A stretch of 64,000 nucleotides of DNA from Magnolia sinica. Lineage: Eukaryota > Streptophyta > Magnoliopsida > Magnoliales > Magnoliaceae. The translations under genes were made by a program, and so were the position numbers. The stretch is taken from assembly GCF_029962835.1 (NCBI RefSeq), contig NC_080582.1, positions 13,834,032-13,898,031 of the forward strand, written 5' to 3'. Below the pieces are notes generated by a model. That model was not told the DNA's origin. It did no database searches and was given only the letters and a program-made list of their open reading frames with translations. This document shows, in pieces, positions 1 to 64,000 of the stretch. The first letter of the stretch is position 1; the number at the start of each line of letters is the position of its first letter.

Positions 1-489
1 AATTTCTCAGTTTGTTTAAAATTTTCACCATCCGACGAATAATGTGCCGCCAGCACTCGACCTTATAGAAGGTATAATACGGCCGAGCTTACAGTACCTT
101 TTCCCATATACAAACACACACACACACACACACACACACAAGGAAATGCTCACTTGCGAACCAGTTTGTACGTACTACGTATGAACTTTTTTGAGAACCC
201 ATCATTCATGATGTGGATCAAAAATCTGAACCGTTCATGTGAAGCAGCACCTCCTGAAACCCCCCAGGCCCAAGTTTTACTTTAATCTAAAACTTTGATA
301 GGCCATGAAAAATGAAAAGAGTTTTCTCCCTTGATGTGCATTTCTCTTTTCTATGGCCCACCAGAATATTAGATTGGGGTGAAAATTTGTCAGATGGGGT
401 TTTATGGGATTCTGCATCACATGGTCCGTTCAGATTAGACACCCATGGCACGTGTGCAAAGGTGCACACGTGCGTAGGTGCGCAGGGGA

Positions 490-567
<78 letters not shown>

Positions 568-682
568 CTATATATATATATATATACACCATGGATATGA
601 TGGTTAGCAAAACCAAACCACACCACGGTACTTTGGAATCATAAGAAATCCATATTGCAAGCTCGATAATGAGAAAGCTTAC
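1..682. repeat. Intron or flank of the terpene synthase with CA, CT and TA microsatellites
   Basis: No exon recognised. It holds (CA)n at about 113-140, a long (CT)n at about 493-563 and (TA)n at about 570-586. The reading frames across 287-644 are translations of the CT/GA tract and are not genes. The 680-bp stretch could be intron 3 of the terpene synthase. Confidence 0.6.
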
Positions 683-2018
683 CTTGAGATGTCTCTTAGC
701 TTCCTCTCGTGCAATGACTGTAATATATTGAAATCTAACTTTGCAAACTCCAATAGCACATCACTTCGTTCCTTATCTTTTTCATAGATTGAGATGTAGT
801 ACCTTGGCTGTAGCTTCTCCACGTGCTTTCCAAGTGGTACTTCTAATGCAAGTTCTACTAGCTGTGCTAGGGGAGATGTAAGATGCGGCATTGCTGATTT
901 GAGGTGCATCGTGGTGAAAGTAATGGCTTCATCGAGTATATCATCCCCATGTATTCGGAGGTATGCCGCTTCATATAAACTTAACAAACCCCTTATGTCA
1001 CTGCTCAATGTGGCCTTGAACTTACCATCATTGTCTTTAAACTTTCTAAACACATCTGTTACACAATCCAAACGTTTCAAGACATCTATAATCCAAAGGT
1101 TTTTTTTAAAATTTTTTTAAACTATGAGCAATGTAGTAGAGAAGCAATTGTTTTGGGCATGTGTGTGCATGCAAATGCAAACTCATACATGTATTTTCTG
1201 CACACAGATGCATAGAAGATTTAGTTGCGGGACACTTACGAGATGACACATTATATCCTCGTTGCGTTAGTAGTCGAAATCGAAGAGCAACAGCATGGAG
1301 ATTATCACCATTATCGTTATAGTCATCATAGATCCGTTGCAATTCCTTTTCTATATCTGTTTCAAAGTGGTAAGCCACACCGAGGCACTGAATTGCATCA
1401 ATCAAATTCAATTTTTGCACTGAGTTATTGACATCAGAGAGAATTTTCTTCACTTCTTCCTTCAGTTTTTCAGCACGTTGCTTAGTGTATGGATCAAGCT
1501 CCTATGTTAATGCCACACATAATCAGACATTCATGGCATAAAAATATCACATTGGTTTAAAGAAAATTATTTTTATAGATTTTGGAGAAATGATGAATAA
1601 TAACAATTTTAAATTATTAAAAGAAAGATTTTTGATAATAAAATTCTTCAAAATTTTGATTTTAATTACCAATGTATGTATATTAGCGCATGCATGCATT
1701 TGTATAATTAAATTGCAAAACCTACACATACAAGTATGTATTACTGATATGATCACCAGGGGATCTGGTAGAGTCGAGCCCTATGAAGCATGGAAATATA
1801 TATACACATAAATCTGCATTTGTCTGGCACAGACTGATTTACTCATTGAACACATGGAAATATCTTTCCCTCACCTTCTCATCTAAAGATGCTGCAATGA
1901 ATCGATCTCCAGACACACTAGGGTGATAGTTTGCAGAAGCACGGCCAATTTCCTTTTTCCCATTCTTCCCTTGAGTGGTGGGAACATCTGAGTGGCCACT
2001 GCCCAAAATAAGAGACAT
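683..2018 (-). CDS. TPS-a terpene synthase, exons 1-3 (partial gene)
   Basis: Class I terpene synthases turn prenyl diphosphates into terpenes; the TPS-a clade is mostly cytosolic sesquiterpene synthases. Seen here on the minus strand: exon 1 2018-1875 (48 codons from ATG, with SANYHPSV and GDRF), exon 2 1501-1240 (ELDPYTKQRAEKLKEEVKK, then LIDAIQCLGVAYHF), exon 3 1055-683 (FKDNDGKFKA, LSLYEAAYLRIHGDDILDEA, ends RDIS/R). Borders are GT/AG and phases join in frame, about 259 residues, matching the usual first three exons. I preferred the acceptor before 1055 because it gives the family's VFRKFKDNDG junction. No plastid transit peptide precedes SANYHPSV, which fits a cytosolic enzyme. The RR(x8)W motif reads RA...S, so the second Arg and the Trp are lost. 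The exons with DDxxD and NSE/DTE would lie below position 683; none was found in 1-682, so they are off-window or deleted. Confidence 0.85.
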
Positions 2019-2145
2019 GATTGGGTGAAAAGAAGATAGAGAAGGTGGTAAGCTGAGTGTTTGAAGGTGAGCCGTCTTTGAAGGCTGAGATCCATGGTGG
2101 GCATTAAAGGCATGAGGGCATACACGTTGGCACAGAGCTACAGAT

Positions 2146-2243
2146 GAATGGTACAAGCCACCCAACTCAACCATGCAAGTCATGTGTGAGATACGAATGA
2201 ACAGGACAAACCACCCAACTCAACCATGCAAGTCATGTGTGAT
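2146..2243. repeat. Tandem duplication, unit about 53 bp
   Basis: Two adjacent copies containing CACCCAACTCAACCATGCAA followed by GTCATGTGTGA, the second starting about 53 bp after the first. It lies just upstream of the terpene synthase start on the minus strand, so in its promoter region. Confidence 0.8.
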
Positions 2244-2639
2244 CTCATGTAACCGCGAGCTACTAAGTTAAGACTCATTTCTTTTTGGGAAACCCATTCG
2301 AATGAATGTACAATCTTATTTTTAATTTCACGGTTACAATAGCTTGGTCACACTTTTCTAGAAAGGTCAAAAACAAAAACAAAAAATAGTACGGATGATG
2401 TATATGCTGATAAGAAAGGACTTCAAATTCTCACACGCTTTCCTTTAAAATAAATTTTGGAGTGCAGGTCGTGAAGGCACGGGAAATCATTAGCCTACGT
2501 CTCTCCCATGAATGGATTGACTGGCTACCCAACCTGACTTTTAAAGTGTGGAGCTTGTCTGGCCGAGATGATTTATTTTTTAGATCTACACAGTCCGTCA
2601 ATTTTAAAGTATGAGCCTGGAAATAAAGCAGATCGAAAA

Positions 2640-2934
2640 GCATATATTTGTGTTTTCCCTTCATCTATGTTTTTGTGATCTTAAGAACAAGTTGGATGAC
2701 AAATAAACATTAATGTGGGGCCTGAAAAAGTTTCAACGGTAGAAATCATTATTCCCAATGTTTCCTGTGATATGGTCCACTTGAGCTTTGTATGTGCTTC
2801 AATTTTGATCTCAACCCCTTAAATGAGTTGGAAACACAGATGGACGGTGCGGATTAACCACATAAATTCATGGTAGCCCAACGGAGTTCACTCAGTACGA
2901 TATAAACCTACTGAGTTACTCAGTACGCAATCCG
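2640..2934 (-). mobile_element. Fold-back element A, half copy
   Basis: Read on the minus strand it starts CGGATTGCGTACTGAGTAAC and then runs parallel to the left arm of the complete copy at 2983-3515 (CCGTCCATCTG, GTGGACCATA, GTTTATTTGTCATCCAA). It stops at about 2640 within the middle of the element, so it is a truncated copy. It faces the next copy head to head. Confidence 0.7.
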
Positions 2935-2982
2935 ATTTCTATGGAATTTCCACACGTCAACACTTGGTGTTTTTTTGGAAAT

Positions 2983-3515
2983 CGGATTGCTACTGAGTAA
3001 AGTTACTCAGTAAGCTCTTATCTCACCGAGTAAACTATGTTGGGCCTACCGTGAATGTAGGTGGTTTATCCACACCGTCCATCTGTTTTTCCAGCTCATT
3101 TTAGGGGTTGAGCCTAAAATTTAAGCATATCTAAAGATCAAGTGGACCATACCACAGAGAACGGTAGGAATAATGATCTCCACCTTTGAAACCTTTTTAG
3201 GGCCCACAGTGATGTTTATTTGTCATCCAAACTGTTCATAAGATCACAAAGATATGTATGAAGGGAAAAAAAAAATACAAGCTTGATCCAAAACTTCTAT
3301 AGCCCCTATGAAAATTTCAACAGTAGACGTTCAATTCACACTGTTTTCTCTGGTGTGGTCCACTTGAACTTTTGATATCTTCATTTTTAGGCTCAAGCCT
3401 TGAAAATTATTTGTTAAAATGGATGGACGGAGTGGATAAAATACATAAGTCATTGTGGACCCCACAGAGTTTACCTAGTACGCTTAGGGCACTGAGTTAC
3501 TCAGTACGCAATCCG
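2983..3515. mobile_element. Fold-back element B, complete (533 bp)
   Basis: Starts CGGATTGCTACTGAGTAA and ends TTACTCAGTACGCAATCCG, which are inverted copies. The inside is also an imperfect palindrome: CACCGTCCATCTG near the left is mirrored by GATGGACGGAGTGG near the right, and a GTGGACCA block on the left is mirrored by TGGTCCAC on the right. No coding capacity. A MITE-like foldback; no clear target duplication was seen. Confidence 0.75.
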
Positions 3516-3556
3516 CCTCTGTTTTATTCTCCACCACATGCGGAACGGATTAGGTG

Positions 3557-4092
3557 ACACCCCGGCCTCACCCACCACGGTGCAGCACTTACCGTGGTGC
3601 TCACGTTGATGTGTGATGTGTATATTCTGTATCCACTCGGTTCCTCGTGTTTTTTTTTTTTTTAGTTTATAGATCATTTAGGGCATGATCCCAAAAATTA
3701 AAAAGATCCGATTATCAGGTTGTCCATACTTCAGAAACAGTGGTAATTGAACACCCTATTATTAAAAACCTAGCTTTTAGGGATTATGGAAGTACTTAAT
3801 GTTTCCATAGTTTTTAGTTGCCATCCAATCTGTTTGATAAGTTCACAAAATCCTGAATGAAGAGAAAAAAATAAATAAATTTCAGCTTTATTCAATACTT
3901 TATTGGCCCATTAATGATCAATCACTATTTTTTCCTATGGCATGGTCCACCTGATAATTGGATATGCTTCATTTTTTGAATATTATGCCCTAAAATGATT
4001 TGGAAAAATAGATGGATGGGGTGGATACAAAATACACACATCAAGGTAGGCCCCACAGTAAGGGCTGCACCATCTTGGGTGGGGCCGCCCCA
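3557..4092. mobile_element. Fold-back element C
   Basis: The left arm GGTGCAGCACTTACCG...TTGATGTGTG...GTATCCAC is mirrored by the right arm GTGGATACAAAATACACACA...AGGGCTGCACC. The middle has the same plan as element B (TGGTCCACCTGA, GCCATCCAATCTG) but the terminal sequences differ, so it is a different subfamily. Confidence 0.65.
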
Positions 4093-4097
4093 CACTA

Positions 4098-4600
4098 TAA
4101 CCAATGGAAGTTCTTGACATGTGAAATTTACATGGGCCCCACGATGATGTATTTCTTAGATCAACTATACATCTATTTTTTTCATATCATTTTAGAATAT
4201 GAGCCTGAAACCGATGAAGATTTAAAGCCAAAGTGGACCACACAACTAAAAAATATAGGAACTGAAGCCATAGTTGAAAACTTCTCGGCCACAAAAGGCT
4301 TTGGTCAAGCAGATATTTTTATTTTAGCTTCATTCAAGTATGTGTGACCTTATGAACATATTAGATGGAAAATAAGCCTCATGGTTGGCCTTGGGAAAAT
4401 ATCAACGGTAGTTTGTTCAATCTCCACCCTTTTTTGTTTGATGTGATCCACTTGAGCTTTGGATATTTCTCATTTTTGGGCTCATGCTTTAGAATTATAT
4501 GAAAAATTGGTAGATGGTGTAGATCTAACAGAAAAAATATGGTGAGACTTAGAAAAATTTCACACATTAAAAGTTGTGTTGCGTAGCTAGCACTCTATGA
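4098..4600. mobile_element. Fold-back element D, diverged
   Basis: Left part GTGAAATTTACATGGGCCCCAC is mirrored loosely by GTGAGACTTAGAAAAATTTCAC on the right; inside are AAGTGGACCACACAAC and TGTGATCCACTTGAG. Same plan as elements B and C with weaker pairing. The reading frame at 4012-4347 crosses the C/D junction and is not considered a gene. Confidence 0.5.
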
Positions 4601-4619
4601 GAGAGAAATCCGGTGTATC

Positions 4620-5507
4620 TTGTCAGCAAGCGTCATGGGAAATGAGGTGGACCAATGAGAAGTGACAACATTGGAATTGCCTGTGCCTTCAACATAGGTG
4701 ATCCATTTTTATTTTTTTTCCTGGAAAGTTAGGAACACACTACTTGTAACTTTTATCATAAGAAACGTGTATAACTTTACAAACTTTCGACAGGTCCCAA
4801 ACAAAAGGCAAGGCCCTTCCTGTCATAAGGGTTACCTCAAAGCATTGAACAACATACACAAATAAACAAAACCCAATTAAAGCATCCCCAAGAAAGGCCT
4901 CCAAGAAACCAAGCTCTAGCTGATCTCCATAGGACGGTAGCAAGGCACAAATAACCTTTAACCACCCCTTGACTGGGGCAATCCAACTCTACCAAGTGTC
5001 AAAATATTTCTCTTGGAAGATCTCCTCTACTTATAAATAAATGGTTGGAGGTTCCGCTACTCCCTAACCTTGCAAGGCTAGATTCCCATCGCTCAAAATA
5101 TGTGATGGCACAGGGAGGGACATGATGAGGTTGATCACTGTATTCCTCAAAAGATAATTACTTCAAATCCACAGAGTTCTCTGAACCCCTCATAAAGTTT
5201 CCTCGAATCCACAAGGATAAAAGTTGGAATAATTCATCAGAATGAGTTATAAATTGACCTATAGAAAAATATTGAGAGGAATTTGAATCTATTAAAGTTG
5301 TGAAACAATAACTGGTTCAACACTTAGTAAATAGAAAAACAATTTGTTCATATTTGTACCGTGTTCGCCCAATTAGCAAAATTTTCTCAAAAAAAAAAAA
5401 AACTTCTTTCTCTAGAATAGCGATTCAGTAATGAGTATTTCATACATAAAAATATTATTTTTAAAATTATCCCCTTACTAAATTAATTTTCCTTCTTATA
5501 AGATTAA
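4620..5507. other. Unclassified LTR-like remnant upstream of the gypsy body
   Basis: No gene recognised. The stretch 5110-5230 (TTGATCACTGTATTCCTCAA, later TTCCTCGAATCCACAAG) recurs in diverged form at 24,470-24,590, so it is a dispersed repeat, probably part of an LTR. It could hold the 5' LTR of the decayed element that follows, but I could not place borders. Confidence 0.35.
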
Positions 5508-5846
5508 ATGACCCTCAAAAAGACCCGTAGTATTGGAAATTTATTGCCCTTCGTGAGTGCATCACTTCCTGATACTCCTGTAGAAAATTTGATAATTCTT
5601 GAAGAATCCAAGATAGTTCCTGAAGAGCAAGATAAGAATAGGGTAAATGATGATGAAGTGGGCGATGTATGGCAAGTTCCTCCACCACCTCCTCATCTAG
5701 TTAATATGGATGGTGCAGAACAGAGCACTCATTTGCCACTATCTCTAACTACGATGCATGCTAATTTCAATAGATCTAGCTTTCAACCCTATGATGCAAC
5801 CTTTGGGTTGGTGACTCATATGACATGCATGATGAAACAACAATAA

Positions 5847-6720
5847 GAAGAATTTGCGTCCAACCGCCAGTTTTCAAAAGAAGTACTTTTGATCCATCAT
5901 TTGTAGAAGATTGGTTGAAATAAGTCGAGAGGACTTTAAAAGCTATAGATTACCCTAATAACCAGAAGATCCAACTCGTGACATTCATCATGCAGGGCGA
6001 AGTAGATGTATGATGGAGAGTAGCTAAGAAGATGGTACAAACTAGACATTGTTGAATTTGGAAAGAATTTTAAGATAAATTCCACGAGAAATATTTTCCT
6101 AAGGCTTATCAAAATCAGAAAATGACAAATTTCACAAACCTAAAAAAATGAGAGATGATTGTGGCTCAATATGAGGTCAAGTTCGCTGAGCTATTAAGAT
6201 ATATTCTAAGACTAGATGAAGATTATAAAAAATAAAATTTGAAGAACGTCTTTAGTAAAATATCTGAACAAGATTTTTTTTTTTTTTTGTGTAGATATTC
6301 AGAAGCAATTTGAGATTGTAAATAAAACCATTCGAGCTGAGAGGGATTGTAAATGTTTTATGAAGTCAAAGGTAGGAAGGAAAGGCAGAACCACCCCAAA
6401 TCAATAATAAATATTTTCTTAAGGTTTATCAAAATCAGAAAATGGCAAATTTCACAAACCTACAAAAATGAGAGATGACTGTGGCTCAATATAAAGCCAA
6501 GTTCACTGAGCTATCAAGATATATTCCAAGACTAGATGAAGATTATAAAAACTAAGATTTGAAGAGTGTCTTTGGTAAAATATCTGAACAAGATTTTGTT
6601 GTGTAGATATTTAGAAGTAATCTAAGATCGTAGATAAAGCCCTTCGAGTCGAAAGGGATTGTGAATGTTTTATGAAGTCGAAGAAAACAAAGGTAGAACC
6701 ACCCCAAATCAACAACATCT
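5847..6720 (+). pseudogene. gag remnant with internal tandem duplication
   Basis: Gag forms the virus-like particle of the retrotransposon. Fragments of the retrotransposon gag domain can be read in shifting frames (a VEDWL segment, then MQGEVDV, YFPKAYQNQKM, then YEVKFAELLRY). The block from about 6089 to 6408 is repeated at 6409 to about 6715, offset 320 bp at the start and 308 bp at the end because of indels. Both copies carry stops, so the duplication cannot be functional now. The open frame 5508-5846 just upstream may be the gag N-terminus, but I do not recognise it. Confidence 0.7.
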
Positions 6721-6774
6721 AGAGAAGAGACAACATGTATATGTTTAATCAACACCATCAGGAAATCAAAAACA

Positions 6775-6850
6775 GCATTTTCCTGAAAATTATTTATATT
6801 GTGGAAAATATGGATATAAAGCTCAATGTGTAAGACCAAACTTAAAGATC
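6775..6850 (+). pseudogene. gag zinc knuckle remnant
   Basis: Translation around 6783-6835 gives YCGKYGYKAQCVRP, matching the CCHC nucleic-acid-binding knuckle of gag. The first Cys appears replaced and the His is Tyr, so the metal site is destroyed. Confidence 0.6.
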
Positions 6851-7077
6851 TAGGAGTAATGCCTCTTCAGCAAATACCTCATAGACTGAAACTTCCATCA
6901 CCTACTCAATAGTTGGGTCAAGTGTCACTTGCGTTACCTTCTAAGCTTCCGTAGAATCAACATAATAGGCCCTAAGTTCCTACATCTTAAAACCAGGGAA
7001 ATCAACAATCCAAAATGTAGTCATCGAGAGCATGAGTTTATTTTTCTCATTCTATCGCATCGATAGAGAAGCCCAAA

Positions 7078-7434
7078 GATAGCCACAATGTTGTGGAAGG
7101 TACAGTTGATATGAATGACATTTCAATTTCTCTGATATTTGATTAAGGATATACATTATCTTTTGTTACGTCATCCATGATAACTTGATTATGGTTAAAA
7201 TAAAAAAGTCTTGTAAAGAAGATTTATGTGAAATCTCCTATGGGAAAGCCTATTGCTTTAGATAAGATTTTCAAGTTTGTTTTTATCATATTAGGAGGGA
7301 TTCTAATGATAGCTAACTTAGTTGTCATGGACATGTTGGGATATGATATTATTTTTGGTATGGATTGGCTTACCCCTAATTTCGATATTAATATTCTACT
7401 AGGATCAACACCAATATCTATGTCTCCATATTGA
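7078..7434 (+). pseudogene. Aspartic protease remnant
   Basis: Retropepsin processes the polyprotein. The stretch contains LIFD followed by a stop where the D[ST]G triad should be, then the flap-side block MLGYDIIFGMDWL typical of gypsy proteases (consensus GYDVILGMDWL). The open frame 7228-7434 covers the second part. Loss of the catalytic triad shows inactivity. Confidence 0.65.
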
Positions 7435-7529
7435 ATGATGTTTGTCTAGATGAAGGAATTAAATGAACAAATAGAAGAACCGAAGGCTTAGGGATTCATA
7501 TAATCGAGCACGTAAACGTGAATTGCGCC

Positions 7530-8010
7530 AATACTCTTCGTAAAGAAAAATGATGATACTTGATGCTTATGTATTGACTATCACCGATTAAATAAGGTAA
7601 CGATTAAGAACAAGTATTCCTTATCACACAATGATGAGATGTTTGATCAGCTAAAGGGAGCTAGATATCTCTGTAAGGTTGACTTAAGATCTGGATACCA
7701 TCAGTTGCGAATCAAGGAGGAAGATATTTATAAAAAAGCCTTTAAAATGTGCTATGGACACTATGAATTTCTGGTTATGCCCTTCGGACCAACCAATGCC
7801 ACATTAGTGTTCATGGACCTAATGAATAGAATTTTCCAATCTTATTTGGATAACTTTATCATTATGTTCATCGATGGTTTATTGATTTACTTTAAGACCA
7901 GTAAAGAACATGAGCTACATTTGAAGACAACATTATAAACACTAAAGGATAATCAATTGTATTCTAAATTTTCAAAATGCAAATTCTGAAAGGAGAGTGT
8001 CAGTTTTCTT
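7530..8010 (+). pseudogene. Reverse transcriptase remnant
   Basis: Blocks in order: [22 protein letters not shown], the VMPFGPTNA block and FIDGLLIY. The YxDD catalytic box is FIDG at about 7867-7878, so the second Asp is lost. A stop lies before CIDYHR and another after LKTTL. The region between protease and RT is shorter than usual, suggesting a deletion near 7440-7530. Confidence 0.8.
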
Positions 8011-8289
8011 AACCACATTATCTTAGAAACAGAATTGTAGTAAATCTAGTAAAGATCGAAGCTGTGGTGAAATAGGAACGACACACAAACGTCTAAAAAG
8101 TTAGAAATTTTCTCGAACTGGTCGGGTAACAGAAGATTCATCAAAGATTTTTTAAAGATTTCTAAACCATTGATAAGTTTGACTGGAAGAGAGTACTATT
8201 CAAACGAATTGAGAAGTGTAAAGAAACTTTCACCGAACTAAAGCGACTTCTAACCTTCACTCCCTATCCTTACTCTTCTGAAAGACAGA

Positions 8290-8820
8290 TTGATGTTTGA
8301 AGTATATACAGATGCATCGATAAAAGGTTTTGGTTTTGTATTGATGTAACTGGGTAAGGTCATTGTGCAAGCATCAAGACAACTTAAGCCCTATGAGCAT
8401 AATTAATAAACTCATGACCTATAATTACTTGCCATTGTGTTTGCATTAAAAACTTGACAATATTATTTGTATGACGAATGGTTTAAAATTTTTATAGATC
8501 ACAAGAGTCTTTGGTGTTTATTATCACAGAATGACCTGAATATGAGGCAAAGAAGATGGGCAAAATTTCTAAAATACTACGATTTTGAATTACTTTATCA
8601 TATAGATAAAGCAAATTTAGTAGCAGATGCTCTAAGCAGAAAAGAATATAAGCAGAAGACTATAGTTGAATGGGAGATGCGAAGTTTCATAAGAGAATTC
8701 GATGTCAAACTGAATTTTCAAAAGCAGAAGGTTGAGAAACTAACTCTTAGGGATCATATTATTGAAGCCCAAACTAATAATGAATGGTTACTGAAAATGG
8801 TAGAAAAAATATTAAGATAA
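8290..8820 (+). pseudogene. RNase H remnant
   Basis: YTDASIKGFGFVLM starts the domain, then ASRQLKPYE, FIDHKSLWCLL and [12 protein letters not shown]. This is the usual gypsy RNase H followed by its ADALSR tail. The open part 8467-8820 is one uninterrupted stretch of 117 codons; the upstream half has several stops. Confidence 0.8.
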
Positions 8821-8869
8821 TGATAAGTCTGAATGGAGTAATAACGTAGATAAAGGAATTCAATACCAA

Positions 8870-10150
8870 GGACGTCTTTGTGTACCCAACGTTCCAGAGT
8901 TGAAGGACAAGATTTTGAAAGAAGCTTATCAAACCAAGTTTGTTATTTACCATGGTAGTACGAAGATGTATCGGGATATGAAGAAATTGTCTTAGGGATC
9001 GAACGTGAAGAGGGAGATTACATATTATATTTCATGATAGTTTATTTGCTAGTAGGTGCAGTCAGATCATCAAAATCCATTGGGTTTGTTACAGCTGCTG
9101 AAAATACCTAAGTGAAAGTATGATTGTATTTCTATAGATTTCATAGTTGGTCTCACCAAGACATAGAAAAAGCATGATGCAATAGAGTGATCGTTGACCG
9201 ACTGACAAAGTTAGTGCATTTTCTTCCCATCCGTATTAGTTAATAGATGGATAAGCTCGCTAAGTTATATATTAAAAAAGTACTAAGATTCCATGGCATT
9301 CATAATTAAATCGTGATCCTTGTTTCACTTCGCGATTCTGATCCAGCTTACAGGAAGCTATAGGAACAATTATAGATTATAGTATAGCATATCATCCGTA
9401 ATCCAATGGACAAATTGAATGTCTGAACCAGATATTGGTAGATCTATTGCACTCTTGTGCCCTTGATTTCAAAGGAAGTTGGGATGAAAATTTACATTTC
9501 ACCAAGTACAATACTATTATCAAGAAAACATAAGAATGACCCCATATAAAGCTTTATATGGGTGGCATTGTCTTGCGCCTAATTGTTGGACCAAAGTGGG
9601 TGAAAAGAGTTTGATCGAGCCATATATTGTTCAGAAAGCTACTGAAAAGGTCAAGATTATTCGTAGGAGTTTGCAAGATGCGCAGAGCCATTAGAAGAGT
9701 TATATCGATAATAGAAGATGTGATCTGCAGTTTGCAGTGAGAGATCATGTGTTTCTGAAAGTCTCTTTAATGAAGGGACTCATGTGGTTTAATATAAAAG
9801 GAAAACTTGCACCATGATTTATTGGACCATTTCAGATTCTTGAACGGGTTGGAGTAGTGGCATATCGACTCACTTTACCTCCTCAATTGGCAAGTGTTCT
9901 TAATGTTTTTCATGTATATATCGATGTTGTGGGTATGAATAGGGGATACTTCCCACATTATTGAGTACAAGACCTCGAGTTATAAGAAGACACTTTCTAT
10001 ATAGAGAAGCCAGTTCGAATTTTAGACCATACGGAGCATGTCTTATGTATAAAGACTATACTATTAGTCAAAATCATATGGTTACATCATGGGGTAGACG
10101 AAGCTGTTAGTTCATTGATTTATGTACCTTATTTATCAATCATGTGAGTC
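8870..10150 (+). pseudogene. Integrase and C-terminal chromodomain-like remnant
   Basis: Integrase inserts the element DNA. Recognisable pieces: GRLCVPNVPELKDKILKEAY (N-terminal zinc region), TPYKALYGWHCLAPNCWTKV, VKIIRRSLQDAQSH, LNVFHVYI, then PVRILDHTEHV resembling the tail domain of chromoviruses. Many stops and frameshifts. The DDE residues cannot all be located. Confidence 0.75.
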
Positions 10151-10199
10151 CTTGTGTCATATAATCAATTGAGCCTTTGAAAGCTATAGATCGAAGACA

Positions 10200-11480
10200 C
10201 AAGTGAAGATGGAGTATTAAGGAGTGAAGAATAGGTAAATGAGGTGTCTTGGTGACCCTAACCACTGACCTAAAATAACCCTTGAACCACTAGATGATTT
10301 TGTCTTACTAGGTAAACCTTGATCGATCATCTCTTAGACTTAGAACCTCATTGGAACATGATAAGTAAGGCTTAAAGAGGTGCAAAGTTACTATGAAAAC
10401 TTATGCCCAAAACAACAGATTTGGAGTGGTGCTTGATCCCATTGAGTAGACCTCGAGGAGTCTTGATGACATCGAACTGGATGTTAGATATGTCCACAAA
10501 GAATTGATCAATTTATCTAATTTTCTTAATAGCATCGAGGTGTCATTCGATAATATTGAATGTTTAGTTCAAAGTGGCGTCGAAGACCACTCGATGACAT
10601 TGAACAAGTAAGTTAAATATATCCAGCAAGAATAAAATATATTATCTAATTTTCTTGATTACATCGAGGTACTGTTTGATGGTATTAATAGAGTTTATTT
10701 GCCCGTTTTTTGACCATTGGAACTCAAACTTTTTTTAAAGGGCATTCGGTTCTTGAGCAATATTGTTATGAGTTTTTGATATAATAGAAGCTTTGAATTC
10801 ATTATCAGATCCCTTATCCCAAGCTTCTAAACCAAAGAGTTTTAAGTCATCATTCTTGATATTAACACTCTAATAAGGATTCTAACTTCCACCTTGAAGA
10901 TGTACTTGAACTTCTCTACTTTCTAGAGATCAGACTTAACTTCTATAGGCATATCATTCTGTAAATTCTCGAAAAGACCCATTTAGGTGAATCCCATAGG
11001 AAATACAACTTCTCATTAGTTGTATGAGATTCAACCAACTCCCTAATATCTTGATCACCTCAAAGGAGTACTACATGCAAGGTGTTTAAGTTCTTGTGTA
11101 GACCACTGGGCACGAGTTTTTACATGTCAGTATCTGGCGGGAGTGTATGTTACTAAGTTCTTGTATAGGACCTTGGCTCTTGTGTAGGGCGTAAATCCTA
11201 TGTTATTTTCTAGGACCTTAGCTCTTATGTGGGGCATAAATTTTAATCTTTCTGTAGAGCTCTAAAGGTTAAAGGTTAACTTGATTTAAAACCTCTAATA
11301 ATGAAATGCAATACACTCATGGGTTGAGTGTGTCCGACAGGAGTGGAGTAGGGAAACAAAACTACTATATATGCTTGTGTTTGGGATTGACATTTTCACA
11401 TTTGTTAAATTATGCTTATATGATCGAATGTTTAGTTTTATGTAGCATGATTAGATGAATGTTAGGTATTGATAATTAGC
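10200..11480. repeat. Probable LTR-derived sequence with two short tandem duplications
   Basis: No gene recognised. About 10,455-10,690 holds two copies of a roughly 130-bp unit (TGACATCGAACTGG ... TTATCTAATTTTCTT ... CATCGAGGT). About 11,163-11,252 holds two copies of a roughly 46-bp unit (AGGACCTTGGCTCTTGTGTA / AGGACCTTAGCTCTTATGTG). The part near 11,290-11,370 (GGGTTGAGTGTGTCCGACAG) resembles plant LTR sequence. It could be the 3' LTR of the element before it or a separate insertion. Confidence 0.4.
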
Positions 11481-12500
11481 ACATCACACACACACACACG
11501 TATGCTATCATGTTATAGACTGTGAAATTTATAGATTTAAGACATCTATTCAACAATCTTCATTATGTAAAACATAAAAAAAAATAAAAAATCTCCACTG
11601 TGCCTTCAATCGCCATCCTTCAAATCTCCAACAATCTCCAACAATCTCCAACAATTTCCATTTGCATTGGATGAGATAGCCACGAGACGGTGGGCTGCCC
11701 CACGCAAACCGCGGAGTCTCAAAGGGTGGATGTCCACGAGTGTAAAAACAAGCGTCAATTCATCGAAGCTTATAATTTCTTCGGTATGATTTGACTTACT
11801 AAGCATCCCATGATTACGATTTCGCCAGGTTAGCGTATCAAGCATCACACTCTGCTGCAGTACGAATAGTCTCTCTCTCTCTACATATTTCTTACCTTAA
11901 ATGGGCCTTTCAAAAAGGACACAGATTTGGTAGGGAAGCCCATTCACTCCAGCGGTGGTAAAACTACTGGATTTGATTAGCCGTACAATATGGACGCACA
12001 TTTCTTGTCTCAAATGGGCTTTTCAAAAAGGATATATTTGGTAGCAAAGCCCACGACTGTGGTAAAATAACGTGGCAAGATTTGATTGGCAGCTGTACAT
12101 GGACTTATAACATTTTTAAAAGGTTTTTGACTATTTAACATCACATAAAGCCTAGGTAGGATACAACCAATCTCATCTCATCACATCATTTCGCCACTGC
12201 TGTAATTAGCGTGGGTTTCACAACCCAATCCTCATCCCTTTCCATCATCAACGAAAAGTGGCCCTAACCGTTTATCATTTGCCACCAGTGTTTTAAATAG
12301 CTTATGCAATGCTTATACTAAGTAGAATATCTTATCCTTAACGCTAGCATAGTTCATAAAAATAAGTTAATTTCATGTTGCCTAGGCTACATGCTAACTG
12401 ACATATGCCTAACCTTAACCTTTAGATGCTTTAGAGGAGTGAACACTACGCTCACTTTTGAACGTTATTCCGTTATTTGCAACAGATCTTTGTAAGACCT
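11481..12500. repeat. Unclassified repeats, including a tandem pair near 11,884-12,105
   Basis: A unit of about 115 bp occurs twice in a row: CTTACCTTAAATGGGCC...AAAAAGGA...TTTGGTAG and CTTGTCTCAAATGGGCT...AAAAAGGA...TTTGGTAG, each ending in a GATTTGATT block. A short (CA)n lies near 11,489-11,503. The segment at 12,288 (AGTGTTTTAAATAGCTTA) resembles a dispersed element also seen near 29,870. The minus frame at 11,606-11,848 has no recognisable product. Confidence 0.4.
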
Positions 12501-12605
12501 GATTCCAAAAACAAGGCCCATCAAAAACTAAAGTGGACCACACCATAGGAAACAATGTATTAGCATGCACACTATTGAAATCTTCTTAGGGCCCACAAAA
12601 GGTTT
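12500..12605. mobile_element. Fold-back element fragment
   Basis: Contains AAAGTGGACCACACCATAGG and TCTTAGGGCCCACAAAAGG, the standard internal blocks of the fold-back group. It stops at the poly-T tract at about 12,617, which suggests it was cut by the insertion that follows. Confidence 0.5.
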
Positions 12606-12611
12606 TTGTTC

Positions 12612-12930
12612 TCCGATTTTTTTTTTTTTTTTGGAAAACATGTACAACCATTTGGGTGGGCTCGAAAAAAAGGTGCCACACCCATCATATATAACGCTAT
12701 ACAACAACTACAGAGCTGCAAGGACTTTAGCTGCCAGCTAAACAGAGGCAGCCCCAGCCCAACTCCAATGGCAATCCTGAAAATTTTACTACCTTTCTAC
12801 TCCCCAGCCTACACAGCCCACATGCAACAGGACAACCCCTACCTTTCCAATAGCAATGGCCCCAAACACCTCCAAATAACAGTAGAGGCAACACGGTCCA
12901 CCAGAAAATAGGTGGCAGCCCAAGCAATAA
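12612..12930 (-). mobile_element. Possible LINE or other poly(A) retroposon 3' end
   Basis: A run of about 15 T at 12,617-12,632 is a poly(A) tail on the minus strand. The adjoining minus-strand sequence (CGAGCCCACCCAAATGG, GTTGTACATGTTTTCC) has the character of a LINE 3' end: sense reading gives a Trp/Gly/Cys-rich non-domain stretch. No reverse transcriptase is visible and no target duplication was found. A chance T-run in degraded repeat DNA is the alternative. Confidence 0.3.
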
Positions 12931-13190
12931 ATAATAGCACTTCTTAAATCTAAAATATATACATCGTTGAGATAGCAGCTGCTAAACCGAGTCATTAATT
13001 GTTATTTTGGAACTGCTTCTCGACTTTTGCAACATCCAATGAAGCAAAAGGACTTGCAAGCGCCAGACTATGGAGTGCGAACCTGCAACCATGAACCTGT
13101 AAGGTAGTCAAGGAGCAGATAGAGTGAGGATCAGCCCAAGACATGTTTACAAACAAATGCATGATTTTTGATAACACACTTTATCCAATG
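12931..13190. other. No recognisable feature
   Basis: A minus-strand open frame of 60 codons at 12,995-13,177 has an acceptor-like CTTACAG followed by GTTCATGGTTGCAG, but no family was recognised. I see nothing else here. Confidence 0.3.
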
Positions 13191-13194
13191 TAAG

Positions 13195-13700
13195 AAGATC
13201 ATCGATACAACACACGTGGTGAATCTATTTTTCAGAGAGGTTGTGCAGTTATATATATGGTTCTCAAGACCATTACTTCTGACAATGACATAGAGTTATA
13301 CATAACTTTAGTTTAATAATGCCTACTATTCGCAGACCGATGGGTAGACTGAAGTTGTAAATCGCACCTCATCCGGTATATTTCAGGTGACAAATTGAAG
13401 CAGGGAGATTTGCCTTTGTTTCAAGTAGAGTTTGCTTTCAACAATATGATAAACTGCTTGATAGGAAAGTCCCCATTCCAAATTGTATATGGTCGAGTGC
13501 CTCGCCACACACTTAACTTGGTCCCTTTGCCCAAGCTCCTAGGCATAAGCATTACAATAACACATATGACGAGCTGAATTATAAGCATTCATGCAGATGT
13601 GCAAGCCTAGTTGCATGCCTCGAATGATAAGTATAAGTAAGCCGAGTATCATGAACCGAAGTGGGATAAGAAGTAGTGGTCGGATTCTTTTAAAGTGGAG
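13195..13700 (+). pseudogene. Ty3/gypsy integrase fragment (separate element)
   Basis: The integrase core can be read in broken frames: THVVNLFFREVV, a decayed SRPLLLT segment, then TDG, then FQVEFAFNN, GKSPFQIVYGRVPRHTLNLV and a C-terminal stretch. The wording (SPFQIVYG...PRHTLDL) is of a different gypsy clade from the Del/Tekay remains nearby, so this is an independent, truncated insertion. No LTR was found. Confidence 0.75.
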
Positions 13701-13739
13701 GGGACTGATGTAGAGCGGGTCACAAACACTTTCATGGTA

Positions 13740-13860
13740 AAAATGGACCAAAGAAGGCCTGATCTTCTTTTTTAAGCCTGTGCCCTAAAATGATAAGGAA
13801 AAATGAATGGATGACATAGATAAAACACATGCACTATGGTGGGGCCCACATAGCTTTTTC
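13740..13860. mobile_element. Fold-back element half
   Basis: Contains CCCTAAAATGATAAGGAAAA, then ATGGATGACATAGATAAAAC and TATGGTGGGGCCCACATAGC, the right-arm consensus of the fold-back group. No matching left arm lies next to it. Confidence 0.5.
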
Positions 13861-14640
13861 ACCTAAATTTATTACTGAGGTCGGTGTTGTGTTCTACACT
13901 ATGCAATTCAAGTTTGTACCCCTCCCTCGATAGTCTAATCACTAGATGGGCCCCACCTTCAACATGATATGGCCCATAAATGAGGGCAGTCCTCTCCTCC
14001 ATTCCATGGTCTAATGGCTTACATGGTCTACCTTGCCGAATAACCATGGGCCCCATTTGTTGGGAACTATGGAAATCCCATGCAAATTCCTCACCCAGAG
14101 AATACGTTTCAAAAGAAGGCTTCAGTTTGACAATGGGCTGTTCCAAACACGGCATTGAAAATGTCTGTAAATTTACTTTCACCTTCATCGGTCCTCGTAA
14201 ACTCTGACGGTTGGATTCTCCCTTTTCTTTGTATTTACCAGACAAAATGGAATTCGCGACAACGGAAAGCTGCGGAACATGCTTAAGAGCTGATGCTTTC
14301 CCTAAAACAACCACTTCAAACAAGGCAGACATAAGCAATTTACATTTTGCCCCTGACTCGATATGGGAACATCAAGGAGCCAGACATGGAAGGCTAAACA
14401 GGGGAGTACCATTTCACTCTCCCCACACATGCAAATGTGGCACACTTACAAGTGAGCCGTTCATTAGGTGAGCCCACCATGTCTACGGTGTGGCAAAAAA
14501 TAAGGTCGTTCTATTCATCAGGTGTGCCATACATTAGTCATATATGGACTATTGGTACATCCTATTTAACCCTCCATTTTGCATATACATAATGGAGCCA
14601 ATGCATGTGGAGAAGTTGTTGTGGCCAAGGTGAAGGGAAA
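13861..14640. other. Unidentified region with a 159-codon minus open frame
   Basis: The frame 13,859-14,338 on the minus strand is the longest non-repetitive open frame that I could not assign. It has no recognised domain, and plus-strand frames overlap it. It starts inside fold-back sequence and the 14,440-14,580 part (TTCATTAGGTGAGCCCACCA, TATATGGACTATTGG) is a dispersed repeat also seen at 17,936-18,020. I do not call it a gene. Confidence 0.25.
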
Positions 14641-14643
14641 GCA

Positions 14644-15594
14644 GGGCCTATTTGGATAGTTGATTAGGTAAAGAAGTTTATAATGATTACAAATTTATAA
14701 TATATTATCGTAAAAATTTTAATCTTTTATTGATAAAAGTATCATCACTGTACTTTTACCTCACAAAATATATATTAAAGTTTGTTTGTGTTATGTACTA
14801 CTACGTGAGGAGGAAACTGTAATGTGGCTTGTTTGGATAGTCGGTTAGATGAAAATGAGTTTGTAACGATTACAAATTTATAATACATTATTGTAGTAAT
14901 TTCAATTTTCTTATTTATAAAAGTATCATTATTGTATTTTTACCTTACAAAACACGTATCATGACCTATTTAGTTAATTGACTACCTTAATAATGTGGTG
15001 TAAAACTCACATCGTTACTTCAAATCACAATAATCCTTGAATTACTCTATGGCATGGATTAGTGAAGGTGTGTTGGCTTGGCATAGTTTCGTGGGCCCAA
15101 CCAAAATATATGCGTTATATTCACACTTTCCTTTCATCTTGGGTGATTATTTTATGAAATGATATAAAAATTGAGGTAGAACTAAAGAGAATGGATCACA
15201 CCACAACTAGCAATGGGGATTGAACTCTTAGCATTGAAAACTTCTTGAAGTCCATAGAAGTGTTGTATCTTCCTCATTTTTTGGGACATGCCCTAAAATG
15301 ATATTGCAAAATGAATGGGCGGTGTGGATATAATGCATATGGACAAAATTACTTCCAAGTATATATAACCAATGAAAGTAAAGATATGAGTATTATGTAT
15401 AGCCACTTTCATGTATTACTTCCGATTATAGTAGTAATTAATGTTAATCATTACTCATTTACTATACAGCATATTACTGTTGTTGTTGTAATCGGTGATT
15501 CAAACAAGTCCTTAATTAAGAGATGAGTACTATAATTTGTAATTATTACACTTTTATAATTCATTTCAAGTTAATTATGACTATCCAAATAAGA
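14644..15594. mobile_element. Nested GGGCCTATTTGG MITEs
   Basis: Outer pair: GGGCCTATTTGGATAGT at 14,644 and its inverted form ACTATCCAAATAAG ending at about 15,594. Inner pair: GGCTTGTTTGGATAGTCGG at about 14,826 and CGGTGATTCAAACAAGTCC ending near 15,513. Both left ends are followed by similar AT-rich sequence (GATTACAAATTTATAATA). Inside the inner pair, about 15,060-15,360, lies a degraded fold-back (GTGGGCCCAACC and GGGCGGTGTGGATATAATGC). The termini resemble those of hAT or PIF-type MITEs. Confidence 0.6.
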
Positions 15595-15769
15595 AAAGTA
15601 ACTGTCCAGTGGGAATGGATAATGGGTGGGCTTATCATGGCTTAGAAACCCCCTTACTATGCCCATTCATATTTCCTAGTTTAATTATTCCAAATGACTA
15701 ACTGTGGTAATTCTTTTGCCACTTACAATTCCTTGTTATAAATAGACGGTAGCAATGCAATCTATCAAG

Positions 15770-16951
15770 TGTTGAGGGTCAAATATTCCATATTAGACAC
15801 CAATTAGCACCTGCATTTACGAACATGATACTGTTTACACGGCTATTTTAATCGTGTTTGTGCTGCAAGGAGAATTTACGAGTATGGACTTGAAAAGATG
15901 CTAAAAGTATGGATTTAACGCTCAGGAATCACCAAACCAAGGGACAGACTCCAGGGGACCGAGATCGATGATTTTACACGGCCGAGATTTGAGAAAATCA
16001 CAGTGTCACGCTAAAGAGGCATGAAAGTCATCCTGAATGCAAGATCATAGGGTTCTCATCATCCATTCAGCTCAAAACTTTAGATATGGCCTAATGACTA
16101 TAAATTAACAATACACGTCGAATTTCAGTCTTCAGATCCCTTTGGAAGTGGCTCAGTGGAGAGATCAGCATATGAATCTCTGATTCGGGGTCCACCTAAG
16201 ATCTGGATATGCTTCAAATTTGGTCTCAACCCATGATATGAGGAGAAAAGACCAATGGACAGATTGGATTTCTCATTTACATCACAGAGGACCTCACCTT
16301 GAGTGGTGTGTGTGTGTAGTGCACAAGTGCACTAGCCGTGCACGACAACATGGTCAAATTGCCTTTGACCGTAACAAATTAAAAAAAAGAAACTTCCTGT
16401 TCTTCTTCCGCCAACGAACCGTCGTTTTTGGCTAGTGGGCCCAACCTATCAGTCCACTGGATGATCTAGACCTGTTCTTCTTCCGCCAAAACCATCTCTT
16501 AGCTTTCCTTTTTGGCCCATGCACACGATCACGCGGTTTCCACTGTCAAATGTCGGATGAACGGCAGATTGAGTTGATTCAGTGGGCCACACCAGAACCT
16601 ACCAAAAACACCCCTTCCCGACTGGTTTTTTGTCAGGAATCCAATGGACGGGGTGGATTTTTTCGAAACCATCACCATGCGACCCACCGAACACGTTACG
16701 TCCAGGAAAATCGGAATTCAGGAAAGCGGTGACCCACCATCATTGATCATATGGCAGATCCGGGCCGACCATCTTATAGACCATACAAAACCGTCTAAAG
16801 GCACATTGTTATTTTTGTTTTTGGTGGACGCTAGGAGAGCCAGCGGGAGTATCATTCTTAAGTTTTTTCCACTACGTGCAGATAGTCTGGTGCAAAGAAT
16901 TGCGTAACCTCTCATCGACTCCTCTTTTTATGCACACCGATCTTCCATCCT

Positions 16952-16995
<44 letters not shown>

Positions 16996-17847
16996 CAACA
17001 TCCAATCTTTGGACGCGAGCAGTCATGGAGGCATCTTGGAGCGAATGAGCATAAGTTTTTCCTTCCCTTATCTTTGTTTTCTTCTTTTTTTGGGTTTTAG
17101 CTTGATCATGTCTTGCTTAACCTCTTAAATAGGGCTAAGAGGTGAAGCTTGTAGTGTGATTGGGATGTTGACTAATTTGGTTTGATTCATGTCTGATTGA
17201 ACTTTATGAATTCTAGTTTGATTATTGAGGAATATTTTTTAGTTTTAATTATTTATTGTGACTCAAATTATAATAGATTTGCGATAGCTTGAGATATTCT
17301 CTTTTCATGTATAGAAATTGTGAAATTAGGCAATCTCGTTGTTCACCATTGTCTCATGGGCACGGTAAGGTGACGGAATCCTTTTTAACCTTTACAATTC
17401 TCTTATGATTGGCTGTGAGATTGGTAAATTGCTGTTGTTTGCCATCATCTCCTAGGCATGGTTAGGTGATGGGATCACTTCCAAATATTCACCAATCTTA
17501 TCTGTTGATGATTAGATTCATGAGAAGTTTAGAGATCTGACAAATCTCTTCCTACCAGCTCGATAAGATAGGACTCTGATTCCAGCTCTCCAATTGAATT
17601 ATACAAGATAGCTTCCCAATTGCTATAAGTGGATCCTTGGCACCCTAGTTCCCACATTTATTTTTATTAATTTTTAATTAATCTATTCACAATTATTCTC
17701 TTATTTTTCTCTGATTTAGATTACATCTTCGCCTAGTTCTAGTTCAAGTTACTTTCAGATTACGTATAAGGTTCAATCCCTGTGAATTCGACCTCGGTCT
17801 TACCGAGATTATTACTACTTCACAACCCTATACTTGGGGTGTGAACA
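15770..17847 (+). mobile_element. Solo LTR A (2,078 bp) with TSD TCAAG
   Basis: Starts TGTTGAGGGTCAAATA and ends CTTGGGGTGTGAACA, so TG...CA. The five bases before it (15,765-15,769) and after it (17,848-17,852) are both TCAAG. There is no internal region, so it is a solo LTR left by recombination between two LTRs. The 3' part (TTCGACCTCGGTCTTACCGA) has the character of Athila/Tat-type gypsy LTR ends. It contains a (GA)n tract at about 16,952-16,993, likely in the transcribed part. Open frames in 16,220-17,100 are LTR sequence, not genes. Confidence 0.88.
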
Positions 17848-17852
17848 TCAAG

Positions 17853-19682
17853 CCATGCAATGATTAGTTGTGTGGTTAGGATCGCAAACTCTACTCTCTC
17901 CGTAGATGTCATTGTGGAACGTGCAAGATTTAAGCCATTCATCAGGTAAGCCCAGCATGAAACAAGCTAGTCTGTGCATTAGGTGGGCCACCTGTTTGTC
18001 AAATATGGATTCTTGGGTCCATCCTGTGATGCAGATAAACTAGTACCATAGTTAATTTGGACATTCGAGTTTGAATTAATTGTATATATGTACGCAATCT
18101 TCAAGTAATTTTTAACTGCCAGCTTATCACCCATCACACTCTGCTCGAGTATTTCTCCGGAAGGGGCAACTATCTCTCGAGTCTGCTTATAAGTCCTTGC
18201 AGGGCTGTGCATAGGAAATTTGCATGAACAATAGGTTGTATCTTCGTCAGTTGGGAAAGGTCTTCTGCGTAAGTCACCCTGATTCATCCCCGAGAAGAAG
18301 TTCATAAAAATCATGCTATTTACCTACCTTTTGATTCTATTATATATGGGTGCTTCTACAAGTAGCTATAATTCTCTTCTAAATGAGATGATCCTAATAA
18401 TTGAAAAGAGGAATGTGGCAGCCACTCATATTGAACTATAGAAAGAGCAAAGATTGGGGGCCAAGATGATACTTTCTAAGAGATTTTTGGAAAATCATAG
18501 ATAGAGAGAGACAATAGAGTAATGGTTTGGATAGCTGAACCATATGCCCTCCTGGTGCCTTCCAGCTTCAGATCATATAATTCCTCGTAACTAACATAAA
18601 TGGAACTCACTATTAACTTGTACAACTACAATAGCAAGTACAACGAGAACAATGATCATCCGATTAGATGACCCAACAGACCATCATTCCTAAAGTTGAG
18701 TTGTAAGTTGGACTAACGATGGTTTTAAGTCGGACCGACAGGAACCGACAATCTTGTTGGTTGGACCAACATGACAGGATCTGCTCCTAAAGGCTGAGGT
18801 CCCATGCTGGTTGAACAGACAGTCTATGGGTCAAATCAACATGGCCTAAATTGTCCCATATTGGGCCCTGGTCACTGTTCTTGGGTCCTAATATAATGTC
18901 CCGAGATTTTGGCTCTCATGGATAACACGATGGGCCGAGTTCCTAAGTGTTAACTTGAATATGCCAATAATATTATTTTGCATATCCCTTTCATTCACAT
19001 CAATTTACATTTTGATGGCATTCATACCATAACCAATGGAAAATAAATTCTTTATTCCATTAATAGTTATACTACAATTTTCCATCACATGGTTCTTAAA
19101 CAATCAAATAATAAAGTCCAAGTATTGTCCTTCCATTGAGGGCTTATTACATCTTTCAAAGTATATCAAACTAAACCTAAAAAAATAATAAAAGAAAAAT
19201 CTCTCTAAGACTGCTTCAGTGTCATCATCTACCATTTGTTACCATGAGCATTTATCTCCCTGAAGTTCGGTTATTGGATCGCCACATGCATCACCTACAG
19301 TTGTTTTTCTAACAAGAGGAAGGAGTTGCTCGTGATCAACTCAGTGATGGCATCCCCCAAGGATTATCACAATAATAGCATAGTCATCTTATATATAATT
19401 CAAGCAAAACATCCACGTAAAAATCTTAATTAATGCAATGCATGATATGCATGCTCTGATGAAGGGACCCCTAACAAAATAAGATGGTGAGGCAGGAGTA
19501 TTCCAAATTATAACCTCACACATACTTAATAGCCAATAACCACCAAAGTTATGTGAAGCAGTAGTATCCCAAATTATGACCTCACACTCAAAAACCCAAC
19601 TAATAAAAGCGAGAGTTTCCTATTACAATTTCCATTAGATAGTATACGATAGGAAGCAGTAGTTTCCCATTACAACTTTCAC
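17853..19682. other. Unclassified region
   Basis: No gene recognised. A minus frame at 17,979-18,314 reads a non-repetitive peptide (MNQGDLRRRPFPTDED...) without a known domain; its segment CAGAGTGTGATG...TGATA recurs at about 11,835-11,860, so it may belong to a dispersed element. 18,720-18,900 has short repeats around GTTGGTTGGACC. The rest is AT-rich with nothing I can name. Confidence 0.3.
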
Positions 19683-20112
19683 TGTAACACCCAGTGGGGC
19701 TGACCCAACTCCTGGATATCAGTGAATGTGTGAGATTAAGCCAATCCTTTAATTAATCTGATTCAGCATCTAGCCAGTTTAACAATGCTCATGCTCATCA
19801 AGTCGCCACCTCACCTCATTTCACTATCCACCACACCTTAGAATAGTCATTACCCTTCGCACTATGACCACTAACGGAGGGACGGACATACCCTAGCCAT
19901 GATGCTACACATGTGTCTAATTCCACATCATCCACACATGAATCCACCATAGTTAAACAATCCAATCGTTGGATTCTTCATAATTCACAACAATTCACAA
20001 ACATGAATATTTCATGTTAATTTAACAGCATAAATTAACCACATGGGTTTCCACAACTCAATATCATATTCCAAAACACATGAGATGAAGGGCTTCCTTT
20101 TAATGTGGCATT

Positions 20113-20150
<38 letters not shown>

Positions 20151-20948
20151 CACAACATCACGTGAGTGTCTATGCCCATCATCATAATATATTCATTATG
20201 AAACGTACATAGTTCGAACATAGACATGATTTCATCCACAAATCCATGTTCAAACGTCCAAACATGTAATATTCTCATGTTTAACAAAAGTCCAGCAACC
20301 TATCATTACAAATTCCTCATGTTGGGCATCATTAAACCATCTACAAACATCACAAATAATAAACCAACCCAATCTACATCATATAGGGTTCATATGGGCT
20401 GTGGGCACACCTTGTATACTAGGCGGGTTAGCTCATCTCAATGGGTTAACTCGCTTATTTGCATAATTCCATGATATCCAACATCATAGGACATCAATCT
20501 AGGGTCCATAGGTTCACACGCCCAATCTATGTAAGGTTTTGAACATCAATTCAACATAGTTTATGAACCTACATCATGTAGTTATGGTTTATGCTCATAC
20601 ATGATTCAATTCTCCATCACACATCATCCAAACATGAATTCAATCAAATAGCATCAAATTTACAATAATAAAATACAATTAAACAGAAAATTACCAAGGG
20701 TTTTATGGTTTAAATCAATAATCAAACAAACATAGAAAATATTGTCTAGAATTGTGAGAAAACTAGCTAGAATTGAGTATAAGCCTAAGGGATTCTTCAC
20801 TTTTGCCTAAGGCTGAATCCTATGTTAGAATTGACGGAGTAGGAAACTACACGAACCACAATGACACATGAGGAAGATGGAGGTGGTCACACGTGTGAAG
20901 GACGGAGATGGAAGAAGAATGAGAAGGGTGGGCATCCCTTAAGTGGAT

Positions 20949-20988
<40 letters not shown>

Positions 20989-21065
20989 GTACAAGGGCTA
21001 GAGAATGGACATGCACACGAATAAGGAGAGAGGGCATGTGTTCATAGATTTAATAGGGGTATGGG

Positions 21066-21100
<35 letters not shown>

Positions 21101-21116
21101 TTAATAGGGGTATGGG

Positions 21117-21158
<42 letters not shown>

Positions 21159-21243
21159 ATGTACAAGGGCTAGAGAATGGACATGCACACGAATAAGGAG
21201 AGAGGGCATGTGTTCATAGATTTAATAGGGGTATGGGCGTGTA
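19683..21243. repeat. LTR-like start, microsatellites and an 80-bp direct repeat
   Basis: TGTAACACCCAGTGGGGC at 19,683 looks like an LTR end of the TGTAAC type. A (CA)n tract is at 20,114-20,148 and (CT)n tracts at about 20,950-20,985, 21,070-21,098 and 21,120-21,152. An 80-bp block (ATGTACAAGGGCTAGAGAAT ... TAATAGGGGTATGGGCG) occurs at about 20,987-21,068 and 21,160-21,240, with a short partial copy between. Three CT tracts plus block copies suggest unequal slippage. Confidence 0.55.
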
Positions 21244-22385
21244 GACTACAAGAAAGAGGGTTTTTAGCGACGAAACTTTTAGCGACGAAATTTTTTTTCG
21301 TCGCTAAAAGTGACTTTCAGCGACGAAATAAATTTTCGTCGCTAAAAGAGTATCTTTAGCAATGAAACTTTTAGCGACGAAAGTTTTCGTAGCTAAAAAT
21401 CGTGGACGAGACTTTTAGCGACGAAAATATTCGTCGCTACAGGCTCCAAACAATTTTTGGACGATTACTTTTAGCTACGAAACTTTTCGTAGCTAAAAAT
21501 CGTGTATGGGACTTTTAGTGACGAAACAGTTCGTTGCTAAAAGTAATTTCGTCTCTAAAACTTTAGTCGTTAAAAGTGTTGTGTATTCCAGGTTGAAAAA
21601 GGTGGCCCTAACTTTTAGCGACGAACCAAAACCGTCGCTAATAATTTTTTTTAGCAATGAACATTTTCGTTACTGAAAGTAATTTCAAGAAGAGTTTTAG
21701 CGACGAATATTTTCGTCGCTAAAACATCTATCTCAGTTTGAAAATTTTGGCCCTGACTTTTAGCGACGAACCAAGACCGTCGCTAATAATATTTTGAGTG
21801 ACGAAAAGTATCACGAGTGAAAGGAGTTTCTAGAAGAGTTTTAGCGACGAATATTTTCGTCGCTAAAAAACAAAAATTTTGGCCCTGCCTTTTAATGACG
21901 AACCAAGACCGTCGCTAATAATTTTCCCTCTCTTTTAAAAATTTTCCCGCTAAGAGTTTTAGCAACGAATATTTTCGTCGCTAAAAGAGTTGTGAAAATC
22001 TTAGCCCTGACTAATAGCGACGAAAAATTGCGTCGCTAAAAGTAATTTCCCGCTTTTTTAAAAAATTTCCCGCTAAGAGTTTTAGCAACGAATATTTTCG
22101 TCGCTAAAAGAGTTGTGAAAATCTTAGCCCTGACTAATAGCGACGAAAAATTGCGTCGCTAAAAGTAATTTCCCGCTTTTTTAAAAATTTTCCCTCTAAG
22201 AGTTTTAGCAACGAATATTTTCGTTGCTAAAAAATAGAAATTTACTTTTACCGACGAAACTTTTCGGCGCTAAAAGTGTTTTGTATTTCCATTTTTGGCC
22301 CTGACTTTTAGTGACTTTTAGCGACAAACCAAAACCGTCGCTAATAATACTTTTAGCGACGAAAATATTTGTCGCTAAAAGTAAT
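21244..22385. repeat. CACTA 5' subterminal palindrome array
   Basis: Many units of the form TTTTAGCGACGAAA...TTTCGTCGCTAAAA, with variants AGCTACGAAA...TTTCGTAGCT and AGCGACGAACC...CCGTCGCTAA. Each unit can form a hairpin. Two long blocks starting TAAGAGTTTTAGCAACG at 21,951 and 22,074 are nearly identical, a recent 123-bp tandem duplication. No coding sequence. Confidence 0.85.
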
Positions 22386-23090
22386 GTTGCTTTTGAAGAT
22401 AATATAGGAAATTTGAAATTTTTGAGAAAAAATTTATAATATGAGAAGTTTTTTGAGATTTTGAAAATAAAAATTCTAATTTGTATTTTAATTTTTTTGA
22501 AATATTTTATAATAAAAATGATATTTTATTAAAAGAGTAAAAAAATATACATTTTGGAAAAAATGTTATTTTTAAATGTAAATTGAAATTTATCTGTGAA
22601 AAATAAAATTACTAAATTATTAGGGAGATCCACTAATTGAACCTTTAATCAACTCTTTTTGGACAATTTAATCAGTTCAAATTGAACAGTAAATAACTTT
22701 AGATGTTTAAATCAAATTCACCAATTTCTCCCAAATTGGATCACCTGCCCTCAAATTTTGAAATCTAACGTTCAAATCCTTGAATTTGGTAGAAAAAAAA
22801 TGAAGAATCAAGCATTTCTCACCTATTGGCACTAATTTGGTACGATTTGAACAAAAAAATGGAGCAAAATGTAAAAATATGACATTGAGAAAAACTTTGA
22901 CAATGTTTGAGAAAAAACTTTGAAAACAAAATGATGCTCTTGTAAAAAAAAAATCAACATTTTGAAATTTTTGAGGAAAAAAATTAAAATATAAGAAATT
23001 TTTTAAGATTTTGAAAATAAAAATTCAGAATTTGTATTTTTATTTTTATTTTTATTTTTTGAAATATATTATAATAAAACATCATGGTGA
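22386..23090. repeat. AT-rich interior with a 110-bp direct repeat
   Basis: GAAATTTTTGAGAAAAAA...TTTTGAAAATAAAAATTC at about 22,416-22,520 recurs at about 22,965-23,080, 550 bp apart. No reading frame of interest. Confidence 0.6.
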
Positions 23091-23126
23091 TCCATGGGTT
23101 TGCCATATCCCGGGACAAATTCATCG

Positions 23127-23213
23127 GGTTTGTTTGGCTCGTTTGGCATATCATGGGATTTTACCATCCCATCCCTCCTAATCCCTCTTAATCTGCTTGG
23201 CCAAACAGGCCCT
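23127..23213. mobile_element. Small MITE (about 87 bp)
   Basis: GGGTTTGTTTGGCTC on the left is mirrored by TTGGCCAAACAGGCCC on the right, the GGGCCTGTTTGG type of terminal repeat. Target duplication not resolved. Confidence 0.45.
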
Positions 23214-23214
23214 G

Positions 23215-23646
23215 AATGTATTTGGTCTATCCATGTCATCCATCCATTTTTCAGTCTAATTTAAGGAGTTGAGCCCAAAAGATCAAGTGGATCATATCAC
23301 TGGAAACAATGGAGATAATAATTTCCACCGTAAAAACCTTTCTAGGCCCCACAGTGATTTTATTTGTCATCCAACCTGTTCATAAGATCATACAGACATA
23401 GATGAAGTTAAAACACAAATATAAGCTTGATCCAAAACTTCCAGGGCTCCCAAGAATTTTTCAACTGTAGATGTTCAATTCAATTGTATCCTGTTGTGTG
23501 GTCCTTATGAACATTGGATATGCCTCATTTTTAGTCTCAATCTGAAAATTTATCTGTTAAAATTAACGGATGGAGAGGATAAAATACATAAATTATGGTG
23601 GACCTCACAGAGTTTACTCATAGTGAGTTACTCACTACGCAATCCG
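23215..23646. mobile_element. Fold-back element E, left end missing
   Basis: Ends GTGAGTTACTCACTACGCAATCCG, the same terminus as elements A and B at 2.6-3.5 kb, and shares their interior (CATCCATCCATTTTTCAGTC, CCCCACAGTGATTTTATTTG). The left terminus is absent. It sits inside the CACTA element, so the fold-back group was active after the CACTA was assembled or was captured with it. Confidence 0.65.
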
Positions 23647-25440
23647 CTTCAATGGTAATAAGCTATATGGGCCAATAGAAGAGTTCAAAAATCATGCAAA
23701 TCTAAAATTCAAGTGGGCCACACGTCAGACAAAACGGGCAGGATGGAACATCCACCATTGGAAACTTGGCAGGACATCGGGATGATATTTGTGCCCATGG
23801 TTTTATTTGTGTGGTGATAACCTTATTAACGGTTGAGATGGTGTATAAATATCATAATGGGTTCTAGGAAGTCTCAATGGTGGACGTTTCCATTCTCAGT
23901 ATTTCACTCGGAGTGGCCTAACTTAGTTTTGAACCTGCCCGATTTTTAGACCCTATCCCATTACGAGCTTGAGAAAATCATGAACAAAGTGGTTTTGTTA
24001 CTGCATTTCTGTGGGCCCACATAGCTTCTGGTCACAAGAACTTCCCATGATGCATTTCGTCATCCATCTCTTGGCATGCATTTTGCAGTGAGGATTTTGA
24101 CAACTCACGGTGCCCCTTATCAGCATACATTGTTGGGGTGGGTTTTCAATCTGTTTTGCTTCCTAAACTATGATCTCCCTGTTTTTGTTATAATCATGCC
24201 ATAGATGCTATGGTAGCAATGCTTCATTGTTGATCCTAACCTATCATGCTTGGATTCGAATATGAGCCATTTGATCTTTAGTTCTCAATGTTCTAAATTT
24301 TCTGTCCTAGACAATCATTAGTTTAGCGAATGCTTCTTATTATACACTAGAATATGAACAATTTATTTCATCATCTAAGATGTATTTCGAGTTCTAAACC
24401 CATCCTCGATGGCTATGGTATGGTGGGCACCATTCTCTATCAAACCCTTATAGCAACTGGCGCAGGTATGGACGTGATGAGGTCGATCACTGTCTTCCTC
24501 AAAGTGGATAATTATTCCAATTCCATGAAGTTTTTCTATATTTTTCATAAAGATTCCTCGAATCCACAAGAAAAAATAGAAATAAATTCTAGTAAATTCA
24601 AAAATAGCTTAATTGATGATAAAAAAATGGAATTACATGGGTTTTTAATTGTCACTTGCACAATGTGATTCTTTACAATTATAAGCAAACCATGATAATC
24701 CTAACAAATGGATGAATCGAAATGTTGATTGGACCTATTTTTGTGTAAATGATCTTGACCGTCCATTTTTAATTCCATTTACGGAATGGTCAAATTTACT
24801 AAATCAGTGTGATATTTTCATGGTAGTTCTTGAAATATGGATTATACCTGATGAACCGTATTGATCAATGGTTTGGACTGTCTATGTTCTGAATAAAAAT
24901 GGGTACACTATAACAAATTGTGTTCGTAGGCACCGGAGCATTTCTAAATAAATAAATAAAAGAGTCCTTGTGAAGCAACAATATTTATGGGAGATGTGTT
25001 GGTGTTCTCTCACATAATTTTTTTTTTTTTAAAAATTAGGGCTTGATACCAAAAATGAGAGGTATATAAATCTCAGGTGGACCACACCACATGATAACAA
25101 TAGTGATTGAATATCCACCATTAAAACCCTCCTAAGGTCCATTGTACTTTTTATTTGACATCAAATCTATTGATTAGGTCATACATGCCCGGATGATGAG
25201 AAAAAGAAATATCAGATTGATCCAAAAATGTATATGGCCCCCAAAAGTAACTTAATGGTCGATGCTCATTCAACACTGTTTCCTATAATGTGGTCCAGTT
25301 GAGATTGGGATATACCTCATTTTTTGTCTCATACCATAAAATGATATGGAAAAATAGATGGACGGCAGGGATGAAACACATACAACATCGTGGCGCCCAC
25401 ACAACACCGACAACCAGCCACGGGCGTTGGTGTCAGCGCG
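23647..25440. other. LTR-like remnant and fold-back element F
   Basis: 24,340-24,680 includes GATCACTGTCTTCCTCAAAG and TTCCTCGAATCCACAAGAAA, homologous to 5110-5240. 25,030-25,440 is a fold-back fragment (GGTGGACCACACCACATGAT, AGATGGACGGCAGGGATGAA, GGCGCCCACACAACACCGAC). CACTATAACAAATTGTG at 24,908 resembles a CACTA end but lacks subterminal repeats. No gene recognised. Confidence 0.45.
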
Positions 25441-25552
25441 AGTAGAGAGAAGGAGATATACTCTCCTCTGTCTCTCACTCTCTGTCTCCTCTCCCTCGCG
25501 CACCCTCTCTCTCTCTCTCGGTCTCTCACTCTCTGTCTCCTCTCCCTCGCGC

Positions 25553-25607
<55 letters not shown>

Positions 25608-25732
25608 CCCTCTCAACCGCGCCCTCTCTCTCTCTGTCTCTCTGTCGCTCTCTCTGTCTCTCTCGGTGCTCTCTCTCTCGCGCATCCTCTCTCTCTCTGT
25701 CTCTCTCGGTGGATCGGTGGACCGTGACCGGG

Positions 25733-25782
<50 letters not shown>

Positions 25783-26000
25783 CGTTCTCACCGTTGACGA
25801 AAATCCCCAATTTCTCGATTTTGGGATTCGAAATCCCTAATTTCTGGATTTGGGATTCGAAATCCCTAATTTGCCTGTATGGGATTCGGATTTGAGGATT
25901 CAGAATCGAAAATCCCTGATTTTTTGATTTTTTGGGGATTCATATCTGAAAATCCCTAATTAACAGATTTATTTGGGATTCATATCTGAAGTGGACGCAA
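25440..26000 (+). promoter_or_regulatory. CT-rich leader-like region, possible captured promoter/5' UTR
   Basis: 25,440-25,795 is CT microsatellite with a duplicated TCTGTCTCCTCTCCCTCGCG block. It is followed by AT-richer sequence with repeated GGGATTCGAAATCCC palindromes (25,825-25,870). Plant 5' UTRs and first introns often look like this. It lies just upstream of the exon series on the plus strand. No TATA box was identified, so promoter activity is a guess. Long open frames here are translations of the CT tract. Confidence 0.35.
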
Positions 26001-26450
26001 TGTACTTTAATTTGATTCTTTAATAATATCTGTTGATCTGTGTTGCGTCATAATGAGTGGTGTACCTTAGCAAGCAATTTTTACCAAGGTGGTTTTATTC
26101 AATGCTAGCATGCTTTCAAAATTGTTTTTTTGTTTGTTAGCCTTTCCCCCCATTTACAGGTTCAAATCAATCTGTTGTATAATGACATTGGTTCTTTAGG
26201 TCTTTAAGAATATATTTTCCTTGAAACTGTGGCTATTTGGCACAAATAATTTTGAGCAAGAATCACATATGTCCAGCCTTTATTCATATTTCAGGTATAT
26301 AGGTATGCTGTCTGATGTTCTGAAATCTCAACATGAGGAAGGGGAAGCTTACTTGTCTGAAATTGATGTTTGGCTTTCCTCCTTTTCTTTACATATCTTC
26401 AGGTAAAAGATGATCTAGCTCCATTTGTTTGTGTGCCCGCACACATGCAG

Positions 26451-26580
26451 GAAGGAGTTAGAAGATGTGTTGTCTATAGATGATCTCGAAAGCCTTAAAA
26501 ACTTGCCAATGGCTAGTTTTGAGTCAGAACTTTGGAAAGTAGTTGGCCAGAATCGTTTGCCTGAAACAGACAGAAGAAAG
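26451..26580 (+). pseudogene. Captured exon, RNA-dependent RNA polymerase-like (RDR gamma clade)
   Basis: The exon is bounded by CATGCAG and AAG/GTGATA and codes for 43 residues without a stop: KELEDVLSIDDL, ESLKNLPMASFESELW, then NRLPETDRRK. The pattern L.DLPM..FES..W.......ED/TDRR recalls the N-terminal region of plant RDR3/4/5-type polymerases, which copy RNA in silencing; I recall the family, I could not search it. The expected following block (LDWDSGKTH) is absent. The upstream stretch 26,285-26,400 also reads open (LKSQHEEGEAYLSEID) but is unassigned. Confidence 0.4.
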
Positions 26581-26740
26581 GTGATACTTCTTGTTTGATA
26601 ACTGTCATTCTCATTTACATGCTATGTCGTATCCCATTAAGACTGAGAAGTCAATCTCAGCATTATTAACCTTGTGAGGATGTTCATTATGATTTTTGTT
26701 TTTGTGTATTTGCTAAGTTGTCCATTTCATTGTTCAAGTG

Positions 26741-26881
26741 AGCTTGCTTTGGAAGCTTGTTAAAGTTCCACATCCTGAAAATGTAAGAGCTCAGGAAGTG
26801 CTTGTGCTCTTCCTTCTGTCTACTGGAATCAAGAACCCAAGTGTTGAATTGGGTGCAAGCAGTTTGAAGTCGAAGAGTGCA
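26741..26881 (+). pseudogene. Unidentified captured coding-like segment
   Basis: Open translation starting SLLWKLVKVPHPENVRAQEV and continuing LVLFLLSTGIKNPSVELG, which has the composition of real protein. GTAAGAG inside it (about 26,783) could be a splice donor. I do not recognise the family. It is on the same strand as the other captured pieces. Confidence 0.35.
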
Positions 26882-27012
26882 CTACACCAAAATCATAATC
26901 ATTATTAAATTCTTTTTTTTTTTTTTTACAAACATCATGTCAGACTTCTTTTTTACTCTGTTCCATTTTTCTGTTTGATTTTTTATGTCCAGAGATACAG
27001 GTTCATCAACGA

Positions 27013-27130
27013 AAGAATTCCATTGATACATTGCTTGCCAAACAGGCTGTCCTTGTGGATATCTGTACTATGGAGGTTCAAGGGTGGACCTCACACCCCC
27101 CAAGTTCAATTGGATATGTTAGAATGGAAA
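27013..27130 (+). pseudogene. Unidentified captured coding-like segment
   Basis: After GATACAG the frame reads VHQRKNSIDTLLAKQAVLV then DICTMEVQGW, protein-like and without a stop until 27,237. Family not recognised. It may belong to the same source gene as the segment at 26,741. Confidence 0.35.
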
Positions 27131-28347
27131 TATATAACCATAGTTTTTCTTTTCGATGTTTTCACAGCTGTACGGATCTACGGCACCATACAGTTATAAG
27201 TAGATGGTACTTCAGCAAATTGTCTCTAAATAATTGATATCAACTGAGTCCTCTTTTAGAGGTTGTATTTCAACCATAGCAGATCCTGTCAATAGGCTTA
27301 ATATATAAAGACCCATGCATCTGTTATTCAAGAAACATGGTGGAAATCAAAGCCTTTGGTAGTATTAAATGACCATAAATATCAGTCAGGTGGTATTCCG
27401 TAGTTGCATATTTTGAGGAAAATGCTCAACCAGGTTCTTTAGAGATGGTTCAGGGAAGATCACTTTTTGTTTTCCAATAGGCTTTGTTGAGCTGTATGTA
27501 TGGACTTCTGGAGTAGACTATGATGATATTTTGACTGAATTGAGTCAGTTTTCTTGTTTCCTTTCATAGATTTGATTTTCTATTGGCGTGATGGCTTTAG
27601 AGCCTCTTTGGTGCAATGCCTTAAGAGTTTTGTGGCACAATTCCACATATTTATCTTTTTATTTGTTGTTTTGTCATTACTGTTGGCTGTTGCTTCATGG
27701 TAGATTTGTAGTCAATGTCTAGTATGCAGCCTGAAATTCGGAGAAAAAACTCTGAAAAGATTCCTTTGCATGTAACTGTTAAAAAAAGATTCCTCTGCAT
27801 ATGAGATAAAAACAGAGAGGGGCTCCACTTCATCCAGTGTAGGGTATATGAAAGTGAAAAAACCAGACATTGGACATTAGAGAAGTAAACTTGCTTTATA
27901 GGGCCTTCTCTTGTAAATGGTTAGGTAAAATTTTGATCCTGTGTGAATGGTTGGGGCTACCAAGTATGTTGCGAGGAGAGTTTGGTACAGAAAAAACATT
28001 CGCCATCATATAATATTCTTCTGGAAGGCTGTTGGAAAAAATTATAATGATTTTTCTGCAAGTAATTTTTCCAACCTGCATTTCCCACCCCTGAACATTT
28101 CCCCAAGGAAGCCTTGAGAAGTGAATGAGATGTTCTATGGCATCTCCCATCAACATCTGCCTCATCAGATGATTGTCAAGCCCAACTTCTTTCCCTTCTG
28201 AGTCCCGATTAGAATACTCATAACCATGACAAATTGGAAAGCCATCCTTAGTAATTTCTCATTTCCATTGTATCATGATCCGATCATTATTGTTTTGTGC
28301 ACATTGGCTTGTCTTTTGGACACCTTGTGATCTTTGCCGTGATGCAG

Positions 28348-28438
28348 GGTGGCAGACAAGGACTGGGGAGCTGATTTTAGGAAGCTGTCTGCTAGTGCAG
28401 CTCTTGTTGGCCTTACTTTATGGTTTGACCATATGCAG
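28348..28438 (+). pseudogene. Unidentified captured exon with a possible GC donor
   Basis: Follows GATGCAG and ends CATATGCAG/GCAAGT, a good match to the rare GC-AG intron donor. One frame gives VADKDWGADFRKLSASAALV then GLTLWFDHMQ without a stop. Family not recognised; it may be part of the peptidase gene that follows or of another gene. Confidence 0.4.
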
Positions 28439-28874
28439 GCAAGTCTTCTTTCACTAGCTACATCACTAAGCTTTATTTATTGTCAAGGAAACCAGTGGTG
28501 GATGATGAAATGATTAAAATCATGCTTTCTTTAAACTAATGATATCTATCAGAACATCTTCTCTTGCATTGAGAATGGCCTTGACTTGATGCTTTTATCG
28601 TCCAGAATCATGTAGATCTTGCTCATCTGGATGATATTTTTTCCCCTTTAAATATCTTGGAGCTGATCTTTTGTGTTGCCTTGCAAACTTTACAGGTTTC
28701 TTATTATTTTAACAATCCAGATGTCACAGAGTGATTTTCAAGGTTCCTCCTGCCCTGCAGATATGTTTTTTTTTAATCTCATACTGCAATACATCTTAAG
28801 TAGCAGTTGTTGCCAATGGAATGATATGCATGACTAGGACCCTATAATTATGATCATGATACCACTATGTGCAG

Positions 28875-29161
28875 GAAAAGGGTTTCAGCTCAGGTGATAT
28901 CTTTATCAAAAGAGTTGTCGCCAAGGTAGGGGACTTTGTCGATGTGAGTTTCCCCTCCAGCTAATTTTTTTAAAATCACTTTCATTGATCAAGAATGATT
29001 CAATATGCATTTGATTCCATACTTCATTTTCTAATGCTAAGCATCGGACATGCATGTGTTTTGCCTTTTGATAGGTTCGTGATGGAAAATTGATGGTGAA
29101 TGGAGTAATCCAAGATGAAGATTTCATTTTAGAGCCACTTGAATATGAAATGGATCCTATG
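28875..29161 (+). pseudogene. Thylakoidal processing peptidase (type I signal peptidase) fragment, two exons
   Basis: Type I signal peptidases of the thylakoid remove lumen-targeting peptides with a Ser/Lys dyad. Exon 28,875-28,943 (after GCAG, before GTGAGT) gives SSGDIFIKRVVAKVGDFVD, including the Lys box with the catalytic Lys. Exon 29,075-29,161 (after ATAG, before GTAAGT) gives VRDGKLMVNGVIQDEDFI then LEPLEYEMDPM. The two exons join in frame and closely match plant chloroplast TPP. The upstream Ser box (PSMxPT) and the downstream GDN box are absent, so this is a fragment of about 52 residues and cannot be an active enzyme. Confidence 0.8.
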
Positions 29162-31045
29162 GTAAGTTCTCCTTTTGAACTTTGCAATATATATAACTTA
29201 AAACTTGGCAAGAATTTTCAGATTGTCTCAACGATTTTTTTTTTTTTTTTTATAAAAATATAGGAATAAACTAGTTAATTTTTTGGTGTTTTGGTAATTG
29301 GAATTAAGGAAGAAAAGGTTATTTGCAGATTGGTTTTTAAAAAGTGATGAGCTGAAATGCTTTGAAACTTTTGCTGACTTCTTGTAACTGATCCTTGACC
29401 TAACATGTATGATGACTGAAGCAATCATGCTGCTGAAATGCTTTGGAACTGTTGCTGATGTCTTGTAACAGATCCTTGACCTAACATGTATGATGGGCAA
29501 AGCAATCATACCACCTAAATGCGTTTAACTTATTTACTGTGAGTTGTATCCGGATTATGTGTAATGAGTAGTATTATGAGTTTTGACTAGGAATTATTTT
29601 GTTAATAGGCCTTTACTACATAACCGAGAGCAAATATTAGACACTGATTCGGAACTAGAGAGTTAAAAGAGGAGGAAGTTGATCATGGGATATGTATCAT
29701 TCATTTAACAAAACTTTGCTTAGTTTTTCATGAACTCGTCCTTTTCTTGACTTTGTTTGAGAGTGATTCTATAGGCCACATGAAGTGATTTTTTTGCAGG
29801 TTCTTTGGGTGATTTGCTAATCAATCTGTTTGGTAAGATAACCTGCAAATCTATCAGTTGTGTCCACACCACTGTTTTGAATAGTGTCGTAGCGTAGCGT
29901 AGCTACGATGCTAAAGTTAGCAAATAGCGTAAATCCCTTGTGGCGTATGCTATAGGGGTCGCAGCCTATGTAGCGTCATAGTGTACACTAGGTTTTTTTG
30001 TATTTATTAATGATAATTATATTTTGTATTTAATACTTGATTTCTTTTCATACTTGTGACTTAGTACTCAAGAAAAAGAAGTACCATGGCATACCATAGC
30101 ATTCACTCGAAACTAAACAGCCCCTAAAGTTTTTCTTATTTATATAATATGAATGGCGCGTTTCCTAATATTTTCTTGTTTACTCCAAACCTTTGCTTAG
30201 TTGTTCCATGTAATGGCTCAATAGGCCCCAAGGTTGAGGGTTTGAGTTGGTGCTAACACCATCAAAACTTATTTAATATGAATACAATCAACTAAAAACT
30301 TTGTAAAATTGTCATGCGATTCTTGCATAAAACATATCTAGATTCTAGACATGCAGGCCCATTTATAGAAACCCTCTTTATGAGCAGTTTGGATCCTTGA
30401 AATTGGAAACTAAAGATTTGAGTATAAATAAGTTTTAGTAAAATATTTCACTTTATAATTTACCAAAATCCACAATCTTGAAGGGCTAGTGGTTTGATGC
30501 TTCGACATAAAATAAGAAACCAATCTGTTCATGGTTCATGATATATGACTTGTGAGAGAAAATAGGAATAAATGGAATAAACCTGTAGTGGAAGACATGA
30601 TCCATGTGACAATTGGAAGCTGAGGCAATTATTACACCATATCTTGATCAGCATGCCTGTAGATGTGTGGCATAGTCATTTCCTGAACTCAATCCATGTC
30701 AGGTAACTTCTTACATGTATCTGACCAAACTTAAACATGATAACTTTTTCCACATTCCTCTAACCCCAAAACAAGCATAAAACCAACTCCACTTTCTAAT
30801 TTAGGAGATGCATGGATGAGAGGATCTCTACCCTATGCTTCCCATCTTAGTACTTCATGCTCATCTTCTTGCTCTTTTTTTAATATTGAAATTTGGTCTC
30901 TGATAAAGTACAGCTAATTGTTCTCATGATTTCGAATCAGTATTTATTTAAACAAATTGGATGTCATTCCTATCTTTGTTCTTACAGCAAGATGCATTTT
31001 TATTTTCTTTTATTGCATGCTCTTATTTTCTGCTTGTGTGGTTGT
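29162..31045. other. Intron-like spacer between captured fragments
   Basis: Contains a duplicated stretch (CTGAAATGCTTTGAAACTTTTG / CTGAAATGCTTTGGAACTGT, about 29,352 and 29,433) and, at about 29,868-30,000, a repeat with TGTTTTGAATAGTGTCGTAG and several GCGTAGC copies, resembling the one at 12,288. No exon recognised. Confidence 0.45.
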
Positions 31046-31553
31046 CATGAAAAGCGGGATGCTGCCACTGCTCCAAATGTTGGGGATCGTGTTCTGTATG
31101 TTATTATTAAAGCTGCAAAAGGTGCCAAGGTAGTTGGTTATGTGATGCTTGTTCTTTGTGAGTTGTTTTTTCCTGTGCTCATTGGTAATGCTTTCAAATC
31201 CACTGGTTCATAATGAAACAGGCTTATGAAAGGTCGGAGGATCCTATCTTCGTGCTAGAGAATAACATTCCAATTGATTCCCATTACTATCTCGAAAATC
31301 AAATTAGCAAGGTGTTATTTGGTATTTCCTTCAAGATTTACTTCACTACTTTCTTTGATTGACCTGGTTATTGAGTATTTTCCATGTTACAGCCGCTTTT
31401 GAGAATATTTGATCCCATTCTGAAGAATGCGGAAAAGGAACTTCTCCATGGCAGCCACACAAGATCAGTTTCCATTTCAATTCCTTCAAACAGCGGTATC
31501 ATGAAATTTGCTAAGAAACAACTTTGTTGCATTGGCTGCAAAGCTCTAATCAG
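31046..31553 (+). pseudogene. POLD1: DNA polymerase delta catalytic subunit fragment, three exons
   Basis: DNA polymerase delta is the main lagging-strand replicase. Exon a, about 31,046-31,129: KRDAATAPNVGDRV and YVIIKAAKGAK. Exon b, 31,222-31,311: [19 protein letters not shown] then YYLENQISK. Exon c, 31,393-31,553: PLLRIFDPILKN, SIPSNSGIMKFAKKQ, CCIGCKALIR, entering the C-terminal zinc finger (CysA). All borders are GT/AG and the reading frame runs through without a stop. It matches the end of plant POLD1 closely but the polymerase active site and the final cysteine motif (CysB) are missing, so it is a captured piece, not the gene. Confidence 0.92.
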
Positions 31554-32650
31554 GTAAGTTTCCTACATTTGCTAAGTTATGGTCCTAGTGCATAATTGTC
31601 AATGTATCGTGTGTATGACATTCACCCTCCAATAGGTTGGTCCGGCCATGAAGATCACCTAGCACATAAATCGGGTATATCCACTCATCAGATGTGCCAC
31701 ACATGTACTTTGGATCGGCTGAGCGGTTGTCCATGTTTTTTGTGGTTTGGCCTACTTGATTATTTGATCAACCTGAAATTTGCATCAGGTGTTTTCATGG
31801 AGGTGCCAACCTTTTTGATTGGTTGGATGTTAGACACGCTTGAAACATTGAATCTTATGTGCTGGTTGGTCAATAACCAATAGTCCAACTAGTTGCACAT
31901 GAGACCTCGTGTGTATCATCGTCATCATCATAGCCTTCCGTCAGGTATTTGGGTCAGCTTTGTGAATCTCATTTCACCAATCAATCCTAAGGCTCTATGC
32001 TATGCAACTGAACAAGCCTTCATATACTTCCTCACCACCTTGATCCAAGACCTTTTTAGGTCTTCCTGTCATATTCTTTTTGAGGCCTTTCAACTCCTAT
32101 CATTATTCCTTGCTGGAGCTCTCTAGTCTTTGTTGCACATGACCGATCACCTCAACCTGCTCTAGATCATTTAATTTCTTATTGGAATTATTCTTATGCT
32201 GTTCCAATGAACTCATTTTTAATTCTATACTTTCGTCCCAAGCATAGCCAGTCAAGTAGCTGTCTTATGAAAATTTTCTAGTTTCATTGACATAGGAGCC
32301 GATCAATTTCCTTGTTTCATAGACATTCCCATGATGAAGGGCTTGATCCAAAATGACATAGGAGTCGGGAGGAACACTTGTTTCATAGACATCCACCGAT
32401 GGATAAACGAACTTATATGTATTTATGCGTGAATGAATGTGATGTGGATAAGATTGTTTGTGTTTGGATGAATGTACTTTTATGTTTGGATGGATTTACT
32501 AGTTTGGGTTTATATGAATGTGAATGTGAATATGATGCATTATACTATATAACAGGTGTATATCAGGAAAAATATGATGAAATATATTATAACAGGTGTA
32601 TATTAGGAAAAATAATTTTTTTGTGAAATTTTGTGCCGGAATATTGAATT
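31554..32650. other. Region between captured POLD1 exons and CACTA 3' end
   Basis: No gene recognised. GTCCGGCCATGAAGATCACC and CTCATCAGATGTGCCACACA at 31,640-31,700 belong to a dispersed repeat type also seen at 14,440 and 17,940. 32,530-32,620 has a doubled ATAACAGGTGTATATYAGGA block. Confidence 0.4.
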
Positions 32651-32654
32651 TATA

Positions 32655-33277
32655 AAAGAGACTTTTAGCTACGAAATTTTTCGTAGGCAAAAGTTTTGTA
32701 AATATTACTAAAAGTGGAACGAATATTTTTTAGCAGCGAAAATTTTCGCTGCTAAAAGTCTTGTAAAGTTTTTTTAGCGACGAAAGTTTTCATCGCTAAA
32801 AGTGGACCGAATATTTTTGGTAGCGAAAATTTTCGCTGCTAGTTTTTTTAGCGACGAAAATTTGCGTCGCTAAAAGTGGAATTTAAATTTTTGGCCGCGA
32901 AAATTTTCGCTGCTAAAAGCCTTATAAAGTTTTTTTAGCGACGAAAAGTTTCGTCGCTAAAAGTCAGCGAAAATTTTCGTTGCTAAAAGTCTTATGAAGT
33001 TCTTTTAGCGACAAAAATTTTCGTCGCTAAAAGTGGAACGTATATGTTTGACAGCGAAAATTTTCGCTACTAAAAGTCTTGTGAAGTTTTATTAGCAACG
33101 AAAATTTTCGTCGTTAAAAATATTACCTTTGGCGGCGATTTAAATTTTTCGTCGATAAAACCTTTTTACGCCGGTGTTTTAGTGACGAAAATGTTCGTCG
33201 CTAAAACTTATTAGCTACGAAATTTTGGCTTTTAGCGACGACAATTTTCGTTGCTAAAAGTGGGATTTCTTGTAGTG
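32655..33277. repeat. CACTA 3' subterminal palindrome array and terminus
   Basis: Units such as TTAGCGACGAAAA...TTTTCGTCGCTAAAAG and AGCAGCGAAAATTTTCGCTGCT, ending GTGGGATTTCTTGTAGTG at 33,277. The GCAGCGAAAATTTTCGCTGC variant is frequent here but not in the left array, so the two arrays have diverged. Confidence 0.85.
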
Positions 33278-34194
33278 ACTTGTGACATACCACTTGAGAA
33301 GGGTTCCTTAAATACTTTATTTCGGTTGGTCTTTTCCTAATTCTAATCCATTCATTACATTTAGGCTGAAAAGTAGGGTCGAGATACACTATTTTCTTGG
33401 TAATCCACTATCTAAATTGGCCAATCTTGAAAAATGACTTGGTAGATGCCAAAATATACTTAATCTTGGTTAACAATCCACGCCTAACGATCAAGTTCCA
33501 AAATTAGCGAAAATGTGAAGTCGTAATAGGAAAACAATTGAGAAAATTTTGGTGGTTGATCGATGGTAGGAAAGGTCTAAATATGATATTTTACACGTCG
33601 TGTTAAAAGATAGTAACCAATTTTAGGGTGGTCATCATCTGACAGTATAGAATCATGGATCGGGGTTCAAATTTTATATAATCCGATAGCTATATGAAGC
33701 CAAGGTGTGGTCAAATTTTGAGTTGCGATTGATGATGGGAAGTGGATTAATTGAAAGATCCAAATTTGAAAAGATGTGGCAACTTGGTTATTTATTAAAA
33801 CAGGGTAACTTAGAACTTAAGAAAATATTTACTAAGGTGAGACACTCATATTTCACATTCGCTCTTTATGATGGGCAATTCAAATCACTCACATAAAGGA
33901 AAATATTTGACCACAACTACCCACGAACTTTCCCGTAATACTCCCTACTTTTCAATACTAAGGTGTTATAACGTAGGTTTCTTAAGACTAATAGATGGAG
34001 TAGATCTATCAAATTCGCCACCATAGATTTCACACTATACGATGCATGGGCACATGCTCCATTACAACTAAAAAGAGTGAAATTCACATACAAGACGCTA
34101 TGTTTGAAATTCAAATTTGGCTAAACTATATTAGACTCACCAGAATAAGAGGATCAAATTTCGAACGTGCAAAGTCAATATCATGACTTAAAAT
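33278..34194. other. Unclassified, probably LTR-derived
   Basis: No gene recognised on either strand. GGTGTTATAACG at 33,962 recalls an LTR terminus of the TGTAACACC type, but no matching target duplication was found with the start at 19,683. Confidence 0.25.
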
Positions 34195-34237
34195 GAACAT
34201 CTATTTGATCAAATTTAAAATGATCAAATAGATGTTC
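34195..34237. repeat. Perfect hairpin, 17-bp arms
   Basis: GAACATCTATTTGATCA, a 9-base AT loop, then TGATCAAATAGATGTTC. The arms match at all 17 positions. Confidence 0.9.
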
Positions 34238-35260
34238 AAATAGGGAGTGGTGGCCCACCTAAACTTTGATTTGCCTTATCTTTGGTCTAGTTTTACCTCC
34301 TAAGATGACAAAGCTGATGGTGTAGATTGCCCATACAACAGTGTGGACCCCACCTTTTTCATTGAGTGTACATGGAGCTTGAGCCCACCCGCGGAGCATC
34401 AAGCCAAGATGCCTGGTCAACGGGTTTGACCCGAGACTGCGCGAAGAGGAAGGGGGGCCACCTCTGGCATTGGGGCAACCGATCTGAACCGTTCATCTAA
34501 TCCAGGGAATGGACCCGACCAAAGCCCTGGTCATTCCACTCGTTGGCATGCGCTGGTGTGCGCACGAGTTAGAACGCAAATAGGATGTGCGGGAGAAGTT
34601 TTTCCAACAATTAGAAATCCGATTTCCCTCCGGCCACGCTGGAAATCACAGTAGGATTTTTCCCACAATCCCAACCTTCCATTGCCATGAATCTCAGCCC
34701 TCCATGCAGCCCCAAAGTAGGTTTTTAAGTTCTGTAGAAAGGCAGAGAGAATCTACCCATTTCGGTGTTGGCTTAATCCTGACTGTTCAAGAGCTTCTAG
34801 AATCTCTTCCAGATCATCAGAGGCGTCCGTTTTAGGATGAGCAACAACTTATTCCGCTAAAGTAAAGAGCTCCACGAGAAATCCTTCCTCGTGTGAGATA
34901 TTGCCCGCGGTCAAAGATATCAAGATCCTCGTGAGGGAATGTAATGGTGAATGGTGGACCCCATAGTTATCAGTGGACCCATTCGGACCATCTAGACGTA
35001 TTAGATTGGGGAAAGAGGCCATAGACGAGAATTCGCCATGACCAGCTGTTTCATCTTCTCCATCCAACCAAGAAAACCACCATCGCTAGGTGGGCCCTAT
35101 TTTTAGATCAGATACATTCTCTTGATGGGACACACTATCTGTAACTCATTCATAATGTGAGATCATGGCCATGCATCCCTAATATGATTAAATCATCTTC
35201 AACTTTTCTCGGATTAGAGAGAGAGGTTGCAGTTAATCTCTTGATTAGTTGCGTTCGAAA
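34238..35260. other. Fold-back fragment and unclassified sequence
   Basis: 34,250-34,380 carries GTGGCCCACCTAAACTTTGA and TGTGGACCCCACCTTTTTC, degraded fold-back blocks. The rest (GC-rich with Arg/Ser-rich chance frames) has no recognised product. Confidence 0.35.
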
Positions 35261-38200
35261 CTTCTAGAGGCGGATTAGGAGGGCTATATATGTACAACCT
35301 GCTTTCCGTTTTAGGAAAAGAGCCCTAAAATCTAGAGAAGGAGAGGGAGGGAGAGTCGGGAGTGAGTCCGAACTCATGCCGCACTCTCTGAGTTGGGCCG
35401 AGTTGAGACCGAGTCGAATCTTCTCTAAGTTGCCCGATCGAGCCTGACTCTGATGGGTCAAAAGGAGGATTGTGGGAAGAGGAGTTGAGTACCAGCCTCT
35501 GCTGTCCAAGTGAAGTCGATCGAATTATCTTGCCTGATCGATCATAACCGCGAGTTCCAACCAGGTCGGACAAGCATTATTCGTGGATTTCAAATCTAGA
35601 GTCGGTCACTCCAGAACTTCTAGGAAAGTTTTATGGTGCTTGTGTCAACCTCTAATAAGCAGTTGAAGCCAAGCTCTGGACGATTTAGTAGTAGTCAGTG
35701 CAACTCTTACCCGAGTCGACTCACTTAATCACTGAGTTACTCTAAATCATGCCCTTCAAAAATGCCAAGCAGGTACTTGCAATTTCAAGTTTGATTTTTT
35801 GAAGTGATAACACAACAATGCCTGAATCAACGTCATATATGAACTATTGCAATAAGGTTGAGTTAACTCATTCCCTACTATAAGAGATGACTCGGTGATC
35901 TCTGAGTCTCCGTTGGCTTCAGAAGCTGAACTCAACTCTCGAATCATCAACAGCCATTGATCCTAATGAACCAAGCTGTGATTCGATGATTTGAAATATA
36001 TTCCACCAGCGAGTCTCGACTGAGATGAGCTAATGAAGCAACTCAATTCTAGGCGGACTCAGTAAGCGATGACTAGCTAGATGTACTGATCCAAGGTCTG
36101 ATTTGTACGGACTTTGGTGGGTTCATCTCAGCAGATTAGTCATGTGGTGATAATGGTCGAAGGAATAATGACTCAACTTGGCACGCTAAACTTATATTAT
36201 ACCTAAGACCTGCTTGAACCAAGCCCATCTCAACCTCTGAAAGATTGTAAAGAGGGGTGGATGGGATAAATTCGACTTAACTCAAGTTGAGTTGACTCAA
36301 ATAGTTATGGTTAAGTCCCTTTAGATTGAATTCATGAAGAAAGATTCACTTAATGTGAGAAAGACCATTTTTACCGGGTAAAAAGAAATCTAAGCCCGTG
36401 ATTAGAATTGAGTCACCCTCTAGCCTGGTGAGTAAGCAAGCTAGGCAACTTCTACTTTGTAACTTTATTACCAAATTTCCTTTACTATTAAGAAAAAGCT
36501 AATGACCAACTCTATTTTTGGTGTAGGATGTTGTATGCCCCTGTCACTCTTGAACTACTAGTATTGTAGGTTAGTTATTGAAAGATAACTAGCTAGAGGT
36601 GTCTGGGTTCTCCTAGACTACTCTTAGTACATTTAAGCTGGAGGTGTACTTATAAGGTTATGACTTTTCTCCCTGGGCTTTCACTTTTATGTTAGCTTAA
36701 GTGATAGTTTTCCTTTTAAATTTAAATGATAATGGATAGTCCTATTTCATAATTATTTCTGTTAACTATTGAAATAGATCTTCAAATCATATGCTTAACA
36801 CTTATCTTGTATAAACCTATATACGTTGCACATGAATACATTCTCATACTTATAAATTGTTAGTGAGGTTTGAATTGCCACATCATTTGATGAAAAACTC
36901 CCCTTATATATTCAGAATTAGGAGGTAACCTGACTGATTGTGATTACAATGGAACCTCAAACTAGTGGCCCTTTTGCGTAATGGATTGAGTGTGATTTGG
37001 TTGTGAACTTAACATCTTATGGATCATTTGTGCTTATTTCACTTTTGGGGATAATCATTTTTTATCGTATCCTTTGATGGACTATTTTGTCTTAAGTGGC
37101 TCTCATGGAATATTTTCCTTGTGTGACTTTGATGGAATGATTTTCCTATAAGGCTTTGGCGGATTATTTTCGTAATGGTAAGTTTCATTTGTTGAATCAT
37201 GATTAGCTACTAGGTGAACAGGTTACCATTAAACATCTTAGTATTGGAGTATCATAATTGGTCGCAAGGTGAACATGTTACAATTAAATATTCTAGTGTT
37301 GGAGTCTCATGAACCAGTGATGGTGGTATTGGACACTTTGCCCAAGCTGTCGGCATATGATGGGTGACAAGCCCCCTACATAGTGACTTTTGAGCTTTTT
37401 AAAAATGATTGTTTGTAATTGGACTAATAACGGTTGAGTTAATCATACATTCCATGGCACGTAGGCATTATCAGGTGTTTAGTCGACTGTTTGAAAAGAC
37501 CAGTGTACTGTTCGAACATTCAAAATTGTTTGAGCTTGCTACTTGAGCGCGTACTTGTTCTACTTTCGTTGGTAACTAGTCACTTTGAGGTTGCATGTGG
37601 CTTTCGCCCCACTCGTAGGTATTACCCAAAAGACAGCTGGATGAGCATCCCTAGGTTGATGTGCATTCATGCATCTATGCATTTAAAATAAAATTACATC
37701 GTGAAATGTTTTGTATATTTTCCTGCTTAAATTATACTTGACTAGTGCGGTAGTGTGTAATCTTAAAGGGAATTCACATTGAACTAGTCACCTATTATTT
37801 AAATATCTAATATTTTCTTTTATCAGTATTGAAAATTCCTTTTGTATGAAGGCAAATGCATAACCCATCATCAAAGGAAGGACCCTTTCCTCTGAATATC
37901 GTATTATCTTGTTTACATACTAAGCGAGTGATTGAATAGGCAACTGATCTCATTCGATCTCGGTCATATAATATGTATCTGCCTATATTAGCGCATGGGG
38001 TTATAGTTGTTTGGTTTGAATTGAGCTGTAAATTCAATTCTGGCATGCCTGCACTTGTCATGTAACAAAAACCACAAATCAAACTATAGCAGATTTTTGG
38101 CACGTGCAATGAGACATTAGAAAAAATTACTTAGTTGTCAAAAATATTCAATTTGCACCTACCAAAACAGGTTTTTCAACAAAGAGATCGTGATTGAGTG

Positions 38201-38419
38201 AAACATTTCTCCACATTTTAGAAACAAAATCCGTCCATCCAGTACCTCCCATTCATGATTATATTAGATTTCTCAACAAATCTAAATTTGAATGGTTTAG
38301 ATCATACCAGTATAGTAGATGATCCGACGATATAGAAATCTCATATGAATATGATGATGAGGATCATTGCCACTGGCTGGCTTGTTCTATACTAAAAAAG
38401 TAACCATCATAAGTTAGCA
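35261..38419. repeat. Unclassified repeat region, probably LTR retrotransposon-derived
   Basis: 35,340-36,100 is full of GACTCAGT/ACTCGGCC/CGAGTCGA-type motifs. 37,325-37,385 (GTGGTATTGGACAC ... GAC AAGCCCCCTAC ATAGTGAC) is homologous to 50,607-50,672 inside solo LTR B, so part of this region is related LTR sequence. No coding domain recognised. Confidence 0.4.
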
Positions 38420-38427
38420 ATCTAGAC

Positions 38428-40104
38428 TAGAGCTGGGCATCGGTTCGAATCAGATCGGATTAGGTCCAACTCGACTCGATTCGAAATCCCGTTGGTTCGA
38501 CCCGAACTCGATCCGATACGAGACCGGATTTGGGTCACCTAATTTGGATCGATCCGATACATGGCCAGCCTGACCCGAGTTTGACTCGATCACGAAAACC
38601 GAGTCAAATGGGGTTAGGTATGATTCGGATCATATGAATTTAATCAAATTGTTTCATGTGGTGTAGTCTACTTCAACCTTTAATATATCATCTTTTTTGT
38701 GCTCAATGCCTAAAATAATATGTCAAAATGGATGAACGGCTTAGATAAAATATATACATCAAGGTGGGGCCCACATGGCTATGAATGAACTTTCAATCCA
38801 TCATATACACGTTTTTATCGAACTTTTAACGTGCAGTGTAGGAAATCGAGTTATTTGCCTTTCACGCAAGCTGCACAGAGGATTCTTAATCCACGTTAGC
38901 AAGTTCTTTAGGTCTGATCATAGGGTATGTGTTATATCCAAACCGTTCATCCATTTGGCAAGCTCATATTAAGGCTTGCGACGAAAAATAAGACAGATCT
39001 AACTATCAAGTGGACCACACGAATAGTTTAACGGTGAAAATCATTCTTGTTGCTATTTGTGATGTGGTCCAGATGATCTTTGAATATTATTCATTTTTTG
39101 AATAATGCTCTATAACGATCTCTAAAAATATATGAACGGCGTAGATATAATAAATACATCACTGTGGGGCCATATAACTTTGATCTCCTTTGAACCGTTC
39201 GTATAACTCGGAGCTCGAGGAGCGCCCCTGATGCTCGAGGAGGCCAGACGCCAGGCCAGTACAGCTGTACTGGAGAAGGATTGGCTACTCCCCTTGCCAC
39301 CGGACGTCGGTGCTCTGTGGGCCCCACCATGATGTATGTGTTTCATCCATGCCCTCCATCTATTTTTATAGATCATTTTAAGTTATTAGAAAAAAAAATT
39401 GAGGTATATTAAAATCTCGAGTGGACCACATTATAGAAAACAGTGTTGAATGAATTTTGACCATTAAAAACGTTTTGTAGGCCATAAAAGTTTTTTATCA
39501 AGCTGATATTTTTTTTCCCTTCATTTGGGTCCTTATGACCTAGTCAACATACTAGATGTCAAATAAACAGTACAGTGGGCCTTAGGAGGATTATAATGGT
39601 GGATATCCAATCATTATTGTTTTCTTGTGGTGTGGTCCACCTAAGATTTATATCACTATTTTTTTTATAAAGCACTGAAATGATCTATAAAATGGATGAA
39701 TGGAATGGATGAAACACATACATCATGGTGGGGCCCACAGAGCACCAACCATCAGCCATGGGGCTGGTGTTAGGGGGAGTAGCCAATCCTCCATCCACCG
39801 GTATTCTCTTCGCACATGACACGTACATGCAGCAGCTATATAGCTAGTGTGTGGTACACCAGCAAATCTAGTACCGAGTAAACTTTGTTGGGCCCACTGT
39901 GAAAATGCATATGGTTCATCCGCTCCGGATCGGGTTGGCTCGGATCAAATCGGATCGGATCGATCTAGGTAGGTATGGATCCGAACCTGACTCGAAACAC
40001 TTTAGGATCTGGACTACCCTATTCGGTCCGCACAGATCCAGGCCGTCGGATCGGTTCAGATCGGGTCGGATCTGATTGGATCGGGTCAAGATTGCACAGC
40101 TCTA
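38428..40104. mobile_element. hAT-like non-autonomous element with 8-bp TSD
   Basis: Left end TAGAGCTGGGCATC and right end GATTGCACAGCTCTA are inverted (TAGAGCTGKGCA). Flanks are ATCTAGAC (38,420-38,427) and ATCTATAC (40,105-40,112), an 8-bp duplication with one mismatch, as expected for hAT. Next to both ends are many GATCGG/CGGATC/CCGATC motifs (38,445-38,600 and 39,925-40,090), like hAT subterminal repeats. No transposase. The middle is filled with fold-back elements that inserted later or were carried along. Confidence 0.8.
39255..39800. mobile_element. Fold-back element nested in the hAT-like element
   Basis: Left GGATTGGCTACTCCCC...GTGCTCTGTGGGCCCCACCA and right TGGTGGGGCCCACAGAGCAC...GGGGAGTAGCCAATCC are inverted copies. 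Interior blocks GTGGACCACATTATAG and GTGGTGTGGTCCACCTAAG pair with each other. 38,640-38,780 and 38,990-39,180 hold further partial copies. Confidence 0.75.
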
Positions 40105-40184
40105 ATCTATACACAGTGGAAGAGAATCCACAAATTCAATCGGATGTTAATGGGAGGAATGGTGTTCACTCGGACGTGGTTTGG

Positions 40185-40690
40185 CTAGTGACGCTGCCAG
40201 TAGCCAAGTGGCTAGTGGTTGGTGCTCTGTGACCCCTTCCATGATGTATATGTTTTATCCACGCCGTCCATCCATTTTTAAAAATCATTGTAGGGCTTGA
40301 ATCTAAAAATGAGGCAGATCTAAAACTTAACTGGACCACACCACTGGAATACAATAGTGATTAAATGTCCACAATTAAAAACCTTCTAAGGCCCACTGTA
40401 ATGTTTACTTAACATCCAACCTATTGATCAGGTCATAAAGACCTGGATAAAGGTAAAAAAAACATCAGTTCGATATAAAACTTTTGTGGCCTGCAGAAAG
40501 TTTTTAATGGTGGGCGTTCAATCAGCACTGTGTGGTCCACTTGAGATCTGAATCTACATCATTTTTGGACTTGTATATTAAAATGATGTGGAAAAATGAA
40601 CGGATGGCATGGATGAAACATATACATCATGGTGGGGCCCACACAACACCGACCACTACCCATTGGATAGTGGCAGGGTCACTGGCCAAT
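40185..40690. mobile_element. Fold-back element H
   Basis: Left GCTAGTGGTTGGTGCTCTG and CACGCCGTCCATCCATTTTT are mirrored by GAACGGATGGCATGG and CAACACCGACCACTACCC on the right. Same interior plan (TGGACCACACCACTGG, TGTGTGGTCCACTTGAG). Confidence 0.7.
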
Positions 40691-40735
40691 CCGTTTCCCG
40701 TACACTCACACAGTACGCACGCGGATTTACTGCAA

Positions 40736-41252
40736 AAGGCTTTCGCAGGAAGTTCCTGCCTGCGATGCTAGGTGGGGCCCACAGTGATGTTGTGAGAAAT
40801 CCGCACCGTCCCTCCATTGTGAAAGCTCATTTTGGGACATTAGACCAAAAAAAGAGATGGATCTAAAACTTAAGTGGGCCGGGCGAGAGGGAAAACCGGG
40901 GAAAGAGTTTCGTACCGTTAGAACCTCCCTGGGATTTACCTTGATATTTACATGCCATCCAAACTGTTTATAAGGTCATTCCCACTCATTCCCACTCGGT
41001 TGAAGTGAATACACTAAAAACTTAGCCTGATATGAAACTTTGTGGCCACATGAATGTTTCAAACGGTCGTCAATGAATCTACACTGTTTCCTCTTGTTCG
41101 GCCCACTTGAGTTTTGGATGCACTTCATTTTTGTCCACGTGTCCTGAAATGAGCTCCCAAAATGGATGGACAATGTGGATTTCTCACAAACATCACGGTG
41201 GGACCGGCCTAGCATCCCACCGCTGGAACTTCCTGCAAAAGGCTTTAGCTGA
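40736..41252. mobile_element. Fold-back element I, strong inverted repeats
   Basis: Left AAAGGCTTTCGCAGGAAGTT...GGTGGGGCCCACAGTGATG...GTGAGAAATCCGCACCGTCC is mirrored by GGACAATGTGGATTTCTCAC...CATCACGGTGGGACC...GAACTTCCTGCAAAAGGCTTT. The arms extend more than 90 bp. Reading frames across 40,609-41,361 are hairpin-arm translations, not genes. Confidence 0.8.
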
Positions 41253-41560
41253 CAACCAGGCAACAACAGAAGAGTTCGGATCCTCTGTTTCTGACTCCAG
41301 ATATCTCATTAGTCCAGCTCAACAGACTGCTAGTAGGCAGTTTTTATTACTAAAAAAATAAAAAAAATCCGCCTTCTGTATTTCCTAACGGCGACGGCAG
41401 CGTTTGATGGTGCTTTCCATTTTCGTTCTCTAATCTGAGTTTTTTTTCTTTTTTTCCAGAAATTTCTTCTCCCGTCAAAATTTGTGGAATCTAATTTGAA
41501 ATTCCTTCCTATTTTACTGATGGATTCTGTTATGGGAAGATCTGAGCCCCTTACAGTCAT
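41253..41560. other. No recognisable gene
   Basis: Poly-A and poly-T runs and unassigned sequence; I see nothing nameable here. The 5' border of the Tat element LTR may fall in or just after it. Confidence 0.3.
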
Positions 41561-42346
41561 GAGGACCGACATCGTTCTAGTCCGGTCGGATCCGCAAGAA
41601 TATCCAGAACGGTGAATACTATTGAAGAGGAAGACCTTCAGAATGTTTAGCAGATAAGTGAAAACTAGTCACACTCCACTCGGTCTAGAACTCGGTTCGG
41701 ATTCATGATAGAAGACGCATCTAGGAAAGGAAACTCCACGTCAAGCCCAAGCGGACCCTTAGACGATGATCTTAAGCCGAGTAAGGTGAGATCCCACTGA
41801 TGAACGACAGCTCAAGCCAAGGCCCCGTCCTCGTCTCCGACTTCATTTGAATAAGGACCATCTGACCGAGGGCTCATCCTCGTCCTCATCCTTATCTTCC
41901 TTCAGAGAAGAGACGGCTCGAGCTGAGGCTGGGGCGAAATGTGAATGCATTATGCATCAAACTTGGAAACTACCATAAGCGGACGTGATTGGTTACTTCG
42001 CTCGTAGATGCGCATGACACAATACACGATCCTTAGATCGCATACAATATCTCCACGATCTGAAAATCCTCCTGATTGAGCGAATTGTGCAGAGATTAAC
42101 GGACCCAGACCATTCGACAATCAGGTATAAATACGATGAGACCCCACCGCTACAGGTACGCAACATCTTACACTCTCCCTTGGCTCCTCAACTTAGACCC
42201 AAATTCCCTTGACCTAACTTAGGCATCGGAGGGTCCCCTGGCTTAGCCAGGGTATCCTTTGCTCGTTAGTGTGCAAGCTCGAGACATTGAAGTGAGTCGG
42301 ACCTCGAGAGTTAAAGTGGAGAGCCGTCCAGATTTTGTCCTCAACA
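41560..42346 (+). mobile_element. 5' LTR (3' part) of a Tat-lineage gypsy element
   Basis: Ends GTCCTCAACA at 42,346, directly before a primer-binding site. A TATA box TATAAATA lies at 42,126-42,133. The 5' border could not be fixed, so the LTR may be truncated. Confidence 0.6.
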
Positions 42347-42350
42347 TTTT

Positions 42351-42367
42351 TGGTGCCGTCTGTGGGA
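42351..42367 (+). other. Primer-binding site of the Tat-like element
   Basis: TGGTGCCGTCTGTGGGA starts with TGG and lies 4 bases after the LTR end. TTTGGYGCCGTCTGTGGGAA is the usual sequence at this place in plant Tat-type gypsy elements. It is where a host tRNA primes first-strand synthesis. Confidence 0.7.
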
Positions 42368-42403
42368 AGCTGATACAAAAGGTCAGGTTCCTATTCTCAA
42401 GTA

Positions 42404-43480
42404 TAATGGCTAGAGGAAAGAATAAAGCAGTAGCCGCGGAACCAGAGCCAAATGAGCAGATTCGCTCCTCCTCACTACTTCATGCCGAATCAGCCCCGGG
42501 GCCTTCCCAGCATTCTCATAATCGGGCAAGCAAGTATCGAGCCATGCAGAACGAGATACAGGCCTTACGTGATGAAGTAAATCGGATGAAGCTATAACAG
42601 GACCCACAACCATGCCCGACACAGGAAAACCCTGTTCCCGAGCCAATCGGTCTTGTCATGGAAGCTCACTCCACGCTGAGGAGTATGAAGCCTGAGGCGC
42701 CTCAACACCCCCAGATACCGGCTTCGAGTCAGAATCCTCTTCCGACCCAGATCCAAGTCTCGACTTGGAATACAACCACTCGAGCTCCGACCAATGCTTC
42801 AGTCACTTCAGCCTTGGCACCAACGGATCTCCGACATCGGCTAGAACAGAGGAGGGGGAAGACTCCAGAAATAGAAAACACCTAAGAAATCATAGCGAAA
42901 AACAAGGACCCTTGGGAGAAACGGTTCGCGGAGCTCAATGACAAGTTCCTAGCTCTGGAAAAGAAATAATAGCCGACATCAGTTCCCGCCGCTGTTCAGG
43001 CAATGATGGAAGAGATTGAGCCTCCCTTCACCTCAGAAATCATGAACGAGGTGATGCCTCAGAGGTTCCGGATACCTCCCATCATCCAATACTCTGGGTC
43101 CCGAGACTCGTCCGAGCACGTAGAAGCCTATTGTTCATGAATGCAGATCCAGACGGTGACAGATGCCATGATGTGCCGAGGGTTCTTGATCATGCTCATG
43201 GGCTCCGCTCGGAGTTGGTATCGGCAGCTCAAGCCAAATTCCATTAGTTCCTTCGCAGAGTTGAGTTGGCTATTCCTTACCCAATTCATAAGTGGTAAGA
43301 GAAGTCGAAAGCCCAACACTCACCTATTTGCTATCAAGCAAGAGTCGAAGGAGTCATTGAAAGATTACATCGCTCGCTTCAACGAGGAAGCACTGTATAC
43401 AAGTAAGACATGAGTAGATAAACCATTCGGCAGTGACACCACATCCTTCCTGCACAGTGAGAAATTGAAGGATTTTACAG
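42404..43480 (+). pseudogene. gag of a Tat-lineage gypsy element, truncated
   Basis: ATG at 42,404 begins MARGKNKAVAAEPEP, with a coiled-coil-like stretch (YRAMQNEIQALRDEVNRMK), then a stop. After a broken linker the gag core reads PPFTSEIMNEVMP, YSGSRDSSEHVEAY, MCRGFLIMLMGSARSWYRQL, FISGKRSRKPNTHLFAIKQ, ESLKDYIARFNEEAL, matching the gag of Tat/Ogre-type elements. Stops at about 42,595, 42,885 and 43,138. Homology is lost by about 43,410-43,480, and no protease or RT follows, so the element is cut short. Confidence 0.8.
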
Positions 43481-43689
43481 GATGCTCTTGTAGACTTAGA
43501 AAAGAAAGAAAAGGAAAGAAAATTTCAGAAACTGGGCACTAGCATTACCAATGAAGATGACCCACATCGTTAATCATTGTGGGTGTTTGGTACTGCAATG
43601 GATCACTGAAATTAAAGATAACTAAATCAGACTAATCAAGTCTAGCTATGAAAATGACCCGTTTTGTCATTTGTTGTGGGTGTTTTATA

Positions 43690-44237
43690 CTTATAAAGCC
43701 AGGGAGGCTGACTTGCATGACCACATCAATAATCAGCTGTGGGCGGCTGAATCGCTTAAGGAGGTTACTGAATGGGTGCTTTACTTCCTTGGCCACATGG
43801 CTTGCCTCCACAAGCTCCAGGAACTCAGGCTCAACATTTGGTTCCACAGATCTTCTTGAGCACTGCCTTCCCTTTTACGAGGTGGCCACGCTCTATGAGG
43901 CTGTTAGGAGTGTCGACAACCAGAATGGAGCCGACGGTCAGGAGGAAGGCTGGGATCCTAGCTAGCTCAAGATGGATTGTGATTTCCGGTCCGCACCACC
44001 ACCCGTAATTCGATATGGGGAATTGGTGGTGGGCCAGATTCATTGATTAAACAGAACTGAATTAAAATAAAATAAAGAATAAATCGGAAGTGGAACTAGA
44101 AAAAGACCTGATTAGCGAAGCCGACTCCACACCCTAGGAAGATCCTTCCTATAATGAGCATGGCAAGGTCCTGGACAGCTGCATTTAGCACCATGCCAAT
44201 GATGAAGAAAATCCCTGTTTTGATTTTTAGCCCCAGC
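43690..44237 (-). pseudogene. STP-type monosaccharide transporter pseudogene
   Basis: STP proteins are plasma-membrane proton/hexose symporters of the major facilitator family with 12 helices. On the minus strand, 44,237-44,108 reads KTGIFFIIGMVLNAAVQDLA then MLIIGRIFLGCGVGFANQ, ending CAG/GT, the family's third and fourth helix region. Further on, about 43,985-43,835 gives LTVGSILVV, DTPNSLIERGHL, GKAVLKKICGT, then in another frame VEPEFLELVEASHVAKEVKH and NLLKRFSRPQL, the central loop. The frame changes near 43,840, and the sequence after RPQL diverges. The conserved PETPNSLIERG box is VDTPNSLIERG, as in some STP members. N- and C-terminal thirds are missing. A fragment, not a working transporter. 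Confidence 0.85.
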
Positions 44238-44239
44238 TG

Positions 44240-44944
44240 TTTCTGATTTAAGCTGAAGCATGGATACCACGGTTTCTTTTACAGATTTCAATGATTTAGG
44301 AACAGTTCCTCCTGCATTGAAGGCCTGTTCAGGGCCTAGTGAATGGACCATATGACGAAATTCCCACTAATCAACCAATCCTAACCATCCATTTGATGGT
44401 TAAAAGTCAAACAGTGATTGGCTCAAATTCCAAAGGGCCAAATTGAAATATATGTGGTTACCTGTGTAACTTTATGCTCTGAACACAATTGGGCAAGCAA
44501 TTGGATAGCCTGGAGTGTCATATAACCATGACATGTGTATGTTGGAAGAGTTCTAGTAAACTCAAACCCACAGTGATGGCCACTCACCCAACTTGTTGTT
44601 TCCTAAAATCATGAAGTTTTACCAATAATCCATTTACAAAAAGATTAAATGGCTGATTACAGTGTTCATGACCATAGGTAAACGATATAAGATTTTTTAT
44701 TTTTATTTAAAAAAAAAAAACAACAAAAAAAAACTTATTGAGTGCATCAGAAAGACACTAATGTAACTAACCTTTGCAAAAATTATGGACTTGATTCCAA
44801 TCTACTTGTTGATACGGGGTCATGTAGAGCTCCTTTCTCAGGTGGGCCTGGACGTCCCCAAAATTCTAGTGGATCTAGGATTTTCTGATTACATCAGTGG
44901 GCCACCAACATCAGTAGAAAAAGAGGAAGAAATAGAGAGAAAAT

Positions 44945-45009
<65 letters not shown>

Positions 45010-47480
45010 ATGACCAAAGGGGAGGGTTTCGATACTATGAACCCTCCACCAACACATCCACACCACACATCTACATAGATCATGCATGCATCTAATCTAT
45101 ACAAATCCAAGAAATTCTGAGGTGGGGATGCCATCCCCACCATGCATCTCAGGTCTAAATGACCCAAATAATCACCATTTTCTTAAAATTGTAGTTAACT
45201 ATCAAAGGAGTCATCATACATGTCAGAGCTCACAAACATCTTGAAAATGGTAGTTTAGTGAGTCATCTTCCTCAAATGTGGCACTCATGCATGGCTATTT
45301 ATCATTTCAAAATTCACATTAATAAATCAAAGATAATCACCATTTGATTGATGGTTATATGGATGGTTAACAGTGAATGGTTCAAATTCCAAGTCAAAAT
45401 CAAATGATTAATTTCATGTGGTTGGTGAAATTCTGTTTTATGCTCAAAGCACAATCGGTTAAGTTATTTGTATGATCAAGATTGTCATATAACTTTTCCA
45501 TGTTCTGTTGCAAGAGTTGTTACCATTCTAAAATTGGCAGTTACTCCTCACGTGGCACACAATTACAGCTTTTTAGACCATTCAAATTGTAAGGCACATC
45601 TTGAAAGGCACATGTTGGAAATCAAAATGATAAATCAATCCTAACTAACCAAATGGTGGTTATCAAATGGATGGATAAAAATGATATAGTGAGTGGTTCA
45701 AATTGCAAGAGCAAAATTAGATGGTCATCGTCATCTGCATGGTGCAGCCCATCCTATGCTCCTATCAAATATCTTGGACACATGCCATATTAGCACATAT
45801 TTTGCTTGTAAAGTGCATGTGGGAGAGGATTTCCATGGGGGCCACTTTGCAGACCTTGAAAAATAGAAGGCAAAACAACAACTCTGTCAAATTGGACACT
45901 AAATAAACAAGGAGCATTATCTAAATCATGAAATGATATACTTCACATAAATAATATGAGAAATATCTAACAATGAGTATAAAATAAGAAGAGGAACTAT
46001 ATGAACCTCACTATATGAACCTCAATGATATGGCCCAAGTACAGGGCCTTAGGAACAATTGGTGAAGTAAGAACTGTAAAGGGGACCACAAATAGCTAGG
46101 AAAAAGGTTATGATGATTATTATGATAGAAAGTTTGACTGAGTTAAATGGCAATTTCTTTTGTCAGCAAGAAACAGTGCAGGTGGGCCCAACTTTCCATG
46201 ACTCAGGCCATTTCATCTTGTGGAACATATTGTGAATGGGGTGCGCCCCAAAAAATCTCCCCAATTGGAAAAACTTAATTTCCTATATGATTAGTGGAAT
46301 TGTTTCCCCATTGAAAGTGAGCCATAGGTAAACTGTCTTTGCAACCCATCAATGGGAAAAAAGTTTAGAATTGCAAGGAAAAGGAGATTTTTGTACATTA
46401 GCTTGCACGATGGCAAACCAGATGAGCAATCTAATTAAATTACAGAAAGGTGCACCTATATCACTATTGTGCCAAACAATATGGTCACTTTGTTCAGTCA
46501 GCATCAGATAATATCTCACACAAATATTTTAAGGTATGAAAACATATATTCAATGAGCTGAAAACCAATTCGATCTTTTCATTCATCTCTTCATACAACA
46601 TATACAACTCAATATGCATTGTATATGTGTTTAAATACCCAGCCAGACAAGATATGTGCATAAGCATACAGGATACACTAGTGGGACCCACTCTCTCTAC
46701 ATGAAATGATTGAGTGAACTCAATTCTAGAAATACTATAACATAATGCTCTATTGTATCTAGGATTTACCGCAGAAAAAATACACCTTCCAAACACAAGA
46801 ATGAAGTGGAATAAAGATTCTCCAGTTATGTCGACTGATTTAGCAGAAAACTAAAAATGTATCCAAAATGAAACATCAAGATAACTCCAAACTGGCTAAA
46901 AAATGAAGAACTTCAAGTTTAAACAGGCTTAAACAAAGAAAAACTTTGAATATATCTCAGAATTATTCCAAACAACAGTTTAGCTTCTTGGTGGTGATGC
47001 TCCAAATTCAAAATTAGCGGTGTGCTTATTTCATTACCACAATAATTTGTGAAAATGATTAGTATTTTCAGCAAAAACAATGACTAGATGTTTATTATCA
47101 TTTATTTTTGGGCTCCATGTACCCCACTGGGCATGGATTTAAGTAGTGTTTCAGAACATGACTCGTCTGGGGACCAAAACCAGTATGACTTGCCCCTTCT
47201 TCGTCATACCCATAGACAGATGAATATGCAAATAAAAACTCTACAGAATTATACGATTTTCAGCTCAGTTCTTGAAAATCACCTACATGCATGCTGTCTT
47301 TTGCCTACTGCCATTCTGTTTTCTTAAAACTACAAGTTTCGCCTACTTTCTTAGAAATAAACTAGGACAATGGACATAATTATAAAACCATATAGATTAA
47401 CTTGAAAATAAATAATTTGGGTTTTTACTATCATCATCCCAAGTATGCTCATCAATAAGGAATAAATATTAGCATAAAGA
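44240..47480. repeat. Intron-like or intergenic region with direct repeats and a GA tract
   Basis: (GA)n at about 44,948-45,007. A block with GATGGTTAAAAGTCAAACAG...TGGTTCAAATTCCAA...CAAGCAATTG at 44,390-44,560 recurs at 45,345-45,520 and in short form at 45,655-45,720, so there are three local copies. No exon recognised; 44,240-44,351 minus is open but unlike STP. Confidence 0.5.
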
Positions 47481-47499
47481 AATTGCATTAGACACATAC

Positions 47500-47794
47500 T
47501 TGCAATTTTTTGTAGATATACCAAAACGGTAATAATAGAAGCAAGAACAGAATCTGCACATATCAATTAAATGTTTGAACAACATACTTTATCTAGGTAG
47601 TGTTAAGAAATATGATCATATAGAACTAAAACAGTCCAATCAGATATCTGGATTGTTACAACAAAAAGCCTTTTAGTTTTACCTGTGCATATGACAAAAC
47701 TATTGCAATGCCGACAAGGCTAAAGAAATTTGCTAAGAGAATGTTGAGAATAAATGGGAGAGAATCATCAATAGTATATAGATCTGAAGATAAC
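47500..47794 (-). pseudogene. ABCC (MRP) transporter fragment, two exons
   Basis: ABCC proteins pump conjugates and organic anions, often into the vacuole. Exon 47,794-47,683 (after TATAG, before GTAAAA) gives LSSDLYTIDDSLPFILNILL then ANFFSLVGIAIVLSYAQ; exon 47,553-47,500 (after GTGCAG, before GTATGT) gives ILFLLLLLPFWYIYKKLQ. These belong to the second transmembrane domain, the SSD...DDSLPF segment and the following helix. The two exons join in frame without a stop. The next expected exon (FYYRSTSRELRRLDS) and all nucleotide-binding domains were not found, so this is a fragment, either captured or part of a decayed gene. Confidence 0.85.
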
Positions 47795-47876
47795 CTATAA
47801 AATAAAGACTAATATATAAACAAATAGACCATACAGGAGTTCCGCTAAGCCCACGTGCACCTTTCCACATACATCT

Positions 47877-48077
47877 CTATATGTGGACACGCATGGCAAC
47901 TTCGCGATGTGGAAGTCCAAGCCATGCATTAGGTGGACTTGTGTGTAGATACACACCAGATCCTTGATTCCCACCAGTAATCGACAGTGTAGGGAAGGAT
48001 TCTAATGCATCGGTGGGGTCAAATGCATCCGACGGAGATGAAAACGAGGGTTTTGGATCGCTCTGCAGACGGGACAT
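47877..48077 (-). CDS. Putative first coding exon of an unidentified gene
   Basis: The frame starts MSRLQSDPKPSFSSPSDAFD, acidic and Ser/Pro-rich, and reads through SITGGNQGSG to a possible donor CTG/GTGTGT near 47,950. It follows a leader-like region with plausible splicing. I do not recognise the protein. It lies 80-280 bp upstream of the ABCC exons on the same strand but belongs to no known ABCC N-terminus. Confidence 0.35.
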   Translation of the reverse strand: MSRLQSDPKPSFSSPSDAFDPTDALESFPTLSITGGNQGSGVYLHTSPPNAWLGLPHREVAMRVHI

Positions 48078-48099
48078 ACAAATGTGAGAAATTGCATGG

Positions 48100-48500
48100 A
48101 TTTCAACACAAATTTCGGAGAATTGAGATCTGAAACATACTTCAGATAGATCAGTTTCTTAATTTCCTTCTGTAATTACTGAGATGAACGAAGTATCGAT
48201 CGGATCGGCTTCCGATGCAGCTAAGAAAGCTGGATTTAGGGATTTTACGATGATATGTGAAATGGAAAGGGAAATGAGAGAGAGAGAGACTAACCGTTCT
48301 TCTTCTCCTTCTCTTCTTCTTCTCCTTCTTGCAGCGAAAGAGGGTTTTAAAAACCCTAGTGAGAGTGACAGAGAGGTTGGGAAACAGAGAGGGAAATGGG
48401 GCTGAGAGATAGAGAGAGGGTGAGGGAGCGTGAGAGATCGAGAGAGGGCTAAGTGTGAGAGAGAGAGAGAGAGAGGGGGGGGGGGGGATTTGCTTTTGTG
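48100..48500 (-). promoter_or_regulatory. Leader-like region: CT-rich 5' UTR, telo box, possible 5' UTR intron
   Basis: Read on the minus strand: CT tract, then ACTAGGGTTTTTAAAACCC (telo-box AAACCCTA at 48,351-48,358 on the plus strand), AAGAAGGAGAAGAAG purine leader, AACG/GTTAGTCTCT as a possible donor, and ATGTTTCAG as an acceptor at about 48,135. This is the usual build of a broadly expressed plant gene's 5' end. A run of about 14 G lies at 48,474-48,487. Confidence 0.45.
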
Positions 48501-48568
48501 AAATAGGGTGTGCGGGAGAGGTGCGCGGACGGGATTTTAGGAGTGATTTATTTTAGGACTTGTGGGGC

Positions 48569-51500
48569 TGTAACGTCTCGAAAAAATCCGTACAAGGACC
48601 CGAGTACCACCTCAGGTAGAAATCACCCAGGACCAAAACCTTTAGAAATTATGTTAATGTTAGCAAGTGCTAAACTAGAGTGCTTATGAAATTAGCACTA
48701 ATCACTTTAAATATGATCTACAAGATCCAAAACATGCAGAATCATTGACGCTATATTACCCTGAAATCTAGAATCCATCTCAAAACCCCGTTGCTCTCGG
48801 GAGCATCTTGAAACTTCATATCGGACTTAGACCGCACGTCGAAAGTCCGATGACCACAAAACTATACAGTTATGACCGCATTACTGGACTTGACAACCCC
48901 CTCAGAAATTAAGTCTTGATTATGTCTAGAAATGCATAATTTGAGCCTGGAGCAAAGTATGTGTGAGAAACATGAAAAAATTTAGAAACAAAATCCAAAT
49001 TTAAGTAATCTGAGTCGTGTCACTTGCGGGTTAAATATGAGGATTCAGACCGTCAGAATCTGACCCAAATACACCTTCGGATCAGGAGAAATGTCCCACA
49101 CATGTCGGTGTACTTGTGACCCTTATCGAGTGACTGTGACCGTTGAACTGACACAGATATGCCACGATCGATCTGCAAACCCGATCGGAACGAAAACTCA
49201 GCCTGACCTAGATCCATAGTCAGGGAGCTTAAGTCCGACCGCACGCAGAAAAAGGGCCACCAGAAGTGCTCCGTTGGGCTGAAACAGACGCCCTTTGTAT
49301 ATAACCTAAGTATACCTTGGCCCTGGGGCCATTCCCATCAAACCTGGGCCTATATAAGGACCTTAAACCCTCTCTCTCACCTCATACGAATTTGAGAAAC
49401 CTTAGGAGAGAGAGAAGAGAAAAGAGAAAGGAAAAGAGAGAAAGTGAGAGTGAGAGTTGGAGATTCTTTCTGGGATTCGATCCCGCTACTCCACGCACTC
49501 AACTGCCATTTCTGTATCGCTATACAGGCGATTTCGACTCCGTACTTAGGTAAGGAATCCTAACCCTAACTTGTCTTAGGGTTTTCAACTAGCGTAATAG
49601 ATGAAATAGCGAACCTATTCCCTGTTATAGGTTATTGGGGTGCCGTAGACAAGACTTAACTTTTAAAACTGAGTTCGCTACGAGTCTACCGGTGAAAGGT
49701 GCAGACTATAAACGTATAGGTTATGGTTTTTAAGGCTTTTAATGTCAGTTAATGGTTTATTACTGATGTGGATGCTATTTCACATGCCAAATGTGATGTC
49801 TGTTTCGCTTTACTTATATATATGAACTTGCTGGGTATATTGTAATCCGTGCATTTGTAGAAATGATCGTATATGTATGGAATTTGAAATTATGTTTGCC
49901 ATGATTAATTACTATGTATATATTCAAGATGTATGTGTAACAACTCCTTGATGAAAGGATTTGCCCAAATACATGTTATCCCAATATACGTCCCGTATGT
50001 TATAAAGTGTAGCCTAGGTGTTTGTAAAAATGTCTGAATAAGCAAGTACCTGGCATCAGGTACTTTATTTGGGTGTTGAGATAAGATTCTCAACTACCTT
50101 GACTATGTGTATGATTTCCTCCATGCAACTTATATTATACTGCCTGTTTTACTTATGAAATGCGCATGTGTGAATTCCTGTGTATGTTGTATTTCATAAC
50201 ATGCTCAAATAGTTGTAAGATTGGAATTATGTGTTTATTACTGCTTTGACTATTTTATACGAATACTTGTTGGAATTGGATATATTTGGGACTACGATAT
50301 AGTCCAGGCAATCAGTAACAGGTACTAAATAGGTGGCTGAGGTTGTTTTGCCACATAGGACGTGATCGATGAATCCGAGTCGTACTTCAGTTGTCGACGA
50401 TGGTTAGGCCACACGGAGTGGTTGTGCACTTTACGTCGATCAACTCGGTGTGTGCTCGTACTAGTTGAACTCGTCAAGTAACCCGATTGACCCGATATAT
50501 GTTCACCATGTTTGGACACTACTGCTTGAATTTAAGGTACCAAACTCACCAGTGAAAATCCTTTTAACCTTGGTACCTCGATCCGCTAAGACTCATGAGC
50601 CGGGCATGGTGGTATGGGACACCGTGGTCGAGCTGTCGGCCTATGCTGGGGTGACAAGCCTCCCCGTAGTGACCAGTGAGTAACCCAGACTGGTGAGCCA
50701 AATACGGTGGTATGGGATACTGTATTCGAGCTGTCGGCCTACACTGATAAGGTGACGAGCCCTTTGTAGTGACCTCGAGCGTACGCTAAGACTACGTAGA
50801 GGCGATGAGCCCTTACATAGCAATAAGAGTACACTAGGCCTGCACTGATAAGGTGACGAGCCCTTTGCAGTGACCTAGAACTGTATCTTCGTATGAGATT
50901 TACTAGAACTGACGACCCTAGAATGGATCACCGTTTGGGAATTGATATAAGGGAGGTACCTTAGCTTCCTAATCCTACTATATGAAAAGGACTAATTAGA
51001 ACTTGGTAATTATACTCATGCACCACATTACATGTGTCGTTTGGCGATGTGTAGAGAGCACGAGGAAGTGACTGACATGCGTGACCGTTAGATGAAGATC
51101 ACCGAGGGAGTGCAGGTGAGGGCATGCATCATTTATTCATACCATTTCTTCATTAATCAGAGTACTTAGGGATGTTCGATTGTATTTCTTTATCATTACT
51201 GCTTGATTGAATTGATAACATGTTAACCTTTGCTTTATTGTTCCACTGAGTTAATCACTCACTCTCATGTTACGGGACGATATCTTAAACACCAACCAGA
51301 CCCTGTTGTAGGTTCAGATGATGGCATAGCCTGCGAGGCGGAGCCGGACTTTGAGGACGATGAGGAGGCATTCTCATATATGCAGTATTCAGGTGGGTTC
51401 TCGTAGACCGTTCTGAATCGACGAGGCTTCAGGGTTATACTTGTAGTGGACTATTACATTTTTGACATTTTGCATTTTGAAACAATACATATAATTATTG

Positions 51501-51746
51501 ACCTGACAATGCATACATACTTTGGAGACTTATACTGATTTGTAGAGTTATACATATTAGAGTCAGTCTTTCGCTTACGTATTACAACTGTCCCTGGATT
51601 ATGTTTTGCTAATTTGGCTTAATCTTATTCATATTTTATGCACTAATACAGACAATATTTAATTATCATAAAATATGTTGCATAAGTGATGTGTTGGAAC
51701 TCGGGAGTTGGACTTTTACTCGACCCCCGATTTTCAGGGCGTTACA
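48569..51746 (+). mobile_element. Solo LTR B (3,178 bp) with TSD GGGGC
   Basis: Starts TGTAACGTCTCGAAAAAATC and ends TTCAGGGCGTTACA, with TGTAACG/CGTTACA inverted termini. GGGGC flanks it on both sides (48,564-48,568 and 51,747-51,751). It landed in a GTGGGGCCCACC fold-back block. No internal region, so a solo LTR. Between 50,607 and 50,876 a block (CTGTCGGCCTACACTGATAA GGTGACGAGCCC...) is repeated about four times with changes. The end TGTAACGYCTCGA...GGGCGTTACA is typical of plant gypsy LTRs. Confidence 0.9.
49351..49358 (+). promoter_or_regulatory. TATA box of solo LTR B
   Basis: TATATAAG followed 25-35 bases later by ACCCTCTCTCTCACCTC, a likely transcription start, and by a purine-rich leader. 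It marks the U3/R border near 49,385. Confidence 0.6.
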
Positions 51747-52050
51747 GGGGCCCACCGATGTGTATGTCAATTATTCACTCCATCTATTCATTTTAATGGC
51801 TCATATTTAGGGTTTATCCAACAAATGAGTCAGATCTAAGATTTAAGTGGACCACACCACATATTAACGATATAAATTTATTTTTCATTTTTTCTCATGG
51901 TGTGGTCCACTTAGACTTTTGATCTTTCTAATTATTGGGCTCATTCATTGAAATAATATTTCAAAATTGATGAACCGATTCGATAAAATAAATATATTAC
52001 AATGGGCCCCATGGAGCCCCTTAAGCATCGTCAGTCTCTAATAAGGTCCT
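51747..52050. mobile_element. Fold-back element interrupted by solo LTR B
   Basis: GGGGCCCACCGATGTGTATG follows the LTR, then TAAGTGGACCACACCACAT, GGTGTGGTCCACTTAGAC and TACAATGGGCCCCATGG. The left tip GTGGGGC lies before the LTR at 48,562-48,568, so the LTR inserted in its left end. Confidence 0.6.
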
Positions 52051-52059
52051 ATGGGGAGG

Positions 52060-52183
52060 TATGCTTTAGCTACGATTAGGTACGTTTTAGCTACGGATTA
52101 AATTCGTAGCTAATTTACTATAGATTAAAGCCGTAGCTATAGACATATCTAGTCTGTAGCCTTTTCTCATTTTTTTGGTAGTG
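52060..52183. mobile_element. Second CACTA-type end
   Basis: Subterminal units TTTTAGCTACGGATTAAATT / CGTAGCTAA and GATTAAAGCCGTAGC lead to TTTTTTGGTAGTG, the reverse of CACTACCAAAAAA. Only this terminus is visible; the rest is truncated. The subterminal motif TAGCTACGG differs from the TAGCGACGA of the large element. Confidence 0.6.
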
Positions 52184-52559
52184 TTAACTCTCTTGATAGT
52201 CTTCTCTTTCTACATCAAAATTTGAACATAAACTAAACTTAAATAACCAAAAAATTGGATTGAATTAAAACTAAACCTAATTTTCTAGAAAATAAAACTA
52301 ATAGTAGAGGCCGGCCTGCTCATAGTATTCTAGCTCTACACCTGTGCATTTTTTATAGTAGGGTGAGCATAACAGCCTAATAGGGTCATTTCTTACTCAA
52401 AATTTAACATGTTTAGATAATATCAAATTTTTATAATAATAGAGGAAAATAGAATACAAATAATGAATTTAAGTAACAGAATTGTGAAAATGTGATGCAT
52501 GTGATATTTTCTATGAATTCTCATAACAATTATATCATTTCTTACAACACCATACCCAA

Positions 52560-54460
52560 GTGGATGGTCACGTTTCAAAAGGCGCTCCTATTAAGTCCTA
52601 GAGGGGGGGTGAATAGGACTGTGCCAAATTAAAAAATTAACAGCGGAATTTAAACAAATATAAATACTGATAGCAATAACCATTCTCACAATGCTGAAAT
52701 TAAATACAACCTTAAGGGTACAAGTATTGAGAGGTTGATACATATATTGTTCTAAGGACAACCTTACACCAAAAATCAAAGGTTTATGGTAGGACAACCT
52801 GATTCCTAGAACGGTCTGTGCATCAAAAACTCAAACTGATACAGAGGAATAAAGACATAAATAGCAAAGGAAATAACTAAGCTATTACAACATTCCCACG
52901 CTTGCATAAAAGAAATTACAACATTCTCCACAAATGTAAAAAGGGAAATTACAAACATCCACAAAAAGAAATAATCAATCAACCACAAGACCAGAAGTTA
53001 TAGTGGTTCGCTTGTGTGTACACCAACTGTTTAGAAAAACAGCCACACAACTACTCCACTCCTAATATCCTCACATAGTGGATATTAGTGTTCACTATGA
53101 AAATAGGTTTTTTAAGGTTCACCTAAAACCCTCACAATTGTGTCTTTTAAGTGGGCTTACACAATTCAAAAACCCCACACTTTGAATTTTTTGGATCACC
53201 TCAGACAAACCAAAACAAAGAGATTTTTCTGCCACAATCTCAATAAAACAAAAATAATGAATTTACAAAACTGTAAAATACTTATCTGAATATTCTCCTT
53301 TTGATGTAGCCCGGTAGAACCAAATCGGAGTAGAGGATCAACGTAGAAGTTCAATGTTCACACTCTCTTATGAAATAGTTCTAGGTTCTAAATAGATTTT
53401 ATATTAAAACACATTGGGCTAGCTTGATTTGATTTTGATTCCAAGAAATGGGAATACTTCAATCCCTCTTTCAAATAAAATTAGAATGTAGAATATAAAA
53501 TCAAATACAAAGAAAGCTAATTAAAAAGAATATAAAATGAGCAATAAATAGCTTTAGAATATCACTAACTTATCTCTCAGACTGGCATATTGATTTAGCT
53601 TGAATTGGATATTAAACTCTGAAATTCGTGCTCCATTTATAATTGCAGAAATCGCACTCTCGACTGGTCCTGAGGTCAGCACGACTGGTCGTAGGACCAA
53701 CAAACTTTTGAAAGTTTGGGTGCGATAAGATAAGGTCGTTCTACGTCTGGTCGTAGGGTCTGGTCGACTGGTCGAGTCCTGTCCACGACTGGGCGTGTGA
53801 AACCCAATTTAGTTACTGGACTTTGAGTCGAGCCTGCAGGACTGGTTGAGCATAGGTCGAGCACTGTTCACATGACTGGTCGAGGCTTTAACAAAAATTT
53901 TCAAAAATCAGTAAAAAACTTAGGATTGGTCGAGGAATTCTTGGACTGGTCGAGCCAATGCTAGGACTAGTCGAACATAGTCCAAGACTAGTCGAGAAAC
54001 AGTCAATGCACTTATAAAGTAACCTAATTTAAATTATGTATTCAAAATAACCTACCTTAGGTCAATCTAGGGTCATTCATACCTTGTAAGTAATGTATGA
54101 ACATTGAATCTTCATTTGCTTCAGCTGATAGTTGTTCTTTGAAGTTCATGAAGCTTGATATCTTGTCATATAATGAATCTTGAGCTTGAGACTTCTTAAG
54201 CTTGAATTTGTAATACGTTGAAGCTTGAGCTTGTAGAAACTTTGTCTTAACTTAGACGAAGCTTTGAAAACTTGAACTTTAAAGCTTGGAAGATTGAAAT
54301 CACAATTGCATTTAAAGTTCTTGAAGTAAAGACCTTTGTCCTTGTACATGAGATGCATTGTCTTGAATATGTAGATGCCTTACACAAGACATAGATTCCA
54401 AGAGGTTTTGGCACTACAAAATTTGACAATAATAAGAGCTAGAAACCATAGCACTTACAA
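52560..54460 (-). mobile_element. Unclassified LTR-like region with ACTGGTCGAG cluster
   Basis: TCCTAGAGGGGGGGTGAATAG at 52,597 and GCACAGACCGTTCTAGGAAT nearby resemble sequence found in plant LTR retrotransposons (Copia-like, weak recall). Between 53,650 and 54,000 the motif ACTGGTCGAG or ACTGGTCGTAGG recurs about a dozen times. No coding domain recognised; minus direction is inferred. Local small frames are not genes. Confidence 0.35.
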
Positions 54461-56583
54461 TGTTGCATTAATGCCCACGCACTAGTACCTCATGGTGATG
54501 GACCCATTTATACGTTAGCTGGTCAGACTACTGCTCCAGTTGTACCTTTGACGTATGTCCGCGCACACAATTGTACTCATACGCCCTACACAAAGGAGAT
54601 TCCAAAGGATCTAGTGGGTTCCAGGGTCTTTCACTCAAGGGACATAATTGCCCTACTTGTTGGCTTTAGGGTCTCTCACTCAAGGGACACGATTGCCCTA
54701 CTTGCTAGCTTTATGGTCTTTCACCCAAGGGACACGATTGCCTTACTTGCTGATACAATTATATTTTTTTACAATTAAATAATCAATAGAGAAGCATGAA
54801 TAACATGAACAATTCTAAAATCAATAAAAACAAATAAATAATAATTTAATAAATCAAATTTCTATACTATAATGCAAGTTTTATACGAGGTGCATAAATT
54901 TGATGTTATTAAAATTTAGTTTCTGAAATTTGTTAAAATATCAAGTTATTTCCTATAATAGTGCTGAAAAATTTACAAGAACTCCTGAAAATGCTGGAAT
55001 ACCAAATTTGTCTCAAAATTTGAATTTTTCATTTATTTACTTATTTGCAATGTAAATAAATTATTTTATTCAAAATTTAAATTCCTATTTATTAATTTAT
55101 AAAAGTTTAGTCTTACCTTATATTTAAATTATTATTATTATTTTATTTTATAACTTAAACTAGAGTTTAAATTAGAATAATAATTAGAAGTTTGAATTAA
55201 TATCATATTAAATTTCGACCTAATTAATTTAAGAAATCATACAAGTCAGACTTCATAATACTTATCAAATAACTAAAATTTTGAATTATAATTAATTATT
55301 TTTAAACTCTTCAAAATTACTTTAAATTTAGATTTACATTAATTTAATTCTTACAACAAATAATAATAATAATTTTTAATTCCCAATTAGTATAATTAAT
55401 ATTAATTCTCAAACTCAAAAAAATTAAAATTTTAATTTAACTGTTTGTTAACAATTTAATTGCAACCACTTTACTTTAAATTAAATTAATAAATTATTTT
55501 AATATTTGAAATTTCACTCGATCTAGATTAATTTAGTTTAATTAATTATTACTTATGAAGTTAAATACATATATTAAACAAGACTTAAAAGTTACAAATT
55601 AATTTAAGTTATTAATTCTTTTTTTACAAAAAATAATTCTGAGTTAAATTCAACAATTCTGATATAAAATAATAAAATCTATCTGCATATACTATATTAC
55701 ATCTAACTTAAAAAATTCATAACTTAATTTGAACATACTCTATTTTTAATAATTTACCTTTATATAAATGAATTTTAAAATTTAGGAATAACTCATTTTA
55801 ATTTAATATTAACAAATATTTTTATATATAGAATTTATAAATTAAAATATAAACTTAGATAAATTGTTTATTTTATTACATATATATATATATATAACAT
55901 CATGTATAAATGAATTTGATAATTTTATTTCTAAGAAATTTTATGAACATTAAATATCAGAAATTATAAAATAGAAATTCATAAATGAGTAGGATTCCTT
56001 ACATAATAATTAACTGACAATAATATTCTTATCAAAATTTTGGAATAAAAAAAGCATAATAATTAACTAAAAATGATAAACTTCAAGATAAGATCGCCTA
56101 CCTTAAAAGTCTGATGATCAGGCCCCGCTCTAATCTCTCTTTCTCTTGATTTACAGAGCTCTCTTTCTTGATCTACCGGGGTTCTCTTTCTCCCTTTCTC
56201 CCTTTTCAATATGATTCAATCTTTGTTTATATCTTTCCTTGCTTTTTAATGGATGTGAGGAACGAGGTGGAAGAGTGATGAATGTGGGCAGTTTCATTTC
56301 GTAGAAGGTTCAGTGCCCATTATCGTACGAAAAGGAAGGAAGAATGGAGAAGGTGGACTAGACGGCGGAGACATGAGGAAGATAAAATTTTTATTTTTAT
56401 TTTATTATTTATTTATTTTTTTAGATATGGCGGCTGCCACTAACGATGATATAAATCTACTCCGTTCATCATCTCGGCCTAGCCATGAGAGGATACAAGG
56501 CAAAAAATGAGGCTGATCCAAAACTTAGGTGGGTCACACATAAGCGGACTATGGGGTTGGTTCTAAAAAAATGGGTTGTTACA
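54461..56583 (-). mobile_element. 3' LTR of the minus-strand Del/Tekay element
   Basis: On the minus strand the LTR begins TGTAACAACCC at 56,583 and probably ends GCATTAATGCAACA at 54,461 (TG...CA). Directly before it is a polypurine tract AGTGGGGTAGAA (56,595-56,584). 54,780-56,080 is very AT-rich. Three tandem 45-bp units (GGGTCTTTCACTCAAGGGAC...) stand at 54,623-54,757. The lower border is tentative. Confidence 0.6.
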
Positions 56584-56594
56584 TTCTACCCCAC

Positions 56595-57117
56595 TTAATA
56601 AAAATTTCGTCCTGAAAATTTAACATACCTATCATATAAAGAGATGAGGGTACTTCTCTTAGATTTTATCCTCTCGCTCCCACGAAGCTTCATCCTCACC
56701 ATGATGCCCCCACTAAACCTCACAAATGGGATTCTTCTTGTTCGAAGTACTTGCTCCTTCCTGTCGAGGATGTGAATCAGTTGTTGTATGTATGAGACAT
56801 CCTCTCGGATTTCCAACGGCTCCCAGTCTATGATATGCGATGTGTCTCTCTCATACTTCCGAAGTATAGATACATGAAATACGTCGTGAATGTCAAAAAG
56901 TTGAGGAGGTAAGGCTAATCTGTAGGCTACGAGGCTTACTCTCTGTAAAATCTCAAATGGTCTAATGTAGCGTGGTGCTAATTTTTCTTTCTTCTCAAAT
57001 CACATAACTCCTTTCATCGGGGATATCTTCAGGAACGCATGGTCTCTTATGATGAACTCCAAGTTCTTTCGGTGATTATCAGCATAGCTCTTCTGGCAAC
57101 TCTGAGCGGTACGTAGA
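56595..57117 (-). pseudogene. Integrase C-terminal and chromodomain-like tail
   Basis: Continues the integrase after the solo LTR: RTAQSCQKSYADNHRKNLEF, FLKISPMKGVM, LAPRYIRPFEI, ILDRKEQVLRTRRIPFVRFS, EIREDVSYIQQ. The ILDRKEQVLRTR...VW segment is the tail found in Del/Tekay chromoviruses. Frame breaks occur between 56,816 and 57,000. Confidence 0.75.
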
Positions 57118-57122
57118 CGTTC

Positions 57123-60100
57123 TGTCACGCCCCAAACTCGAAAACCGGGTTCACAAAATTTTCGATCGCCGAATCCGGCACCGACAGCCTTCGTAGTACC
57201 CCATTCTCTGTTCCTAGCACCTATGCACCAGGTTCTGATCCTAGGATTTTACAAGGAGGATTTCTAACATGATTTTGATTCGTAATGAGCATAACCATAA
57301 GCATAACCCACTAACAATAACCACACGAACACCATCATAAAATCCACTATGATCAAAATTTTTGAGTACAATGCGTATGAAAGGGAAATACAGGATAATG
57401 AAAATAACAGAAACTCTAGAAACTCGACTACTCACTCCAACTGTGGCGAGACTACGGCTGTGTCCTAACGTCACCTGCACGTATCAATCGTGTATAAGCT
57501 TATAAAAAGCTTAGAGGGTGGTGTAAGTGTGTGCGAAATATGAGCGTGCTCAGACTGCAATGTCAGAGTAATGCGGAATAATGTTGATGACTACGTAAAT
57601 GCAATAAGCCGTACCAAGGCTATGCAGTGCAGAACATGAATGCTATCGGCCATATCAAGGCCATGCGATGCGAAATACCAGTCAAGCATGCCAATCCTCA
57701 TCCACATATCAATGCAGCTCCTCACTAGAGCATCAAATATCAGTACAGTTCTCAGTCTGGATAATTACCGGGGTTTAGTACCCTCCAAATGGACTACCCC
57801 TTTCCTAGGCGCGCAATCCAAGTGAGCGTAAGAAACCTCACTATTCGCTGGCCAATAGTCTACCAATATCTATCCGACACGTCGATAGCAGACCCATACA
57901 CAAGCTAGTCAAACTCAACCTAGTAATGCCCCTACCCTCGGGCGAGTAAGGCCACACCCTTTCCAACCGACCACGACATAGTAGGAGATGCGGCCTTCTA
58001 GTAATCGGCCCTCGTGCGCTCATATATCCACTCGGTCTCGACGTTGGAGTCATCCTCTGGTACCTTCGAGTTTAGAGATTTTCACCAGGGGACATCTATG
58101 GCACCCCGATGCTAGAAACAATATTTTTAGTGTTCGATCCTGTCATCCATGATGTGCCTGTGGAGGCTACAGCCTTGATGTCGCTAGAGCATGCAGTAAT
58201 CATGTCATACAAATGCGAAGTGCATGAATCACACTACCAGTCATGCAACAATCCTGCGTGTACCGCGCGCTCATGTAGGGCAACTTCGCCTATTAGGGAG
58301 CTTATAAACAATCTGCCTGAAGGCATATGCTATGATCAGTCACTCCTCATATCAAGCATACATATGATGTGTATGAGCATATATCATAGATCTATACTAA
58401 ACATGGTGGACTCTGTTCATAATGAAGATGGGCCTAAACGGCCTACACACTACAAGTATGGGCCTAACAATGGGCCCTAGGGAGAGTTATAATGCAGACA
58501 TTTAACCAACATTATCCTTATAATGTGGATGTCAAACCATCATTGCTCCCAAGGCATGGCCTGCCATGAACATCATTACATAACCATGGTGGAATCACAT
58601 ATTGTAATGGGCCTTATGTACATCTCATTGGGCCTCGACCCAAGGGCTCCAAATACATCAAATGGGCTGCATCACATGAGCCTCATATATATCAAAGTGG
58701 GACTTAACAACGGGCCACAAATACATCAAGACGGGCCTAATCACATGGGCTTTATATATATATATACCAAGGTGGGCCTCAACGGACGACCACAAATACA
58801 TCAAGACGGGCCTAATCATATGGCCTTATATATATATGAATCATATTAAAAGATCAACTGGACCACACTCCAAATAATAGTGGCGACAATGATTTCCACC
58901 ATAAAAAAAATCTTACAGGGCCCACCGTTATGTATTATTTTGGGATCCGACCTATTCATAAATTTTCATGGAGATAGATGAAGTGAAAGCAAAAACATCA
59001 GCTTGATCGGAACTACAGTGGCCCTTAAGAAGTTTTGAACGGTGAATGTCACTGTTCCCACTATTGTTAAATGGTGGGGTCTACTTGAACTATAAATCTA
59101 TCTCATTCTTACTTGAACTATAGATCTATCTCATTCTTTAGCTTATGCCATAAAATGAGCTTTCAAAATGGTTGGACGGCTTGGATGCAACACATGCGTC
59201 ATGGTGGGTACCACCGTCCAGTGGTGTGGACGGTGAGGATAGGAACATACATCATTGCGTCCCACTAAAAGGATGACGGTGTAAGTATACATACATGCAT
59301 CAGTGGGTCCCACATGGGGCCCATCATAATGTTTATCTGCCGTCCAATCTGTTGATAAGATCACGCAGACTTAGATGTAGAGGAAAAACAAATTTTAGAA
59401 TGATCCAAAACTTCTCTGACCTAAAAGGGTTTCAATGGCAGACGGTTCAATCCCACTGTTTCTAGTGACATGGTCCACCTGAGTCTTGTATACGGCGGAT
59501 TTTTGGGGTGGCCCGCTGCCCTAAGGGGGGACCACCAAATGCAAGATGTTGATGTTCAACGCACATCACGGTGGGGCCCATGGCTGGGACCCACATCCCT
59601 GCCTACCCGTCCGTCCACAGCAGCAGCAGCGCCTGCGGCTGCCTTATATCTTTTTTTTTTATTTGGATTGTTCTGAGGTTTTTCCTAGGTGGGGCCCGCA
59701 TCGTGAGGATCAACCCCGCCCAATGGCTCCTATAGTTCAAGACAAGCCAAATAAGCCCAATATTCGATATATTTTGGCGTGTCGAAACATCAAGGTGGAT
59801 TTCAACGGTAGACACATTGTTTTCTATGCTATGGCCCACCAGATACTTGGATTAACCTCATTTTTTGGCTCAACGCCTAAAATGATCTGGGAAATGGGAT
59901 GGAGGGCTTGGATTAAATACATACATCGAGGTGGGGCCTATATGAGTGGCCCTTTCTAAGAGCTTTGAACGAAAGTTAATATTTGTGTTCTCAGTTGACG
60001 TCCAGCGTCCTTGGACGCTGGATGGTTTGGGCCTGCTCAGGTGGGCTATCAAATGGTGGATAGTGTGGGTACAACACATATATAAAGTGGGCCCCACCTA

Positions 60101-60602
60101 CACATGGCTTGGATAAAATACATGCTTCATGGTGGGGTCCATCCGAGTGGGCCACACGACCACATGATCACATAAAATAGGAAAAAAGAAAGAAAGAGAG
60201 GGAGTGAAAGAGAGAGAGAGAGGAGAGACAATGATGGAGGGGCCCTGCCACTATGGGCCCCTCATGATTACAACACATACATCAAGTGGGTCCCACAACA
60301 AGCGGGCCCTTAAAAATTGAAATTAATGGTGGATCACCCACCTATTACACTCCTCCTTGATCCCTTGGACTCCTATGCTCCTTGCCTTCACTTTTGATGG
60401 TGGTTGATGGAGTTTTGATGGTGGGGATGAGAGATGAGAGGGTGAGCCACATTTGTTGATTTGGGAGAGCTTGGGAAGATTTGGACGTGGGGTGTTGTTG
60501 CTTGGGAGGTTGTTTTTGAGAAATAAGGGAGAGAGAGGAGTGATGTGATAAAAAGACGATGGAGTGATGGGTGGAGTGATGGAGTTGTAAGAAAGGGATG
60601 GG

Positions 60603-60645
<43 letters not shown>

Positions 60646-61007
60646 GACTTTAGAAATGGAAAGGGATGGGTTGTTTGTACTTGACTTGTACTTGACATTG
60701 ATTGATTGATTAATAGGATAGGTCGTAGAGATTCTCTTGGAAATTCCACGCGCGGCGTTTTCCTTTAAATGAACGTTGGCCCATATCTTCTAGCCTGGGT
60801 ATCGGGTCGGTGCATGAGTCGTAATGTTGAAACCGCGGCTACGACGCGGTCGCTAAGATAAAAGTTTCAGGTCGAGCCAACTTTAGTATGTAAGACTCGG
60901 CTTAGGATCGTGCGCAAATATTGGATACGGGTCGAGGATTACCGAAATTTGACCGGAAGAACCATGGAAGCCCACGGAATGGTACGGACTAGGATATGGG
61001 TCTTACA
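57123..61007 (+). mobile_element. Solo LTR C (3,885 bp) with TSD CGTTC
   Basis: Starts TGTCACGCCCCAAACTCGAA and ends GGATATGGGTCTTACA. CGTTC flanks it on both sides (57,118-57,122 and 61,008-61,012), and the integrase reading on the minus strand resumes on either side. It has no coding domain, so a solo LTR. It includes a GGGCCTAA/TACATCAAGACGGG repeat (58,650-58,850), fold-back blocks (58,855-60,150) that may be separate insertions, and (GA)n near 60,606-60,641. Small frames inside are not genes. Confidence 0.9.
58850..60160. mobile_element. Fold-back elements inside solo LTR C
   Basis: Blocks CAACTGGACCACACTCCAAA, GGGCCCACCGTTATGTATTA, GGTTGGACGGCTTGGATGCA, TGGACGGTGAGGATAGGAAC and GTCCACCTGAGTCTTG, then GGTGGGGCCCATGGCTG...AGGTGGGGCCTATATG, indicate at least two degraded and overlapping copies. 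This explains part of the unusual LTR length. Confidence 0.5.
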
Positions 61008-61012
61008 CGTTC

Positions 61013-61860
61013 TTTGATGATGATAATCTTCTCGGATGTCTCTTGCACTAGTTGCATCCCAACAATGTTCTTTTGCCCACTTCAGTCCAACAATTTGGTG
61101 ACCTGTAAGGTCTTCCGTATAAAGCTTTGAATGGTGCCATGCCAATAGTGGATTGGAAACTATTATTGTAGGCGAATTCTACTAAATAGAGGTGGTCGTC
61201 CCAATTTCCCTTGAAGTCAAGAATGCAGCTGTGAAGCATGTCTTCTAGGATTTTATTTACCCACTCTGTTTGCCCGTTAGTCCGTGGATGAAAAGTCATG
61301 CTGTAGTTTAGCGTTGTTCCCAATGCCTTCTGAAGACTCATCTAAAAACATGATGTAAACCTGGGGTCTCGATCGGATACTATGGACACATGAATGCCGT
61401 GAAGTCTAATGATCTCCTTGATATACTGTTTGCTTAACTCATCTAGGAATGAAGAAATATATATAGGAAGGAAGTGTGCTAACTTTGTTAGCCTATCCAC
61501 GATCACCCATATCGCATCATGATGATGACTTGTTTTCGGTAGTCTGACAATAAAATCCATCGATATGTGCTCCCACTTCCACTCTGTGACCTGTAACGGT
61601 TGTAAAAGTCCCGACGACTTCTGATGCTCTGTTTTAACTTGCTGACAAGTAAGACACCTTGCAACGTAGTTGACTATCTTCCTCTTCATATTACTCCACC
61701 AATATTGACATTGTACATCACGGTACATCTTGGTTCATCCTGGGTAGATGATGAATTTTGTGCGGTGTGCCTCATCTAAGACTTCTTGCTTCAATTCAGA
61801 TATATCTAGAACACATAACCTCCCTTGAAATTTGACCCCACCATCAGAGCCTAATTGCCA
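61013..61860 (-). pseudogene. Integrase, N-terminal and catalytic domains
   Basis: Zinc-binding part (YVARCLTCQQVKTEHQ), catalytic core with ISMDFIVRLP (first Asp), IWVIVDRLTKLAHFLPI, VSIVSDRDPRF (second Asp) and, after a stop, FHPRTNGQTEWVNKILEDML (Glu). All three DDE positions are present. A stop after TSCF splits the two open parts (61,342-61,728 and 61,048-61,341). C-terminal coding continues beyond the solo LTR at 57,117. Confidence 0.88.
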
Positions 61861-62249
61861 CTCCGAATTGTCCTTTCCCTTTTGTTATTTTCTCTTGTAG
61901 CCATGCACCATTCTTCCGCGGTTCTATTATTCATCGCACCTATAAAAGAAAATCCTAAATAACTACATCCTAATATAAGAATTAAAGGGCTAATCTAAAT
62001 GGATAATTAAAAAATTACAAACCAGATTGGGTTGCACCATTAAATTACTGATATAAGCCCGAGGTTCATCGATACAAAGTCTGACTTCAAAATCTTTAAC
62101 TATATCAAGCGTCTCCTATTCTTTAATCATTAAACTTGCCACCAGCTTGCGTGTCTTCCTGCTTAACGCGTCGGCTACGACATTCGCCTTACCTGGATGA
62201 TAGCAGATATCGAAATGATAATCTTTCAAGAATTCCATCCATCTCCTCT

Positions 62250-62733
62250 GCTACATATTTAGGTCCTTTTGATCAAAAAGATACTTTAAACTCTTGTGAT
62301 CCGAGTACAGTTCAAACTGCTCACCATAAAGATAATGTCTCCAAAATTTTAAGACAAACACTACAACTGCAAGCTCTAAGTCGTGAGTGGGATAATTTTG
62401 CTCACGAGGTTTCAACTGTCTTGACGCGAATGCTATTGCTTTACCACTTTGCATTAGCACGCATCCCAACCCTTAATAAGATGCATCAGTATATACCAAA
62501 AATCTTTCCCCTTTTGCTGGTAAAGAAAGTACTGGGGCTTCCCTTAATCGCTTTTTCAATTCAGAGAAAGTTTGCTCGCAATTTTCATTCCATTTAAAAG
62601 AAGTGCCCTTTTTGGTCAAGTTAGTCAACGACCTTACTATCTTAGAAAATCCCTCAATGAAGCTTCTATAATAACCAGTTAATATGAGAAAACTGCGCAC
62701 TTCTGTCACATTGGTGGGCTCCTGATTTAACAC
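62250..62733 (-). pseudogene. RNase H region
   Basis: TGYYRSFIEGFSKI, FKWNENCEQTFSELK, VYTDASY, then a stop, [40 protein letters not shown] stop after TDASY and one after NLNM separate it into frames; otherwise conserved. Confidence 0.85.
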
Positions 62734-62808
62734 TACTTCGACTTTCGATGGATCTACCTACACTCCTTTTTTCGATACCACGTGCCTCAAAAAATTTACT
62801 TCATTCTT

Positions 62809-62979
62809 TCAAAAGTCACATTTTGAAGCTTTGACATACAACTGATTGTCCTTTAGAGTTTGAAGAGCTATTCGAAGGTATTCAGTATGATCCTCTTGCG
62901 TCTTGGAGTAAATTAAAATATCATCTATGAACACTATCACGAATCGGTCTAAATACAGTTTGAAGACCCTGTTCATGAG
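62809..62979 (-). pseudogene. Reverse transcriptase fragment
   Basis: Reads LMNRVFKLYL, VIVFIDDILIYSKTQEDHTE, LQTLKDNQLYVKASKCDF. The FIDD catalytic box is intact. It is cut at its N-terminal side by the LTR that starts at 62,980. Confidence 0.9.
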
Positions 62980-64000
62980 TGTCACGTCCCAAACTCGAAA
63001 ACCGGGCTCACAAAATTTCGATTGCCGAATCTGGCGCTGACAGCCTCCATAGTACCCCATTCTCGGCTCCCTGCATCTATACACCAGGTTCCGATCTTGG
63101 GATCCTATAAGGAGGATTTCAAGCATGATTTTAATTCAGTATAAGCATAACCATGAACAATAACCATAAGAACACCATCACAAAATCCACTATGATAAAA
63201 AACTTTTGAGTATAATGCATATGAAAGGGAAATACAATATAATGAAAGTAACAAAAACTCCAGAAGCTCTGCTGAACGCTCCAACTGCGATGAGACTATG
63301 GCTACGATTGCATCCTGGCGTCACCTTTATGCATCGATCATGCATAAGCTTATAGAAAGCTTAGAGCGTGGTATAAATGTGTGCGCAATATGAGCGTGCT
63401 CAAAATATAAGGTCAAAGTAATGTGGAATCATGCTGATGAGTAAATGAATGCAATCAGCCGTACTAAGGTTATGCGGTGTAGGATATGAATGCTATCGGC
63501 CATAACACGGCCATGCGATGCGAGATGCAACTCAAGTATGCCAATCCTCATCATATATCAATACAGTTCTCATTCTGGATTTTCATCGGGGTTTAGTACA
63601 CTCCAAATGGCACCGTCGCTCTCCCAGCCGCACAGTCTAAGTGAGCATAAGAAACCTTACTATCCGCTGCCCAATAGTCTACCAATACATATCTGGCACT
63701 TCGATAGTGGACCCATTCACGATCTGGTCAAACTCAGCCTAGTATTGTTCCATACCTTCGGGTGAGTAAGGCCACACCCCTTTCCAACCGACCATGACAC
63801 AGTGGGAGATGCGGCCTCCTGGTATTCGGCCCTCGTGCGCTCATATATCCACTCGGTCTCGAAGTTGGAGTCATCCTTTGGTACCATCGGGTTTAAGGAT
63901 TTTCACCCAGGGACATCTATGGCGCTCCGATGCTTAGTAACAATATTTTCGGTATCCAATCCAGCCACCCACAATGTGTCTGTGGAGGCCATGGCCCTGA
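62980..64000 (+). mobile_element. LTR D, same family as solo LTR C, runs off the window
   Basis: TGTCACGTCCCAAACTCGAA at 62,980 and the following kilobase align collinearly with 57,123-58,140 (shared AAACCGGG, AGCATAACC, ATGAATGCTATCGGCCATA, CCACTCGGTCTCGA). ATGAG at 62,975-62,979 would be the left copy of its target duplication. Whether it is a solo LTR or the start of a full element cannot be told. Confidence 0.8.

Follow-up and report, generated by a model that had tools for sequence, protein, structure and literature searches.

Our analysis of a 64,000-nucleotide stretch of the Magnolia sinica genome (the window) indicated that positions 21244 to 33277 very probably form a single non-autonomous Pack-type CACTA transposon of the En/Spm superfamily, which was assembled stepwise. 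Its interior holds fragments of three host genes that are unrelated to one another. Pack-CACTA elements are an already known type, but in this case one genome preserves sister copies and likely donors, and it also lets the sequence of assembly steps be followed.

Ends and sister copies of the element

The preliminary description of this DNA had delimited an element of 12,034 bp (21244..33277, plus strand) by inverted CACTA-type ends and subterminal palindrome arrays on both sides, and had proposed that it was a Pack-type CACTA element with transduplicated host exons. The ends and the arrays are present. The left terminal inverted repeat is the 11-bp ACTACAAGAAA (21245..21255, plus strand), and the right one, CACTACAAGAAA (33266..33277, minus strand), is an intact end. 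Both arrays are built of TTTTAGCGACGAAA...TTTCGTCGCTAAAA; the left one (21261..22385, plus strand) contains GCGACGAAA palindromes and 123-bp tandem units, and the right one occupies 32660..33260 (minus strand).

The search for other copies that had been proposed, carried out in the 1.84-Gb genome, recovered ten further 12-kb copies on nine other scaffolds, co-linear with the window copy at all ten fetched loci. These are the ten best other matches to the left end (40 of 1793 candidates were scored), so that copy counts are to be read as minima for the whole CACTA family. The same ends were common to the sister copies: the right end was identical in 10/10, and the left terminus had an intact CACTACAAGAAA in nine, the C8 copy being without its first 12 bp. 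Matching 3-bp target duplications (TSDs) were found in seven of the ten, and the copies on C9 and C11 have an intact left terminus with unmatched flanks. Note that in the copy alignment the C5 row is without its last 58 bp and has 16 bp of flank added.

The CACTA terminal inverted repeats, the 3-bp TSDs of the sister copies and the subterminal arrays at both ends are those of the CACTA (En/Spm) superfamily. Pack-MULEs have 8-11 bp TSDs and long terminal inverted repeats, and Helitrons have TC...CTRR ends and no TSD; the 3-bp TSDs together with the CACTA ends rule out either identity for the window element. As expected of a Pack-type element, it is mobile as a unit, its source genes are identifiable elsewhere, and it has no transposase inside: none was found among the ten scanned of its 25 open reading frames of at least 70 amino acids, where Pfam matches were below the cut-off only. 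The longest open reading frame outside the low-complexity leader encodes 120 amino acids. The sources of the fragments are direct for POLD1 (C2) and the peptidase (C11), and less direct for the RDR-like piece, which is found beside exons with an RdRP domain on C13.

Probable origins of the captured segments

The POLD1 piece is a genomic segment with introns (30067..32357, plus strand), 97% identical to C2:20390950-20393229, and its homology is sharply bordered on both sides, both borders having been seen against the C2 letters. The three exons previously assigned to POLD1 (31055..31129, 31222..31311 and 31393..31553, all plus strand) were confirmed as such by Pfam DNA_pol_B (1.6e-15) and by a match to residues 910-1019 of human POLD1 (E 1.5e-34). 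On C2, five polymerase-profile pieces lie in order at 20387194-20390040 and are followed by the homology to the window, which ends at window positions 30067 and 32357; this homologous gene is probably the true donor of the piece. An imperfect second copy of POLD1 positions 32288-32326 lies at 32354..32392 (plus strand) and spans the right capture junction. None of 2000 letter shuffles of the following 73 bp scored as high, and the repeat suggests a template switch at this junction.

The signal peptidase segment covers 28696..29537 (plus strand), its left limit being approximate and its right limit set by a later deletion, and contains exons at 28696..28760, 28875..28943 and 29075..29161 (all plus strand). 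These had been described as exons of a thylakoidal processing peptidase (TPP). Pfam Peptidase_S26 (7.7e-6) supported the signal peptidase part of that name, and the fragment is putatively of the thylakoidal type. On C11, DNA 94% identical to the window is flanked by matches to the peptidase profile at C11:5117140 and C11:5120131, which maps a source for this piece. The C11 gene may be the true donor, although the window piece is equally similar (95%) to C17:64160685 and C17:36351434. Since the identity is lower than that of POLD1, an earlier duplication would be needed. Compared with the C17 cassette locus described below and with one of the ten sister copies, the exon at 28696..28760 is short by 2 bp and therefore out of frame; its donor is lost, AT instead of GT following it in 11/11 copies.

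The RDR-like segment (25986..28450, plus strand; the right limit falls somewhere in 28451-28690) contains two open exons bordered by AG and GT (26295..26402 and 26451..26580, plus strand) and an exon-like piece with a GC donor (28348..28438, plus strand). The last had been listed as an unassigned coding-like piece; it is present, but it belongs to the same homologous block as the two exons. The peptides of the RDR-like exons had no match in Pfam, and the first two exons joined had none in PDB. However, homologous DNA was found near RdRP-domain exons at two places on C13: C13:15611367(-) lies 13.5 kb 5' of such an exon on the same strand, and C13:15495902(-) lies between two RdRP-domain loci, again on the same strand. 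Among the matches listed, about 16 relatives fall outside the family; these two lie near RdRP matches and the others do not (scoring covered 75 of 423 candidates for RdRP and 40 of 78 for the DNA). The earlier label of this piece as RDR-like thus has indirect support from co-location on C13, and it is the weakest part of our reading. Good splice sites on the plus strand had also been reported; among the nine exons inspected, AG precedes all nine and GT follows seven, the GC and AT donors being those given above.

Between the peptidase and POLD1 segments lies a segment of unassigned origin (29538..30066, plus strand), which also occurs at C4:86319274-86319801. Just upstream of the captured DNA is a transposon-derived leader module, CT-rich and with ATCCC repeats (25430..25989, plus strand; left limit set by the query). 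Among the matches listed (40 of 1482 candidates scored for the leader and cassette start), the leader occurs in 17 loci outside the POLD1 family, up to query position 558-560. In three of the 17 it is located about 4.1-4.6 kb inward from related left ends, and in two it is followed, about 5.5-7 kb downstream and on the same strand, by a Transposase_21 domain. Because a leader found upstream of a transposase domain at these two loci here adjoins the captured DNA, transcription that starts in this transposon leader and runs on into the captured exons, giving a candidate chimeric RNA, is plausible. The promoter scan of the leader used a bacterial model, which is not informative for a plant. In the search for an autonomous partner sharing these ends, the positions of Transposase_21 matches (150 of 1669 candidates scored) were set by eye against the 40 scored left ends, and only C2:109935664(-) was within 25 kb inside one of them (C2:109956590, 77%).

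Proposed order of assembly

All 31 candidate loci with POLD1 fragments were scored, and they comprise 15 compact copies (including the window copy), seven longer or rearranged copies, eight copies without the RDR-peptidase cassette, and a single remaining locus that is probably the native POLD1 gene. POLD1 is joined to the right-side sequence of the element in 30 copies. In all eight cassette-less loci it abuts this right-side sequence, to which the match extends up to 32640 (40 of 3209 candidates were scored in matching the POLD1 segment and right side to the genome), and these loci are probably CACTA elements themselves. The nested classes point to an order in which POLD1 was captured, the cassette was added, an internal stretch of about 5 kb was deleted, and the product was amplified.

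According to this order, a CACTA element would first have acquired a genomic POLD1 stretch beside its right end. A pre-joined cassette of RDR-like and signal peptidase (TPP) pieces would then have taken over the place of the 5' part of POLD1, with the 5' leader module on one side and the rest of the POLD1 piece on the other; such a pre-joined cassette, with the same start point (25985) and without POLD1, is found at C17:57714024-57717587. Next, about 5 kb of the interior would have been deleted, leaving a junction with a 3-bp overlap and the compact 12-kb form. The junction has the overlap TAC at 29535..29537, with matches to 29537 and from 29535 in the one locus read, and the two sides of the deletion are 5.0 kb apart in longer relatives at three loci, and 3.1 kb and 2.5 kb apart in others, among the matches listed (40 of 346 candidates scored). 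Finally, the compact form would have spread to at least 15 loci, with related CACTA elements presumably supplying the transposase.

The mechanism of assembly was probably repair or fusion. The cassette may have been added by fusion of two neighbouring CACTA elements, one with the RDR-peptidase pieces and one with POLD1, which then moved as a single unit. This fusion model reportedly comes from Catoni 2019. The right half shared by the eight loci with POLD1 and without the cassette agrees with fusion, as does the finding that none of these loci is among the 40 scored left-end matches (of 1793 candidates). On the other hand, the same 40 scored candidates included no POLD1-free element in which RDR-peptidase pieces are bounded by CACTA ends on both sides, and the imperfect repeat spanning the right capture junction of POLD1 resembles copying repair for the first capture. 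The matched part of the eight loci would fit insertion of the cassette as well as fusion. We consider fusion a serious candidate whose probability falls somewhat short of even. The model is also restated in PMC8903248.

It is less likely, though still worth considering, that a different mobile element (a Helitron or Pack-MULE) carried the RDR-peptidase pieces first and that they reached the CACTA element from it. RDR-like and peptidase fragments do occur at many sites outside the family, for example at the C17 cassette locus, at C6:10511288, and on C3, C4, C9, C10, C12 and C18, whereas the direct contact of POLD1 with the element's own right side in the cassette-less loci speaks against another carrier.

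Left end of the window copy

Stepwise assembly of one CACTA element has to accommodate the left end of the window copy, which reads GACTA, with G instead of C as the first base, so that its left terminus is not intact and its TSD is not directly readable. The unmatched 3-bp flanks (GTA and ACT) noted earlier are real. Most simply, one 4-bp slippage deletion between the target ACT and the ACT within the terminus merged the two (21245..21247), which would account for the mismatch with the right target triplet ACT (33278..33280); this model reproduces the observed left junction letter for letter. A genome-wide search with the right flank (33278-34400) showed no contiguous empty site, and this flank adjoins or is part of an old dispersed repeat, which matches other places in the genome at about 70-77% identity.

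The damaged terminus and unmatched flanks would also fit two separate CACTA elements on either side of ordinary host DNA, but this reading is very improbable and is refuted by the sister copies: the 12-kb span recurs at every fetched locus, mostly with TSDs, and no internal CACTACAAGAAA match with fewer than two mismatches lies between its ends. Equally improbable, and refuted by the mapping, is a genuine conserved gene, or a cluster of genes, invaded by CACTA ends. The POLD1 and RDR-like exons, which are open, have splice sites and share one strand, might point that way, but the pieces map to homologous genes on C2, C11 and C13 and not to a native gene order, the POLD1 borders are sharp, and the first peptidase exon has neither an intact frame nor a donor.

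Comparison with known elements and implications

As described in PMC5105172, the Tpn1 family of Ipomoea nil consists of non-autonomous En/Spm elements that capture host genes, 14 of 339 having mismatched TSDs. The Magnolia element shares with it the terminal inverted repeats, subterminal repetitive regions, 3-bp TSDs, an interior of host sequence and many copies. It differs in sequence family and host, and in that one three-gene combination was amplified and likely precursors were found. Tgm-Express1 of soybean, a 5.7-kb CACTA element with five host gene fragments, likewise combines exons with introns from several genes that are not related to each other (PMC1947982). Its chimeric transcripts were seen by RT-PCR, whereas the Magnolia element is known from sequence alone and has at least 15 dispersed compact copies. 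The definition applied here is the same as that for Pack-CACTA elements of Arabidopsis and the packFinder sets of rice and maize in PMC8903248, which also describes stepwise enlargement in a maize Pack-PIF family and fusion in a rice Pack-Mariner family. Most CACTA Pack elements of rice and maize are described there as low in copy number, unlike the 30 joined POLD1 copies in Magnolia. Literature searches returned only Chenopodium work for CACTA gene capture in magnolia, nothing for sequential acquisition of gene fragments by CACTA elements, and only a review for CACTA transduplication with RNA-dependent RNA polymerase.

Most of the captured DNA shows several times fewer differences between copies than the transposon ends. 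We regard it as improbable, but conceivable, that captured host DNA alters the evolution of the element itself, the interior being spared mutation (for example by being unmethylated, as a 'camouflage') while the ends of the same insertions gain several times more differences. On the same improbable reading, an RDR-peptidase-POLD1 RNA would be driven by the leader at 15 or more loci and could in turn supply small RNAs directed at a member of the RDR silencing family.

The Magnolia element thus provides an unusually complete record of Pack-CACTA assembly, presumably from the magnoliid lineage, that includes likely sources, an older one-gene form, a two-gene cassette, longer relatives, the compact product and its amplification. 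Since all these stages persist in one genome, models of gene capture by transposons, namely fusion of neighbours and copying repair, can be tested junction by junction.

Copies and ends of the element

The inverted ends and subterminal arrays that the preliminary description placed at 21244-33277 of the window were present as described. A search of the Magnolia sinica genome (1,838,573,281 bases in 127 contigs, designated here by C and a number, the window being C10:13834032-13898031) with the first 657 bp of the element gave at least 337 matches (the best 40 of 1793 candidate places were scored), and the best seven other loci showed 97-99% identity to the left end, counted from base 2. The ten best other loci of this search were fetched, 20 kb apiece, and the 12-kb unit was co-linear from end to end in all ten, so further copies do exist in this genome and 21244-33277 is one element, not two. 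About 130 bp (27142-27270) is missing from the C2 copy, and the copy at C12:77.8 Mb aligned as two overlapping blocks. The unit length was 11,865-12,066 bp in the nine sister copies with an intact left terminus.

Identical 3-bp flanks were found in seven of the ten sister copies (TTA, AAT, ATG, CAT, ACC, GGG and ATA), against a chance expectation of one in 64; those of two copies did not match (C9, CGG/CCC; C11, TCT/AGT). In the remaining copy (C8:21804756, near position 1000 of fetched locus L027), the left end is missing its first 12 bp and 16 bp of flank are duplicated instead, as though this end had been cut and the other flank then copied to repair it. The left flank of the window copy (20950-21239) consists of CT-rich tandem repeats, and the repeat unit ends beside the transposon junction.

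The unmatched flanks of the window copy (GTA and ACT) had been regarded as the main weakness of the preliminary description. At its left end this copy has the sequence ...GTAG-ACTACAAG, and on the right it is flanked by ACT. With ACT as the target triplet, CACTACAAG would originally have followed ACT directly at the left junction, and slippage between the two ACT triplets would delete four bases to give exactly the junction observed. We infer that this single deletion would account for the missing TSD as well as for the presence of G where C is expected at the left end; the parse holds only if the right triplet is ACT, for which the chance is 1 in 64. The empty insertion site was sought in the same genome and was not found. 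Elsewhere in the window, minus-strand open frames at 679-1501 resemble terpene synthase exons, and open frames at 7564-8820, 56595-56999 and 61342-61734 resemble Ty3-type retrotransposon pol fragments.

Probable sources of the captured segments

The source genes proposed in the preliminary description were mapped with unequal certainty, most clearly for POLD1. The Pfam polymerase B profile matched five pieces, in order, at C2:20387194-20390040, and the homology, running on downstream of them, covers window 30067-32357 at 97%, introns included. The C2 sequence parts from the window at both borders, 30067 and 32357, and we take this locus as the putative native gene. Across 326 compared exon bases the window and C2 differed by eight changes, three of them amino-acid changing. 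Just past the right border, POLD1 sequence from 66 bp upstream is imperfectly repeated; none of 2000 shuffles reached its score, and the repeat has the look of a template switch made in copying repair.

Peptidase profile pieces, presumably of the plant thylakoidal type as judged from the Pfam match and Arabidopsis sequences, lie at C11:5117140-5117280 and C11:5120131-5120202. Between them, C11:5118120-5118443 is 94% identical to the window, dropping to 85% in the next intron. Two C17 loci are equally close (95% over the same query), so that C11, although the likely source, has competitors.

The RDR-like label is accepted with reserve. DNA homologous to 26421-26800 occurs at C13:15611367-15611743(-), 13.5 kb 5' of an RdRP-domain match at C13:15597659(-), and at C13:15495902-15496283(-), between RdRP-domain matches at 15472884-15473890(-) and 15521395-15522417(-), but the exon peptide had no match in Pfam or PDB. 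At about 14 other homologous places outside the family (C3, C4, C6, C9, C10, C12, C16, C17 and C18), no RdRP match was nearby among the matches listed. Separately, at least some 40 dispersed matches, among those listed, fall near positions 379-450 of the RdRP profile on many contigs, mostly with stop codons; this seems to be another RDR exon carried around by some mobile element.

Order of assembly

The POLD1 fragment was found at 31 loci with 96-100% identity (all 31 candidates scored), which fall into four classes with no remainder: 15 compact copies including the window copy, in which 29180-30066 is continuous; seven longer or rearranged relatives; eight loci without the joined RDR-peptidase cassette; and the single inferred native gene. 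The cassette-free loci match from 30067 (one from 30167) past the POLD1 border into the right side of the element, up to 32575-32640, the end of the query. Some 2.3 kb upstream, seven of these eight retain one more POLD1 exon, in the arrangement seen on C2, so POLD1 would have been captured first, as a longer piece. At C17:57714024-57717587 the cassette is already joined and POLD1 is absent, and the homology starts at 25985, the same base as in the element. In the longer relatives, the sides of 29535-29537 are separated by 5.03 kb (C4:47.7 and C3:87.7), 5.02 kb (C3:122.1, where the match on the right begins no earlier than 29627), 3.1 kb (C8:6.0) and 2.5 kb (C1:17.3), and at the joint in C4 the two sides overlap by three bases, TAC; the compact form is therefore, as read from these alignments, an internal-deletion product.

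The leader module (25430-25989), directly upstream of the captured DNA, is shared with other transposons and was found, only as far as the junction, at 17 loci outside the POLD1 family (best 40 of 1482 candidates scored). At three of these it is placed about 4.1-4.6 kb inward of a related left end, the arrangement also seen in the element. At two, a Transposase_21 domain follows it on the same strand after about 5.5-7 kb, where about 0.007 such pairs within 10 kb would be expected by chance according to our own arithmetic. The host exons, in sense orientation, thus appear to stand in the place expected for the transposase gene. It is plausible that the transposon's own promoter gives rise to a transcript, and any protein made from it would be poor, since the first peptidase exon lacks a donor in all 11 copies (the ten fetched and that of the window) and is 2 bp shorter than at the C17 locus in ten of them. 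The C17 locus itself appears frameshifted at this exon in comparison with peptidase sequences.

Differences among copies

Pairwise substitutions among the same 11 copies were 0.4-1.5%. Nucleotide diversity was 1.5% in the left and 2.0% in the right transposon part. Between these parts it was 0.17% for the RDR-like segment, 0.26% for POLD1, 0.03% for 29538-30066, a segment of unknown origin, and 0.82% for the peptidase segment, where two copies with private clusters at 29261-29336 contribute much of the value. The window copy has 13 private changes there, beside a T run, and the C2 copy has eight, and these clusters suggest a local error-prone or template-switch spot. The RDR-like and POLD1 DNA is thus about 6-12 times less different than the ends, and the peptidase segment about 2 times less. 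The low interior divergence holds in exons and introns alike, with exons slightly below the other captured DNA (4/877 against 81/5501 variable columns, exon limits being off by a few bases).

The C4 copy has 65 private changes on the left and one in the interior, and the C11 copy has 36 on the right, a pattern suggestive of an exchanged end in each of the two. The contrast between ends and interior is still more than 3-fold without these two, or without the four most divergent copies (C4, C11, C12:77.8 and C2). Variable sites per site in the left part exceed those in the captured part 2.3-fold at CG, 9-fold at CHG, 4-fold at CHH and 5-fold at A/T. The contrast may come from exchange with a large pool of CACTA elements, from methylation-linked mutation, or from polishing error in the assembly, which was built from ONT plus Illumina according to the excerpted text of PMC10999834. 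Taking the interior at face value, the amplification of the compact form would be roughly ten times younger than the capture of POLD1 (0.2-0.3% against 3%).

We hold with high confidence that the window element is a Pack-type CACTA built stepwise. An unlikely alternative, in which the RDR-like and peptidase pieces reached the CACTA from another mobile carrier, gains some weight because the sources of these two pieces are less securely located. As far as the excerpts of the respective sources describe them, Tpn1 of morning glory (PMC5105172), Tgm-Express1 of soybean (PMC1947982) and Pack-CACTA (PMC8903248, PMC13317346) are the same kind of thing, and the window family is a new member of this kind, unusual for how fully its intermediates are represented.
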